DNA of 64,000 bases. It comes from an uncultured Prevotellaceae bacterium. GTDB taxonomy: Bacteria; Bacteroidota; Bacteroidia; Bacteroidales; Muribaculaceae. The notes beneath the pieces are model-generated. The model ran no database searches and was not told the origin of the DNA. It worked only from the letters and a program-made list of their open reading frames with translations. The stretch is from assembly GCA_947302275.1 (NCBI GenBank), contig CAMYUW010000003.1, positions 1 to 64,000 of the forward strand. Direction: 5' to 3'. Position numbers and translations under genes: made by a program. Shown here one piece after another: positions 1-64,000 of this stretch. The number at the start of each line of letters is the position of its first letter. The first letter of the stretch is position 1.

Positions 1-139
1 ATACCAACGCGAGCACCATGACCGCCAGCAGGGCGATACGGTTGAACCGGTGGAAAGTCTCGCGGCTGAGCAGCAACTTCCACAGCAGGTAGAAGGCGAT
101 GAGGCAGAGGCCAACTTTAATTTGATAAATGAGTAACAT
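1..139 (-). CDS. BlaR1/MecR1-type M56 family membrane peptidase, N-terminal part (runs off window)
   Basis: Reverse-strand reading gives MLLIYQIKVGLCLIAFYLLWKLLLSRETFHRFNRIALLAVMVLALV, typical of the M56 N-terminus; lies directly downstream of a BlaI-like gene. Confidence 0.75.
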   Translation of the reverse strand, partial: MLLIYQIKVGLCLIAFYLLWKLLLSRETFHRFNRIALLAVMVLALV

Positions 140-154
140 GGCGATTGAGGGTGT

Positions 155-517
155 TTACTTGTTCTCTTCCACTTCACGAATGAGTTCCTTCAGGTCCTCA
201 ACGCTGACCTTTTCACTCTTGACAAGTGCCGAGACGGCACTCAGGTAGGATTTGCCGAAGAACTTGTTCACCACGTTGGCCAATGAGCCACCGCGGTACT
301 CCTCGCGGCTGATGCTGGCAAAATACTGGAAACAGCGGGCAGTAATGGCCTTGTGACTCAGGAAACCCTTCTCCTCCAGTATCTTCATCAATGTAGCCAA
401 GGTATTCACATGGGGACGGGGCTCGTCATAGCAGGCTTGCAACTCGCGCACCAGCATGGGGCCATGATCCCACATCCGCTCCATGATTTCCTCTTCTTTT
501 TGGGTCAACTGTTTCAT
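155..517 (-). CDS. BlaI/MecI/CopY family transcriptional repressor
   Basis: 120 aa winged-helix protein (LTQKEEEIMERMWDHGPMLVRELQACY...HVNTLATLMKILEEKGFL) paired with an M56 gene. Confidence 0.9.
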   Translation of the reverse strand: MKQLTQKEEEIMERMWDHGPMLVRELQACYDEPRPHVNTLATLMKILEEKGFLSHKAITARCFQYFASISREEYRGGSLANVVNKFFGKSYLSAVSALVKSEKVSVEDLKELIREVEENK

Positions 518-552
518 AATTCAAGCCTTTTTTGAGTTTTACGACGCAAATA

Positions 553-612
553 AACTAATTATTTTAGTTATGTGCCAAATTATTTTAGTTAATAAAACTA
601 AAAATATTAGTT
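553..612. promoter_or_regulatory. Candidate BlaI operator array AACTAA-N5-TTAGTT
   Basis: Two exact AACTAA-N5-TTAGTT palindromes (553-569, 596-612) and one half-site (TTAGTT 585-590) upstream of the blaI-like gene. Confidence 0.6.
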
Positions 613-691
613 TTCCTATGATATTTTCAAAAAGCACAAACAATTACTGAATAACTAAAACAAGATTCCAGCTGATATTTTTAATCATTTG

Positions 692-1133
692 TGTCCGGAG
701 AAAGATTTTCAACATCGGCATCATTCACTATATATGAATCGAATAAACGTTTCTGCTGTATCATGGGCTTGGCTTTTGCCTCGAAGAGGCAGGTCGGGTC
801 GAAGACTCGACTTTTATGGGAAACACCATGCACCCGATGGAGCAGCGAGAGTGAAGCTAAACTTGTTTAAGCTTTACCGAGTCGTGAAAGAGGAAGGCGT
901 AGCCAACCTCATCTTCGATGAGCGCAGCTTGGTGGCAGCCATATCAAGTGGAAAGTGCGTCGAAGACGAACTTCTACATCCCCCAAATCTTGTCAATCAC
1001 AAAGTTCCTCTTCGAGGCACTTGCAATGTTCAGCTCATGGACCAAGCTGCGAACCTCTCCGAGGTTCTTGCATGGTCTTTCATATTGAAATCGGTTCTTC
1101 GAACCGCTAACATCTACGATGTTTCCCCAGACA
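692..1133. mobile_element. MITE-like nested-hairpin element, copy 1
   Basis: Terminal inverted repeat TGTCCGG(A/G)GAAA...TTTCCCC(A/G)GACA; internal hairpins with GAA/TTC loops; second copy at 17270-17639. Confidence 0.7.
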
Positions 1134-1260
1134 ACAATGATTGTTAATATTTAAAAAAAACTGAGACAACTCAAACAACCCCAAAAAGTTGTTGCAGTTG
1201 TCCCAGATATTGTTAAACACTCGCTGGTATTTGTGTTTTTCTATTCTTGATCAGTGAGGG

Positions 1261-2412
1261 CTACTTGTTGCCCTTGGAGCGGTTGTGGTGGCGGCACAAC
1301 ATCTGGCAGTTGCCCTCGTCGGTGGCACCGCCCTTGCTCCATGCGGTAACGTGGTCGGCATCCATCTCACCCAGTTTATAGATGCGGGTCTCGCCCTTCA
1401 AGGCGCAGTCGGGGCAGTTGCTCACGCCCTTCTCCTTGGCTGACGCGGTCTGCTTGGTATAGACGCGGTTGATCGTCGCCTTGTCAAACACGCGGATGTT
1501 CAGCAGGCTCTTGTCCTTCTCGCCTCCCAGGATGTATTCAAAAATGCCCTTGTGGTTGGTGACATAGGGGTCGGCAAGGAGTTCATGAACACGCTTTGAC
1601 ACTTCTGCCACATTGTAGGGCTTCTTGTGGTGCTCCTCGTAGAGCCGTCCCCACTCCAGTCCGCGCATCTCGGGCAGCACGTCGCTAAACACGGCCGAAG
1701 CCCAATCGATAACTGCGTTGAAATAGGTCTTGACTGGCGTGATATCGGAGTCCTGGCGGTGCTTGCTCATGTAGGCCTCTACATTACCTTGGCTCACCCA
1801 TTGCAGGGCACGCTCCAGAAAGTCCTGTCGCTTGGCATTGCCACTGACATAGGCGCTCCACTTTTGGATATGGGCATTCTGGCTGTTGCTGAATTCCTCC
1901 TTCAATGCGCTCACAAACGGCCCCGAGAAAATGGCATTCAATTTCTCTTGGTTGTTCAGGTTCACGCCGGCAATGTTGACCGTCTGGAACCAGTCCTTTA
2001 TTTCGCTTTCCTTGCCCTCGCAGATGAAAATGAGTAATTTGGTGTTCAACACCTTCTCACGGTCTTCCTTGTCCAAGCCGTCGATGTACTGCTGCATCCC
2101 GTTCTTGTCCTTGATGGCGAGTTTGTGGGTTACAAAACGCCCCAGGCTGGTGATGCGCTGCTGCCCGTCAAGCACCTCGTAGCGGTCGCCCACCTTGTTG
2201 AAATAGATGAGCCCCAAGGGATAGCCTTTCAGCACCGAGTCGATAACGGCCACGTCTTTCTTGCCGTCGGCATAGATGTAATTGCGCTGGTACTCGGGCT
2301 GGATGGTGAGTTTGCCGTTAAGTCCGAACAAGCCCTTGCCCTCCAACTCGTTATAGATAAAGCCCTCGCAAATCTCGCGAACCGTGATGTCAGTCCTTAA
2401 TATCGTCTTCAT
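1261..2412 (-). CDS. DUF262 domain protein with C-terminal HNH endonuclease motif (GmrSD-like)
   Basis: [19 protein letters not shown], and C-terminal CPDC...[31 protein letters not shown]. Confidence 0.85.
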
Positions 2413-2418
2413 ATCGTA

Positions 2419-3561
2419 TTACTGTTTTTTGCGGATTAAAATCCTAGCGTAAGGTTTCTGTGGAAAGCCTTCCTCGTCAATGTAATATAATTGACCATCC
2501 CTTAAACTGGGATTCAGTTTCTTTAATTCTCGTGGAAATGGTTTTAAACCCAGTTCTTTTCCTGAATCGCCTTGAGTTTGCCCAATAATCACGAATTGTT
2601 CGGGGCAATATTTATCAAGGAAAGAGACAGGAACACCCATAATTCCCTCATAATCATTTGGAATGGCATCGGTATATGGCACCTCAATGGCATCATAATT
2701 CTCATAATGGATATAACTGCTTATTCCCCTAATTTCTTTGTGTCTGCTGAATTTCAAGTTATCAGCCATTGTCATCAAGGGCAAGAATTGGTGGCGGCGA
2801 CCATGGTCAATGTTAGTAAACCAACATGAATTACCTAATCGAGTGTAATTGCCCACATAACCTAATCGCTCCGCTTTTAATTTGTCGCTTTCTTTAACAA
2901 TTGTTCCTTCGGGTACTCCAAATACCATATCAGTAACAAAACCAGTTGCGCCAAGCCAAACTTCGTTATCCTTTATAAGAGGAAACGTCTCTTTATATGT
3001 AATGGCATTCATATTACCGATAATCAGGAACTTCTTGTTGGCTTCCATTATCCATGCGAGGAACTCGCGGAAAAGGGAAAACGGTGGATTAGTGATGATG
3101 AAATCGGCTTGATCACGCAGTTTGCAGATTTCCTTGCTGCGGAAGTCGCCATCGCCCTCCAGGTACTGCCATTCCAAGTCCTCCACGTTGATTTTTCCAT
3201 CCCCCGTCACATCATGGTCAAGGACGAAGATTTTGCCGTGTGTCTTGGTCTTGTCGGCATCAAAGTGGGGTGCCTCGGTCTCGAACAAGGTGGGCTGGTA
3301 GCCATACTTGTAGCGCTTGCTCTCGGGGGCATAACTGGTGGAAATCAGTTTTTTAAGGCCGAAGGTCTCGAAGTTTTGGGCGAAATATTTGGTAAAGTTG
3401 CTCCACTCGGGATCGTCACACGGCAGCAGAACCGTCTTGCCACGGAACACGTCGGGGTTGTACTCAAGATAGGCCGAGATTTCTTTCTCAATATCATGGT
3501 ACTGAGTGTAGAACTCATCATTCTTGGCCTCCTTAGCCTTAGATAGACTTTCGTTTGCCAT
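2419..3561 (-). CDS. EcoRI-family adenine-specific DNA methyltransferase
   Basis: N-terminal NDEFYTQYHDIEKE, NPPF catalytic motif (ADFIITNPPFSLFREFLAW); 6 bp upstream of the DUF262-HNH gene on the same strand. Confidence 0.85.
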   Translation of the reverse strand: MANESLSKAKEAKNDEFYTQYHDIEKEISAYLEYNPDVFRGKTVLLPCDDPEWSNFTKYFAQNFETFGLKKLISTSYAPESKRYKYGYQPTLFETEAPHFDADKTKTHGKIFVLDHDVTGDGKINVEDLEWQYLEGDGDFRSKEICKLRDQADFIITNPPFSLFREFLAWIMEANKKFLIIGNMNAITYKETFPLIKDNEVWLGATGFVTDMVFGVPEGTIVKESDKLKAERLGYVGNYTRLGNSCWFTNIDHGRRHQFLPLMTMADNLKFSRHKEIRGISSYIHYENYDAIEVPYTDAIPNDYEGIMGVPVSFLDKYCPEQFVIIGQTQGDSGKELGLKPFPRELKKLNPSLRDGQLYYIDEEGFPQKPYARILIRKKQ

Positions 3562-3564
3562 AAA

Positions 3565-3594
3565 GCATTAATAATGTTGTCGTTATTATTAATG
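3565..3594. promoter_or_regulatory. Perfect 11-bp inverted repeat immediately upstream of the methyltransferase start
   Basis: GCATTAATAAT-gttgtcgtt-ATTATTAATGC. Confidence 0.55.
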
Positions 3595-3618
3595 CGCTGG
3601 GCCAATAAACAAAGCGTT

Positions 3619-3683
3619 CCTGCAAGCACCTTGGGATACAGAAGGTGGACGAATTCCCGTCCAACGTTCAAGGTACTTGCAGG
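3619..3683. repeat. Long imperfect hairpin in the methyltransferase leader
   Basis: CCTGCAAGCACCTTG (3619-3633) pairs with CAAGGTACTTGCAGG (3669-3683), one mismatch; inner GGACG/CGTCC stem with GAATTC at 3651-3656. Confidence 0.6.
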
Positions 3684-3982
3684 AAACCTATGCCTTTAGA
3701 TCAGGAAAACGCCCACACAAGGTGAGCGCTACCATTATTCTAAAGACATGTTCTTCTACCTGCAAGTTTCTGAACGTTTGAATAATAGCCAACGCTAATT
3801 TTAATCCACGATGTCAAGCAGCGACACTCGTCACTGCTCAAGGGCAAAGGTAATAATAAAAAACAAGATGTAGAAGAAAAGAGGAAGAAAACTGATAAAT
3901 GACAAATTGGCACGGGAATTGCAGATAGATGGGGGAATGAACAAAATGATTAGTTAATAAAAGAAGAAAGGAGTAAAACGTT

Positions 3983-4207
3983 ATGTCACTGTTCAGGGTT
4001 ATACTATCGATTATCTTCCCGCCGCTGGCTGTGCTGGACAAGGGTTGTGGCTCGGTGCTCATCGTGACGATTCTCACCTGCTGCGCATGGGTACCAGGTG
4101 TGATTGGCGCCCTGGTGATCCTGAACAAGGATACGCACACGGCGTACAACCAGCCGACGTATCCCACCTATCCCACCAACAACTACCGCACGCGCTGCGA
4201 GAACTGA
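3983..4207 (+). CDS. YqaE/Pmp3 family membrane protein
   Basis: 74 aa; IIFPPLAVLDKGCGSVLIVTILTCCAWVPGVIGALVIL. Confidence 0.85.
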   Translation: MSLFRVILSIIFPPLAVLDKGCGSVLIVTILTCCAWVPGVIGALVILNKDTHTAYNQPTYPTYPTNNYRTRCEN

Positions 4208-4241
4208 TAAGGGAATTCTACCCATAGGAGCACACCATACA

Positions 4242-4282
4242 TTCAGGGACTTGAACGGCCTTCGGGCCGTTAGGTCCCTGAA
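4242..4282 (+). terminator. Stem-loop after YqaE/Pmp3-like gene
   Basis: TTCAGGGACtTGAACGGCC-TTCG-GGCCGTTaGGTCCCTGAA. Confidence 0.7.
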
Positions 4283-4478
4283 TTGTTTCTTGCCCTTGAT
4301 ACATTATACACAAGATAAGATTTGCGCATTTGTTAAAAAATCTGAATGCGGCTAGAAAAATTTGCCAGTTCGGCAAGTTGCCGTAACTTTGCATAAAAAT
4401 TGAATATAATTACCTTTTTAAGGGGTTCAATTTTTGACAAAAACGATAAAAAAGTTTAACCTAAATAATTGACTATCA

Positions 4479-5855
4479 ATGGAATTACCATTTGCTGAAT
4501 CTTGGAAAATCAAGATGATCGAGCCTCTGCGCAAGAGCACCCGTGCTGAGCGTGAGCAGTGGCTCAAGGAAGCCCACAACAACGTTTTCATGCTCAAGGC
4601 CGAGCAGGTTTACATCGACTGTCTGACCGACTCCGGTACGGGCGCGATGAGCGATCGCCAGTGGGCTGAGATGATGCTGGGTGACGAGAGTTACGCCGGC
4701 GCCACCTCATTCTACAAATTTGAGAGCGTGGTACAACGCATCTTCGGCTTCAAGTATGTCATCCCCACCCATCAGGGCCGTGCAGCCGAGAACGTGCTGT
4801 TCTCCTACCTGGTGAAGGAAGGTAATGTCATCCCCGGCAACGCCCACTTCGACACCACCAAGGGTCACATCGAAGCCCGCAAGGCCAAGGCCATCGACGT
4901 CACCATCGACGAGGCCAAGGACACCCAGCTCGAAATCCCCTTCAAGGGTAACGTATCGCTGGAGAAGTTGGAGAAGGTGCTGAGCGAGAACAAGGGTAAT
5001 GTTCCCTTCATGGTACTGACCGTGACCAACAACACCGTTGGCGGCCAGCCCGTGTCGATGAAGAACATCAAGGACACCTGCGAGCTGTGCCACAAGTATG
5101 GCGTGCCCGTCGTGATGGACAGCGCCCGCTTTGCCGAGAACTCCTATTTCATCAAGACCCGTGAGGAGGGCTACGCCGACAAGACCATCAAGGAGATTGC
5201 CCGCGAGATGTACTCCTACGTTGACGCCATGACCATGTCGGCCAAGAAGGACGGTGTTGTGAACATGGGCGGTTTCATCGCTACCAACAACCAGGATTGG
5301 TATGAGGGCGCCAAGCTGTTCTGCATCCCCTTCGAGGGCTTCATCACCTACGGTGGTATGAACGGCCGCGACCTGAACGCGTTGGCAGTCGGTCTGGACG
5401 AGAACACCGAGTTTGAAATGCTCGAGACCCGCATCCACCAGGTTCAGTACCTCGCCAAGAAGCTTGACGAGTATGGTATTCCTTATCAGCGTCCCGTTGG
5501 CGGTCACGCTCTGTTTATCGACGCCGACAAGGTGCTGTGCAACGTTCCCAAGGAAGAGTTCCCCGCTCAGACCCTGACCTGCGAGCTCTACCTCGAGGCT
5601 GGCATCCGCGGTTGCGAGATCGGCTACATCCTGGCCGACCGTGACCCCGTGACCCGCGAGAACCGCTTCGGTGGCCTCGACCTGCTGCGTCTGTGCATTG
5701 CCCGTCGCGTTTACACCGACAACCACATGAACGTGATTGCCGCTGCCCTGAAGAACGTATATGACCGCCGCAACGAGATCACCCGCGGTGTTGCCATCGA
5801 GTGGGAAGCCCCGCTGATGCGCCACTTCACCGTGAAGCTGAAACGACTGGGTTAA
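4479..5855 (+). CDS. tnaA: Tryptophanase
   Basis: 458 aa PLP enzyme: LPFAESWKIKMIEPLRKSTR, LTDSGTGAMSDRQWAEMMLGDESYAG, TMSAKKDGVVNMGGFIA. Confidence 0.9.
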   Translation: MELPFAESWKIKMIEPLRKSTRAEREQWLKEAHNNVFMLKAEQVYIDCLTDSGTGAMSDRQWAEMMLGDESYAGATSFYKFESVVQRIFGFKYVIPTHQGRAAENVLFSYLVKEGNVIPGNAHFDTTKGHIEARKAKAIDVTIDEAKDTQLEIPFKGNVSLEKLEKVLSENKGNVPFMVLTVTNNTVGGQPVSMKNIKDTCELCHKYGVPVVMDSARFAENSYFIKTREEGYADKTIKEIAREMYSYVDAMTMSAKKDGVVNMGGFIATNNQDWYEGAKLFCIPFEGFITYGGMNGRDLNALAVGLDENTEFEMLETRIHQVQYLAKKLDEYGIPYQRPVGGHALFIDADKVLCNVPKEEFPAQTLTCELYLEAGIRGCEIGYILADRDPVTRENRFGGLDLLRLCIARRVYTDNHMNVIAAALKNVYDRRNEITRGVAIEWEAPLMRHFTVKLKRLG

Positions 5856-5885
5856 AAACCCTATACCATTAACTACCTTTTGACC

Positions 5886-5918
5886 AACGGCGGGTGATGA
5901 CCCGCCGTTGCTTTTTTT
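5886..5918 (+). terminator. Rho-independent terminator of tnaA
   Basis: AACGGCGGG-TGATGA-CCCGCCGTT followed by a T run. Confidence 0.85.
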
Positions 5919-6185
5919 ATTGGTGAAAAGACAATGCCCACATTCATCCAAATATAAAAATAGACAAATTCCAGCGTTACTACAAGCGATGCACATGCCG
6001 ACCTGCCAAATGTTATAAAATTTATCAGAATCGGGCTATTTAGTGAAAAACTTGAATTTTGCCACAATACGAATTGGAAAATCTTAATTAAATGTGTATA
6101 TTTGCCGATGAATCCATTAACCCTGTCGCATGATGTCCTCCCAATATCGTTCGGCAGCATTAATCACCATTAAACTATTTCATTA

Positions 6186-9100
6186 ATGAAAAAAACAAGA
6201 ATTTTACTCGCAGTGCTTGCGCTGGTGTCCTTTATGGCATCGGCCGGCGAGCAGTCCACGACCTACACGCCGGCACCCAAGCCGGTGAAACAGGTTGTGC
6301 AGACACCCCAGAGGGCTAAGATGCTCTCTTCGCGCGAGGCCTTGTCAAGAAAGAAGGCCCCGAGTGCTGACCAGTTCCAGGGACTGACGATGTATGTCAA
6401 CCTGACCAACTCCAACGAGTGGGCAGGCTATGGCATCGGCTCGGTACCCTATGGTATCTACAGTTACACCATCGGTGATGGCAACGGCTTCCAGGCCCAT
6501 GCCACCGACTTGCGCTACAACTTTATGGCCAGCGCCATGGGCCGTGACCAGCTCGTGGGCGCCAGGCCAATGGAAATCTTCGGCTCGCTGAACGGCGTTG
6601 AGTACAACGGCCTGAGCCGTACCGACTTCCACGAGATGTGGTCACAGGTATATGAGCAGGTGGATTTCAGCTTTATCCCCTCGGTAATGGCCTATGACGT
6701 GACCAGTGACGTCATCTACTCGATCCAGTACAACAGCGACCTGACTGGATTGAATATGGCCAAGTGGAATCCCGAGACCCGCCTGTTTGAGACTTACTGC
6801 CCTTGGCCCAACAATTTCCAACCATTGACCCTGGGCTTCACGCCCAATGGTGACATGTACTGCGTGGGTGCCGATGGCGAGTTCTACACGCTCGACAAGG
6901 CCGACGGCATGGCACGCCAGCTGTTTACGCTCGATGCTGCCCCCACATTGTATGTGCAGGGTATGGGCTATGAGCCCCACAGCGGCTGCTTTGTGTGGAT
7001 GGCCGTTACCCAGCAGGGAACAGGCATCTATGCCATCAACCCCTATGACGGCAGCATGTCGCTTATTGAGGAGCTTTACAACAACGAGCAAGCCCCGACG
7101 GTATTCTTTGAGGGTAACCAGGCTCCCGACCAGGCTCCCGCAGCCATCAGCGACCTGGCGTTTACATTTGACGGTGCATCGACTGGCGGCAACATCACTT
7201 TCACCGTTCCCACGACAACCTACAACGGCAGCCCGCTAACCGGCAACGTGAACATGAGTGTATGGCTCGATGGCGAACCCATCGCCACCTACGTCAGCGT
7301 TGCAGCCGGCAGTCAGCAATCCTTCAGCCAGGAGGTGAGCAACGACAACCACTATGTATATGTCCTGCTCGAGAACGAGGCCGGTTATTCGCCCGTCAAC
7401 TGTCTGTACATCTATGCCGGCTATGACACGCCGCTGCCCGTGACCAATGTCAACTTCACGGTCGAGAATGGCGTGAGCCACTTGACATGGGACGCTCCTG
7501 CCGGCGGTGTCAACGGCGGCTATCTCGAGAACGTGACCTATAACGTCGTTCGTATGCCGGGCAACGTCCTCGTTGCCGAGGGCCTGAGCGAATGTGAGTT
7601 CAGCGAGACCCTGCCCACCAAGATGGAACGCTATTACTACATCGTGACCCCGTTTAACGCTGACGGCAAGCGTGGCGATGATGCTGTTTCCAACGCCATC
7701 CTGACGGGTAGCGCATTCCAGGCTCCTTATTTTGATGACTTCAGCGACCCATCTACCCGCGACCTGTGGACCATTGTCAATGCCAACAATGACGCAAGCC
7801 AGTGGGGCTCGGAATATACCTGGCAATTCAACGACTATAATGGTTGCTGGGGTATCTACACCGGCCCTTACAACATGGGTGATGACCAGGAGAGCTGCGA
7901 CGACTACCTGATTTCTCCGGGTATCGAGATTGAACAGGGTATCTCCTATGCCTTGATTGTGAACATGCGCAACACGTTTGCCAACTACAAGGAGCGCGTG
8001 AGCCTGATGGTCGGTACCGACCCCAACGATGTTTCGACCTTCCAGGTACTGGCTTCGGACGAGGCCTATGACGTGGACGGCACACTTGCCGACTGGGAAG
8101 CCGACTTCCAGATGGAAGAGAGCGGTACCTACTACTTTGCCGTTCGTGTTTACACCCATAGGGAAGACAATGCTTCGGGTATCTTTGTTTACTCGATGGC
8201 CCTGAACAAACTTGGTAAAAACGAGGCTCCTGCCGAAGTGACCAACCTGACCATCACTCCCGACGAGGATGGCGAAATGGTTGCCGATGTGACCTTCACC
8301 GTTCCCACTACCACGCTCAATGGCGAAGAGTTGACCAACCCGCTGACTGCCAATGTTTACCGTGATGGCAGTGAGACCGCTGTGGCACAGTTCCCTGTAA
8401 TGGTTGGAGAGAATGCCCTGTGGACCGACAACACCGTTGAGGGCGTGGGTGTCCACACCTACACCGTAGGCATCAGCAACGAGTCTGGCGAGGGTAAGCG
8501 CGTGAGTGCCGAGGCCTTTATCGGAGTTTACACCGCTCCCTACACCAACACCTTCGATACCGAGGACGACGCCCGCTTCTTCGTCACCGTCAACGACTCG
8601 TCGATCTACAGCACCAACGAGTACCGTTGGCTGTGGTACAGCTACAACCAGAACCTGGCACTGGGCGGCTATGGCTACTTCGTGCAGCATCCCGTAGAGA
8701 AGATCTGGCTCTACATGCCCGCTATTAAGCTGGAGAAGGATATGGTTTACACCTACGCCTTCAATTGGACTTACAGCTCCTATAACCAGACCTGCCCGGG
8801 TTATGCCGGCATCGGTATGGCTCCCGACTCTACTGCCCAAACCATCTATCCCGAACAACTGCCGTTCACCAACTATGGTGAAAAAGTGCTCGTCGAGAAT
8901 GAGGTGATTGCTACCGAGACAGGCAAATACTATCCTTCAGTTCTCATGGTTGCCGATGTGGCCAGCAGCTACATCTCACCGAGCATCGACGACATTTCGA
9001 TTACGCTCGTGGGCTCAGCATTTGCCCCCTACAGCGTCGAGAACCTTGTAGCCGAGCACGACAAGACGGGCATGTTGAAAGTGAACTTCGACTTCAACGC

Positions 9101-10376
9101 ACCCTCGGTTGATTACGCTCAGCGTCCGCTGGAAGGTCCGATTACCGTCTATATCTTCCGTACCGGATCGGCCATCCCCTTGATGACATTTGAGAACGTG
9201 GAACCTGGTCAGCACATCGAGTGGGCTGACGAGCAACCCATGCACGGCAGCAACTCCTATGTCATCGTTGCCGAGAACGAGTACGGCCGCGGTAAGGCTA
9301 CGACCGTTGATATCTTTGCTGGCGTTGACATTCCCGCAGCCGTTGAGAACTTCTGGATCCGCGGCAACGAAGACAACCAGAAGGCCGTCCTCACCTGGGA
9401 CGCTCCGTCGGAGGTAGGTGTCAATGGCGGCGTTGTTGACGAATCACTGGAGTACATCATCGTCGAGTATAATCCCAATGGCACGACTCCCGAGGAGCAG
9501 GTAATCGTCATCGGCTCAACCACCGAGACCACCTTTACCGTTGACCGCGAACCGACCGACGAAATGATAATGTACTACTATGGTGTTATCACCTCGACCT
9601 CGGCTGGCGTGGGACAAGCTGTCCTGGATGACATTATCCTGGGTCAACTGAAGCCCGTTCCCTTCTATGAGCCATTTGAGAACGGCATCCTCTCAACCAC
9701 TGGTTGGATGACCGAGGGTGATGTGGCCAACTACGGCACCGTCTGGAACATTCTTAACGACAACGACGAGATGACCTCTCAAGATGGCGACAACGGCTAT
9801 GCCCTGTGCTACAACGGTAACTACTACAGTAGCTATCACTGGGCAGACCTTGTTTCACCCAAGGTGAAATTTGAGGCCGACAAGGAGTACACGCTCTCGT
9901 TCTGGGTTTACATGGGATATAGCTCCAGTGCGGATGTCATGCCCACCCTGGTAGTATCGCAGAGCATGGACGATAACCCCTACGAGGAACTCTTGACCAT
10001 CGACGTTACCGCAGGCAATGGCGAGTGGACGCTGTTCGAGATTCCGATGACTGGCGCCCAGTTAGCCAACTACGGCAAGGTAAGCTTCCGCGGCTACATG
10101 AGCATGATGAGCGAGCGCATCTGGCTCGACAACATCAGCATCACTGCCAAGGAAATCTCCAGCAGTGTGGATGAGTTGGCAGCCAAGCAGCAAATTACGG
10201 CCGTCAAGGGCGGCATCAGCATCGAGGGCTTCGAGGGTCAGCAAGTGCGCGTATTCACCGTCGATGGCCGCCAGGTTGATGCCTTCGTGGCCGATGGTCA
10301 CCGCAGCCTGTCGATGTCACCCGGCATCTACATCGTCACTGTGGGCAAGCAAGCCTACAAGGTGAGCGTCAAGTAA
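6186..10376 (+). CDS. Large secreted multidomain protein (FnIII-like and choice-of-anchor-J-like repeats) with T9SS type A sorting-like C-terminus
   Basis: Signal peptide; repeated TVPTTT-LNG-LT modules; C-terminus QQVRVFTVDGRQVD...SPGIYIVTVGKQAYKVSVK. Confidence 0.8.
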   Translation: MKKTRILLAVLALVSFMASAGEQSTTYTPAPKPVKQVVQTPQRAKMLSSREALSRKKAPSADQFQGLTMYVNLTNSNEWAGYGIGSVPYGIYSYTIGDGNGFQAHATDLRYNFMASAMGRDQLVGARPMEIFGSLNGVEYNGLSRTDFHEMWSQVYEQVDFSFIPSVMAYDVTSDVIYSIQYNSDLTGLNMAKWNPETRLFETYCPWPNNFQPLTLGFTPNGDMYCVGADGEFYTLDKADGMARQLFTLDAAPTLYVQGMGYEPHSGCFVWMAVTQQGTGIYAINPYDGSMSLIEELYNNEQAPTVFFEGNQAPDQAPAAISDLAFTFDGASTGGNITFTVPTTTYNGSPLTGNVNMSVWLDGEPIATYVSVAAGSQQSFSQEVSNDNHYVYVLLENEAGYSPVNCLYIYAGYDTPLPVTNVNFTVENGVSHLTWDAPAGGVNGGYLENVTYNVVRMPGNVLVAEGLSECEFSETLPTKMERYYYIVTPFNADGKRGDDAVSNAILTGSAFQAPYFDDFSDPSTRDLWTIVNANNDASQWGSEYTWQFNDYNGCWGIYTGPYNMGDDQESCDDYLISPGIEIEQGISYALIVNMRNTFANYKERVSLMVGTDPNDVSTFQVLASDEAYDVDGTLADWEADFQMEESGTYYFAVRVYTHREDNASGIFVYSMALNKLGKNEAPAEVTNLTITPDEDGEMVADVTFTVPTTTLNGEELTNPLTANVYRDGSETAVAQFPVMVGENALWTDNTVEGVGVHTYTVGISNESGEGKRVSAEAFIGVYTAPYTNTFDTEDDARFFVTVNDSSIYSTNEYRWLWYSYNQNLALGGYGYFVQHPVEKIWLYMPAIKLEKDMVYTYAFNWTYSSYNQTCPGYAGIGMAPDSTAQTIYPEQLPFTNYGEKVLVENEVIATETGKYYPSVLMVADVASSYISPSIDDISITLVGSAFAPYSVENLVAEHDKTGMLKVNFDFNAPSVDYAQRPLEGPITVYIFRTGSAIPLMTFENVEPGQHIEWADEQPMHGSNSYVIVAENEYGRGKATTVDIFAGVDIPAAVENFWIRGNEDNQKAVLTWDAPSEVGVNGGVVDESLEYIIVEYNPNGTTPEEQVIVIGSTTETTFTVDREPTDEMIMYYYGVITSTSAGVGQAVLDDIILGQLKPVPFYEPFENGILSTTGWMTEGDVANYGTVWNILNDNDEMTSQDGDNGYALCYNGNYYSSYHWADLVSPKVKFEADKEYTLSFWVYMGYSSSADVMPTLVVSQSMDDNPYEELLTIDVTAGNGEWTLFEIPMTGAQLANYGKVSFRGYMSMMSERIWLDNISITAKEISSSVDELAAKQQITAVKGGISIEGFEGQQVRVFTVDGRQVDAFVADGHRSLSMSPGIYIVTVGKQAYKVSVK

Positions 10377-10400
10377 CTACTCAAAGTTTAGACTTTATCT

Positions 10401-10434
10401 CAAGGGTTGGGCGCCTGAACGGCACTCAACCCTT
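10401..10434 (+). terminator. Stem-loop between convergent genes
   Basis: CAAGGGTTG...CAACCCTTG. Confidence 0.65.
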
Positions 10435-10456
10435 GTTGATAAATATTAGCAGACAA

Positions 10457-11716
10457 TTATCGTTTACAGAAGTAGGTTTTCAGCTTGCTGAAGTCAATGT
10501 TCTGATACAGGAAACACAGACTGGAGAACCAGCAAACCAGCAAGGCACGCATGGTGATGAAAAAATGAGTGTAGGAATGATGCGCAACCACGAAATACCA
10601 TAGCGGTGTCAACATAGCGACAAACAGCAATACGGAATAGTTCTTCAGAACATTGCGACCTTTTGAGAAAATGATAGCAGGTATCGCCAGCACAGCTACG
10701 ATGCCCCATCGCATCAGACCATTGGCCGACATGAGGGACCATCTGGACAGGAACAAGTCAAGCATCTTCTTCCAGAACGCCTGCACCGGTTCAGTATCTT
10801 GACCGATGGTATGAATCTGTACAAACAGCGTCACTTCTTCCAGGGGATTATAGCCTGCCAACAGATAGGCCATAACCCATTTGGATGCCCACATTAGGCT
10901 GTAGCCCGCGAGCCAAGCCAAGCACAGTGCAAATACCGCCCGCATCCGGCAAAGCCTTTCATCCTTGAGCACCATGATAGTCAAGGGTACGCCCAGAGTC
11001 ATGACGGGTGTGGTAAAGAAATCCAGGAACGAAGTTACAGCCCCGATTGCAAAGAAGCAAAGCACTAAACGATGCCATGTGGCACTCAACCAGCCGAAGC
11101 CCAACAATGCGATTACGCTCACAAGCGTGATATAATAGCACGTCGAGAATTGCAGCGACCAGGGCAACACCCCCGAGTGTACCATGAACATCGACACGGC
11201 AAAACAAATGGGAATACCCAGGGACAGCCGGCGTGCCATCAGGGTCAGCGCCGTGATGAGCAATATGGCCAGCATGATGCCGTTCAGCACGCGAATCTTG
11301 CCATAATCCATCAGCGCGAGCAGGGGACGTAAGAACACCTGATATCCGTGCCAGTATTTGCCATATTCGGTCGGTTCGAGAGTCATCTTGCCGTCGGCAA
11401 GATGACTCATCGTGACAACCATGTTGGCATCATCGCGATAACGGTAATTGCGCATGGCGGCATCAACAGGATGGGATGCGTCAGCACAATAGGCGACATT
11501 GAGCATGTAGCAGTCGGTAAAATTATCTACCAGCACGCTGCCGTCCAGCGACGTCTTGTCAGGATAAACGCCTTCTGCGGTAAAAATCTTCACCGAACTC
11601 TTGAACTGGGGCTCAATGGCATCGCGTGGAATGAGATGTACAGCAATCACCAGCACCGTGAACAAGGCAAGCAGCACAAGGTGAAGAAGGACTATGGAAG
11701 GTATCAGTTTTTTCAT
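10457..11716 (-). CDS. Polytopic membrane protein, unknown function
   Basis: 419 aa, multiple hydrophobic segments. Confidence 0.7.
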   Translation of the reverse strand: MKKLIPSIVLLHLVLLALFTVLVIAVHLIPRDAIEPQFKSSVKIFTAEGVYPDKTSLDGSVLVDNFTDCYMLNVAYCADASHPVDAAMRNYRYRDDANMVVTMSHLADGKMTLEPTEYGKYWHGYQVFLRPLLALMDYGKIRVLNGIMLAILLITALTLMARRLSLGIPICFAVSMFMVHSGVLPWSLQFSTCYYITLVSVIALLGFGWLSATWHRLVLCFFAIGAVTSFLDFFTTPVMTLGVPLTIMVLKDERLCRMRAVFALCLAWLAGYSLMWASKWVMAYLLAGYNPLEEVTLFVQIHTIGQDTEPVQAFWKKMLDLFLSRWSLMSANGLMRWGIVAVLAIPAIIFSKGRNVLKNYSVLLFVAMLTPLWYFVVAHHSYTHFFITMRALLVCWFSSLCFLYQNIDFSKLKTYFCKR

Positions 11717-11740
11717 AACGCCTGGTCAGCTAGGGATAGG

Positions 11741-12397
11741 TCACAATGCGCCTTGCTCGATGCGGACACAGATGCGCTCGATCATGGCATCATTCTTATC
11801 CTTTCCCGGATGGTAACCCGCTTTTAGACTGGCTCCAAAGAATTTGCTGAACGTTTGCCAGAACCCGGCGCGGAACTTGCCCAGAAAGGCTTTCAGGATG
11901 CTGTAGCTGCTCTGATTGGTCTCGCGATTGATTAGTTTAATCAGCATCTTGCCTTGACCCTTGGTCATTTTCTTCATCTGCGGTTTGTACTGGTTAAACA
12001 GCTCTTTCTCAAAGCGCTTGAGATAGGCCTGTTTCTGCTTTTCGGTCTGGTAGGTATCTATATACTCATAGGTCTCCAGCAGCGTGTTGCTGATGAGTTT
12101 GGCATAGGGGAGCGTCTTCTTGATGTCACGCACGGTCTTCCAGTAGTATTTCTCTTCTGCCTTGTTGCGGAAACGCTCTCGCGGATAGATGATGATGGGA
12201 TTAAAGACAATCATCGCCAGCGTGTCGCCAGTCGATGGCTCGATGAAGTGGTAGTAACCAGCAAATGTCTTCTGCAGCACCGAGGGCAACTCGATGTTGT
12301 CGAGCGGGTCATCCACAGCAGGGGCAGCGTGCGCCTGTACACCCGTTAATGCCGTCATGGCCACGGCGATAGCCAATATGAGGAATAGTCGTTTCAT
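11741..12397 (-). CDS. DUF4294-like secreted hypothetical protein
   Basis: ORF 11741-12439; MKRLFLILAIAVAMTALTG start at 12397 preferred; NPIIIYPRERFRNKAEEKYYWKTVRDIKKTLPYAKLI. Confidence 0.7.
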   Translation of the reverse strand: MKRLFLILAIAVAMTALTGVQAHAAPAVDDPLDNIELPSVLQKTFAGYYHFIEPSTGDTLAMIVFNPIIIYPRERFRNKAEEKYYWKTVRDIKKTLPYAKLISNTLLETYEYIDTYQTEKQKQAYLKRFEKELFNQYKPQMKKMTKGQGKMLIKLINRETNQSSYSILKAFLGKFRAGFWQTFSKFFGASLKAGYHPGKDKNDAMIERICVRIEQGAL

Positions 12398-12507
12398 CTG
12401 CGCGCGGCAAAAGTAGAACAAAGAAATGAATCCCAGCAAGTTTTTTAATATTTTTTAGATTATTAGGCGTGCCAACACGTTTTTTAACGACAAAGAACGC
12501 CCGAAGC

Positions 12508-13869
12508 TTACCGTAACGACCTAAAGAAATGGATAATCAAGGGTACGGCAAGGAGGAAGGCGAGCACGTCGCAGACGGCCTGGCAGATTTCCACACCTTT
12601 GAGGCCCAACCAATGAGGGAGAATGAGGATCAAGGGTATGAAGAAGATGCCGTTACGGGCAGCGGCGAGGATGTTGGCCGACAGGCTTTGGCCACTGGTC
12701 TGCAAGGTCATGTTGCAAACGGTGACCACCGCCGCCATGGGCAGGGCGACGAGTTGCCAGCGCAGGGCGACGGCGCCCACGGCAACAACCTCGGGGTCAT
12801 CGCGCAGGATATCCACCAGTTCCTCGGCAAACACGTAGGCAGGACCACACATCACAAACAGCACGGCCAAGTCGAGCAGAATGGTGAAATAAAAACCTTT
12901 GAGCAATCGCTTGTACAGGCCAGCGCCATAATTGAATCCACAGAAGGGCTGATAGCCCTGGCCGATGCCGATGATAATGGCAAAGATGATGAAGGCAAGC
13001 CTCGACACGATGGACATGCCGGCAATGGCCGCGTCGCCATACACGCCCGCCGCCACGTTGAGCATCAGGGTGGCGATGCTGGCGAGGGCCTGACGCGTGA
13101 GCGACGGCGTGCCGCCCTTGAGGATTTCTTGCTGGAAATGCCACTTGCGGGAGGATTGTGACAACTGGATGGGGATGTTCTCGCCCCGACGTGACATCAC
13201 CCACAAGACGATGAAACCGAACAACTGGCTCAGCACCGTGCCGATGGCGGTGCCCAAGATGCCCAGTCCAAAGGTGAACATGAACAACGGCACGAGCACC
13301 ACATTGAGCACAGCGCCCGATATCATGCCATACATCGCCTGGGTGGCGTTGCCCTGAAAACGCATCTGGTTGTTGATGACCATTGACGCGGTCATCAAAG
13401 GCGCGCCCAGCAGAATGACGCCCATGAACTGCATGGTGTAGGGCAGAATGGTGGGCGTGGAACCGAGGGCGATGGATAAGGGTTTAAGGAAAATCAGGCC
13501 CAGCACGGTAATGACCAAGCCGCAGATGATGCTGCCGACAAACGAGGTGGCGGCCATCTGACGAGCTTCGTCAAGGCGGCGTGCCCCCAAGTGCCGCGAC
13601 ATATAAGTGCCCGACCCTTGTCCAAACATGAAACCGATGGATTGGATAATCGCCATGACGGGGAACACCACGCCGACGGCGGCCGTTGCCTGGGTGTTGA
13701 TCAAGCCTACAAAATAGGTGTCCACCAGGTTATAGATGCTCGTGACAAGCATACTGATGACCGTAGGCACAGCCATCGCAGGAATTACGCGACGAACGGG
13801 TGCCGTGGTCAGGAACGTATAGTTGTCTTGCTTACGCATCGAGGCGGTCTTACTTTTTTGAGGGTGCAA
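12508..13869 (-). CDS. MATE family efflux transporter
   Basis: 453 aa; YNLVDTYFVGLINTQATAAVGVVFP; 12 TM architecture. Confidence 0.88.
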   Translation of the reverse strand: MHPQKSKTASMRKQDNYTFLTTAPVRRVIPAMAVPTVISMLVTSIYNLVDTYFVGLINTQATAAVGVVFPVMAIIQSIGFMFGQGSGTYMSRHLGARRLDEARQMAATSFVGSIICGLVITVLGLIFLKPLSIALGSTPTILPYTMQFMGVILLGAPLMTASMVINNQMRFQGNATQAMYGMISGAVLNVVLVPLFMFTFGLGILGTAIGTVLSQLFGFIVLWVMSRRGENIPIQLSQSSRKWHFQQEILKGGTPSLTRQALASIATLMLNVAAGVYGDAAIAGMSIVSRLAFIIFAIIIGIGQGYQPFCGFNYGAGLYKRLLKGFYFTILLDLAVLFVMCGPAYVFAEELVDILRDDPEVVAVGAVALRWQLVALPMAAVVTVCNMTLQTSGQSLSANILAAARNGIFFIPLILILPHWLGLKGVEICQAVCDVLAFLLAVPLIIHFFRSLR

Positions 13870-13894
13870 AGGTACAAAAAAACTTGCCTAAATG

Positions 13895-13985
13895 CTGATT
13901 TGAAGACAAGAAATTCAATCCAGGCATCCGAACACTTCATCAAAAACTACGAATTACGCGAATTTAACTAATTGGCATCCGCATT
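13895..13985. repeat. About 90-bp dispersed intergenic repeat, copy 1
   Basis: Reverse complement resembles 31231-31324. Confidence 0.65.
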
Positions 13986-14017
13986 CAATTATTACGAATT
14001 TGACTGACGCACGCTAG

Positions 14018-14039
14018 GAGACGCAAAATTTTGCGTCTC
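14018..14039. repeat. REP-like perfect palindrome GAGACGCAAAATTTTGCGTCTC
   Basis: Perfect 22-bp palindrome; near-identical copy at 54830-54851. Confidence 0.7.
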
Positions 14040-14208
14040 TACAGGGCTTCAGGCTAAAAATTGTTCAAGTTGTTTAAGTTGTTTTTTAATTGAAAACAAG
14101 AAGTACAAGATGTGCAATTTATTGATTATTAAATAATTATATTGTATTTGTTGTATTTATTGTCTTCCTTTTTTACAGTGTGCGGAAGCCAACTAAGGGA
14201 CTAGAGAC

Positions 14209-14916
14209 TCACAGTATTGTTTTCTGGTTATCGTGGTCAAGTTGCAGGAGCCAGTTGATGCCCTTGACGACGCGCAGGGGCGGATTCTTGAAGTGGTTGC
14301 CGGGGTTGAGTTCAAATTTGGAGGGGATGCCACGCTCGGCCAGTAGGTCAGCCATGGCACGGGTGCGCTCGCCGACGGTTTGCAGCACGGCATTGCGCGC
14401 CGTGCTCTCCTGCTCGCCCACCGAGAGGTAGGCACCCTGCAAGGGCGCTACCAGTTGGTGCTCATGGGCATACTCCAGCCAACCAGGATACCACATCGAG
14501 CCCGAGGCCGACAGGATGCGCGTGAACAAGTCGGTCTGAAAAGCCGTCCATACGGCGAACAGGCCCGCCAGTGAATAGCCTGCCAGGCAACGCCACGCGG
14601 GTGGCGCGTCAAGCAGTCGCTCGACCTGGGGCACGACCTCACCTGTGAGTAATGGTAGCAGTTCAGGAGCGCCACCCGTGAAGCGGTCATCCCGTGAAAC
14701 GACAGTCTCCACCGCCCACGGCGACAATTCCTGATTCCAATGCAGGCCACTGATGGTCACCAAATTAAACCCGCTGCAATCCACCTGCTTGCAGGCATCC
14801 AGCAGCAACTGCCCATTCTCATGATAATCAATCGAATAGACCAGCGGTGCACTGCCCTGCACCAACTGATACAGGCACACCCTGCGGTGACCAAATTGTA
14901 ATTCCTTGATTTCCAT
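14209..14916 (-). CDS. Alpha/beta hydrolase, putative esterase
   Basis: GYSLAGLFAVW nucleophile elbow, SGSMWYPGW, C-terminal GNHFKNP histidine. Confidence 0.75.
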   Translation of the reverse strand: MEIKELQFGHRRVCLYQLVQGSAPLVYSIDYHENGQLLLDACKQVDCSGFNLVTISGLHWNQELSPWAVETVVSRDDRFTGGAPELLPLLTGEVVPQVERLLDAPPAWRCLAGYSLAGLFAVWTAFQTDLFTRILSASGSMWYPGWLEYAHEHQLVAPLQGAYLSVGEQESTARNAVLQTVGERTRAMADLLAERGIPSKFELNPGNHFKNPPLRVVKGINWLLQLDHDNQKTIL

Positions 14917-14976
14917 TATCGCAAAATTACAAAATAATCGCTACCTTTGCCGTAAAGAACACAGTTTTTTCGTGCT

Positions 14977-15090
14977 ATGACAATACACATTAAACAACTT
15001 CCCTGGTGGAAATGGACCCTGCTGCTGATTGGCACCATTGTGCTTGCCTTAATCGGTTATGCCGATATGCCTAATCATCACCCACGCTAA
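14977..15090 (+). CDS. Small single-pass membrane protein (37 aa)
   Basis: Reads MTIHIKQLPWWKWTLLLIGTIVLALIGYADMPNHHPR; TACCTTTG -7 element at 14942-14949. Confidence 0.5.
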   Translation: MTIHIKQLPWWKWTLLLIGTIVLALIGYADMPNHHPR

Positions 15091-15144
15091 GGCGCCAAAC
15101 ATAATGCATAAATGATCAAACAAAATTGAAAACCCATTATAATA

Positions 15145-16419
15145 ATGACCAAACAAGCTGACTTTACCGAAGTGCTGGACGTAGCCGCGAAGGCGGGACA
15201 CATCCTACTGGAGAACGGAGCAGAAATCTCACGCGTGGAGGATATCATGAGCCGTATCGCATCACATTATGGTGTGGATTCGGGCAACTTCTATGTGCTC
15301 TCAAACGGCATATTCACCACAGGTCATGCCAATAAGGTTTCAAAGTCGGGAGGGCAGGCTTCCACCTACGCCAACGTGGAATTCATCCCCATCAAGGGCA
15401 TCCAACTGTCTAAAGTGGTAGCCGTGAACCGCCTGAGCTATGATATCGCCAATGGGAAAACAGGATTGGCCGAAGCGCGTGAACGTCTGGATAGTATCTG
15501 CTCGGCGGCGCCTAAACCGGCATGGGAACAGATTTTGGGCTCTGGAATAGGTGCAGCAGGCTTCTGTGCCGTGTTTGGCGGAGGATGGGTTGAGTGTGGG
15601 GTCGCCCTTGTCGTGGGACTGCTACTGTATGGCTTTGTGATGGGCGTGAGCAGTCGTTATTTTTCAAAGATTGTCAGCGGTGTCTGCAATGCCTTTTTGG
15701 CCACCATACTCTGCATTCTCGCATGGCGAATAGGCTCTGGCCTTAGCCTTGCCAACATCATCATTGGAGCCATCATGCCGCTGATACCTGGTGTGCCCTT
15801 TATCAATGGCGTTCGTGACCTGGCCAACTCAGACTATCTCGCCGGTTTTACACGGCTCACCGATGCGATGCTCGGTTTCTTCTGCATCGCCGTCGGAGTG
15901 TCGCTCGCTTTTATTCTTGACGGGTCTATACACAGCGGTGTGGCCAATCTCAGCATGGTGGTCAGCCCAGAGACTGCCAGCCTATTTTGGCAAGTGATTG
16001 CTGCCTTTACCGGTACAGCAGCTTTTGCACTGCTGTTCGGCATCGACCGTGAGCACTATGTGCCTGCTGGCGTGATTGGTGCCATCGGGTGGGCGCTTTA
16101 CCTGATTCTTGTGCGCCAGTTTGGTGCATCGCCCACGGGTGCCACTTTTGCGGCATCTACACTGGTCTGCATCGTGTCTCGCTTCGCTGCTATCCCCTTC
16201 CGCATTCCGGCCCAGGGATTTCTCCTTTGCGGCATCTTCCCGTTGGTGCCGGGAGCCGGCATTTTCTGGTTTACTTATTACCTTACCGACGAGCAGTTCA
16301 ACCTCTCGTTACAGAGCGGGTGGGTGGCCAGCAAAATCGCCATGGCCATTGTCTTGGGCATCATTTTGGCGATGGAACTGCCGCAGCGCCTTTTCTCCCA
16401 CAACCACATGACCCATTAA
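15145..16419 (+). CDS. Threonine/serine exporter family protein (ThrE-like)
   Basis: 424 aa; AKAGHILLENGAEISRVEDIMSRI N-domain and C-terminal LVPGAGIFW domain. Confidence 0.85.
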   Translation: MTKQADFTEVLDVAAKAGHILLENGAEISRVEDIMSRIASHYGVDSGNFYVLSNGIFTTGHANKVSKSGGQASTYANVEFIPIKGIQLSKVVAVNRLSYDIANGKTGLAEARERLDSICSAAPKPAWEQILGSGIGAAGFCAVFGGGWVECGVALVVGLLLYGFVMGVSSRYFSKIVSGVCNAFLATILCILAWRIGSGLSLANIIIGAIMPLIPGVPFINGVRDLANSDYLAGFTRLTDAMLGFFCIAVGVSLAFILDGSIHSGVANLSMVVSPETASLFWQVIAAFTGTAAFALLFGIDREHYVPAGVIGAIGWALYLILVRQFGASPTGATFAASTLVCIVSRFAAIPFRIPAQGFLLCGIFPLVPGAGIFWFTYYLTDEQFNLSLQSGWVASKIAMAIVLGIILAMELPQRLFSHNHMTH

Positions 16420-16537
16420 GGCATAGTCGTTGTATTCAGAGGGAGATTTGCCAACAAAGAAAAAAACTTCAAAATCTCATTATTTCAGAGAATTATGATT
16501 TAAATTTGCAGTCAATAACAAATTAATATTACTCAAA

Positions 16538-17101
16538 ATGAAAAAGTTTTTTTATTTATGCCTATTGTTGGCCTGTGTTGGTTGCGTATCCAACACTGAT
16601 AAGGGTTCCGAAGATGCATCGAAAGAAATCACCAAGACATTTGAAGATTTCGGGTTCTCGATTGCTGCACCATGCGATTTCAAGGCTTTACCACCTGTTG
16701 AGGATGGTGATACTACTAACTATGTGTTTGAAGGAATAGAGGGCGATTACCCTAATAACGCGACTCAATTCCTTATTGTGGTTAAAAAGACTCCGAGAGT
16801 TTTTGAAGAGTTATCAGAAGCGGAGCAAAACGAGCAGATGGATAAGATCAAGACTTCAGACTTCCCGGAAGTTCCAGGTTATCCCGCAAGCTATACCAAT
16901 GTTGAGAAAGTTTCATTCTCAGACCATAAATATCCTGGTTACGTAGGTGATAACGGTTATGTAGGTATGTATAGTCGCACAGTAGAGTTCAATAAAGGTA
17001 GATACATCATCTCTCTGACAGTTATGGCCGACTCTTCTAAACAAGAGGCTGTACGTCAAAAATACGATAGATTCACCAGCAGTTTCAAAGTGATCGAATA
17101 A
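16538..17101 (+). CDS. Lipoprotein, unknown function
   Basis: Lipobox LLLACVGCVSN; 187 aa. Confidence 0.7.
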   Translation: MKKFFYLCLLLACVGCVSNTDKGSEDASKEITKTFEDFGFSIAAPCDFKALPPVEDGDTTNYVFEGIEGDYPNNATQFLIVVKKTPRVFEELSEAEQNEQMDKIKTSDFPEVPGYPASYTNVEKVSFSDHKYPGYVGDNGYVGMYSRTVEFNKGRYIISLTVMADSSKQEAVRQKYDRFTSSFKVIE

Positions 17102-17127
17102 ACTCAGGACATTGTCTGTTACGCATC

Positions 17128-17170
17128 AAGGCGGTTACCGTGCTGATTCCCAGAGTACGATAACCGCCTT
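17128..17170 (+). terminator. Stem-loop after the lipoprotein gene
   Basis: AAGGCGGTTA...TAACCGCCTT. Confidence 0.6.
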
Positions 17171-17269
17171 AAACTAACAATTATTACTGTCCGGAAAATT
17201 TTTCGGTTTTGTCATCATTATGACTGATCTTATCGCCCTGCGGGCCATAGCCCGATTTTTATTAATTGA

Positions 17270-17639
17270 TGTCCGGGGAAAGTTTTTCAACATCGGCATA
17301 ATTCACTATATATGAATCAAATAAACATTTCTGCCTTATCATGGGCTTGGCTTTTGCCTCGAAGAGGCAGGTCGGGTCGTAGACTCGACTTTTATGGGAA
17401 ACACCATGCAAGCTCATCGAAGATGAGCGCAGCTTGGTGGCAGCCATATCAAGTGGAAAGTGCGTCGAAGACGAACTTCTACATCCGCCAGAATCTTGTC
17501 AATCACAAAGTTCCTCTTCGAGGCACTTGCAATGTTCTGCTCATGGACCAAGCTGCAAACCTCTTCGAGGTTTTTGCATGGTCTTTCATATTGAAATCGG
17601 TTCTTCGAACCGCTAACATCTACGATGTTTCCCCGGACA
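17270..17639. mobile_element. MITE-like nested-hairpin element, copy 2
   Basis: Exact TGTCCGGGGAAA/TTTCCCCGGACA termini; hairpins at 17355-17369, 17371-17389, 17412-17428, 17458-17478, 17508-17528, 17554-17578, 17598-17612, 17615-17629. Confidence 0.75.
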
Positions 17640-17816
17640 ACAATAATATTTATTATGGCAATAGGCTGGATTGTTACAGTTTATGAATGCGGTTACCATG
17701 GATCTTTTGATGGCATTTTTTAATTGTTCAGCAAAAAAAGTGGGGTTTCGTGTTAAAAAACGGGTGGGTTGTGTGTTATTATAGTGTAACATCAAAACAG
17801 AGAACGAAAACAACTG

Positions 17817-18317
17817 ATGACGATAGACGCATTTGAGAACAAGGCTACTAGGCTTAGGCAATTGGCACTGCAAGCGGCCGCTGCAGCGGGTGCCGACGCC
17901 GACACAGCCGAGGACATCGCCCAAGAGACGATGGCCCGCCTATGGCAAATGCGTGACGATCCCCGCCTCTACAATCCCGAGGGCTATGCCACGGTGATTG
18001 CACGCCACCTGGCGCTGAATCAGCAACGCCACAAGCCGCCGCTCCCGCTCGATGAGCGGCAGGCCTCCACCCAGACCAGTCCCTCACCGCTTGAAATCAT
18101 CGTGCAACGCGAGGACGAGCAATGGCTGCAAGAGCGCATCCGCAAGCTGCCGCCCACCCAACACGCGGTGCTGCACATGCGACAAGTGGAACACCGCACC
18201 AGTGTCCAGATTGCCAAAATATTGGGCATCAAGGAAGCAAGCGTGAACACACTGTTGGCAAGGGCACGACGACAACTGCTTGAAGAAATACGTCAATATA
18301 GAAACCAAGGACAATGA
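17817..18317 (+). CDS. RNA polymerase sigma-70 family (ECF-like) factor
   Basis: DIAQETMARLWQ and C-terminal LPPTQHAVLHMRQVEHRTSVQIAKILGIKEASVNTLLARARRQL. Confidence 0.88.
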   Translation: MTIDAFENKATRLRQLALQAAAAAGADADTAEDIAQETMARLWQMRDDPRLYNPEGYATVIARHLALNQQRHKPPLPLDERQASTQTSPSPLEIIVQREDEQWLQERIRKLPPTQHAVLHMRQVEHRTSVQIAKILGIKEASVNTLLARARRQLLEEIRQYRNQGQ

Positions 18318-19012
18318 AACGGTATTCACAACAAAAAATCAAGGCACTGCTCGACAAATTCATGAACGGGCAGACCACCGTGGAGGAAGAGGCCATGCTG
18401 GCCGAATACTTCCGCAGCGACGACGTACCCGCCGAGTGGGAGGACTACCGCCTCATGTTCGACTACTTTGACCGCGGCATGGAAGGTGACCTCGTGCCCG
18501 TGGAGCAACCTCGCCCATCGTTGACACGGCTCATGGGCCGCCGCTGGTGGGGCATCGCTGCCGCTGCCTGCATCACCGCTGCCGTCGTGGCAACCGTCAT
18601 GCTGCACCAGCCGACAACCACAACCGTGCCCGAAACGCCCCCTGTCATCGCCCAAAAAACAGACACCATCGCCTCGCCAGTAACAGTTGAAGCAGAGCAA
18701 CAGCCTCAACAATTGGCGTCAGCCACTCCAGTCCGTCCAGACCGTCCAGTTAAACCAGTTCGTCCAGTTTCAGAATCTACACGCAGCCTGAAGGCCGAGA
18801 ACAAAAAACTGGCCCAGGAAAACGCACGCCTGCAACGCGAACTGGCCGACCTGAAGCGACGCGCCTTCATCATCGACCTGGAAGCCAACGGATTCAGGGC
18901 TATCCAAGACGAGGACGGCAGCATCGTGCTCATCGACCTTGAGCAAGAGTTAGAAAACGAATTGAACAATCAATTGAACAACCAACCCACAACCAATATT
19001 CCTGCATTATGA
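18314..19012 (+). CDS. Membrane-anchored protein, probable anti-sigma partner
   Basis: ATGA overlap with sigma gene; one TM segment (WWGIAAAACITAAVVATVML) and C-terminal coiled coil. Confidence 0.65.
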   Translation: MKRYSQQKIKALLDKFMNGQTTVEEEAMLAEYFRSDDVPAEWEDYRLMFDYFDRGMEGDLVPVEQPRPSLTRLMGRRWWGIAAAACITAAVVATVMLHQPTTTTVPETPPVIAQKTDTIASPVTVEAEQQPQQLASATPVRPDRPVKPVRPVSESTRSLKAENKKLAQENARLQRELADLKRRAFIIDLEANGFRAIQDEDGSIVLIDLEQELENELNNQLNNQPTTNIPAL

Positions 19013-20022
19013 AAACAACCAGTTATATCATCATCGCGACGCTTATCGCCCTGCTCGTGCCTGCAACGGCCAGCGCCAACGTCTATGAGGACCGCCTGAA
19101 AGAGGCATTCGACGACATCATCAATGCCGTACCTATTGATGACCTCAGTCAGATGCACACCTCCTATACCGACCCCGAGACCGGAGTCAAGGAAGGCCAA
19201 CTTGACGTCATCAAGTTCACCCTCGGCAGCGAGAACGTGGGCCTGATCAACAACGCAAAACGAGTCTATGAGCAAGTCAATGGCAATAGCTCTGCAGATA
19301 TCTATACCCTGTGGTGGAATGACAACGACGACGGTACCTTCCAGGGCTACCGACTCTATTACAGCCCAGAGCAAACCATCGTCGTGGGTCTTGCCTGTGA
19401 CCACTGCTACACCGTTGGCTTTCTCACCCCCGACGACAAGCAGCACCGCACGACCTACACTATCGAGTGGAGTGAAGACGTTGACGGCGGCATCAGTGGT
19501 CGAATTGTCACCACCTATGCCCCCATCAAGCCCAAAGCAACCGATGGCATGAGAATCAGTTCGGTGGTTATGAGTCCCGACGATTACGACAAGTATATGG
19601 CGCAATTCCAAGCCGGCATGGAGAAATACCAGGAGGGCATGGAAAAGTATCAGGCCGCCATGGAAAAGGCCCAGGGATCGCTGGAAAAGGCCCAGGGTGC
19701 GCTTTCTGGACTATCGGACGGTCAAGGCCATACATACTCTTTTTCCACTTCGAGCAAGACCAATGCCAAGAGTTGGATGCAGAAACTACTCTTTTACGTC
19801 GAGAAGCTGCAAGACAACAGCAGTGCACACTACCTCTATCTGTCCAAACTTTACGAGCTGTGCAAGGACACCGAAGGCCTCGACCAGACTGACCTGAAAA
19901 TCGGTATGCAACAACTGGCCGCGATCTATAAGAAACTCAAGGGCACGAACGAACTCAAAGAGAACGAACTCCAATTCCTCGAGAGCATGGTCGATCTGCT
20001 CCAGAGCAAAATCAAGAACTAA
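19009..20022 (+). CDS. Secreted hypothetical protein with short coiled-coil repeat
   Basis: Signal peptide; repeat QAGMEKYQEGMEKYQAAMEKAQGSLEKAQGAL; translationally coupled to upstream gene. Confidence 0.65.
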   Translation: MKTTSYIIIATLIALLVPATASANVYEDRLKEAFDDIINAVPIDDLSQMHTSYTDPETGVKEGQLDVIKFTLGSENVGLINNAKRVYEQVNGNSSADIYTLWWNDNDDGTFQGYRLYYSPEQTIVVGLACDHCYTVGFLTPDDKQHRTTYTIEWSEDVDGGISGRIVTTYAPIKPKATDGMRISSVVMSPDDYDKYMAQFQAGMEKYQEGMEKYQAAMEKAQGSLEKAQGALSGLSDGQGHTYSFSTSSKTNAKSWMQKLLFYVEKLQDNSSAHYLYLSKLYELCKDTEGLDQTDLKIGMQQLAAIYKKLKGTNELKENELQFLESMVDLLQSKIKN

Positions 20023-20053
20023 CCGCCATTAATCATATCAACATTTAACCCAT

Positions 20054-20069
20054 TGTTTCATGTGAAACA
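20054..20069. promoter_or_regulatory. parS-like 16-mer TGTTTCATGTGAAACA
   Basis: One mismatch to TGTTTCACGTGAAACA; intergenic. Confidence 0.45.
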
Positions 20070-20100
20070 TCGCATGAGACAGCCATCACTACACCCTATT

Positions 20101-22785
20101 ATGAAACACTTTATAGCGACTATTTTACTGATTTTCAGCACTCTGTTCGCTCATGCCGACATCATCAGCGGACGCGTTATTGATACTGATACCCGTGAAA
20201 CCTTGCCCGGTGCAACGGTGAAGTACATGCAGCAAATCGGCGAAACGAGCTATTCGGGCAGCACCGTGATTGCCGACTCGCTTGGGCGGTTTTCGTTCAA
20301 CTGCAATGGACGCGTTGAGTTGACGGTATCGATGCTGGGCTATTATTACAAGAAGAAAAACGTCATGGCGCTGTCCGACAGCCGCCGCGACACGCTCGAC
20401 ATCGGCGCCATCGAACTGAAGATGTCCTCCCAGATGCTGCAGATGGTCGAGGTCACGGGCCATGCAAAAAGGTTCACGATGCGCGGCGACACCATCGTGT
20501 TCAACCCGTCGGCCTTCAGGCTGCAACAGGGCGCCCGCCTGGACGAACTCATCAAGCAACTGCCTGGCGTGGAGGTCGATGACAAGGGCAAGCTGTGGTG
20601 GAACGGCAAGCCCATCCGCCTGACGATGGACGGCGAGAGCCTCTTTGGCGGCAATGACCTGGTGAGCCAACTGCCCGCCGAGGCCGTGCAGAACATCAAG
20701 GCCTACAACAAGGCATCGGAACTCAAGGAGCATACCGGCAACGACGACGGCAGCGAGGACATGGTGCTGGACCTGACCGTCAAGCCGGGCTTCCTCGACC
20801 GCTGGTATGGCGACGCCATGGCGGGCTACAGGACCCGCGACCACTATGAGGCCGAGGTGACGATGAACCGCCTGTCCAAGTCGGATCCCGTCATGGTGTT
20901 CGGCGACGCCAATAATGTGGCCAAGCGGCACAGGCGATACCAGGGCCAATACTCGCTCAATTCAGGCAACGGTCTGGGCCAGGAGCAAGGCATCTCGGGC
21001 GGATACCAGCACAACTGGGGCCGCGAGCAGGGCGACAAGACCCTGAAGAGCTACTACAGCTTCAGCGGCGGACTGGCGCATGACGACCGGTGGAAAAGTT
21101 CGGGCAGCGAGACCGAGAATTACTTCCCCGGCGAGGCACGGAGCCGCAACAAGGTGGAGGGCTTTGACCGCAGCCACCAGCTGAACCCGACCCTCCTGGG
21201 CATGATGCGCTGGAGGCCCGACTCGACCAACACGTTCTTCCTGTGGGCGCAGGCCGAATACGACAACAACCGTTCCATCAGCCGGCAGGAAACCGAGCAG
21301 ATGGTCGATTCAGGCTACGGCTACGCGCCCACGATCAACCAGCACGTGGGCACCCTCACCCGCGGGCACGAGACCCGCATCCGCACCTCGGGCAGCTGGA
21401 CACACTTCATCAAGGACGGCACTTTCAAGATCGGCGGGGGACTGAACTATACCGACGGCAAGAACAAGCGCTGGGCCGACCGCACCATTACCGACCATCA
21501 CAATGGCCTCTCATCCACCCTGAGCCAGCAGGCCATCGAGCCCTACTCACGGCTCAATCTGATGTCACACATGACCCTGGAGCGCTGGCTGACCAAGAGC
21601 TGGCTGCTCAATGCGGAGTATCAATTGGGCCACGAAAACAACAAGATGGACTGCGACTTTACCACCGACGGCATGGCCGATGCCGCCAACTCGTTCAACA
21701 ACCGCTACCGCAGCACAAGCCACACCCTCACTGCTGGCTCGACGTTCAACATCGGCCAGGTGCAACTGCAACCCCGGGCATCCATGACATGGAACCATGA
21801 GCACCAGGACTACCGCCGAGCCCTGCTCGACACGGCAGCTGTGAGGAACCGCTTCAAGGTCGAGCCATCACTCAAGGCCTCCTGGAAAATGAACCGCAGC
21901 ATGAGCGTGGAGTTGAATTACAGTTACAGGACCACGCGACCCGAACTGCTCCAGACCATCGGCTACCGTGACTTGAGCGATCCGCTGTTCATCACCGAGG
22001 GCAACCCCTTGTTGAAGGACAGCCACTCCCACCAGATTCAGTTGGCCTACAAGGCCATCGTCCCGAGCAAGCAGTTGTCGATAGGCTTCAACGCCAAATA
22101 TACCACAGCCGACCACAGCAACGTCACAGCCCTCAGTTATGACCCGGCGACAAACGTCTATACTAGCCGTCCTGAGACGGTCATTGGCAGCCGCACGTGG
22201 GAAGTGAACCTCAACTATGACCACGGCTTGGGCAACTACTTCCGCCTGCAGAACGACCTGAAAGTCATGGGCGGGCGCTATTACGGTTACTTGACCATGC
22301 TGCCCACTCACGAGGAGCGTATCTTGAACCGTCAGACAAGCGTCCATCCGAAGGACAAGCTGACCGTGTTGTTTGACCACAACTGGATCAAGGCCTCGGC
22401 CTTTGCCGAGGTGAATGCCGACCGGCTGCGCTTCTCGCAGTCGCCCATCCAGAACACCACGCTGTGGAACAACAATTTCGGTATGGAGTTTGAGGCCAAC
22501 TACCGCAACTTTGTGTTTGAAACATCCCTCACCGAGGCTATGCGGCGCGGCTATGCCTCCAGCGGCATGAACCGTAACCGCCTGCTCTGGGACGCCTCCA
22601 TCACTTGGAAAATCCTCAAGAACAAAGGCAAAATCAGACTCTTTGCCGATGACATCCTCAACCAGGATGACTGGCGCTGGAGCAGCCAGACCGCCTATCA
22701 GCAGACCAACGAGTGGCAAGACACGCTGCACCACTACATCGGCATCTCGTTCACCTACCATCTCGACGCCAAAAAGAAAGAATAA
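20101..22785 (+). CDS. Outer-membrane beta-barrel protein with N-terminal carboxypeptidase-like regulatory domain (TonB-receptor-like)
   Basis: ADIISGRVIDTDTRETLPGATV...; plug-like GDTIVFNPSAFRLQQGARLDELIKQLPGVEVD; beta-barrel C-terminus. ORF 20053-22785, ATG at 20101 preferred. Confidence 0.85.
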   Translation: MKHFIATILLIFSTLFAHADIISGRVIDTDTRETLPGATVKYMQQIGETSYSGSTVIADSLGRFSFNCNGRVELTVSMLGYYYKKKNVMALSDSRRDTLDIGAIELKMSSQMLQMVEVTGHAKRFTMRGDTIVFNPSAFRLQQGARLDELIKQLPGVEVDDKGKLWWNGKPIRLTMDGESLFGGNDLVSQLPAEAVQNIKAYNKASELKEHTGNDDGSEDMVLDLTVKPGFLDRWYGDAMAGYRTRDHYEAEVTMNRLSKSDPVMVFGDANNVAKRHRRYQGQYSLNSGNGLGQEQGISGGYQHNWGREQGDKTLKSYYSFSGGLAHDDRWKSSGSETENYFPGEARSRNKVEGFDRSHQLNPTLLGMMRWRPDSTNTFFLWAQAEYDNNRSISRQETEQMVDSGYGYAPTINQHVGTLTRGHETRIRTSGSWTHFIKDGTFKIGGGLNYTDGKNKRWADRTITDHHNGLSSTLSQQAIEPYSRLNLMSHMTLERWLTKSWLLNAEYQLGHENNKMDCDFTTDGMADAANSFNNRYRSTSHTLTAGSTFNIGQVQLQPRASMTWNHEHQDYRRALLDTAAVRNRFKVEPSLKASWKMNRSMSVELNYSYRTTRPELLQTIGYRDLSDPLFITEGNPLLKDSHSHQIQLAYKAIVPSKQLSIGFNAKYTTADHSNVTALSYDPATNVYTSRPETVIGSRTWEVNLNYDHGLGNYFRLQNDLKVMGGRYYGYLTMLPTHEERILNRQTSVHPKDKLTVLFDHNWIKASAFAEVNADRLRFSQSPIQNTTLWNNNFGMEFEANYRNFVFETSLTEAMRRGYASSGMNRNRLLWDASITWKILKNKGKIRLFADDILNQDDWRWSSQTAYQQTNEWQDTLHHYIGISFTYHLDAKKKE

Positions 22786-22824
22786 TTAAGCAAGTCTCTT
22801 CACAATACAGTAAACCTGCTTCTT

Positions 22825-22873
22825 TGCGGTTATAGTCGCGGTCTTTTAGCTTCTTCTCGCGATTATAACCGCA
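22825..22873 (+). terminator. Long stem-loop terminator
   Basis: TGCGGTTATAGTCGCG...CGCGATTATAACCGCA then gtttt. Confidence 0.75.
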
Positions 22874-22956
22874 GTTTTCCTCAATGAGGTAATTAGAAAA
22901 ATTTGATTATTCTTTTGTCTAAAGGGCTATTTCCTTTTAGGGTATAAATGCTGTGG

Positions 22957-24393
22957 TTAATTGTCAAATAGTTCATCTAGCATGATTTGCTGTTGAACTA
23001 TTCCGGCATGGATACCAGACTTGATGCCAAAAGTGGTAACAAAGGTTGTCAACAATGTCTTGCGGGTTTTGGTCTCTTCCCTGAAAATTGCCATACGCTC
23101 ACGCAGTTTCATCTCATAGTCCTTGGTTATCGTATATGGTTCGGTAGAAAACTTCATCTCGCACAAATGGATGCATCGGTCACTTCGATCAATGATAAGG
23201 TCTATTTGGGCTTTCTTGTTTTCACTATTGGTTTGTTGGCTTCGCCATGATGATACTTCGGTATGAACACCTGATATGCCCAAACTCTTTTTTATTTGTT
23301 CAATATGTTTCAAACAAATGAGTTCAAATGTCAAGCCTTGCCATGAGATAACCGATGGTTCAAACATTTTTCGGTTCCAATAGTTGCCCGTACTTTTTGT
23401 AGTAGCGAATCCATCTATGAACTTATAATAGAACAATGTAAAGAAATCTGTCAAACGGATTATTGCCCCTTTCTTCTTGTTTCCGAGTTGAACATAAGTC
23501 GTGATGAAATCACAGTTTTCAAGATTTTGCAGCCGACGAGTCAAGCCACCACCATTTTCACCCAACTTATCACCCAACTCTTTTCGGGTCATACCCTCAC
23601 GTTTTTGAGCCAACAATTTGACAATTTCAATGTATCGGTCTGCCCCGGTAAACAGGACATTATACAGATCATTAAACTCATTCAACAGCTTTGCTTTAGG
23701 CCTAAAAAACAACAAATCGACATTATAAGACAAGTCGCGATTGAATTCCAGCAGACTGTAATAGAAAGGCACTCCACCCAGATACATATAACTCTGAGCT
23801 ATCGTATATCGGTCCCAAGTGCAGTTGTGGCATCGGAGGTACTGTTCACACTCGCATAGTGTGAAAGCTTTCAGATAAATGCTAGAAGTGATGCGATTGT
23901 GAAGTCCTCCTTGATTATCCACGAGGTTGTTGACCATCCACGATGTTGCCGACCCAGATGCAATCAAGTAAATATCGTCACGTAAGGCCGCCCATGTATT
24001 CCAAAAATCTTCTAAAGCCGCGACAAATTCTGACCGACTCGTATCAATCCAAGGCATCTCATCAAAGAAAAGTATCTTTTTCTCCGAAGTGTTTTGGGAA
24101 TCCAACATGATTTCAAGAGCATCAAAGGCATGATACCAGTTATCTATTTTCAGAGGCATTGATATGTGGCCATAATGCTGCAAGGCCTTGGCGAATAATT
24201 CAAGCTGTCGCTCTTTAGGTGCCTTATGGGATCCTGTAAAGAGAAATGAAAACTTGTCTCTAAAAGTTTGAGTCACCAGAAAAGTCTTACCTATGCGACG
24301 ACGACCATAAATAACCGCAAATTCGGAGCGCGGCGAATTGTAGCAACGCCATAACTCCTTGATTTCCCTTTCACGACCTATCAGTTGTTCCAT
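22957..24393 (-). CDS. AAA ATP-binding protein, DUF234-type with PD-(D/E)XK-like C-terminus
   Basis: Walker A GRRRIGKTFLV, Walker B KKILFFDEMPW, C-terminal QIDLIIDRSDRCIHLCEMKFS. ORF listed to 24417; ATG at 24393 preferred. Confidence 0.85.
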   Translation of the reverse strand: MEQLIGREREIKELWRCYNSPRSEFAVIYGRRRIGKTFLVTQTFRDKFSFLFTGSHKAPKERQLELFAKALQHYGHISMPLKIDNWYHAFDALEIMLDSQNTSEKKILFFDEMPWIDTSRSEFVAALEDFWNTWAALRDDIYLIASGSATSWMVNNLVDNQGGLHNRITSSIYLKAFTLCECEQYLRCHNCTWDRYTIAQSYMYLGGVPFYYSLLEFNRDLSYNVDLLFFRPKAKLLNEFNDLYNVLFTGADRYIEIVKLLAQKREGMTRKELGDKLGENGGGLTRRLQNLENCDFITTYVQLGNKKKGAIIRLTDFFTLFYYKFIDGFATTKSTGNYWNRKMFEPSVISWQGLTFELICLKHIEQIKKSLGISGVHTEVSSWRSQQTNSENKKAQIDLIIDRSDRCIHLCEMKFSTEPYTITKDYEMKLRERMAIFREETKTRKTLLTTFVTTFGIKSGIHAGIVQQQIMLDELFDN

Positions 24394-24462
24394 GATTCCT
24401 ATTTTATTTAGTGCCACAAAATTATTGATTTATAAACTAATAACCAAATTTCTAATGGATTA

Positions 24463-24558
24463 TTTTGGCGAAATCTCACGTTTTTTACCACTTTTAGCCA
24501 AAGATTATTTTGTATCTTTGGCGAAATCTCATGATTTCTACTACATTTAGCCAAAGAT
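24463..24558. repeat. Pair of palindromic repeats upstream of DUF234-type ATPase gene
   Basis: Unit 1 24463-24503; unit 2 24514-24558 (ATCTTTGGCGAAAT...ATTTAGCCAAAGAT). Confidence 0.75.
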
Positions 24559-24678
24559 TTATTAGTCAGTGTTCTCTCACTCCCTTTTTAGAGATTCTGC
24601 TACCTTTTTTGGGTGGATTATAAAAAAAGACTAATTTTGCGGGCAATAAATTAAATTAAGACAGAACTAATAAACACG

Positions 24679-25473
24679 ATGACTATGAAAGAGATGAAGC
24701 AATGGTTGATGGTTGCCGCTGTGGTTGCACTGTGCGGCATGATGGCAGGTTGCAAGAGCAATGCCCAGCGCCCTGTGAATGGAACAATGGAAGAAGCTGT
24801 TGCACCGGGCGATGCGCCCCAGGCGGTGGTGGATCTGATGAAACACGTCAACATTGACGACCGCTACGAGACGCTGATGGAGGACAAGACGACGGGCGTG
24901 AGTGTGTGGAGCCTGTTGAAGTGCTCGGACGAGGTATCCAGCGAGGGTTATGGCATCGTCGTTGGCAAGGGTGACGTGAAGACTGCCCTGCCCCAACTGC
25001 GCCATGGCCGTATGCCACGCGCACGCTATGACACCGCCACTGGCGAATTGTGGATCCTGGGCAGCGACATGGAAGGTACTGGCGTAAACGTTGAGCGTCC
25101 CTATCTGCTCAGCTTTGACGACAATGGCTATGCCAGCATTGTCAACTCCATCGACCCCTACGAGATGCAGCAGGCCTTGTGCAAAGCGCTGACCTACAGC
25201 ATCGACGGACAGAAAATTACCTTCTATGCCGAAGGTAAAGAACTCATCAAGGCGACCAACACAATCGAGGATATGGGCGGCTTCATGGATGACGCCATCT
25301 ACATCGGTGAGCAGTTCTCCTACGGCATTGAGGACCCAATCACGGTTCATGTCACACCTGGCGTGAACTTTGTGGTGGGCAAAGTGCTGCACTACGACGA
25401 CATGCCCACAATCAGTGCTACTGTCACCATGACCGAAAGCGGTCCCAAGTTGAGTGATTTCAAGGTCGATTGA
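24679..25473 (+). CDS. Lipoprotein, unknown function
   Basis: Lipobox GMMAGCKSN; 264 aa. Confidence 0.65.
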   Translation: MTMKEMKQWLMVAAVVALCGMMAGCKSNAQRPVNGTMEEAVAPGDAPQAVVDLMKHVNIDDRYETLMEDKTTGVSVWSLLKCSDEVSSEGYGIVVGKGDVKTALPQLRHGRMPRARYDTATGELWILGSDMEGTGVNVERPYLLSFDDNGYASIVNSIDPYEMQQALCKALTYSIDGQKITFYAEGKELIKATNTIEDMGGFMDDAIYIGEQFSYGIEDPITVHVTPGVNFVVGKVLHYDDMPTISATVTMTESGPKLSDFKVD

Positions 25474-25530
25474 CAACAACTGAGAAAAAGAAGTTTCTAG
25501 TCCCTAGTTGGCATCCGCACTCTAGAAAAC

Positions 25531-25607
25531 AAGGAAAATAATAAATACAATAAGTACAAATTATCGATTTCCAGTAGTTTGTATTTGTTGTATTTATTGT
25601 TGTTATT
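25531..25607 (+). repeat. AT-rich dispersed hairpin repeat
   Basis: AATAATAAATACAATAAGTACAAA...TTTGTATTTGTTGTATTTATTGTTG; related copies at 14092, 31093, 62116. Confidence 0.6.
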
Positions 25608-25788
25608 TAAGTATGTTGTTTATTTATTGTCATATTATTTACGTCGAGGTGATGTCCTTTCATGGGGGTTCGCATCGATAACTTTTTTTAGTATTAAAAA
25701 ATTATTTTTTTTGTTTGCAAATATCAAACATGCGTTACTATCTTTGCCAACCGTAACTTATTCAATATTAACACCATCCAATTTTATT

Positions 25789-27126
25789 ATGTCAACACAT
25801 TTGTTACAAAAAATCACTGTTTTGATGGTTGTGCTCCTCTTGAGCATACCCGCATGGAGCGCACCGCGCGACAAGCAAGCCATGTTGCAATCGGCAAGAC
25901 AAGCCTTGATGACCATGCCCGCAGGCGGTCATCGTTTTAATGCCTCCTCGACCCTCATTGAGACCCGTGCAACAGATGCCTATTCTCTCTATCAAACCCG
26001 CCAAGGTGACTTTGCCCTGATAGCGGCAGATGACTGTCTGCCAGCCGTCCTGGCCGTGGGTAATGGTCAGCCATCGGTCTCCGCACAGCCCAATCCTGGC
26101 TTTGAATGGTTCTGCGCCAGCATCGAGCAAGTGTCACGCACCCTCACTAGCAGCAATACGACCTTCACGACCACCCTACCCGACCCAGACAAGTATCCCG
26201 TCAAAGTCGATGCTCTGATCTCGTCGCAATGGGGTCAGGACGCGCCCTACAGTTTCTGGTGTCCGACCGGCTATGGCGAAATCTGTGACGACTATACGCC
26301 CGATGTGGTCCATTGCTGTGTGGGATGTGTGGCTACCGCCCTGGCCCAAATCGTCCGCTATTACCGCTTTCCCGACCATGCCTCGGGCACAGCCAATTTC
26401 CTGATCGGTGACAAAGCAGCCAGCACTAGCTTTGATGCGACCTTTGACTGGGACAACATGCTGGACTCCTACCCCGAAGGCCAGTACACCGAGACCCAGG
26501 GACGCGCCGTGGCACTACTTTCCTACGTCTGCGGACTAGTCAGCTATATGAACTACGCCACCAACGAATCAGGGTCAAGCAACTTGGCTGCACTGGCGGG
26601 TGCACAGAACTACTTCGGTTACAGCAAGGACGCTTCTATTGTCGTGCGCAGCGACTACAGCGAGCCAGAATGGATGGATATGGTGTATAACGAGTTGAGC
26701 CATGGTCGCCCCTTGTACTATCAGGGCGTCTATGTGAATTTCGACCCGACAGTGGGCCTGATTGCAGCCGGGCACTCATTCCTCATCGACGGATACAACG
26801 AGGAGGGAATGGTTCACGTCAACTGGGGATGGTATGGCAACTATGACGGCTACTTCGACATCGCTTTGCTCGACGTGCGAGGGCTGCAATTCAACACCTA
26901 CCAGGACATGGCCATCAATTTCGTGCCCGACTCCAGTCTGGCGGTAGTCACTGGTGATGTCAACGGTGACGGCCACGTCAACATCGAGGACGTGACCCTC
27001 CTCATTGATTATCTCTTAAATGATTCAATTCAGATTAATACTGCCAATGCCGATGTTGACCTTGATGGCGCCATCAGCATCACAGATGTAACGGAGCTCA
27101 TCGACAATCTGCTCCAACACAACTGA
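25789..27126 (+). CDS. C10 family (streptopain-like) cysteine peptidase with C-terminal dockerin-like repeat
   Basis: CCVGCVATALAQIVRYY, GHSFLIDGYNEEGMVHVNWGWYG, GDVNGDGHVNIEDVTLLIDYLL...ADVDLDGAISITDVTELIDNLL; ORF 25579-27126, ATG at 25789 preferred. Confidence 0.88.
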   Translation: MSTHLLQKITVLMVVLLLSIPAWSAPRDKQAMLQSARQALMTMPAGGHRFNASSTLIETRATDAYSLYQTRQGDFALIAADDCLPAVLAVGNGQPSVSAQPNPGFEWFCASIEQVSRTLTSSNTTFTTTLPDPDKYPVKVDALISSQWGQDAPYSFWCPTGYGEICDDYTPDVVHCCVGCVATALAQIVRYYRFPDHASGTANFLIGDKAASTSFDATFDWDNMLDSYPEGQYTETQGRAVALLSYVCGLVSYMNYATNESGSSNLAALAGAQNYFGYSKDASIVVRSDYSEPEWMDMVYNELSHGRPLYYQGVYVNFDPTVGLIAAGHSFLIDGYNEEGMVHVNWGWYGNYDGYFDIALLDVRGLQFNTYQDMAINFVPDSSLAVVTGDVNGDGHVNIEDVTLLIDYLLNDSIQINTANADVDLDGAISITDVTELIDNLLQHN

Positions 27127-27154
27127 ACAACAAGACACAAAAGCATGGACGGTG

Positions 27155-27266
27155 TGTCACAATTCATTCACTGATTTTTAATACAAATTTGGCTAAATTT
27201 GGGTTCACCGAACTAACGGTTCTCAAGCAAAGCTCGATCAAAGCTATTCAGACGCTAATTGTGACA
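27155..27266. repeat. Short dispersed element bounded by TGTCACAATT/AATTGTGACA
   Basis: 10-bp perfect terminal inverted repeat; related elements at 29510-29601 and about 54629. Confidence 0.6.
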
Positions 27267-27343
27267 TAGCCTCATATTCAACACGTTGATTGTTGATGTC
27301 TTGTTTTAAAACCTAAAGGCAGGAACAACTGTATCTAAAATAA

Positions 27344-27396
27344 CAACTGAATACTCTGAAATGTCTGATCATCAGATCACTCAGAATATTCAGTTG
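27344..27396. terminator. Bidirectional stem-loop between convergent genes
   Basis: CAACTGAATA...TATTCAGTTG with inner TCTGATCATCAGA. Confidence 0.7.
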
Positions 27397-27433
27397 TTTG
27401 TTTGATTGCGACTTGAGCACAAGTGGGAGGGGG

Positions 27434-29263
27434 TTATTTTCCTCCCATAGCCGTCTTCTCAGGATTCAGTTCGCCAATAGGTAAACCGCTGGTGACCGAT
27501 GAACTGCGACGCATGATATCCTCCATGCTGTCGATAACATTGACGATGAAGTCGCCCAACTTCTCGGCCTCGCACACGATATCCATGTAGAAGATACCTG
27601 CCTTGTAGGGATACTTCTTCTGATTGACGTTCTCGATATTCTCGGTGCGGCACTGGTTGCGGAAGTTGTTGATTTCGCGCTCCTTGTTGTAGCTGCGCAT
27701 AAGGTCCTCGGCCGTCACATTGTCGATGTCGCTCAGTACCATGAGCATGTTGGCCATCGCCTCGCTCACGAGACGCAACATCTCATCAATGTTGGCGTAG
27801 TTGTACTCGTTGAAGTGGGCATCGGCCTCTTCCTTGCGAACAAGCGCCTTGGCAATATTGTTGCAACTGTCACCGATGCTCTCCAGCTCGCTGATGATGC
27901 TCAGCAGGCTGGCCACGCGTGCCTTGGCCTGGCTACTCAGTCGTCCGTCAAGCACCTTGTTCAGGTAACTGCCAATCTCAAACTCCATACGGTCGGTGAT
28001 ATCCTCATACTTCTGGATACGCGACAAAATCTTGTTGAACTCGGGTGTACCGGTCTTGGTATGCACCAGTTCCTTGACCATACCGAGCATGCGCTCCACT
28101 CGTCCGGCAAACACGACGATTTCTCGCTGTGCCTGGTCGATGTTCAACTCGCTCGCACTCATCAGACCTCCCTGGATATACTTCAACTGGAATTCCTCGT
28201 CCTCCTTCTTGCGGCTCTTGACAAGGACATTGAGCAACTTCACATACAACTTGGTGAACCAAATCATGATCAACAGGTTGCACAACTTGAAGATGGTGTG
28301 GAACATGGTCATGCCGATAGACATTGCCACCTGTTCACTCATCAATGCACCCTCATCGACACTGGCACCGCTCTTCACGCTGTTATACAACGCCAAAGGA
28401 TCACCCAGATTAAACAAGTCTCTCACAACCCATGTCACCATCGACACAAAGGGATGGAAAACCATCAATACCCAGATAGCACCGAACAGGTTGAACAGGG
28501 CGTGTCCCAACGCGGCCTTCTTGGCCTCGGCATTACCGCCCAGCGATGCCAGAAGTGGCGTGATACTGGTACCGATACTGGCACCCAGCACCATGGCACA
28601 GCCGATATCAAACGAGATCCACCCCTTGGCGGCCATAATCAGCACGATGGCAAACGTGGCGGCACTCGACTGAATCATCATCGTGATGACCCAGCTGGCA
28701 AGGGTGAAAATGAGGATAGACATGAAGCCCATCGACGTGAACTGCTGCAACCAGGCGAAAATCTCGGGAGACTTAGACAGGTCGGGCACATTGGCGCTGA
28801 TGGCATCCAAGCCCATAAACAAGAAGGCAAAACCGATGAGCAACTCACCGATATTCTTGTAGTTGTTGCGCTTGATAAACAGCATGGGCACAGCAAAAGC
28901 CAGCAAAGGCAACAAGAATGCCGACATTTTGACCTTGAAACCGAAGATGGCGATAATCCACTCGGTGAAGGTCGTACCCAGTGCGGCACCAAAGCTCACT
29001 GCTAACGATTGCTCCAGCGGCATCAAGCCGGCATTGACAAAGCTCACCACCATCGATACCGAAGCCGAGGAGCTCTGGATCAATGCAGTGATTACAATAC
29101 CCGTTACAATGGCAAGAAAACGATTCTTGGTCATCCATGCCAAGATAGAACGCAAGCGACTACCAGCGGTTTTCTGCAAACCTTCGCTCATGATCTTCAT
29201 TCCGTACAGGAAGAGACACACGGCACCCAGTAAGGCCAGGAAATCGACTAAGGAATAATCCAT
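27434..29263 (-). CDS. Na/Pi cotransporter family protein (NptA/PhoU-like fusion)
   Basis: QSSSASVSMVVSFVNAGLM and QSSAATFAIVLIMAAKGWI repeats; PhoU-like C-terminal helices. Confidence 0.88.
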   Translation of the reverse strand: MDYSLVDFLALLGAVCLFLYGMKIMSEGLQKTAGSRLRSILAWMTKNRFLAIVTGIVITALIQSSSASVSMVVSFVNAGLMPLEQSLAVSFGAALGTTFTEWIIAIFGFKVKMSAFLLPLLAFAVPMLFIKRNNYKNIGELLIGFAFLFMGLDAISANVPDLSKSPEIFAWLQQFTSMGFMSILIFTLASWVITMMIQSSAATFAIVLIMAAKGWISFDIGCAMVLGASIGTSITPLLASLGGNAEAKKAALGHALFNLFGAIWVLMVFHPFVSMVTWVVRDLFNLGDPLALYNSVKSGASVDEGALMSEQVAMSIGMTMFHTIFKLCNLLIMIWFTKLYVKLLNVLVKSRKKEDEEFQLKYIQGGLMSASELNIDQAQREIVVFAGRVERMLGMVKELVHTKTGTPEFNKILSRIQKYEDITDRMEFEIGSYLNKVLDGRLSSQAKARVASLLSIISELESIGDSCNNIAKALVRKEEADAHFNEYNYANIDEMLRLVSEAMANMLMVLSDIDNVTAEDLMRSYNKEREINNFRNQCRTENIENVNQKKYPYKAGIFYMDIVCEAEKLGDFIVNVIDSMEDIMRRSSSVTSGLPIGELNPEKTAMGGK

Positions 29264-29509
29264 AGAACTGCAAGTGTTTAGTATGATGATTAAAAATCTG
29301 GTTACAAAAGTATAACAAATATTGGAATCTTACAAGATGTCATAATATGCTTTTTCAATAAACATGTGAGATTTCGATTGCACAATAATGCTATTCAACA
29401 GGAAAAAAGAGCCGTTATGCCACTACTTTAAGCTGGTTTTATTGAAAAATTTGATGCATAATTAGCTTGTGTCCTTAAAAAACACTATTTTTGTGCAGGC
29501 GTGGAGATC

Positions 29510-29601
29510 GTGTCATCATTGGCTTCGCCCGGCTAAAGGTTCTCGCTTGTATTCATATCCGAGCTAAGGCCGATCAATGTCTTAGGCGCAAATGATGACA
29601 C
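29510..29601. repeat. Short dispersed element bounded by GTGTCATCATT/AATGATGACAC
   Basis: 11-bp perfect terminal inverted repeat. Confidence 0.6.
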
Positions 29602-29655
29602 TCCGTCTTCTACTCGCAATCAATTATTTATTAACCAATTAATTATAGACTTTTT

Positions 29656-31038
29656 ATGAAAAATTTCTACTCTTTCTTGGCTCTGGCGGCTCTGGCGACC
29701 GGAGCAATGGCCGATGAGTTTGTTACCGATGGCACCGGCAACGTGTACACCTTCAATTCCCTGAGCCAGATCGAGGGCACGGGCGTCACTCTGCAGGACG
29801 ACGGTTCCTATCTGGTGAGTGCCGACTTCACCATCGCCGAGGGTGATGTGCTGCAACTGCAGAACAACGATGTCATCAAGATGGCCGACGGTGTAAGGGT
29901 TACCATGAATGGCGATGCCGACTTCACTCCTGCCGACACTGCAGTCGTTACCCGTGATGCTGAGGGCAGCAAGCCCAAGGGCTTCTGGATGATGGGCGAT
30001 AATGGCAATGCTGAGTTGAAGAACGTGACCTTCGAGTATGTAGGCGTTGTTTTCGGCGGCGTGAACTGCAGCCTGCATGCCGACAACTGCACCTTCACGC
30101 TGCACAACGGCAAGTCCTCCAGTTCTGGTGCCCTGTCGTTCAATGCTTCATGTGACAATAACATCGTTGAAAATTGCTACTTCATCGAGAACACCTTGAA
30201 CGCCATCGGCAATGGTGCCACCAATCCTGTGGGCATCATCATCCGCAACTGCCTCTTCTGGCATAACACTACCGACAACCGCAACAAGCCCCAGATCAAT
30301 CTGACCGTTGCCGGTGATTATGACGTCATCATTGCCGACAATAATGTAATCGGTGGCCAATTCACCATGTCGGGCGGTATCGGCCTGAGCAACATGATGG
30401 GTCTGGGTCACACCGGCAGCAATATTATCGAGAACAACTACATTGCCGACAACCGTTACGGTATCACCACCATCGGCAGCGTGGACTGCATCATCCGCAA
30501 CAACACGATGATTGATAACTGCTACGAGACCAACCCCAACAACGGCGGCAGCTGTGTGAGCATCTATGACAGCAGCAGTAGCAGCAACATCTACATGGAA
30601 GGCAACTGGATGGAAGGCGGCCTGTGGGGCATCACCGTGCCCACTGGCGCTCCCAACATCAACCTCGGCAAAGTCGAGGATCCCGAGGCCGAGGACTACA
30701 ATCCTGGCAATAACGTCTTCATCAACAACGGCAACAATGGCGTGCGCTATGACCTGTTCAACAACGGCACCGCCACCATTTGGGCCCAGGGCAACACCTG
30801 GAACGTCGCCGAGCAGACCGAGGAGAACATCGAGGAGGTCATCTATCATCAGGTGGACGACCCCAGCAAGGGACTGGTCATCTTCATGCCCGCCAAGTCA
30901 CCCGACACAGCTGTTGATGAAATTGAGGCAGCACAACAGAACGACGGCCTCTACTACAACCTCATGGGTATTCCCAGTGAGACTCCCACCACCAATGGCA
31001 TCTACATCCACAACGGCAAGAAGATCCTCGTGAAGTAA
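29656..31038 (+). CDS. Secreted right-handed beta-helix-like protein
   Basis: Signal peptide; IIENNYIADNRYGITTIGSVDCIIRNNTMIDN repeats. Confidence 0.7.
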   Translation: MKNFYSFLALAALATGAMADEFVTDGTGNVYTFNSLSQIEGTGVTLQDDGSYLVSADFTIAEGDVLQLQNNDVIKMADGVRVTMNGDADFTPADTAVVTRDAEGSKPKGFWMMGDNGNAELKNVTFEYVGVVFGGVNCSLHADNCTFTLHNGKSSSSGALSFNASCDNNIVENCYFIENTLNAIGNGATNPVGIIIRNCLFWHNTTDNRNKPQINLTVAGDYDVIIADNNVIGGQFTMSGGIGLSNMMGLGHTGSNIIENNYIADNRYGITTIGSVDCIIRNNTMIDNCYETNPNNGGSCVSIYDSSSSSNIYMEGNWMEGGLWGITVPTGAPNINLGKVEDPEAEDYNPGNNVFINNGNNGVRYDLFNNGTATIWAQGNTWNVAEQTEENIEEVIYHQVDDPSKGLVIFMPAKSPDTAVDEIEAAQQNDGLYYNLMGIPSETPTTNGIYIHNGKKILVK

Positions 31039-31092
31039 GAATCAACAACTGATCATTCTGAAAATACTGAGACATCCGCACACTTGTATCGA

Positions 31093-31170
31093 AGGAAGAC
31101 AATAAATACAATAAGTACAATATAATTAGTTGATAATTAATAATTTGTATTTGTTGTATTTATTGTTTTC
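31093..31170 (+). repeat. AT-rich dispersed hairpin repeat
   Basis: GGAAGACAATAAATACAATAAGTACAA...TTTGTATTTGTTGTATTTATTGTTTTC. Confidence 0.6.
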
Positions 31171-31230
31171 TATTTTTATTATAAATAATTGTTGTTTTTT
31201 GTTGTTCAACGTTGAGTGTTGTTTGAAGAT

Positions 31231-31324
31231 GAATGCGGATGCTAATTAGCTAAATTGGCGTAATTCGTAGTTAATTAGAGAAGTGTAGTGGATGCCTGGA
31301 TTGTATTTCTTGTCTTGAAATCAG
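31231..31324. repeat. About 90-bp dispersed intergenic repeat, copy 2 (inverted relative to 13895-13985)
   Basis: gaatgcggatgc...ggatgcctggattgtatttcttgtcttgaaatcag. Confidence 0.65.
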
Positions 31325-31343
31325 TGTGTAAGGAAATTTTTCG

Positions 31344-31351
31344 TACCTTTG
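31344..31351 (+). promoter_or_regulatory. Bacteroidales -7 element TACCTTTG upstream of metG
   Basis: TAnnTTTG consensus at a suitable distance. Confidence 0.5.
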
Positions 31352-31388
31352 CAACTTCAAATGAACTTAATTATACACTGATACAACA

Positions 31389-33455
31389 ATGGAGAACGAG
31401 AAGAAATATGCGCGCACGCTGGTGACTACGGCGTTGCCCTATGCTAACGGCCCTGTTCACATCGGCCATCTGGCTGGCGTGTATGTGCCTGCCGACATCT
31501 ATGTTCGCTATCTGCGCCTGAAGGGCGAGGAAGTGATGTTTGTGGGCGGCAGCGATGAGCATGGCGTGCCTGTGACTCAACGCGCCCGCAAGGAGGGCAT
31601 CACCCCCCAGCAGGTTGTGGACCGCTACCATAAGATCATCAAGGAGTCGTTTGAGGAACTGGGTATCTCCTACGATATATACAGCCGCACAACCTCCAAG
31701 ACCCATCACCAGTTTGCCGCAGAGTTTTTCCGCAAACTGTATGACGACGGCAAGCTCATCGAGAAGGTGACCAAGCAGTTCTATGACGAGCAGGACGGCA
31801 AATTCCTTACCGACCGCGACGTCGAGGGCGAATGCCCCTACTGCCACCATCCCGCAGCCAAGGGTAACCAGTGTGAAGACGGTTGCGGCCGCGACCTGGA
31901 CCCCACCGAACTGATCAATCCGCATGCCAAGGATAGCGACCACCCGCTCGTCCTCAAGGACACCACCAACTGGTTCCTGCCCCTGAACGAATATGAGGGT
32001 TGGTTGAAGGAGTGGATCCTTGAAGGCCACAAGGAGTGGCGCAGCAACGTCTATGGCCAGTGCAAATCGTGGCTCGACAACGGCTTGCAGCCGCGCGCCA
32101 TGACCCGCGACCTGGACTGGGGTATTCCCGTGCCCGTAGAGGGTGCCGATGGCAAGGTGCTGTACGTGTGGTTTGACGCCCCCATCGGTTACATCAGCAA
32201 TACCAAGGAGCTGTGCGATGCCCAAGGCGAGCGCTGGGGCACCTGGCAGCAGTGGTGGCAGGATAATGACACACGCCTGATCCACTTCATCGGCAAGGAC
32301 AACATCGTGTTCCACTGCATCATCTTCCCGACGATGATGAAGGCTCACGGCGACTACATCATGCCCGACAATGTGCCCGCCAACGAGTTCCTCAACTTGG
32401 AGGGTGACAAGATTTCGACCAGCCGCAACTGGGCCGTGTGGTTACATGAGTACCTCAAGGATTTCCCCGGCAAGCAAGATGTACTGCGTTATGTCCTTAC
32501 GGCCAATGCACCCGAAACCAAAGACAACGACTTCACATGGAAGGGCTTCCAAGCCAATAACAACAACGAGCTGGTGGCTATCCTGGGCAACTTTGTGAAC
32601 CGCGCCCTGGTGCTTACCCACAAGTTCTGTGAAGGCATCGTGCCCGAGGCCGGTGAGCTGAACGACATCGACCGCGCCGCCATCGAAGAGTTCAAGAACG
32701 TGAAAGCGGTTCTTAGCGACCACATCGAACGCTTCCACTTCCGCGAAGCTCTGAAAGATGCCATGGACCTCGCTCGCATCGGCAACAAGTACCTGGCCGA
32801 TACCGAGCCCTGGAAACTCGCTAAGACCGACATGGCACGCGTACAGACCATCATGAACGTGGCCCTGCAGATTACCGCCAACCTGGCTATCGCTTTCGAG
32901 CCGTTCCTACCCTTCAGCGCCGAGAAACTGCGTCGCATGATCGGTATGGAAAAAGCCGAATGGGACCGCCTGGGCGATATCGATATCCTGCCCGCCGGCC
33001 GTCAGCTGGAGAAGCCCGAACTGCTGTTTGAGAAAATTGAGGATGACGTCATCGATGCTCAAATCCAGCGCTTGGAACGCATCAAGCAGGAGAACATCAT
33101 CAACAACTTCAAGCCCAAGCCCGTCACCACGTCATGTACCATCGATGACTTTGCCAAGCTCGACATCCGCGTGGGCACCGTCCTCACCTGTGAGAAGGTG
33201 AAGAAGGCCGACAAACTGCTGAAGTTCACCATCGACGACGGTATGGCAGGCCGCACCATCATCAGCGGCATCGCCAAGTGGTATGAGCCCGAGGAACTGG
33301 TGGGCAAGCAGGTGTGCTTCATCGCCAACTTCCCGCCCCGCAAACTCAAGGGCATCGAGAGCCAGGGTATGATCCTTAGCGCCGAGGACGCTGGCGGACG
33401 CCTCGTCGTCATCGGCCCCACCGGCCCTGTCAAGCCCGGCTGCCAAGTAGGGTAA
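31389..33455 (+). CDS. metG: Methionyl-tRNA synthetase with C-terminal tRNA-binding domain
   Basis: [44 protein letters not shown]-like C-terminus. Confidence 0.95.
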
Positions 33456-33512
33456 TATTCAAGCGGCACGCCGCTTGAAGTTTAGAGGTTAGAGATTAGA
33501 GAACCATTACCT

Positions 33513-33620
33513 AATTATTTTAGTGCCGTAACCCGATTAATTTTTGAGTTACGGCACTAAAATAATTTATAATTGTGCCATAATAGATAAAAAAAATAGA
33601 GTTATGGCACTATAATAATT
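33513..33620. repeat. Pair of long palindromes upstream of DUF234-type ATPase gene
   Basis: AATTATTTTAGTGCCGTAAC/GTTACGGCACTAAAATAATT (20 bp perfect, 33513-33532 and 33548-33567); second GTGCCATAA/TTATGGCAC (33575-33583 and 33602-33610). Confidence 0.85.
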
Positions 33621-33641
33621 GTAGAATCCAAATAAAGTATA

Positions 33642-33649
33642 TATCTTTG
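33642..33649 (+). promoter_or_regulatory. -7 element TATCTTTG upstream of ATPase gene
   Basis: TAnnTTTG consensus, 14 bp upstream of ATG. Confidence 0.55.
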
Positions 33650-33662
33650 CGCCAGTAAATTC

Positions 33663-35123
33663 ATGAATAACAAGATTATGGCTAAAGGCAATATCATTGG
33701 AAGAGAATACGAGCAACACGTTCTACAAAATATATGTGAAGAAAAAGAGGCTCGACTCGTGGCCATTTATGGCAGACGCCGAGTAGGAAAGACTTACCTC
33801 GTGAAACAGTTTTTCAATGAAGAGTTTGACTTCTTTTTCACAGGAAGCTATGAAGCACCAATGAAGGCTCAGTTAGCATTATTCTGTGAGACTTTACGCG
33901 AATATAGCGGTAGAACTTGGTCAATTCCAAAAGATTGGTTTGAAGCATTTCATCAATTACGGGACTACCTTTCAAGTATTGAAAAAGAGCGTATTATTGT
34001 ATTCCTTGATGAGTTACCCTGGATGGATACACCCAAATCCAAGTTTATCTCAGCATTTGGATACTTTTGGAATAGCTGGGCTTCAAGCCGCAATGGGCTT
34101 ACAATGATCATCTGCGGTTCAGCCACTTCATGGATGCTGGATAGAATCATCGGTGATCCAGGTGGACTATATGGAAGGGTTTCCCGCACAATCTATCTAG
34201 CACCTTTTAATCTTCATGAGGTTGAACAATTCTTGACGCAACGCAAGTGTATTATTTGGAACCGATACCAAATTCTCGAATTGTATATGATAATGGGGGG
34301 TATTCCTTATTATCTGGAAATGTTGGAAAAGTCCTTGCCTTTCAACAAAAATATAGACAACTTGTTTTACCGCAAAGGTGCTCCATTGCGCACTGAGTAT
34401 GATTTTCTGTTCCGCTCGCTATTCAAGTCATCAAACATCTATCACCAAGTGGTAGAAGCGGTTGCCAAGAAGAACAAAGGGTTGACCCTTAAAGAGATTA
34501 AAGAAAGTCTAGGTTATTCTAATAGCGGAAAGCTAACCGAAGTCCTCAATAATTTAATTAAATGTGATTTTCTTCGTAAGTATTATGCCTATGGTAAAAA
34601 AGAGCGAGGTGCCATTTTCCAATTAACAGACCCATTCTCCCTATACCATATCAAGTATTTAGCCCCTCATTCGGGACAAGACGAGCATTTCTGGTCCAAT
34701 ATCAAAGAAAGCGCCAGAAATACTTGGGCAGGATATGCATTTGAACAGGTTTGTTTACACCACATTGACCAGATTAGATCAAAGTTAAGCATCAAGGGCG
34801 TACTTACCAATACTTGTTCGTGGTCATCGCCAAAGCAAGTTGATAATGATGGTACAGAATGGCCAGGAGTTCAAATCGATCTATTGCTCTGCCGAGGTGA
34901 CCATATCATTGACATGTGCGAAATGAAGTATAGCCAAGATTTTTTCACCATTTCAAGTGAATATGAACAGATTCTGAGAGAACGCCAAAGCACTTTTGTC
35001 CATTTTACTAAAACCAAAGATGCCATCCACACGATTCTAGTGACAACATACGGTTTGAAGCAAAACAAATATTCAGGCTGTATATATGCTACGGTCACAA
35101 TGGATGACCTTTTCACACCATAA
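33663..35123 (+). CDS. AAA ATP-binding protein, DUF234-type with PD-(D/E)XK-like C-terminus
   Basis: GRRRVGKTYLVKQFF, RIIVFLDELPW, VQIDLLLCRGDHIIDMCEMKYS; paralogue of 22957-24393. Confidence 0.88.
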   Translation: MNNKIMAKGNIIGREYEQHVLQNICEEKEARLVAIYGRRRVGKTYLVKQFFNEEFDFFFTGSYEAPMKAQLALFCETLREYSGRTWSIPKDWFEAFHQLRDYLSSIEKERIIVFLDELPWMDTPKSKFISAFGYFWNSWASSRNGLTMIICGSATSWMLDRIIGDPGGLYGRVSRTIYLAPFNLHEVEQFLTQRKCIIWNRYQILELYMIMGGIPYYLEMLEKSLPFNKNIDNLFYRKGAPLRTEYDFLFRSLFKSSNIYHQVVEAVAKKNKGLTLKEIKESLGYSNSGKLTEVLNNLIKCDFLRKYYAYGKKERGAIFQLTDPFSLYHIKYLAPHSGQDEHFWSNIKESARNTWAGYAFEQVCLHHIDQIRSKLSIKGVLTNTCSWSSPKQVDNDGTEWPGVQIDLLLCRGDHIIDMCEMKYSQDFFTISSEYEQILRERQSTFVHFTKTKDAIHTILVTTYGLKQNKYSGCIYATVTMDDLFTP

Positions 35124-36483
35124 GGACGATGGGTTTGGTGTCGGGGAGGTGGGTGCTAAGGATGCGTTGAGGCTTGGGGTAGAGGTTGTTGGCGCGGTTG
35201 CCCAGGTTGTTGGCAAAGCCGAGGATGGCACCCTGGTGGGCAACGAGGACGTAGCCCCGGGGAGCGTCAAGGGCGATGCTCTCGCCGCGCAGATAGCGCA
35301 GGGCGGTCAAGTAGTCCACCTCACATGTGGGAAAGGCGTCGGCTGATCTGACTATCGACATGGCCAGCGCATGATGCGGTACAGTTTTGCGACCCATGAC
35401 GGTGGCTAGTTCCACACCGGCGTGCAAGACGCTCAATGCAGCACGTAGTGCCGACAACTCGCGACGGATATCCTGCGGCACTGCAATCGAAAGGTCGCCT
35501 TGTTGATCAACCACATACTCATCGGGAGCAACGAGCCAGTTTTTGCCGATTTCATCGGCTTTTTTTGACATTTTTTCCTTGATTCTAATTTCCTGCCTAG
35601 GGGCATTCCCATCCTTGCGGAATACAGCCATAAACAAACCCTCACCATCCACACGGTGCTGCATGAACCGGTAACAATGGCAATCGCTGCCGATGGCGGG
35701 ATGGATGTTCCAGGACGGTTCGATGGGCACTTCAAGCGATGTAGCGCCCAAGTCATGCACGATGAAATCGGCCATCTGCTCGTTCTCCTGGCGGTTGTAA
35801 GTGCAGGTGCTGTAGATGAGCAGTCCACCAGGGTGCAAGGCCTCCCATACATCGGTGAGGATTTCGCGCTGGCGCTGGGCACACTGCTCGACCAGGGCTG
35901 GTGACCACTGGGCTACGGCCTCATCGTCCTTGCGCATCATTCCCTCACCACTGCAAGGTACATCGGCGGCAATGACGTCAAAGAAATGAGTCAACTTGCC
36001 AATTTGAGCGGGCGCGTTACTCGTCACCACACAGCGGGGGTCACCCCAACGGACAACATTGTCGGCAAGCACACGGGCACGTGGCGGCACAATCTCGTTG
36101 GCAACCACCAGTGAGCGCTGTGGCAAGGCCTGAATCGCGGCCGTTGTCTTGCCACCGGGTGCAGCACACAAGTCAAGATAACGCACCGGCTCTTGAATGA
36201 AATGCCTGATGACATGGCCTATGAACATCGACGAAGCATCCTGTACATAGTAACGCCCCGCATGCCAATCGGGGTCAAACGTGAAGACAGGACGGTCAGT
36301 GAGATAAAAGCCCTCGCTGCACCATGGCACACGGCGGCACCCATCAGGCACCCCCACCCCACGGGCCTCGTTGACGCGCACAGCGACACTGGGCTCACTG
36401 GCCGTAATCGCATCGGCCAGCGCTTCCCACTCTTCAGGCAGCAGCCCACGTAATTGCTCTATAAACTCCTCAGGCAGTTTCAT
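35113..36483 (-). CDS. RsmF/NOL1-NOP2-Sun family rRNA cytosine-C5 methyltransferase
   Basis: YLDLCAAPGGKTTAAIQAL, DVPCSGEGMMRKD, LIYSTCTYNRQENEQ; ORF extends to 36588, ATG at 36483 preferred. Confidence 0.9.
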   Translation of the reverse strand: MKLPEEFIEQLRGLLPEEWEALADAITASEPSVAVRVNEARGVGVPDGCRRVPWCSEGFYLTDRPVFTFDPDWHAGRYYVQDASSMFIGHVIRHFIQEPVRYLDLCAAPGGKTTAAIQALPQRSLVVANEIVPPRARVLADNVVRWGDPRCVVTSNAPAQIGKLTHFFDVIAADVPCSGEGMMRKDDEAVAQWSPALVEQCAQRQREILTDVWEALHPGGLLIYSTCTYNRQENEQMADFIVHDLGATSLEVPIEPSWNIHPAIGSDCHCYRFMQHRVDGEGLFMAVFRKDGNAPRQEIRIKEKMSKKADEIGKNWLVAPDEYVVDQQGDLSIAVPQDIRRELSALRAALSVLHAGVELATVMGRKTVPHHALAMSIVRSADAFPTCEVDYLTALRYLRGESIALDAPRGYVLVAHQGAILGFANNLGNRANNLYPKPQRILSTHLPDTKPIVLMV

Positions 36484-36548
36484 CACTGCAAAGGTAGTAA
36501 AAAACGCGCAATCTCCATGACTACCATAATAAGGCACGAAAAACCGAT

Positions 36549-36642
36549 TTTTGTCCAAATCTATGGTTTTTGACCCACATTTGGACAAAATTCGCCTTAT
36601 TTTCGTCCAAATCTATACTTTTAACCCCACATTTGGACAAAA
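36549..36642. repeat. Pair of palindromic repeats between rsmF-like gene and gyrB, no adjacent ATPase gene
   Basis: TTTTGTCCAAAT/ATTTGGACAAAA (36549-36590, 12 bp perfect) and TTTCGTCCAAAT/ATTTGGACAAAA (36601-36642). Confidence 0.85.
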
Positions 36643-36765
36643 ATCCTTGTTTTTATCCCATTTCAAACAGTATGATTTATTCTCGTGGAGAGGGGTGGGA
36701 AGGGGCGGTTGAAATTATAGTTTTTTAAGGTTTTGAACTTTGGGTAAATGGGCATTTTTTTGTAA

Positions 36766-38808
<2,043 letters not shown>

Positions 38809-38991
38809 TGCCGCTTGGTAACGCGGGGCGCAATCCCCGCGCCGATATATTATTTTCTTCTATACCCCCGGTTTCGCGTGAGCGGCACTGGGGGTAACTT
38901 TATGCACGGGCATGACTTCAGTGTCAAAGTTCTTGCATGTTAGTGCTAAAATGACTACTTTTGCCAAAACGATAAACCAATTGTTGAAGAT

Positions 38992-40539
38992 ATGTTAGCG
39001 AGGACGATTGCAGCTGCTGTTCAGGGAATAAACGCCATCAAGGTGGAGGTGGAAGTCACTGTTGACTGGGGATCCGGCTTCATGATTATCGGCCTGCCCG
39101 ACACGGCGGTCAAGGAGAGTGCCGAACGCGTGAGATGTGCAATCAAGCAGGCTGGGTATCACTTCCCGGGCAGGAAAGTGATGCTGAATATGTCGCCTGC
39201 TGATGTCAAGAAGGAAGGGTCAGCCTATGACCTGCCGCTGGCCATTGGCATCATGGCTGGAGACGAGAAAATCAATCCCGAACGCTTGGATCGTTACATG
39301 CTCATGGGTGAACTCTCGCTCGATGGTAGCCTGCGGCCCATCAAGGGGGCATTGCCCATGGCGATACTGGCACGGGAACTGCATCTGGACGGCTTCATCC
39401 TGCCCCGTGCCAATGCGCTCGAAGCAGCAGTTGTCAACAACCTCAACATCTACGGCGTGGATAACTTCAACGATGTGGTGAAGTTTTTCAACGGAGAAAT
39501 TGAATTGGAGCCGACCGTGGTCGATACACGGGCCGAATTTGCCAAGGCGCAAGGCGTTTTCCCCTACGACTTCGCCGATGTCAAGGGTCAAGAAAATGTC
39601 AAGCGGGCATTTGAGGTGGCTTGCGCCGGTGGGCATAACATCCTGCTGGTAGGGAGCCCAGGATCGGGTAAGTCAATGATGGCCAAGCGCCTACCATCCA
39701 TCTTGCCGCCGCTCACACTGAGTGAGGCCCTGGAGACAACCAAAATTCATAGCGTGGCAGGCAAAGTGCCCTTTGGCACCACACTGATGACGACACGCCC
39801 CTTCCGTGCGCCACACCACACCATTTCGCCCGTAGCCCTCGTGGGCGGCGGTTCCTACCCCATGCCCGGCGAAATTTCCCTCGCCCACAATGGCGTCCTC
39901 TTCCTGGACGAACTGCCTGAATTTTCGAGAAATGTGCTGGAGGTGATGCGCCAGCCGCTGGAAGACAGGATAATAAGCATCAGTAGGGCGAAATATTCGA
40001 CCGAATATCCCGCGTCGTTTATGCTCGTGGCGAGCATGAATCCGTGCCCGTGCGGGTACTATGGACACCCCAAGAAGAAGTGCGTCTGCAATGAGTACCA
40101 GCGCACCCACTACATGAGCAAGATTTCGGGCCCGCTACTTGACCGTATCGACCTGCAGATCGAGGTCCAGCCCGTTGATTTTGACCAGATGTCAAGTAAG
40201 GCCCCAGGCGAACCCAGTGCCGCCATCCGCCAGCGTGTCATCGCCGCCAGAATGATACAGGAGCGCCGCTTCAAGGACGAACCTGGCATCCACTGCAACG
40301 CCCAGATGACCCCCTCCCTGCTGCACAAATACGCCGAGCCCAACGCCGCCGGCCTGGAAAAGCTTCGCGACGCCATGGAACGCATGAACATGAGTGCCCG
40401 CGCCTACGACCGCATCTTCAAAGTCGCCCGCACCATCGCCGACCTCGAAGGCACCGCCGACGTCCTCGACCACCACATCATGGAAGCCATCGCCTACCGC
40501 AACCTCGACCGCCCCACCTACCTCGGGTTCACATTATAA
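38992..40539 (+). CDS. comM: YifB/ComM family Mg chelatase-like ATPase
   Basis: ARTIAAAVQGINAIKVEVEVTVDWGSGFMIIGLPDTAVKES; MNPCPCGYYGHP; 515 aa with intact C-terminus. Confidence 0.92.
   Translation: MLARTIAAAVQGINAIKVEVEVTVDWGSGFMIIGLPDTAVKESAERVRCAIKQAGYHFPGRKVMLNMSPADVKKEGSAYDLPLAIGIMAGDEKINPERLDRYMLMGELSLDGSLRPIKGALPMAILARELHLDGFILPRANALEAAVVNNLNIYGVDNFNDVVKFFNGEIELEPTVVDTRAEFAKAQGVFPYDFADVKGQENVKRAFEVACAGGHNILLVGSPGSGKSMMAKRLPSILPPLTLSEALETTKIHSVAGKVPFGTTLMTTRPFRAPHHTISPVALVGGGSYPMPGEISLAHNGVLFLDELPEFSRNVLEVMRQPLEDRIISISRAKYSTEYPASFMLVASMNPCPCGYYGHPKKKCVCNEYQRTHYMSKISGPLLDRIDLQIEVQPVDFDQMSSKAPGEPSAAIRQRVIAARMIQERRFKDEPGIHCNAQMTPSLLHKYAEPNAAGLEKLRDAMERMNMSARAYDRIFKVARTIADLEGTADVLDHHIMEAIAYRNLDRPTYLGFTL
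40369..40527 (+). repeat. comM 3'-end repeat, copy 1 (within intact comM)
   Basis: gacgccatggaacgcatgaacatgagtgcccgc...cgccccacctacctcggg. Confidence 0.95.
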
Positions 40540-40552
40540 TTAATGCAGAAAT

Positions 40553-41575
40553 ATGCCTGACCAAGAGAGAAATATCATCATCTACCGCACTGCCGATGGC
40601 CGTGCTTCAGTAGCGCTATATGCCCATGACGGCAAGATTTGGGTCAACCAACAGCAGATGGCAGAACTTTTTGCCACCTCCAAGCAATCCATCAGTTATC
40701 ACATAGTTAACATCCTGAAAGAAAATGAATTAACAAAAGATTCAGTTGTCAAAGAATTTTTGACAACTGCCGCCGATGGCAAGAGTTACAATGTCATTTT
40801 CTATTCGTTGGAGATGATTATTGCAGTGGGTTATCGTGTACGTGGCGTACGTGGTACTCAATTCCGCCAATGGGCAACGGAACATTTGACCGAGTATTTG
40901 GTTAAGGGATTCACAATGGACGATGAGCGTTTAAAGAATCCCGATGGTCGTCCCGACTATTTTGATGAACTGTTAGCGAGAATTCGGGACATTCGGGCCT
41001 CGGAAAAGCGTTTTTATCAAAAAATTCGCGACCTGTTCTCACTCAGTAGCGACTACGATAAAACAGACAAGGCAACACAGATGTTCTTTGCCGAGACACA
41101 GAACAAATTACTCTATGCTGTTACTCATCAAACCGCCGCCGAATTGATTTGCGCCCGTGCTGATGCCGAGAAGCCCAATATGGGTCTGACCACATGGAAA
41201 GGTTCCATCGTACGCAAGGGCGATATCACCATTGCAAAAAACTATCTGCAAGATGCTGAAATCGACAGGCTGAACCGCCTCGTTGACATCTTCTTGACAT
41301 CAGCCGAAATGCGCGTACAAGATAGACGAGACCTCACCCTTGACTACTGGCGTGACAACGTTGACAACCTTCTCGCCTTCCAGGGAATGGACGTTCTCCA
41401 AGACAAAGGCTCCGTCTCCAATGCCCAGATGGAGCATCACGTCCGTGAAGTCTACGCCGATTTCGACACCAAACGCAAGCAACTCGAAGCCCAGCAAGCC
41501 GACGCCGACGACCTAAAACTCCTCGAAGACATCGAGAAACGAATCCTCAACCAATCAAGTAACGAGCAAGAATAG
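40553..41575 (+). CDS. RhuM family (virulence RhuM-like) protein
   Basis: [48 protein letters not shown]...[28 protein letters not shown]. Confidence 0.85.
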
Positions 41576-41580
41576 ATGGT

Positions 41581-41738
41581 GACGCCATGGAACGCATGAA
41601 CATGAGCGCCCGAGCCTACGACCGCATCCTCAAAGTCGCCCGCACCATCGCCGACCTCGAGGCCTGCGCCGACGTCCTCGACCACCACATCATGGAAGCC
41701 ATCGCCTACCGCAACTCGACCGCCCCACCTACCTGGGC
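41581..41738 (+). repeat. comM 3'-end repeat, copy 2 (non-coding remnant)
   Basis: gacgccatggaacgcatgaacatgagcgcccgagcctacgaccgcatcctc...; single-base deletion in 'gcaactcgac' shifts the frame. Confidence 0.92.
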
Positions 41739-41828
41739 AACAATTTGTAAATCGTGGTTCAGTTATTTGTTTTCAGTAAAAAAGCTCAAAAAGCATAGTT
41801 TTAACTAATAAAATTGTGTGGAATGTAA

Positions 41829-42488
41829 TTAATTCTTCTCTGTCACTATTCCTAAATTCTCCATTTTTTTCCAGAATAATTGCATAGTTCGTTCATATAT
41901 TTCTGACAAGCAATTTCTGTAAGATGTCGTTTTTCTTATTCTATCAGTATCTCCCTTTATTTGTTGCGCTAGCGACGTGAAATTGATAACTGATTGCTTT
42001 GATATTAATGAGAGAATGAGATTCATCTGGTTCAAATAATTCATTTGATTTGGACGTTCAGAAAGAATCGCGTAATATAGAGCAGCATGATAGAATGTAA
42101 ATGCTTCTATGTGTTGTCCTTTTGTCATATGGGATTCTGCGATTTCTCCACATAATCCTGATTGCAGGTTATAGGCTTCTTTAGTATGAAGTCTATCATT
42201 TTCTGCAAGTATGCGTTCGTTGTCAATAAGATCATTTTGCCGTTTCTCTAATTCAGCCAACTTGTCACGCATCTCTATTGCATTGATGATTTGCCATCCA
42301 ACGATTACTGTAAAGATTATAGCTAAAAGGGCTACAATGACACCAATAAAGGTATCCAATGAAACCACAGAAAGTTCGATGCTTCCAAATAACCAAAGCC
42401 CCCAAACGGACAAGACTCCAACAAATGAGATAAGTGATAGAATAAAAGTTATCTTAGTTTTCATAGCCGATGATAATTCTTGTGTCAA
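41829..42488 (-). CDS. Two-TM membrane protein with cytoplasmic helical domain, unknown function
   Basis: 219 aa; starts 9 bp after the ATPase stop on the same strand. Confidence 0.65.
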   Translation of the reverse strand: MTQELSSAMKTKITFILSLISFVGVLSVWGLWLFGSIELSVVSLDTFIGVIVALLAIIFTVIVGWQIINAIEMRDKLAELEKRQNDLIDNERILAENDRLHTKEAYNLQSGLCGEIAESHMTKGQHIEAFTFYHAALYYAILSERPNQMNYLNQMNLILSLISKQSVINFTSLAQQIKGDTDRIRKTTSYRNCLSEIYERTMQLFWKKMENLGIVTEKN

Positions 42489-42497
42489 AATCCTTTT

Positions 42498-43958
42498 CTA
42501 CAAGCCGAAAGACTCTTTAGTTGCCTTTAGGGTATTCTCTCCAACGGTATAGGCATAACAAGCGACAGGCATAAACTGCAAGCAACCATATGGCATCGTC
42601 TTTTTACCCTCTTCTGAAATAGAGGTCACAATTGCATAGGAAAGACCATTCGTTCTCATAAAGGTTTCCAAAGATTTCAGTTCTAAAGATGGGTTAGCAT
42701 AAGGTCTATTTGACCATTTTACTTCCACTGCCCAATCTGGTTTTTGCTTAGCCTCATTTATGCCGACAATGTCCACCTCTCCTTTCTTCTTGTTTCCTTC
42801 GTTCCAGTTAGCGTAGGCAATGTTTGCATTTCTGGGTATCCATTGGGCATACACCGCAGTTTCCACCATATTACCAATAACCTCGTCATTTTCGTCAATG
42901 GGTTGAAAAAGAGCACATCTTAGTGATGGATTTGTCAGGTATAGTTTAAATAGCATTTCTCGTCTATACTCTTTTGCTGTGTCATCGGCCCTGCGTATCT
43001 TTTTTATCAAAAAGGCAGCTTCCAAATATTGAATATACTTACGAAGTGTATCTTTTTTGACACCAGAGTCTTTAGATAAACCTTCATATGAGAATTGAGC
43101 ACCTGAATGATATGCAATCATAGTAAAAAGGGAGTTAAGTTCTTGGACGTCCGTTATGCCGTATAAACTTGGTAAGTCCCTGAGCAAGACTTTGTCAATA
43201 ATGTCATGTCTGATAAATTGACCTGGATTCTCTTGTATTTGTTTAGAAAATACCACCTCTGGATATCCGCCATAGTTGATGTAGTCAATAAACAACTTAT
43301 TCAATTTCGCAATGTTAATTGTAGTGTTTCCAACTATAATATGATGGTTCCATTCCATTTCAAAGGGCATCATCAGCTGAGCATAATCTCTTAAGTGAAC
43401 AAATTCATAAAAAGTCAATGGCGGTAGATTAAAATCAGTAAATCGTCCAGCACCACTTTCATTACTGCGCTTTTTCAATTCTGCAGCAGCTGATCCCGAA
43501 GCAACAAACTTTACATTATAATAGGTATCAACTAATGATTTCAAATTCACTTCCCAATCCTTCAAGTATTGAATCTCATCAAAAAAGACATAGAATTTCT
43601 CTTTGCTATTAGGTTTGCCTAATGCCTGTTTTGCTAAATTGAATAGTTGTTCTAACAATATTTTGTTGTAGATTGGAGTTTCAACTGAAATATAGATAAT
43701 ATTCTGAGTAGATACCCCATCGGCAATTAAACGCTGAATAGTATGGTATATCATAACAGTTTTTCCAACACGACGAGGTCCCATAAGTATGATGGCACGC
43801 CTTATCTCAGAATCAACTACCAAAGGATAGAAAATATCAAGATATAAACGAGGATGCATCTCTGCATAATAGGGTGAGATTTCATTCTCTGTCCACCAGG
43901 GATTATCTACTTTGAGTCTCCCGATAACCTGTTTTTCTATTAGTTCGTTGTATAGCAT
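42498..43958 (-). CDS. AAA ATP-binding protein, DUF4143 type
   Basis: IILMGPRRVGKTVMIYHTI, FYVFFDEIQYLKDWEVNLKSLVDTY, C-terminal GEVDIVGINEAKQKPDWAVEVKWS. Confidence 0.88.
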   Translation of the reverse strand: MLYNELIEKQVIGRLKVDNPWWTENEISPYYAEMHPRLYLDIFYPLVVDSEIRRAIILMGPRRVGKTVMIYHTIQRLIADGVSTQNIIYISVETPIYNKILLEQLFNLAKQALGKPNSKEKFYVFFDEIQYLKDWEVNLKSLVDTYYNVKFVASGSAAAELKKRSNESGAGRFTDFNLPPLTFYEFVHLRDYAQLMMPFEMEWNHHIIVGNTTINIAKLNKLFIDYINYGGYPEVVFSKQIQENPGQFIRHDIIDKVLLRDLPSLYGITDVQELNSLFTMIAYHSGAQFSYEGLSKDSGVKKDTLRKYIQYLEAAFLIKKIRRADDTAKEYRREMLFKLYLTNPSLRCALFQPIDENDEVIGNMVETAVYAQWIPRNANIAYANWNEGNKKKGEVDIVGINEAKQKPDWAVEVKWSNRPYANPSLELKSLETFMRTNGLSYAIVTSISEEGKKTMPYGCLQFMPVACYAYTVGENTLKATKESFGL

Positions 43959-44170
43959 ATTGTAGATTTTAAGGTTGCAAATATAATCAATTTCTTCTTA
44001 ATCTGTAAAAATCCAATAAAATAAAATGATTTTTTTCTTCTTAATATATAGATTTTGATATATTAAAGAAATTTGCTGATGGATATTTCTCTTAAAATAT
44101 CCATAAAAAAGCATATGATGAATTAGAATATACATTTAAGCCTTTGATTTTCAGTTCGACAAAATAATAA

Positions 44171-44206
44171 TATAGATTAAGTAGATTCGAATCTGCTTAA
44201 TCTATA
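44171..44206. repeat. 36-bp near-perfect palindrome
   Basis: TATAGATTAAGTAGATTC/GAATCTGCTTAATCTATA, one mismatch. Confidence 0.7.
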
Positions 44207-44253
44207 CTTTTGATAACGTATTGGATTTAGAGTTGCTCATATGCAAACATGGA

Positions 44254-44397
44254 GAGCATCCTCAAAGTCGCCCGCACCATCGCCGACCTCGAGGGCACCG
44301 CCGACGTCCTCGACCACCACAACAGGGGCGCACATCAGCCTACCGCAACCTCGACCGCCCCACCTACCTAGGCTCCTAACCTATAATGCAGAAAAAT
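44254..44397 (+). repeat. comM 3'-end repeat, copy 3
   Basis: gcatcctcaaagtcgcccgcaccatcgccgacctcgagggcacc...cctaggctcctaacctataatgcagaaa; similarity continues past the comM stop. Confidence 0.9.
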
Positions 44398-44516
44398 GGG
44401 AGTAATACTTCAGATTTTCGCTGAATTTTTGAAGTAGCACTTCAGATTTTCTGAATTTTGACGTTGCCATTCCCAACCATCTACTTCGCCGAATCCCTCT
44501 ACAGCCAGGCACCGAC

Positions 44517-44852
44517 GTTTATTGTCATGCGCTTGAACATCTTGTCATACAAGAGTTGCGTGCCTTTATGTCTTACCGCAAGCCACTGAAGTCACTTACC
44601 TATTGGCACACGCTGGACAACAAATATGAGGTGGATGCTGTCCTCGGTGATGCCGAGGTTGCTATCGAAGTTAAATCTTCCATGAACGTCGGTTCGCATG
44701 ACACCAAGGGACTGAAAGCCTTCAGTGAAGAATATCCCGAAGCGAAGTTGTACCTTCTTTCGCTTGAAGATCGGCCCCGCAAGTTCAATGGCGTGGAAGT
44801 ATGGCCCGTTGAACAATTCTTTAAACGCCTTTGGTCCGGCAAGATTATTTGA
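44517..44852 (+). pseudogene. C-terminal remnant of a DUF4143 ATPase
   Basis: VYCHALEHLVIQELRAFMSYRKPLKSLTYWHTLDNKYEVDAVLGDAEVAIEVKSS; AAA domain missing. Confidence 0.8.
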
Positions 44853-44976
44853 CCGCATCCTCAAAGTCGCCCGCACCATCGCCGACCTCGTAGGCATCGC
44901 CGACGTCCTCGACCACCACAACAGGGGCGCACATCAGCCTTATCGCAACCTCGACCGCCCCACCTACCTGGGTAGC
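44851..44976 (+). repeat. comM 3'-end repeat, copy 4
   Basis: gaccgcatcctcaaagtcgcccgcaccatcgccgacctcgtaggcatcgcc...cacctacctgggt. Confidence 0.9.
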
Positions 44977-45024
44977 AACTTTTTTGCATTGTCAATTCCT
45001 TGAATTTTGCTAAATTTGGGGATT

Positions 45025-45059
45025 CTAATCACTAAATTCATATGAAATTGGGTGATTAG
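45025..45059. repeat. Palindrome CTAATCAC...AATTCATATGAAATT...GTGATTAG
   Basis: 8-bp perfect outer arms with a nearly palindromic interior. Confidence 0.6.
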
Positions 45060-45176
45060 ACTCAGAACATCAGTTTAACAAACACTATCAGAATTCCGAT
45101 TTCATCGTGTTCAACAAGGAAAACTTTTGGCCATTCCTCTCTTGAACCCTGTCGCAGCCATATCAAACTAAAAGTC

Positions 45177-45704
45177 ATGGAGATATTACATCAATATTTT
45201 TACCGCCAGGGGTTGGCGGCTACTAAGGCAGTAATCTATACCATACTGTCTGTGGTGTTTGTCGCTTTCGCAGTGTACAGCTTTATCCATTGGGAACTGT
45301 CGTTCATGTTTCATGACTGGCATGGTTACGTGATACTCATTGTCTATGGCCTGATAACACTTGCCATGATACTGTCGGCTATAGAATCGTTCCGGAAAGC
45401 CGCAAAAGCTCGTCACGGCATACCTGCATTTGCTGTCGGTGCTGACTTTTTCGTCTTCTACGACAATGACGGCTCGGCTACAATGATACCCTTTGCTGAC
45501 TGTGAACAGGTGAGGTTCAAGACCACCTTACAATTCCGTGTACCCACGCTTAGGCTCATCGTGAAATATCACGAATGGATGGACCCTGATAACACCCTTC
45601 GTTTCGAAGTGGGGTTAAGCGAACTCAATCGCCCCGTCAAGGAGATTGACAGACAGCTGAAAAAAGTGTATCAGAAATACAAGAAAGCGTCTCCCGACCA
45701 ATAA
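45177..45704 (+). CDS. Two-TM membrane protein, unknown function
   Basis: 175 aa; two hydrophobic helices then PH-like soluble region. Confidence 0.65.
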   Translation: MEILHQYFYRQGLAATKAVIYTILSVVFVAFAVYSFIHWELSFMFHDWHGYVILIVYGLITLAMILSAIESFRKAAKARHGIPAFAVGADFFVFYDNDGSATMIPFADCEQVRFKTTLQFRVPTLRLIVKYHEWMDPDNTLRFEVGLSELNRPVKEIDRQLKKVYQKYKKASPDQ

Positions 45705-45747
45705 TACCCTTTGACAGCACCAAATCGTAAGCACCCAAAGTCAAGGA

Positions 45748-45795
45748 GGAAGATCATGTCCGCCAGGACCTACGACCGGATCATCAAATATGCGT
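45748..45795 (+). repeat. comM 3'-end repeat, copy 5 (strongly decayed fragment)
   Basis: Reads KIMSARTYDRIIKYA versus com[17 protein letters not shown]. Confidence 0.65.
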
Positions 45796-45975
45796 CTTGA
45801 CTATGTTTTTGAGAAATTCCATTGATCGCAGCTGTTATAGTGGGAGAGGTGGAACAATTTTTGCAGTGAATAAAGTAACATGGTGAATAAAATAAAGGGT
45901 TGCATGATAGGGTTTAAAGGGTTCTGACCTTCAGGCGACACCGAATATGGATTTAAGGGACCTGGCAATAATATT

Positions 45976-46659
45976 ATGAAACGGGAAGAAACATATATTC
46001 CTTACAAGGAAAGAACACCTAAGGAGTTGTGCCGGGACATCAATCTCAGGGCCGAGAAGCTGTTTCTCAAGAAGGATAAGTATGGCCTGCTCTTTTTCGC
46101 TGTGTTTTTCTTAGTGCTGGTGGCTCTGCACTTGTACGACAAGACTTATGTGAGTTTGTGGTTCGGATTCTTAGTGGTGGGCACCATCATGGCGGGTGGC
46201 TTTGTATTCTTCAAAACCTATTTTTCTAAGAAAGATAAGTATCGCTCGCTCATTTGGGGTGTGGCTATCCTAGTGTGTGCGGTTCTGGAATGGCACGAAA
46301 AGACGTATGTAAATTGGAAGTTAGGAATCATTGTTGTGGGGGGCATACTGTTTGTGACATCTTCATTCTTCATAGTCAACAAAAAATTGGTGAATGACAT
46401 GAATCTTGCTGCAAACCCCAAGCAGTTTTTCCCTATGGCCAAAAAGCTGAAAAAGAGTTTCCAGAATAGAAATTTTATTTGCCTTTCTCTCTTAATATGG
46501 CTTCCTTTCCTACTACTCGATGACCTTCAGGATGGATGGTGGTTTACATGCTTACTCATTCTCTATGTGGTCGGAGCTCTTTTTAGTAACCGGGATTTTT
46601 GGATTGATTCCACTTTTAATGATGATTTGGAAGAACTAGAGTACCGACTCGAAGAATGA
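45976..46659 (+). CDS. Multi-TM membrane protein, unknown function
   Basis: 227 aa with repeated hydrophobic hairpins. Confidence 0.65.
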   Translation: MKREETYIPYKERTPKELCRDINLRAEKLFLKKDKYGLLFFAVFFLVLVALHLYDKTYVSLWFGFLVVGTIMAGGFVFFKTYFSKKDKYRSLIWGVAILVCAVLEWHEKTYVNWKLGIIVVGGILFVTSSFFIVNKKLVNDMNLAANPKQFFPMAKKLKKSFQNRNFICLSLLIWLPFLLLDDLQDGWWFTCLLILYVVGALFSNRDFWIDSTFNDDLEELEYRLEE

Positions 46660-46712
46660 GGTTCAGTGCGTTGACTCAAAATATCTGATTATCATTAGAG
46701 TACAGTGCTACA

Positions 46713-46757
46713 ACATCCTTGACCTGCACGATAAAGCGGTGTGCCAGTCAAGGATGT
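46713..46757. terminator. Stem-loop between convergent genes
   Basis: ACATCCTTGAC...GTCAAGGATGT. Confidence 0.65.
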
Positions 46758-46805
46758 GCTATATGCGGCTCGTTAAGCCCTGCCAGTCGGTGGGACGATA
46801 GTTTC

Positions 46806-48425
46806 TTAGTGGTACAGGAAGCGTTTGATGCTCATTTTGGGAGTCTTTTCAAAAGGCTCCTTCATCATTTCCACTGCTGAGATCTTGCTGTAATTGGGGA
46901 GGGATGCGTTGGCTGTATCGCGGATCTTCCCTGGAATGGCAGCCCTGGTCTCCTCGTCCATATCTTCGGGAAGATCAGAATAGACAAGCGCCACAATTTT
47001 GCCGCCACGGTCCACCACAAGGCATTCGTCCACATACTGGCAGTTGTTCAAGACAGCCTCCACCTCCTCGGGATAAATGTTTTGACCAGAAGAGTTCAGA
47101 ATCATCGACTTGATGCGGCCACGGATAAAGATGTTGCCCTTTGCATCAATCACGCCCAAATCGCCAGTGCGGAACCAGCCATCCTCGGTCAAAGAGGCTT
47201 CAGTGGCTTCGGGATTCTTATAATAACCAATCGTGAGGTTGCGGCCCCGGGCTTGGATTTCGCCAGGTATGTGTTGCGGATCCTCAGAGTCGATGCGGAG
47301 CTCGTGGACAGGCTTCCCGCAAGAACCCGGCACAAACTTGGTCCACCATTCATATCCCAGCAACGGGCAGGCTTCAGTCATACCATAGCCAACGGTATAG
47401 GGCAGGCGTATCTTTTTAAAGCAACGCTCCGCCTCAGGATTGAGGGCAGCACCACCCATGATGAAACAGCGCACTGCTCCACCGAAAGCCTCAATGACTT
47501 TACTGCGGATTTTCTTGTAAATCAGTTGATTCAATAAGGGTATAGCCAGCAATGATTTCGTTTTCTCAATCGCAGGCTTGATGGCATTGGCATAGATTTT
47601 CTCCATCACCAGCGGAACTGTGACCACCATATAGGGTTTGATGTCCTGCATCGCCTTGAGAAGGGTAGTTGGAGATGGGGTTTTACCCAGGAAATAAACG
47701 GTGACACCATCAACGTTGGGATGGATAAACTCAATAGCCAATCCGTACATGTGAGCCAAGGGCAGCATCGAGACAACGGTTTCACCGGGACGGTTCGGGA
47801 AATGAGAGTTGGCAAAGTCATCGGTATCCGACATGGCGCTATAAGTGAGCATCACGCCTTTGGGGTTACCAGTAGTTCCTGACGTGTAGTTGATGATGGC
47901 CAAATCATCCAGATTGTCGTCAGGATAAGACACCTGCTCCGGAAACATGCCATCGGGATACTGCTGTGCAAAGGCATTCCTGCGGTTCTGCCAGGCTTCG
48001 GCCACTTCATCATCACGGTGCCAAAGCATGTTGCCGTCCTTCACATTGATGGCAGCCCTCAGATTAGGCATTTCATCGGGATTCATTTTTGCCCAGATGT
48101 CATCATCGACAAAAAGCAGAACACTGTCTGAATGGTTAGTGAGGTTGGAGACAGTGCTCGGATGAAAGTCTGCCAACAGCGGGACAGCCACACAGCCATT
48201 GACATTGATTCCCCAGAACGTCATCGCCCAGCGGGCAGAGTTGCGTGCACAGATGGCGATTTTATCGCCTTTGCCTATCCCGGTAGCGGCAAAGAAGATG
48301 CGGAAACGTTCCACGTTGATGGCCAGTTGCGCATAGGTAAAGGAATCGCCATTGTAATCACACAGGGCTTTACGGGTCCATTGTGAGTGGACCGTATCTT
48401 CTAAATTCTTCAGATAGTGCCTCAT
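46806..48425 (-). CDS. AMP-dependent synthetase/acyl-CoA ligase
   Basis: INYTSGTTGNPKGVMLTYSAM; YTVGYGMTEACPLLGYE; GWFRTGDLGVIDAKGNIFIRGRIKSMI. Confidence 0.9.
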   Translation of the reverse strand: MRHYLKNLEDTVHSQWTRKALCDYNGDSFTYAQLAINVERFRIFFAATGIGKGDKIAICARNSARWAMTFWGINVNGCVAVPLLADFHPSTVSNLTNHSDSVLLFVDDDIWAKMNPDEMPNLRAAINVKDGNMLWHRDDEVAEAWQNRRNAFAQQYPDGMFPEQVSYPDDNLDDLAIINYTSGTTGNPKGVMLTYSAMSDTDDFANSHFPNRPGETVVSMLPLAHMYGLAIEFIHPNVDGVTVYFLGKTPSPTTLLKAMQDIKPYMVVTVPLVMEKIYANAIKPAIEKTKSLLAIPLLNQLIYKKIRSKVIEAFGGAVRCFIMGGAALNPEAERCFKKIRLPYTVGYGMTEACPLLGYEWWTKFVPGSCGKPVHELRIDSEDPQHIPGEIQARGRNLTIGYYKNPEATEASLTEDGWFRTGDLGVIDAKGNIFIRGRIKSMILNSSGQNIYPEEVEAVLNNCQYVDECLVVDRGGKIVALVYSDLPEDMDEETRAAIPGKIRDTANASLPNYSKISAVEMMKEPFEKTPKMSIKRFLYH

Positions 48426-48816
48426 AAAATTCTAGTTTTAATTGATATTTATCAATTGGCAACATAGCGATGCGTCAACACCAGTAATAACAACATTCTA
48501 ATGATTGTCACGGCTTTACATCCAATCATCAAACGTATGCCAATCCAACTAATAATGACAAAGGTACAACAAAAAAATGAATTATGGCTGATTACACCCA
48601 ATTTCTTGGCTTTATACCCTTCCATTATTGATGAAACCCACACGGCAGTAATACCTTCAGCATCATTCTCATGAGATAGCCGTCACGGCTCCTTGACAAC
48701 CCAGTAGCAGGGCATTTAGACCGAATGAAGTAAAAAATAGGGTGAATTGATTGTTGTTTCACTTTTTGTGATTACATTTGCCATAGAATATATTATCAAC
48801 CAGATACAATAGCGAT

Positions 48817-49509
48817 ATGAAGAAGATTTACACTACATTATTGGCAGCGGTCATGTTGCTGGCCACAGGATGTAATACCGGACTGCTTGGCGGTCTGGGT
48901 GGAGACACCACCGGTAACGGCTCTACGACGGGTGGTGGCCTGGGAGACATACTGGGCAATGTGCTCGGCGGCGTACTGGGCACGCTGGGTTCACAGAATA
49001 CGATCGACGGTCTGCTGGGGCTTGTAATCGGCAGCGTCAAGGTTCAGGAGAGCGAGCTCTACGGCACATGGTATTATACCGGGCCAGCGGTTGCTTTCAC
49101 TAGTGAGAATCTGTTGGCCAAGGCTGGCGGTGCAGTTGCTGCCGAGACCTGCAAGGACAAGTTGCAGCCTGTTTACAACTCAGTGGGCATCAATGCACAG
49201 AACACCCAGTTCCAGTTCACTCAGGATCATCAGTTTTCCGGCAGTTTCAGGGGTATTCCGCTGAGCGGCACCTATACCTATGACCCGTCAAACGGCACGC
49301 TCAAACTGAAGACGATGATCTTCTCGACCAATGCCTACATCACCCGCACAACTAGCGGTTTGGGCCTCACCTTCGAGAGCAAAAGCCTGTTGAAGGTGCT
49401 TCAAATTGCTGCTGCCATGAGCGGAAACAGCACGCTGCAGACAGTCGGCGACTTGAGTAAGCAGTATGAAGGCGTGCGCCTGGGCTTCGACATCGCCCTT
49501 GCCAGGTAA
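48817..49509 (+). CDS. DUF4923-like lipoprotein
   Basis: Lipobox LLATGCNTG; ELYGTWYYTGPAVAFTSENLLAKAGG. Confidence 0.75.
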   Translation: MKKIYTTLLAAVMLLATGCNTGLLGGLGGDTTGNGSTTGGGLGDILGNVLGGVLGTLGSQNTIDGLLGLVIGSVKVQESELYGTWYYTGPAVAFTSENLLAKAGGAVAAETCKDKLQPVYNSVGINAQNTQFQFTQDHQFSGSFRGIPLSGTYTYDPSNGTLKLKTMIFSTNAYITRTTSGLGLTFESKSLLKVLQIAAAMSGNSTLQTVGDLSKQYEGVRLGFDIALAR

Positions 49510-49684
49510 CCGCTACAATCGCATCATTCCACTCATCATCAAAGCACAGTCCGTCCAGCATGTGGCGAGTTGTGCTTTGATTGTACGGATAAGTAGCAAC
49601 TGTTTTTTGCTGATATATTTCATCAGTTCATTGAATTTAAGTTATTTATCACAATTTGAGCACTGATAATCCGTTAAATTAACA

Positions 49685-49692
49685 TATCTTTG
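49685..49692 (+). promoter_or_regulatory. -7 element TATCTTTG upstream of the VTC-domain operon
   Basis: TAnnTTTG 8 bp before the ATG. Confidence 0.5.
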
Positions 49693-49699
49693 CGGTCCA

Positions 49700-50488
49700 A
49701 TGGACGACATCATCAGGACATACGACCCGATCACGCTCGACGAGATGAGTGGCATCAAGCTGATGAACCGCACCGACACCAAGTTTGTCACGACGGTTGA
49801 CCAGCTCAGGCGCTTGTTGGTACTTGCCCATGAGGATTACCGCGCTCAAGACATTGACGGCAAGCGCATTGCCTCCTATTACACCGCCTACTTTGACACG
49901 CCCGACAACAACATGTACATCGTGCACCAGAACGGCCACGCCGGGCGCCAGAAACTGCGCATCCGCTCCTACGTGGACTCGGGCCTCAACTTCCTGGAGG
50001 TAAAGACCAAGAACAACCATGGCCGCACCAAGAAGAAGCGCATGGACATGGTCGGTTTTGACCCCAAGAATCCTGATTACGGCATCCGTTTCATGCGCCA
50101 GGATGAGCAATACAGGCAGTATGACGAGTTCATGCGCAAACACTTGCGTTATGACCCGACTACCCTGAGTGAGCACTTGGAGAACAATTTCAAGCGCATT
50201 ACCCTGGTCAACAAGGCCAAGACCGAGCGCTTGACCATCGATACGGCACTCAAGTTCCATCACCTCAAGACCGACAACCGTGCCGACCTCACGGGTCTGG
50301 TGATCATCGAGTTGAAGCGTGACGGCCTGCAGCCGTCGCCCATCCTGGGGATGTTGCGCGAGCTGCGCATCAAGCCCTGCGGCTTCAGCAAGTACTGCAT
50401 GGGGTCGGCCTTGACCAATCCCTCGTTGAAGCGCAACAATTTCAAGGAGCGTCTTCGCCTGGTGGAACGCCTGTTGTCACAAGTTTAA
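49700..50488 (+). CDS. VTC-domain (polyphosphate polymerase) protein
   Basis: LMNRTDTKFVTTVDQLRRLL...YFDTPDNNMYIVHQNGHAGRQKLRIRSYVDSGLNFLEVKTKNNHGRTKKKR. Confidence 0.88.
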   Translation: MDDIIRTYDPITLDEMSGIKLMNRTDTKFVTTVDQLRRLLVLAHEDYRAQDIDGKRIASYYTAYFDTPDNNMYIVHQNGHAGRQKLRIRSYVDSGLNFLEVKTKNNHGRTKKKRMDMVGFDPKNPDYGIRFMRQDEQYRQYDEFMRKHLRYDPTTLSEHLENNFKRITLVNKAKTERLTIDTALKFHHLKTDNRADLTGLVIIELKRDGLQPSPILGMLRELRIKPCGFSKYCMGSALTNPSLKRNNFKERLRLVERLLSQV

Positions 50489-50526
50489 CGTAAAAAATCA
50501 ACATTAACTAACGATAAAACACCATT

Positions 50527-51267
50527 ATGATTCTACTGCAAGATTTATCGGCCTTAGACGATGGCGCCGATGCCATCCAGGAAGCTGTAACTGCTGCCAC
50601 CACGGGGTTCAGGTGGTTTGATGCGGCTGGAGTTACCGAGATGGTAATTCGCTTCGGTTTCTTCTTGCTCGTCTTGTTCTTCATCGTCTATTTCCTGTAT
50701 TATCGCAAGACACACCGCCGCGACTACTTCTTCACTCTCGTATTGCTCAGCGTGAGCATCTTTTTCCTGATTTATCTGCTGGGCAGTGTCAAAGTCAAAA
50801 TCGGCTTTGCGCTGGGACTGTTTGCCATCTTCGGCGTGCTGCGCTACCGCACCGAGACGATACCCGTGCGCGAGATGTCCTACATGTTCGGCGTCATCAG
50901 TTTGTCGGTCATCAATGCACTGGCCGACTCGTTGAGCTTCGTGGAACTCCTGCTGCCCAATGTATCGATAGCGCTACTCATCTGGCTGTTCGAGACCTTT
51001 GTCCTGCGCGCCAATCTGGCCAGCAAGCTGGTACTCTATGACCGCATCGAGTTGATCACGCCCGAGCGCCGCGAGGAATTACTCGAAGACCTCAAGAAGC
51101 GCACCGGCCTCAATATCACCAAGGTGAATGTGGGTTCGATCGACTTCCTGAAGGATACCGCCATCCTCAAGATCGAATATGAGAACGACGGTGGTGGTGC
51201 AAGCCACGTTAATGACACATTGAAAATCCCTAAATACGAATGGCAAGAAGTCAAAGAAAACAACTGA
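50527..51267 (+). CDS. DUF4956 membrane protein
   Basis: GFALGLFAIFGVLRYRTETIPVREMSYMFGVISLSVINAL. Confidence 0.88.
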   Translation: MILLQDLSALDDGADAIQEAVTAATTGFRWFDAAGVTEMVIRFGFFLLVLFFIVYFLYYRKTHRRDYFFTLVLLSVSIFFLIYLLGSVKVKIGFALGLFAIFGVLRYRTETIPVREMSYMFGVISLSVINALADSLSFVELLLPNVSIALLIWLFETFVLRANLASKLVLYDRIELITPERREELLEDLKKRTGLNITKVNVGSIDFLKDTAILKIEYENDGGGASHVNDTLKIPKYEWQEVKENN

Positions 51268-51998
51268 TCGCAACCCTGTTGCTGATGCTATGCACAGCCA
51301 TTTTCCCGACATTGTCGCATGCCGACGATGCCGGTTTGATTGTTTCTGCTGGTGTATCACGCAAACTCACCAAAAAACTGAGCATGGGCTTTGATGCCGA
51401 GTTCCGTTCCCGCAACAACTTCCGTACCGCGTCACGTGTGGGACTTGCTGCCGACGTCAGCTATAAGGTTCTGCCGTGGCTCAAGGCCAGTGGTGGCTAC
51501 GACCTGCTCTTCGACAACAATCAAGAGAAACTCACCTATCAGGACGACGGCGTGAGCTACAATAACTGGCGTCCCAGCTATTGGGGAGTGCGTCACCGCT
51601 TTAACGTGTCGCTGACGGGCAGCTACAAGATTCAGCGTGTGGAATTGAGCCTGCGCGAACGCTGGCAATACACCTACCGCCCCTCACGTGTGATTGACAA
51701 CTTTGACTTTGACGAGGGTGAGTGGGAAGACCACGAGGTGAAAGGCAAGGGCAAGAATGTGCTGCGCAGCCGCCTGCAGGTGGAGTGGGACATCCCCAAG
51801 TGCAAGTTTGACCCGTATGCCAGCGTCGAACTGCACTCGACACGCCAGCTGGACCAGACGCGCGTCATTGTGGGCGTGTCGCACAGCCTCAAGAAGAAAC
51901 ACAATTTCAAGTTGTATTACCGTGGCCAGTACTACAGGGACAAGTCCGATGACACTAACATCCACATGCTGGGCATGGGATACACTTATAAATTTTGA
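51240..51998 (+). CDS. DUF2490-like outer-membrane beta-barrel protein
   Basis: VSAGVSRKLTKKLSMGFDAEFRSRNNF; LRERWQYTYRPS; overlaps the upstream gene. Confidence 0.8.
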   Translation: MARSQRKQLIATLLLMLCTAIFPTLSHADDAGLIVSAGVSRKLTKKLSMGFDAEFRSRNNFRTASRVGLAADVSYKVLPWLKASGGYDLLFDNNQEKLTYQDDGVSYNNWRPSYWGVRHRFNVSLTGSYKIQRVELSLRERWQYTYRPSRVIDNFDFDEGEWEDHEVKGKGKNVLRSRLQVEWDIPKCKFDPYASVELHSTRQLDQTRVIVGVSHSLKKKHNFKLYYRGQYYRDKSDDTNIHMLGMGYTYKF

Positions 51999-53221
51999 GC
52001 GCTATGAAACAGATAATACATTATAGCCTGTTATTGGTCGTGATGTCACTCGCCCTGTCGTCGTGCGTTAAGGACGATACCGACATGGCCGACATCATCG
52101 CCAGCTATCAGGTGGAGCCTGCTAACATCGAACTGGATTTCTCGGCTTTGACCGAGGCTCCTGACCAGCCCGTTACCGATGAGAACGACTCGGCCTACAA
52201 CGACTATGTCGAGAATTCACCATGGAACAAGGTCATCAATATCGACTTTGACGGAAATAACGCCACGGTGACCGGCAGGGTGGCAGGAGTCACCATCCAG
52301 ACCAGTGGCGCTCACGTGACGGTCATCAACATGTCAGGTCCTGTGAAGTTTATTGTCAGCGGACATACTACCGACGGCTCCTTGAAATTCTACGGCGACA
52401 AGCGTTTCCAGATTCTGCTCAACGGCGCCGAAATCACCAATCCCAAGGGTGCGGCCATCAACAACCAGGGAAGCAAGTCGCTATATGTCGTGCTGGCCGA
52501 CGGCACAACCAACCGCCTGCAAGACGGTTCCACCTACACCGATGTAGATGAGGAAGACCAGAAGGCGGCCCTCTTCAGCGAGGGACAGATTATCTTCAGC
52601 GGCAAGGGCCACCTGGCCACCATTGCCGTGGGGCGCGGCGGCATCCGCAGCGATGACTATATCCGCATCCGCCCGGGCGTGAGCATTTATGTCAACAGCA
52701 CGGCGCTCGACGGCCTGCGTGCCAACGACGGCATTATCCTCGACGGCGGCGTCATCAATGTGGAGACCAGCGGTCTTGGCGCCAAGGGCGTGCGCAGCGG
52801 TGGCGTGATGACCGTCAATGGCGGTCGCCTGATTGCCGTCAACAACGGCAACACCCGTGAGGACACCTCCGACGAAGGCCTGGCCGACACCACGGCGTGT
52901 GCAGCACTCTACTGCGACTCCCTGCTCGTGGTAACGGGCGGCACGCTTAAACTCAAGGCCACCGGCGACGGCGGCAAGGGCATCAATGGCAAGCATGACG
53001 CGGTCATCAACGGTGGCTCGACCACCGTGGTCGCTACAGGTACACGCAAGGTCAAGAAACCCAAAGGCGTGAAACTCGATAGAAACTTCTCCATCACCGG
53101 TGGCTACTTCTATACCTACAGCCGCCGCAGCGACCCGCTGGATGTGGCAGGGAACACCGATATAGCCACGGGATACAAGACCTGTGACTTTGGCCCTAAA
53201 GCGATAATTATAGCCTATTAA
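51995..53221 (+). CDS. Carbohydrate-binding beta-helix protein (Cthe_2159-like)
   Basis: Lipobox-like LALSSCVKDD; NGAEITNPKGAAINNQGSKSLYVVLADGTTNRLQDG. Confidence 0.8.
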   Translation: MSAMKQIIHYSLLLVVMSLALSSCVKDDTDMADIIASYQVEPANIELDFSALTEAPDQPVTDENDSAYNDYVENSPWNKVINIDFDGNNATVTGRVAGVTIQTSGAHVTVINMSGPVKFIVSGHTTDGSLKFYGDKRFQILLNGAEITNPKGAAINNQGSKSLYVVLADGTTNRLQDGSTYTDVDEEDQKAALFSEGQIIFSGKGHLATIAVGRGGIRSDDYIRIRPGVSIYVNSTALDGLRANDGIILDGGVINVETSGLGAKGVRSGGVMTVNGGRLIAVNNGNTREDTSDEGLADTTACAALYCDSLLVVTGGTLKLKATGDGGKGINGKHDAVINGGSTTVVATGTRKVKKPKGVKLDRNFSITGGYFYTYSRRSDPLDVAGNTDIATGYKTCDFGPKAIIIAY

Positions 53222-53243
53222 AGATAGATTTATCCACACAATT

Positions 53244-54596
53244 ATGAAAAAAATACTGCTTGCATCAGTTATGGCATTGGCTTGGTGCCTGCCCGCTGGG
53301 GCGGTGAACGGCGACGTGAATGGTGACGGCGAGGTGAGCATCAGCGATGTGAACACACTGATTGATCTCATCGCCACTGGCGAGACCAGCCCTGCCGCCG
53401 ACGTGAATGGCGACGGCGAGGTGAGCATCAGCGACGTGAACGTGGTGATCGATATCATCCTGGGCGGTGGTCAAGAAGAAGAAATTACGCCCAAGGAAAT
53501 CACGCTGGATGACAGCGAACTGGCCGAACCCTCCGAGAACATCCCCGAGGACGAGGATGAGCCCGATTATGGTGATTACGTCGAGAATACCAGCTGGGCC
53601 GTAAAGGTCAATATCACCTTTGACGGCGACAAGGCCACCGTGACCGGTAATCCCAGCAGCGTCATCGCCACTGTCGATGGCGCCCATGTGACCATCACCA
53701 GCGCCGCCAAGCACGTGAAGTACATCGTCACTGGCTCTACGGCCAACGGCTCACTCAAGTTCTACAGCGATCGCAAGTTCCAGCTTCAGCTCGACGGTGT
53801 GGACATCACCAATCCCACCGGTGCTGCCATCAACAACCAGTGCGGCAAGTCGCTCTACCTGGTGATGAATGCGGGCACGGTCAACACCCTGCGCGACGGC
53901 GAGACCTACTCCATGGACGAGGGCGAGGACCAGAAGGCAGCCCTCTTCAGCGAGGGTCAGATCCTGGTCAGCGGCAAGGGACTGCTCAATATCTATAGCG
54001 TCGGACGCCACTGCATGGCCAGCGACGACTATATCTTCGTGCGTCCCGGGTCGCGCATGTACCTCAACAGCACCAGCGGCCATGGCATCAAGGCCAAGGA
54101 CTATGTCTATATCAAAGGCGGTGTCATCAACATGGAAATCGCTGCCGATGGCGCCAAGGGCATCAACTGCGACAGCCTGATCAACATCGCTGGAGGCCGC
54201 ACAACGATCATCAACACCGGAACAAACAAGCTGGAGACTGACTCTTTGGGCAATGAGGTCTCGACTGGCGCCGCTGGCGTAAAGGCCGACCACAACATCA
54301 CCATCAAGGGCGGAACACTCAACATCAAGTGCACGGGCAACGATGCCAAGGGCATCAACGTGGCACAGCCCTTTACCTTTTCGGGTGGCGAGTTGAACGT
54401 GGTCTGCACCGGCAACCAAGTGAGCGTCGCTCCCAAGGGAGTGAAATGTGACACCGATTGCATCATCAACGGTGGCGCCTTCTACAGCTGCGCCCCCAAT
54501 GGCCGAGCCCTTGATGTGGACGGCACCCTCACCATTGCCGACGGCTACACCAGCCGCAACGATAGTGATTCCCGCCTCGTCGAAATCATCTATTGA
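53244..54596 (+). CDS. Cthe_2159-like beta-helix protein with N-terminal dockerin-like repeat
   Basis: GDVNGDGEVSISDVNTLIDLIATG...ADVNGDGEVSISDVNVVIDIILGG then DGVDITNPTGAAINNQCGKSLYLVMNAGTVN. Confidence 0.85.
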   Translation: MKKILLASVMALAWCLPAGAVNGDVNGDGEVSISDVNTLIDLIATGETSPAADVNGDGEVSISDVNVVIDIILGGGQEEEITPKEITLDDSELAEPSENIPEDEDEPDYGDYVENTSWAVKVNITFDGDKATVTGNPSSVIATVDGAHVTITSAAKHVKYIVTGSTANGSLKFYSDRKFQLQLDGVDITNPTGAAINNQCGKSLYLVMNAGTVNTLRDGETYSMDEGEDQKAALFSEGQILVSGKGLLNIYSVGRHCMASDDYIFVRPGSRMYLNSTSGHGIKAKDYVYIKGGVINMEIAADGAKGINCDSLINIAGGRTTIINTGTNKLETDSLGNEVSTGAAGVKADHNITIKGGTLNIKCTGNDAKGINVAQPFTFSGGELNVVCTGNQVSVAPKGVKCDTDCIINGGAFYSCAPNGRALDVDGTLTIADGYTSRNDSDSRLVEIIY

Positions 54597-54769
54597 ATCC
54601 TCATCAGCAATGAAATCTGTAGATGGCGTGTCATAATTCATTCGTTGCATTTTATGTCGCGCTTCGCGCGAGAAATTAAGCAAAATTATAAATAAAATTA
54701 TAATAAAAATTTATTTTGTTTGATTTTTATACAAATTTTGTTTAATTTGGCTTCGCCGAAAGCTAAAGG

Positions 54770-54925
54770 TTCGCGCAATTAGTAGTTTGAAAATCCCTGC
54801 CGCATCGATTATCTATTCGAGGCACAGTAGAGACGCAAAATCTTGCGTCTCCCAGGCATTGAACGGTTCCAATCATTTTTTAGCGAAATAAAAATTCGTT
54901 GAATTCGCGCAATTAGTAGTTTGAA
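54770..54925. repeat. 22-bp direct repeat TTCGCGCAATTAGTAGTTTGAA (54770-54791, 54904-54925)
   Basis: Exact duplicate bracketing the REP-like palindrome. Confidence 0.75.
54830..54851. repeat. REP-like palindrome GAGACGCAAAATCTTGCGTCTC
   Basis: One base different from 14018-14039. Confidence 0.7.
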
Positions 54926-54930
54926 GAAAA

Positions 54931-54957
54931 GGCCTGCCCGTGGGTTGTGGGCAGGCC
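54931..54957. terminator. Stem-loop GGCCTGCCC...GGGCAGGCC
   Basis: 9-bp perfect stem. Confidence 0.65.
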
Positions 54958-55110
54958 GTCAGGTTTCTATAATGTGTGCTTCTCACCGCTTCTATTCATA
55001 CCACTTCAGCCGTGGCCTCCTGCACGCGGCGGGCGGCAATAGTGCGCCTCGTTTTGCAGAAATGATAATAAACAGAATGCCGCGGAGGCCACAAGCGAGT
55101 TTATTACATG

Positions 55111-56658
55111 TTACTCTCCTGTGAGCAGCCTGTCGATCAGCAGGGTTACGTCCTCGATGGTGAGCCTGCCGTTGCTATCCAGGTCGCTTGGCGCGCGCAA
55201 TTCGCTGTTGCCGCTCAGCAGCAGGTCGATCAGTGCGGTCACGTCGGCGATGTTCACCGCGCCGTCACCGTTCACGTCACCGCTGAGTTCAGCGGGTACG
55301 TCCTCGCGGTAGCGCATGCCCTTGTAGATAATCTGGCCGTCCTTGATGACATGGCTCAGTCCCCAATACTCCTGATAATCGGCATCGGGGTCGGGCTTGC
55401 GCGTGAAGGGTGTCAGCAGGTCGCCCATGTCGCGACTGTCGAAGCCGATGCCCTCGACCACATAGGCCAGAGGCTCACCGTCCTCGCCCACGTAGGCATA
55501 ACGGCGGCACTCCATGCCCTCAATCTCCACAGGATCCACCTCAAAGAAGTTCTCACGGTTCAAAAACTCCTTATTCTGGTAAATAATATGATAATTCACC
55601 GTGTTAAACAATTCAATGTCGGAGTACGTCTCGCTAAATTTATATAACGGTTGCCATCCATAAAAGGAGATATATGACATCAGATTCCGCCCCTCGTCAA
55701 GTACGGTCTCATAAGCCTCGTTATCGTATATATAGTACTGGCGTAATGCTTTGCTGGATTCGCCATATCCATCCTCTACCTTAAACACAGCCGCCAAACT
55801 TGCCGTCTCCATGTCAAGGGTTTCGTCAGTGTAAACGTAGCAGATAGGATGGCCAAGAAGGTTTGTCCCCTTAAACTCATAGGTATAGTATGATCTCGAG
55901 ATTTCGCCATGGTCAATGACCACATGCTCATTGACCCATTGGACACCCTCGCGTGCCAGAGGCAAGATATTCTCAAGCACACCGTTCTTGGGCATTTTAT
56001 ACCTTTCTGAACGATATATCACCTCACCGTTCTCAATTACGCAATCCAGACTGACTGGATTAGCAACATTATACTGTAATGCTAAAGGATAGCCAAAGTA
56101 AAGACCGTCATATCCGATTCCCTCAATCATGCAGAAGTCACCCGTGCAGCAATGGGAAATATAGCGTTTGGTTTTTCCCCCAGAAATAGTCACCTGATCA
56201 GTTATCACTTTACATGACATGTTATCAGGCATAATGCACCATGATCCAATGAAACTGACGGCGTCATTGAAATCATAGAGGACAAATTCCTTTCCGGAGG
56301 CGATCAACTCCATCATTTCCACATCATCCTCATTGCCTATCGGGCATTCATCATAGGTCTTGCCATCAGGCACGATGCCATAGACCACCCTATCCTCCTC
56401 ACGTAGATAGACAGGTACAGTGTCGTTTTCCCAGTTGATCCCCTCGCCGCTGTACTTGTGCATCATCTTATAGGTTTTGCCATCAATTGTGACGTCCCCT
56501 TTCATCTCCAATGTGAAGTTTTCACCTGCAATAGAACTCCAATAAGTATATTCCCATTTTACACCTTCCCGGACGAAAGGAATGTACTCATGATCCTGTG
56601 CAAATGCTTGTGATATGCCGAACACTGCCAGCAAAATCACCAGAATAGTCTTTTTCAT
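55111..56658 (-). CDS. Secreted protein with C-terminal dockerin-like repeat
   Basis: Signal peptide; C-terminus GDVNGDGAVNIADVTALIDLLLSG...SDLDSNGRLTIEDVTLLIDRLLTGE. Confidence 0.8.
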   Translation of the reverse strand: MKKTILVILLAVFGISQAFAQDHEYIPFVREGVKWEYTYWSSIAGENFTLEMKGDVTIDGKTYKMMHKYSGEGINWENDTVPVYLREEDRVVYGIVPDGKTYDECPIGNEDDVEMMELIASGKEFVLYDFNDAVSFIGSWCIMPDNMSCKVITDQVTISGGKTKRYISHCCTGDFCMIEGIGYDGLYFGYPLALQYNVANPVSLDCVIENGEVIYRSERYKMPKNGVLENILPLAREGVQWVNEHVVIDHGEISRSYYTYEFKGTNLLGHPICYVYTDETLDMETASLAAVFKVEDGYGESSKALRQYYIYDNEAYETVLDEGRNLMSYISFYGWQPLYKFSETYSDIELFNTVNYHIIYQNKEFLNRENFFEVDPVEIEGMECRRYAYVGEDGEPLAYVVEGIGFDSRDMGDLLTPFTRKPDPDADYQEYWGLSHVIKDGQIIYKGMRYREDVPAELSGDVNGDGAVNIADVTALIDLLLSGNSELRAPSDLDSNGRLTIEDVTLLIDRLLTGE

Positions 56659-56890
56659 ATTTAGATAGTATTAAAAATTGATATTAATTTTCTGTTTCTC
56701 AGTGGGAATAAGGTTCCCAGCCTTGGTTGTATTATAATCGGCCCAATGCCGTATTGTTTTCTGAATTGGTGTATGAGGAATACTCTGGTTATGTTTCAAA
56801 TGAAACTAACTCGAACCGATATTTCTGAATTGCAGATTTATCAATTATCCTCAAATCAAATAATTGGTTTAATTAGTATAATTCGTGGTT

Positions 56891-57010
56891 TTACTCAAAA
56901 GGATCTATGCCGATTTCTGCTCGGCCAGTGTTCATGATAGTGAGTTGTGCGCTCATGGGACTGGCGCTGGCCAGCAGGCAGAGAACTGCCATAAAGAATA
57001 ACTTCTTCAT
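56891..57010 (-). pseudogene. Truncated secreted-protein N-terminus (39 codons)
   Basis: Reads MKKLFFMAVLCLLASASPMSAQLTIMNTGRAEIGIDPFE-stop; signal peptide with almost no mature domain. Confidence 0.45.
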
Positions 57011-57082
57011 AATCGTAAAGTATTTAATAATGAATAATTGAAATCATAAAATTTCCCCATTTCATCGAAAAAATCGGTTCTT

Positions 57083-57454
57083 TTAATAGACGGTGAAATA
57101 GCCCTCGTAGGTGATGCCTACCGAGGTGTCGATGGTGATGACATAGTCGTCACTGGGGAGCGATGAGACGTCAATGGTGTCATAGGTGCCGTTCACTTGG
57201 GTGGAGATCCACACATACCAAGTTGTCAGTGACTCGATCTCCACATCATAGTAAGTCAGATTACCCGTCCCGACAATAATAATCTCCTGATTGTCGCGGT
57301 CATAATAAACATCAGGCTCCACTGCAGGCACGGGCAAGTCAAAGTGGTCATGATGATGAGTAGAATCATGGATATGAATCTTATCAGGTGATCGAAAAGA
57401 TTCAAGAGAAAAGATTAAGAAACTTAATAAAACAAATAGAATAATCTTTTTCAT
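57083..57454 (-). CDS. DUF3244-like small secreted protein
   Basis: ORF 57083-57571; MKKIILFVLLSFLIFSLESF start at 57454; YDVEIESLTTWYVWISTQVNGTYDTIDVSSLPSDDYVITID. Confidence 0.7.
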   Translation of the reverse strand: MKKIILFVLLSFLIFSLESFRSPDKIHIHDSTHHHDHFDLPVPAVEPDVYYDRDNQEIIIVGTGNLTYYDVEIESLTTWYVWISTQVNGTYDTIDVSSLPSDDYVITIDTSVGITYEGYFTVY

Positions 57455-57723
57455 GTTTGTGATGTTTTGTGAATAATAAATGCAAAAATAGCTTGAAAAT
57501 GATAGGATGTCGAATATAAGGCAACAAATCGAAAATGAAATTTTAATACCACCTAAGATATTGAAAAACAAGTAATTATATACTAAAGTTATAACTCTTG
57601 GAAAAAGGATGGTGCATGTGCGGATTTTTCAATCTATTGATATTCAGATTGTTGCAGCAACAGACAATCCCTACTAAATATAATAGGGGATTATGTTGTA
57701 AGAGGGCTATTAGAAGTAAAAAA

Positions 57724-59373
57724 TTAGGTGTTATTTTGGGTGAAACTATTCAGATAGTCCTGCAAGGGGACATTTAAACCCATTTTTTTCGCAATCATTC
57801 TCCGTTTTTTGCTCACATAAGTCGGAGTGATTCCAAGCGCAATGGCAATCTCCAAATAGGAGAAACCACAGCAGGATAATCCGATAAACCTAAGGTCAAT
57901 ATCTGTAATTTTAGGATTTTGGGCAATGTTAAAGATCAAGTGATCATATTTTTTATCCAGGTATAATTGCAATGCATTCCAGAATTCATCGTTTGCAACA
58001 TCTGGTAATGATTCTTTGATTCTTCTCCTAATGACTTTTGGAGAATCTTTTTCACAAGCATCAATAGCTGTTTGCATGAAAGACACCATACTCTGCACAA
58101 AATGCTCAATCACTGAATCTTTTTTATCGATTTGCTCTAGCAGAGTGGTATGTCGATCCAGTTGTGCGTGTTGTAAACCGAGAAGAATTTCCTTGAAACG
58201 TTGCTCTCTGTGTAAGTGAAATGCGACGAAGAAGGCCAAGAGGCAGATTGCTGTAGCAGCGAGTATCCATAACAATTGACGTAAGCCCGTGATCTTTTGA
58301 ATTCTATTTTTCTCCTTCTCGATGTTGCTGGAGTTCTCGATACGTTGAATATAATTCTTATGCTTATCATTATCTATGGAATCTGAGATTAGGTTCTTTA
58401 ACCCATTGTAGTAATTACTTTTAGCCGTATCACCCTCATTGTGCGCAATGATAGAAAGTATCCAATAGTGCATCATCCTTTCTCTTCTATCAGGCTTTGC
58501 TGTTTCAATAGAGTGGAGGCCTTCTTGATATATTAAAGCAGAATCGTTCAAGTTTTGTTTAGCGTAAATAAACGCAAGATCTTGAAGGAGGTCTCTGTTA
58601 ACATATTTGCTATGGTTTTGTAGGCAACTTAGGCCAATTTGTTTAGCTTTGTTCAATGTCGAGTCATTATGAGAAAGGTATCGACACATAAACTCTTCAC
58701 AATTAAAGACGGCTAAACTATCATTGAGTTGAATAGCTAAAGCATGGGATTGCTCAATATAATCCTTCCAATCCGTATCTTCCGCAAGAGCCCTGCACAT
58801 CGCCATACTAAAGTAACAAACCTGTTGATAGTGTTTGTTGCCCGTTAGTTCGAAATACTTTAGGGCATTCCGATACTTTTCGAAACAAATCTCCTCATCG
58901 CCATAGTAAACACGGTATAATGCCGCTATCCTAAGATTAATTTGCCCAAGGTTGGTGTAGTCTTTCTCGTCGGCGGTGGCTTCGGCGTGCTTGTAGTAGA
59001 ACATGGCGGAATCGGGGTGGCCGAGTTCTTCCATGACGGCGCCCTTGTAGATGTAGGCGCGGGTGAGCTTCTCGCGCTCGCCGCTGTGGCGGCGGTAGTA
59101 GTCCAGGGCGCGGTTGATGTCGCTGTCGCTGGTGGCCGTGATGTAGCACTTGTAGCGGGCTTGGGTGAGGAGCAGGTCACGGTAGGCACGGTCGCCCTCA
59201 CGGGTGAGGCTGCCGGGCGGAACGGCCAGGACAAGAGCCAGGGCGCTGTCTGGGTCGGGCTGCATGAGACTGTCGGCCGCCACCAGCCGCGCGTCGTAAC
59301 GGCCTGCACCGCCACACCCCGTGACCACCGCCACGAGCAATGATATAGCTACTATGCGTACCAGCCAATGCAT
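57724..59373 (-). CDS. Membrane-anchored TPR regulator with C-terminal LuxR-like HTH
   Basis: Lipobox VVTGCGG, TPR-like region, TM (LLWILAATAICLLAFFVAF), HTH LRFIGLSCCGFSYLEIAIALGITPTYVSKKRRMIAKKMG. Confidence 0.8.
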   Translation of the reverse strand: MHWLVRIVAISLLVAVVTGCGGAGRYDARLVAADSLMQPDPDSALALVLAVPPGSLTREGDRAYRDLLLTQARYKCYITATSDSDINRALDYYRRHSGEREKLTRAYIYKGAVMEELGHPDSAMFYYKHAEATADEKDYTNLGQINLRIAALYRVYYGDEEICFEKYRNALKYFELTGNKHYQQVCYFSMAMCRALAEDTDWKDYIEQSHALAIQLNDSLAVFNCEEFMCRYLSHNDSTLNKAKQIGLSCLQNHSKYVNRDLLQDLAFIYAKQNLNDSALIYQEGLHSIETAKPDRRERMMHYWILSIIAHNEGDTAKSNYYNGLKNLISDSIDNDKHKNYIQRIENSSNIEKEKNRIQKITGLRQLLWILAATAICLLAFFVAFHLHREQRFKEILLGLQHAQLDRHTTLLEQIDKKDSVIEHFVQSMVSFMQTAIDACEKDSPKVIRRRIKESLPDVANDEFWNALQLYLDKKYDHLIFNIAQNPKITDIDLRFIGLSCCGFSYLEIAIALGITPTYVSKKRRMIAKKMGLNVPLQDYLNSFTQNNT

Positions 59374-59404
59374 TGATGGTTTATAATGAAATCAATCACC
59401 CTGC

Positions 59405-60133
59405 TTATGGAGTACGCAGTGTGCGAAACAGTCCTGCATAGGAGAGTGTTAGTCCCACGCAACAGCCTTTGACCGAGGGGTTGAAGTCGCTGAACTTGGC
59501 ATGGGTGATAAAGGGGGAAATGCGCACCGATGACGTGTAATGGGCTTGGCGGTCACTACCCATCGGGTAGTCCACGAGTTTGCCATGCAGCCTGATGTCG
59601 ATATCCACACTAGCCGTCCATCCGATGTTACTCTTGTGGACACCGGTCACGTCGTCAATCACGGGACGCTCCTGACCCTGATCGTCCTGCTCATACTTGA
59701 TGCGGTTGATGTCCCACGACAGCCGGCTTGCGGTCATTCCCACACAAGGTGTCACCGACACCCTACCCTGCCTCAACACGGTATAGCCCAGCTGCAAGGT
59801 AAATCCCAGCAATGTAGGGTTGGCTGTGGCGTTAAGCTGCAGGTTGCGGCCCTGGCTGTCATAGACGGCATAGGGGTTTTCGTTCTTGAACGAGGGCTGG
59901 CCATAATCAAAATCCATCTTGAACCTCAATCGGTTATAGTCAAGATTCAAGCCGCCAGTAAATAGGATGCAGCCCTTGAAGTCATCACCCAGTGAACCCG
60001 TGGGCACCATTCCGCCAACTCCAACCTGGAAGCCGAACCCCAGGGGTTTATAAATGGTCTCACCCTCCTGCGCGCTCAGGGCGGCAGGCATCAATGTCAA
60101 TATCGCAAGAAGAATCAAAATCGTCCGTTTCAT
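59405..60133 (-). CDS. Outer-membrane beta-barrel protein
   Basis: Signal peptide; GFGFQVGVGGMVPTGSLGDDFKGCILFTGGLNLDYNRLRFK. Confidence 0.7.
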   Translation of the reverse strand: MKRTILILLAILTLMPAALSAQEGETIYKPLGFGFQVGVGGMVPTGSLGDDFKGCILFTGGLNLDYNRLRFKMDFDYGQPSFKNENPYAVYDSQGRNLQLNATANPTLLGFTLQLGYTVLRQGRVSVTPCVGMTASRLSWDINRIKYEQDDQGQERPVIDDVTGVHKSNIGWTASVDIDIRLHGKLVDYPMGSDRQAHYTSSVRISPFITHAKFSDFNPSVKGCCVGLTLSYAGLFRTLRTP

Positions 60134-60226
60134 CGTACTTTTTCTTGGTTTACTATAATAACGGACATCTGGTCATTAAATTGCTTTCTCAGTCCCGAGA
60201 GGCGTTTTTTGCTACGGAGTGCCAGC

Positions 60227-60598
60227 CTACCACCACAGGCTGCGGTAATACTTGTGATAGAGCGAGAGACCCTCGCTGATGGGCTTGAGCGAGGACTTGG
60301 CGGCACGCTTGAGGTCGGCCAGGTCTTCCTCGTTGTTCCAGATGGCCTTGATATAGGCTTTGTACTCGGGGGTGTCCTCCTCGGTCTGCATGGCGATACG
60401 CTGGAAGGCGTAAATCATTTTGTCCAAAATCTCGCCCCACTCCTCTGGGGGCATATTCAGTCGGGGAGTGCGTTCACAATGCTGCTTGAAGACCATCAGT
60501 CTGGGTAAAATAAAACGCGCAATCGTCACATCAAGGTCATAAAGTTCCTCAATGTCAATCGTCTTGGCAATAGCTTGGGGATTGTAATCGTTGTTCAT
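60227..60598 (-). CDS. Conserved hypothetical protein (123 aa)
   Basis: Intact ORF with sensible codon use; no recognised domain. Confidence 0.6.
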   Translation of the reverse strand: MNNDYNPQAIAKTIDIEELYDLDVTIARFILPRLMVFKQHCERTPRLNMPPEEWGEILDKMIYAFQRIAMQTEEDTPEYKAYIKAIWNNEEDLADLKRAAKSSLKPISEGLSLYHKYYRSLWW

Positions 60599-60783
60599 CT
60601 TGTTTTGAGAGGTTAATTATGTAATGATTGTTTTCAGGGGGCAATTATACACAAATTTCTTGACATAACAAAGAAATATCATGAAAAAATGAAAAAATAA
60701 TCATTTTATTCCCTATCTTATCCGATTTCCATATCATTTGCAAAAAACTAGGAAACAGAAACTGAAAACCAGAAACTTTTTAG

Positions 60784-60791
60784 TATCTTTG
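60784..60791 (+). promoter_or_regulatory. -7 element TATCTTTG 8 bp upstream of the mazG-like ATG
   Basis: TAnnTTTG consensus. Confidence 0.5.
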
Positions 60792-60799
60792 CCATCACT

Positions 60800-61129
60800 A
60801 TGACGATACAAGAGGCTCAAGCGCGTGTTGACGCTTGGATCAGGCAATATGGCGTGCGCTACTTCAGCGAACTGACCAACATGGCAGTGCTTACCGAGGA
60901 AGTGGGCGAGGTGGCGCGTGTCATTGCACGCCGCTACGGCGACCAGTCGAGCAAGCCGGGCGACGACCTGGACCTGGCCGACGAGTTGGCCGACGTGCTG
61001 TGGGTAGTGATGTGCCTGGCCAACCAGACGGGCATCGACCTGGATGCGGCACTGGAGCGCAACTTCGCCAAGAAAACCGAGCGCGACAAGACCCGCCACC
61101 TGAACAACGAAAAACTTACTAACCAATAA
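60800..61129 (+). CDS. MazG-like nucleotide pyrophosphohydrolase
   Basis: LTEEVGEVARVIARRYGDQ...DLADELADVLWVVMCLANQTGIDL. Confidence 0.85.
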   Translation: MTIQEAQARVDAWIRQYGVRYFSELTNMAVLTEEVGEVARVIARRYGDQSSKPGDDLDLADELADVLWVVMCLANQTGIDLDAALERNFAKKTERDKTRHLNNEKLTNQ

Positions 61130-61144
61130 AATATAACAACGATT

Positions 61145-62092
61145 ATGAGCAACCACGAACACGAACATTGCGGATGCGGATGTGAGCATCACGATCATGA
61201 CCACAAGCCGATGGACAAGTACATGACGGCCATCAGCCAGAGTAATGTCATCACCGACGACGCTGCCGTGACTGCCGCCGTGCAGGAGATTATCGACAAG
61301 CACGCCGCCGAGAACAACACCCCCGAGGTTCAGCAGTTCCTGCTGAACTGTGTGGACCTGACGACGCTGGCCACCGAGGACTGCGAGAGCAGCGTGGCAC
61401 GGTTTGTACAGAAAGTCAATGACTTTGACAACAATTATCCCCAGTACAAGAACGTGGCCGCCATCTGCGTCTATAGCAACTTTGCCGCAGTAGTGCGCGG
61501 AACACTTGAGGTGAGCGGTGTGGATGTAGCCGTGTGCAGCGCCTGCTTCCCCTCCAGCCAGGCTCACATCGAGACCAAGATTGCCGAGACCGCATTGGCC
61601 ATTGCCGATGGTGCCGACGAGGTGGACATCGTGCTCAACGTGGGCTATTTCAAGGATGAGGCCTACGAGGAATTGTGCGATGAAATCGCCGAAATCAAGC
61701 AAGTGGTGGGCGACCGACCCTTGAAGGTCATTCTCGAAACCGGACTGTTGAAGAGCGCCGAGGCCATCCGCCGCGCCAGCATCCTGTCGATGTACTCGGG
61801 CTGCGATTTCATCAAGACTTCGACAGGCAAAATCTATCCCGGCGCTTCGCTGGAAGCCGCTTATGTCATGTGCCAGTGCATCAAGGAATACTTCGTGCAG
61901 CACGGCCGCATGGTGGGCTTCAAGGCATCGGGCGGCATCCGCACGACCGAGGACGCCGTGAAGTACTACACCATCGTCAAGGAAGTCCTGGGTGAGAAGT
62001 GGCTGAACAACCAGTACTTCCGCATCGGTGCGTCAAGCCTGGCCAACTCCCTGTTCCAGTCCTTCACCGGCACCGAAGAAAAACCCTTCTAA
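61145..62092 (+). CDS. deoC: Deoxyribose-phosphate aldolase with His/Cys-rich N-terminal extension
   Basis: ADEVDIVLNVGYFKDEAYEELCDEI, VILETGLL, DFIKTSTGKIYPGAS, GFKASGGIRTTEDA; N-terminus MSNHEHEHCGCGCEHHDHDHK. Confidence 0.9.
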   Translation: MSNHEHEHCGCGCEHHDHDHKPMDKYMTAISQSNVITDDAAVTAAVQEIIDKHAAENNTPEVQQFLLNCVDLTTLATEDCESSVARFVQKVNDFDNNYPQYKNVAAICVYSNFAAVVRGTLEVSGVDVAVCSACFPSSQAHIETKIAETALAIADGADEVDIVLNVGYFKDEAYEELCDEIAEIKQVVGDRPLKVILETGLLKSAEAIRRASILSMYSGCDFIKTSTGKIYPGASLEAAYVMCQCIKEYFVQHGRMVGFKASGGIRTTEDAVKYYTIVKEVLGEKWLNNQYFRIGASSLANSLFQSFTGTEEKPF

Positions 62093-62115
62093 AACAACGA
62101 CAACAATCATTTCAT

Positions 62116-62193
62116 AAGGAAAACAATAAATACAATAAGTACAATTTATTGATTACCAATGATTTGTATTTGTTGTACTTATTGTTTTCCCTT
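62116..62193 (+). repeat. AT-rich dispersed hairpin repeat
   Basis: AAGGAAAACAATAAATACAATAAGTACAA...TTTGTATTTGTTGTACTTATTGTTTTCC. Confidence 0.65.
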
Positions 62194-62204
62194 TATAAGA
62201 GGGC

Positions 62205-63506
62205 ATGAATCGTGAAATCCTGAAAATCGCGTTGCCGGCGATTGTCGCCAACATCACGGTGCCGCTGCTGGGACTGGTAGATACCGCCATTGCCGGGCAC
62301 CTGGGTGATAAGGTGTTTATCGGTGCTGTTGCGGTGGGCGCGATGATGTTCAACCTGGTGTACTGGAATTTCGGGTTCCTGCGCATGAGCACGTCGGGCA
62401 TGACAGCTCAGACGTGCGGCAGCGGCGACTTCAAGGAGAGCGCCAAGTTGCTGGGCGAATCCACGGCGCTGGCAGCAGTCATTTCGGCCATCATTATCGT
62501 GCTGCAGTGGCCCATTCGCCTGCTGCTCTTGTGGATTATCGGCCCATCGCCCGAAGTGACCTCGCTGGCCATTACCTATTTTACCATCTGCATCTGGGGC
62601 GTGCCGCCCGTGCTGGTGATGATGGCGTTCAAAGGGTGGCTACTGGGCATGCAGGACTCCAAGAGCGCGATGTGGATCTCCATCATGACCAACGTCTTTA
62701 ATATCGCTGCGAGTCTATTGTGCGTCTATCTGTTGAAGATGGGTTTTGTGGGCATCGCAGTGGGTACCCTGGCGGGCGAATGGCTCGGCCTGCTGTATGC
62801 CGCACTGACGGTACAGCGCAAGTTCCCGCGCCTGAACGGCCTGCTGGACTGGCGCCGAGTGTGGCGCTTCAAGGGTGCAGGACGCTATTTCAAGGTAAGC
62901 CGCGACATCTTTGTGCGCAGTTTCCTGCTGATGACTGTGAGTCTGGCTTTTGTCTCAATCGGTGCCCGCAGCGGTGACCTGATTCTCGCCGTCAATGCTC
63001 TGATACTGCAACTGTTTACCCTGTATTCCCATTTCATGGACGGCATTGCCTTTGCCGGGGAAGCCGTCGTGGGCAAGTACTATGGTATGCGTGACATGGG
63101 GCGCATGAGGCGCTGCGTGCGGCTTCTGTTCGGCTGGGGCCTGGCTGTCGCCGCTGTTTTCACGCTGATTTACTCTTTCCCGCGCGTCGCCTTCTGGCTG
63201 CTGACCGACCAGCAGAGCGTTATCGAGGCAGCAATGGACTACCGCGTGTGGTGCGCACTGATTCCAGCAGCGGGTATGGCTGCATTCGTTTGGGACGGCG
63301 TGTTCATCAGCCTGACGCGCTCGATGGGTATGCTCATCAGCGCCAGCATCGCCTGGTCGCTGTTCTTTGTGATCTACTGGATCACACCCGACGCATGGGG
63401 CAACAACCGCCTGTGGATCGCCTACCTAAGTTTCCTTGCCCTGCGCGGCATCATACAGACCATCCTCTACAACGGCTACCTCAAGCACGGTGTGCTCGAG
63501 GCCTAA
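62205..63506 (+). CDS. MATE family transporter (DinF-like)
   Basis: LKIALPAIVANITVPLLGLVDTAIAGHLGDKVFIGAVAVGAMMFNL. Confidence 0.88.
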   Translation: MNREILKIALPAIVANITVPLLGLVDTAIAGHLGDKVFIGAVAVGAMMFNLVYWNFGFLRMSTSGMTAQTCGSGDFKESAKLLGESTALAAVISAIIIVLQWPIRLLLLWIIGPSPEVTSLAITYFTICIWGVPPVLVMMAFKGWLLGMQDSKSAMWISIMTNVFNIAASLLCVYLLKMGFVGIAVGTLAGEWLGLLYAALTVQRKFPRLNGLLDWRRVWRFKGAGRYFKVSRDIFVRSFLLMTVSLAFVSIGARSGDLILAVNALILQLFTLYSHFMDGIAFAGEAVVGKYYGMRDMGRMRRCVRLLFGWGLAVAAVFTLIYSFPRVAFWLLTDQQSVIEAAMDYRVWCALIPAAGMAAFVWDGVFISLTRSMGMLISASIAWSLFFVIYWITPDAWGNNRLWIAYLSFLALRGIIQTILYNGYLKHGVLEA

Positions 63507-63527
63507 CTGCCATTATGGCCTTGGCTC

Positions 63528-64000
63528 TTAACGATTCATGGACAACAGCATATCGATGATTGCTGTAACGTCGGCAATGGAGACTCCATCCTTGTCATTG
63601 ACATCGGCACAAGTAGTGCAGACGTCACCATTCCCACCTGCCAGCAGATAATCAATCAAGGTCGTTACATCACTGATGGTGACTGAACCACTATGGTTCA
63701 CGTCACCCTTCTGATAGGTATGGGGCTCCTTCATGTACCAGAAACTCACTGAGCCATTCTTATTGGCAACCATCTCGGTTACAGGTTTGCCCAAGTAGCC
63801 GGCCTTGCCGGTGATATTACCCATCGCATCCATATTGAGGACGGTGGCTGGTGTTGTTTCGTCGGTTAGGTCATATCGGTTGGACTGTGGCCACAGGTCG
63901 CCACTCTCACTATACTTGCTCAACTTGTTGTCGGCAGGCAGCAAGGTCACCAACTGGATTTTATCGTTGTTGGGCTTGTTGTTGGTCCAATAGCTCGGAC
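63528..64000 (-). CDS. C-terminal part of a secreted protein with dockerin-like repeat (runs off window)
   Basis: KGDVNHSGSVTISDVTTLIDYLLAGG...ADVNDKDGVSIADVTAIIDMLLSMNR; frame open to the window edge. Confidence 0.8.
   Translation of the reverse strand, partial: PSYWTNNKPNNDKIQLVTLLPADNKLSKYSESGDLWPQSNRYDLTDETTPATVLNMDAMGNITGKAGYLGKPVTEMVANKNGSVSFWYMKEPHTYQKGDVNHSGSVTISDVTTLIDYLLAGGNGDVCTTCADVNDKDGVSIADVTAIIDMLLSMNR

Follow-up and report, generated by a model that had tools for sequence, protein, structure and literature searches.

A palindrome pair between rsmF and gyrB as a likely solo array of a lost PDC-S27 ATPase unit

The rsmF–gyrB interval and its surroundings

The window, by which we mean the whole 64,000-nucleotide stretch of DNA that was analysed from an uncultured Prevotellaceae bacterium, contains an rsmF-like 16S rRNA methyltransferase gene on the reverse strand (35113–36483, with a -7-like box TACCTTTG at 36489–36496) and gyrB on the forward strand (36829–38808, with a -7-like box TAATTTTG at 36763–36770). 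The interval between them holds two interrupted palindromes, at 36545–36594 and 36599–36644, and the pair contains no ORF. Palindrome 1 carries the half-sites GTCCAAAT (36553–36560) and ATTTGGAC (36579–36586) around an 18-nt loop, and its inverted repeat spans 16 nt on each side (36545–36560/36579–36594, 94%). Palindrome 2, with half-sites at 36605–36612 and 36631–36638, has an inverted repeat of 14 nt (36599–36612/36631–36644, 93%). The two are 85% identical across 47 nt, their centres (36569.5 and 36621.5) are separated by 52 bp, and half-sites start at 36553, 36579, 36605, and 36631, that is, every 26 bp (~2.5 helical turns) in alternating orientation. The pair lies 66 bp from the rsmF ATG (36483), and its gyrB-side end is 191 bp from the gyrB ATG. 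The original prediction, made from sequence alone, had given the sequence, the coordinates, the 52-bp centre spacing, and the 66 bp to rsmF, and all of these held.

It had also related the pair to another at 24.4 kb, which held for the architecture, since a palindrome pair with 53-bp spacing (TTTGGCGAAAT class, 24464–24558) sits just upstream of an ATPase gene (22957–24417, reverse strand, likely ATG near 24393). The proposal that the GTCC and GGC stems differ by compensatory change had to be revised, as the difference is one between two sequence classes; a double compensatory change does occur among close relatives, from GTCC/GGAC to GCCC/GGGC in G057. The statement that no ATPase accompanies the pair needed correction: a second gene (ATPase_2, winged helix, DUF234-like domain) lies close by at 33663–35123 on the forward strand, convergent with rsmF, with its own pair of a different class (GTGCC, 53-bp spacing) at 33513–33620, and had been missed. 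Both window ATPases match the PADLOC family PDC-S27 at about E 1e-188, and neither has a detectable downstream array copy. A third PDC-S27 gene on another contig brings the host genome to three, alongside two PDC-S01 genes. None of the arrays of the three PDC-S27 genes is of the GTCCAAAT class; with the genome 89% complete, a GTCC-class ATPase at another place may have escaped detection.

Other features of the neighbourhood are recorded here for completeness. G033 carries an 87% identical relative of the 33663–35123 ATPase at the same place. A RhuM-family gene (PDC-S05) and an AAA_14/DUF4143 gene (PDC-S01) occupy 40553–43958, near the two PDC-S27 genes, which places four single-gene defence candidates (PDC-S27 twice, PDC-S05, and PDC-S01) inside about 21 kb. 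At 25579–27126 lies a C10 peptidase that also carries type I dockerin and Spi inhibitor domains.

The pair is rare within its host. The sequence frame common to the palindromes, allowing up to 3 mismatches, was found at only 2 places in the whole genome, both belonging to this pair, and at none in the reversed control; the copy number of this palindrome class in the host is two palindromes. A blind scan for tandem palindromes at lags of 30–120, covering 880 kb (~29% of the host genome), returned three at lag 51–54 and one at lag 45, of which a stricter scan of the same 880 kb retained one at each. The original prediction had called for a search for further 52–53 bp pairs, and in these 880 kb there were only this pair and those 5′ of the two ATPase_2/DUF234 genes, all three within the window. 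Because the frame is unique to its two places, the reversed control is empty, and only three lag 51–54 pairs occur in 880 kb, we conclude that the pair is not a product of chance.

PDC-S27 ATPases and their cognate arrays

PDC-S27 is an abundant, unvalidated phage-defence candidate family (PMC12988326, PMC13356809). The relevant passages of these two papers do not mention arrays, co-mobility, or solo copies, and a search of the open-access PMC literature for palindromes with DUF234 or PDC-S27 found the arrays undescribed. Among 85 family members from the genus, 46 have an upstream tandem repeat of 50–54 bp, peaking at 52–53, and two more have one at lag 104; no lag 50–54 repeat was found in 425 dinucleotide shuffles or in 85 coding segments. 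In named GTDB genomes, a set that partly overlaps with the 85 members, a lag 51–54 array was present at 54 of 79 usable PDC-S27 loci, and other families of the order show the same upstream architecture. The upstream sequence is repeated 3′ of the stop codon in 37/85 members versus 6/300 swapped controls. These repeats are mostly the arrays themselves, as direct repeats of about 50–110 bp with up to 100% identity, and some are other host DNA. At five loci (L064, L100, L118, L120, and L126), long direct repeats of host DNA (114–359 bp, 77–92%) flank the units.

Palindrome sequence differs by clade and tracks ATPase identity (Mantel r 0.49, 0/2000 permutations), and most relatives at least 66% identical bear GTCC- or GCCC-type palindromes. 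For ATPases with an array matching the rsmF–gyrB pair, the PADLOC hit is PDLC04984 (about E 1e-188). In Pfam, ATPase_2 scores above cut-off, DUF234 does so for the G002 protein, and winged-helix matches are weak; an NCBIfam scan gave no match. An AlphaFold2 model of the protein (pLDDT 88.7, pTM 0.87) has its best PDB matches in a Pyrococcus Walker-type ATPase, STAND/NLR proteins, and Orc1/Cdc6. Walker A (G30–T37) and the Walker B region (F108–E111) are conserved, as are D396, E410, and K412, which fit a PD-(D/E)XK-like pattern; a nuclease activity is inferred from this pattern, with no activity data.

The PDC-S01 (AAA_14/DUF4143) genes of the genus (L335–L352) also have palindromic repeats upstream (e.g., TTTTGTGG..CCACAAAA), with a best lag of 39 or 40 in 17 of the first 18 loci, though only five reach the 26/34 threshold. 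Cognate arrays with a family-specific period could perhaps be a wider feature of PDC-S27/PDC-S01-type ATPases.

Filled, solo, and empty alleles among relatives

We compared 32 close-clade genomes with rsmF near gyrB, using, as in all comparisons here, one representative genome per species, mostly MAGs. Five sister species have a PDC-S27 gene of the same GTCC class between rsmF and gyrB, 15 genomes including this one have an array only, and in 12, the empty sites, no palindrome was detected. The array-only group comprises five solo pairs (this genome, G033, G036, G037, and G018) and ten single palindromes. Four of the filled genomes (G002, G129, G026, and G035) have the GTCC array on either side of the ATPase. 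Up to the array, filled G002 is 85% identical to solo G122/G108 in its left flank, and filled G026 is 84% identical to solo G123 in its right flank (99th percentile of shuffled controls, 0.60–0.61). Exact insertion boundaries could not be mapped at gyrB because flanks are saturated between species.

The five gyrB-site ATPases form one clade (SH-aLRT 94), and therefore one insertion suffices; their branching, G133,(G129,(G026,(G002,G035))), agrees with the host tree. On a tree of rsmF and metG, the filled, solo, and empty states are interleaved, with 13 changes and many weak branches. Single entry followed by repeated loss is the simplest reading of these states. A short-read assembly could in principle merge two flanking arrays into one; against such a collapse, the solo allele of this genome is internal to a contig of 102 kb, and solo alleles recur in several independent genomes.

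To the right of the pair, at 36639–36672 on the forward strand, a T-rich stretch has TTGTTTTTATCC in common with what follows the left array in G026/G035, and might be a vestige of the promoter-side flank of the lost ATPase. Against filled left arrays it reaches 17/26 matches (shuffle p 0.0012, the best of 15 solo loci and uncorrected for them), which we regard as a weak, merely suggestive hint. A separate observation concerns 36420–36645, running from the start of rsmF to the end of the array: here this genome and G036 resemble each other far more closely than within rsmF or past the array, and the sharp divergence at the right edge of the array is a possible recombination endpoint.

GTCC-class units are not confined to this site. 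The 42 units examined fall into 31 right-neighbour clusters, and within the genus they adjoin gyrB, polA, a spoU-like gene, a yebC-like gene, and ispE (neighbour names were taken from the start of translated sequences); palindromes of the class also occur solo beside unrelated genes. One G025 unit has no counterpart at that site in G121, the nearest relative (flanks 95% identical), nor in G129 and G122; in these three the intergenic region is 118–147 bp long and holds no such array. Because these three empty sites lack an array, the array arrived with the unit. Examined for the fixed-length target-site duplication of a transposon or MITE, the locus resembles replacement of an intergenic region more than clean insertion. 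Elsewhere, a single GTCC palindrome lies 5′ of a higBA-like pair and a spoU-like gene (L020, G006:C25), and G059 has a GTCC ATPase unit at the same spoU-like gene. Two Fibrobacter MAGs (L309 and L311) carry 52–53% identical PDC-S27 relatives, which may represent inter-phylum exchange in the rumen or a binning error.

Among 14 solo genomes, the palindromes have a pairwise identity of 80%; the corresponding values are 39% and 33% for the flanks, 63% for third codon positions, and 81% for the gyrB promoter. Solo palindromes are thus about as conserved as the gyrB promoter (0.80 vs 0.81), with flanks near random level. The arms belonged to the search pattern; the 18-nt loop did not, and it is 73% identical versus 27–38% in neighbouring flank windows. 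The distance from palindrome to gyrB ATG is 190–192 bp in most solo genomes and 202–204 in three. Palindrome-free genomes also show recurring interval lengths, which makes constant spacing a weak argument, and helical phasing to gyrB (191 or 202–204 bp) was rejected because rare indels in the interval account for it equally well. The solo arrays are more conserved than expected of a neutral scar, so either the host or another protein makes use of the array, or most lineages lost the ATPase late.

Origin of the pair, rival explanations, and known systems

We consider it likely that the rsmF–gyrB pair is a solo cognate array left after loss of a PDC-S27 ATPase, and likewise likely that the PDC-S27 unit is a small mobile gene unit travelling with its own matching palindromes, with no experimental data on how it moves. 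The unit consists of one ORF (AAA+ ATPase, winged helix, and PD-(D/E)XK-like DUF234 domain) with a palindrome array just 5′ of its promoter, and often a second copy of the array directly after the stop codon. A GTCC-class unit would have entered the rsmF–gyrB interval in the ancestor of the clade, been inherited, and been lost repeatedly, as the comparison supports, and this genome retains the array without the ATPase. Loss may have occurred when the two arrays, as direct repeats, recombined and a single one stayed behind, the route by which solo LTRs form; this is inferred, and excision has not been shown. The ATPase is further predicted to bind the alternating 26-bp half-sites through its winged helix as an oligomer (no binding data) and to control its own promoter (no expression data), and the pairing of protein and array may drive mobility or defence, for which there are no binding, cutting, or excision data. 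The original prediction had offered a scar of a mobile ATPase unit as one reading, and this is well supported by the cognate ATPase at the same site in five sister species, the both-side arrays in four of the five, and GTCC-class units at many other loci. Against it stands that only 37/85 members have a detectable downstream copy.

One possible rival is that the palindromes bind a host transcription factor for the divergent rsmF/gyrB promoters and are kept by selection. The conservation of palindrome (80% vs 39%/33%) and loop (73% vs 27–38%) over flanks speaks for it, as does the distance to the gyrB ATG (190–192 bp in most, 202–204 in three). However, 12/32 close relatives lack such a palindrome, the same class accompanies ATPases at about 30 other loci and stands solo beside unrelated genes, a recent terminal-branch loss of the ATPase would likewise leave a conserved array, and the spacing argument is weak, given that interval lengths recur in palindrome-free genomes. 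A host regulatory role as a later co-option is compatible with the solo-array explanation, and because solo arrays stay conserved (80% vs 33–39% in flanks) later host use is not excluded; a present role at gyrB or rsmF is not shown. It is unlikely that the array was at gyrB first, as a target in which PDC-S27 units insert and which they duplicate. Such an ancestral array would yield the same filled/solo pattern at this site, with arrays on both sides of the unit, and this counts against our explanation; yet the three empty sites at the G025 locus hold no array, and the single clade of gyrB ATPases needs only one insertion.

We also doubt that the pair serves in trans as the target of a different PDC-S27 or related ATPase encoded by this genome, in spite of the three PDC-S27 and two PDC-S01 genes present. 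The arrays of the three are not of the GTCCAAAT class, palindromes follow their own ATPase clade, and G036 keeps the pair with no PDC-S27 gene but one distant match (E 1e-39; genome 90% complete). Retention of the pair in a species without ATPases had been named as grounds for refuting the original prediction, and G036 nearly provides it. Because the pair is kept there without a close PDC-S27, its persistence in G036 does not require a family member acting in trans; this speaks against obligatory trans action but leaves the scar reading untouched. The earlier suggestion of a trans target placed at a housekeeping promoter has been neither demonstrated nor ruled out. Least plausible, and very unlikely, is a pair of structured RNAs or terminators instead of DNA sites: each palindrome has hairpin potential, but there was no Rfam match above the gathering score, the loops are 18 nt long, and in ATPase units the array precedes the promoter-like box and probably is not transcribed with the ATPase.

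Returning to the solo-array explanation, a bolder version of it may be entertained as one joint possibility: PDC-S27 units could be single-gene mobile elements without transposase or recombinase, in which an AAA+ protein of Orc/STAND-like type, equipped with a nuclease domain, recognises the alternating half-sites of its own array, moves the array–ORF unit, and leaves behind solo arrays, which hosts may then retain at promoters. Counts of PDC-S27 as a defence candidate run into the thousands across bacterial and archaeal genomes, and its mechanism is not known. That most genes studied here have a cognate array next to them, diverging fast in sequence, gives the family a testable DNA partner and suggests a reason for its presence at so many locations, and the solo, filled, and empty alleles are ready material for tests of mobility and gyrB regulation.

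The array of the pair meets the criterion of a PDC-S27 unit in its 50–54-bp period and in a class matching a PDC-S27 clade. The adjacent cognate ORF is present at the site in five sister species and absent in this genome, so the pair is a solo array and not a unit. Units resemble REP/RAYT systems (REPtron, TnpA-REP) in having a gene between cognate palindromes, copies of which are also found on their own, but they have no Y1/HUH transposase, their only ORF being ATPase_2 plus DUF234 (AAA+/nuclease-like), and their copies are direct, 52–53 bp apart, with one pair in this genome and not hundreds. The protein model resembles the AAA+ plus winged helix of archaeal Orc1/Cdc6 (2qby, 1w5t), initiators that bind repeats (origin recognition boxes) near their own gene; unlike them, PDC-S27 has an extra PD-(D/E)XK-like domain, and there is no evidence of a replication function. 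With solo LTRs, the units have in common direct terminal repeats, one of which is left on loss of the internal ORF, although they contain no reverse transcriptase or integrase and the repeat is ~100 bp of palindromes. The solo-LTR-like criterion is met at the rsmF–gyrB site, where the repeat lies on both sides of the ORF in filled alleles and in one copy in solo alleles.
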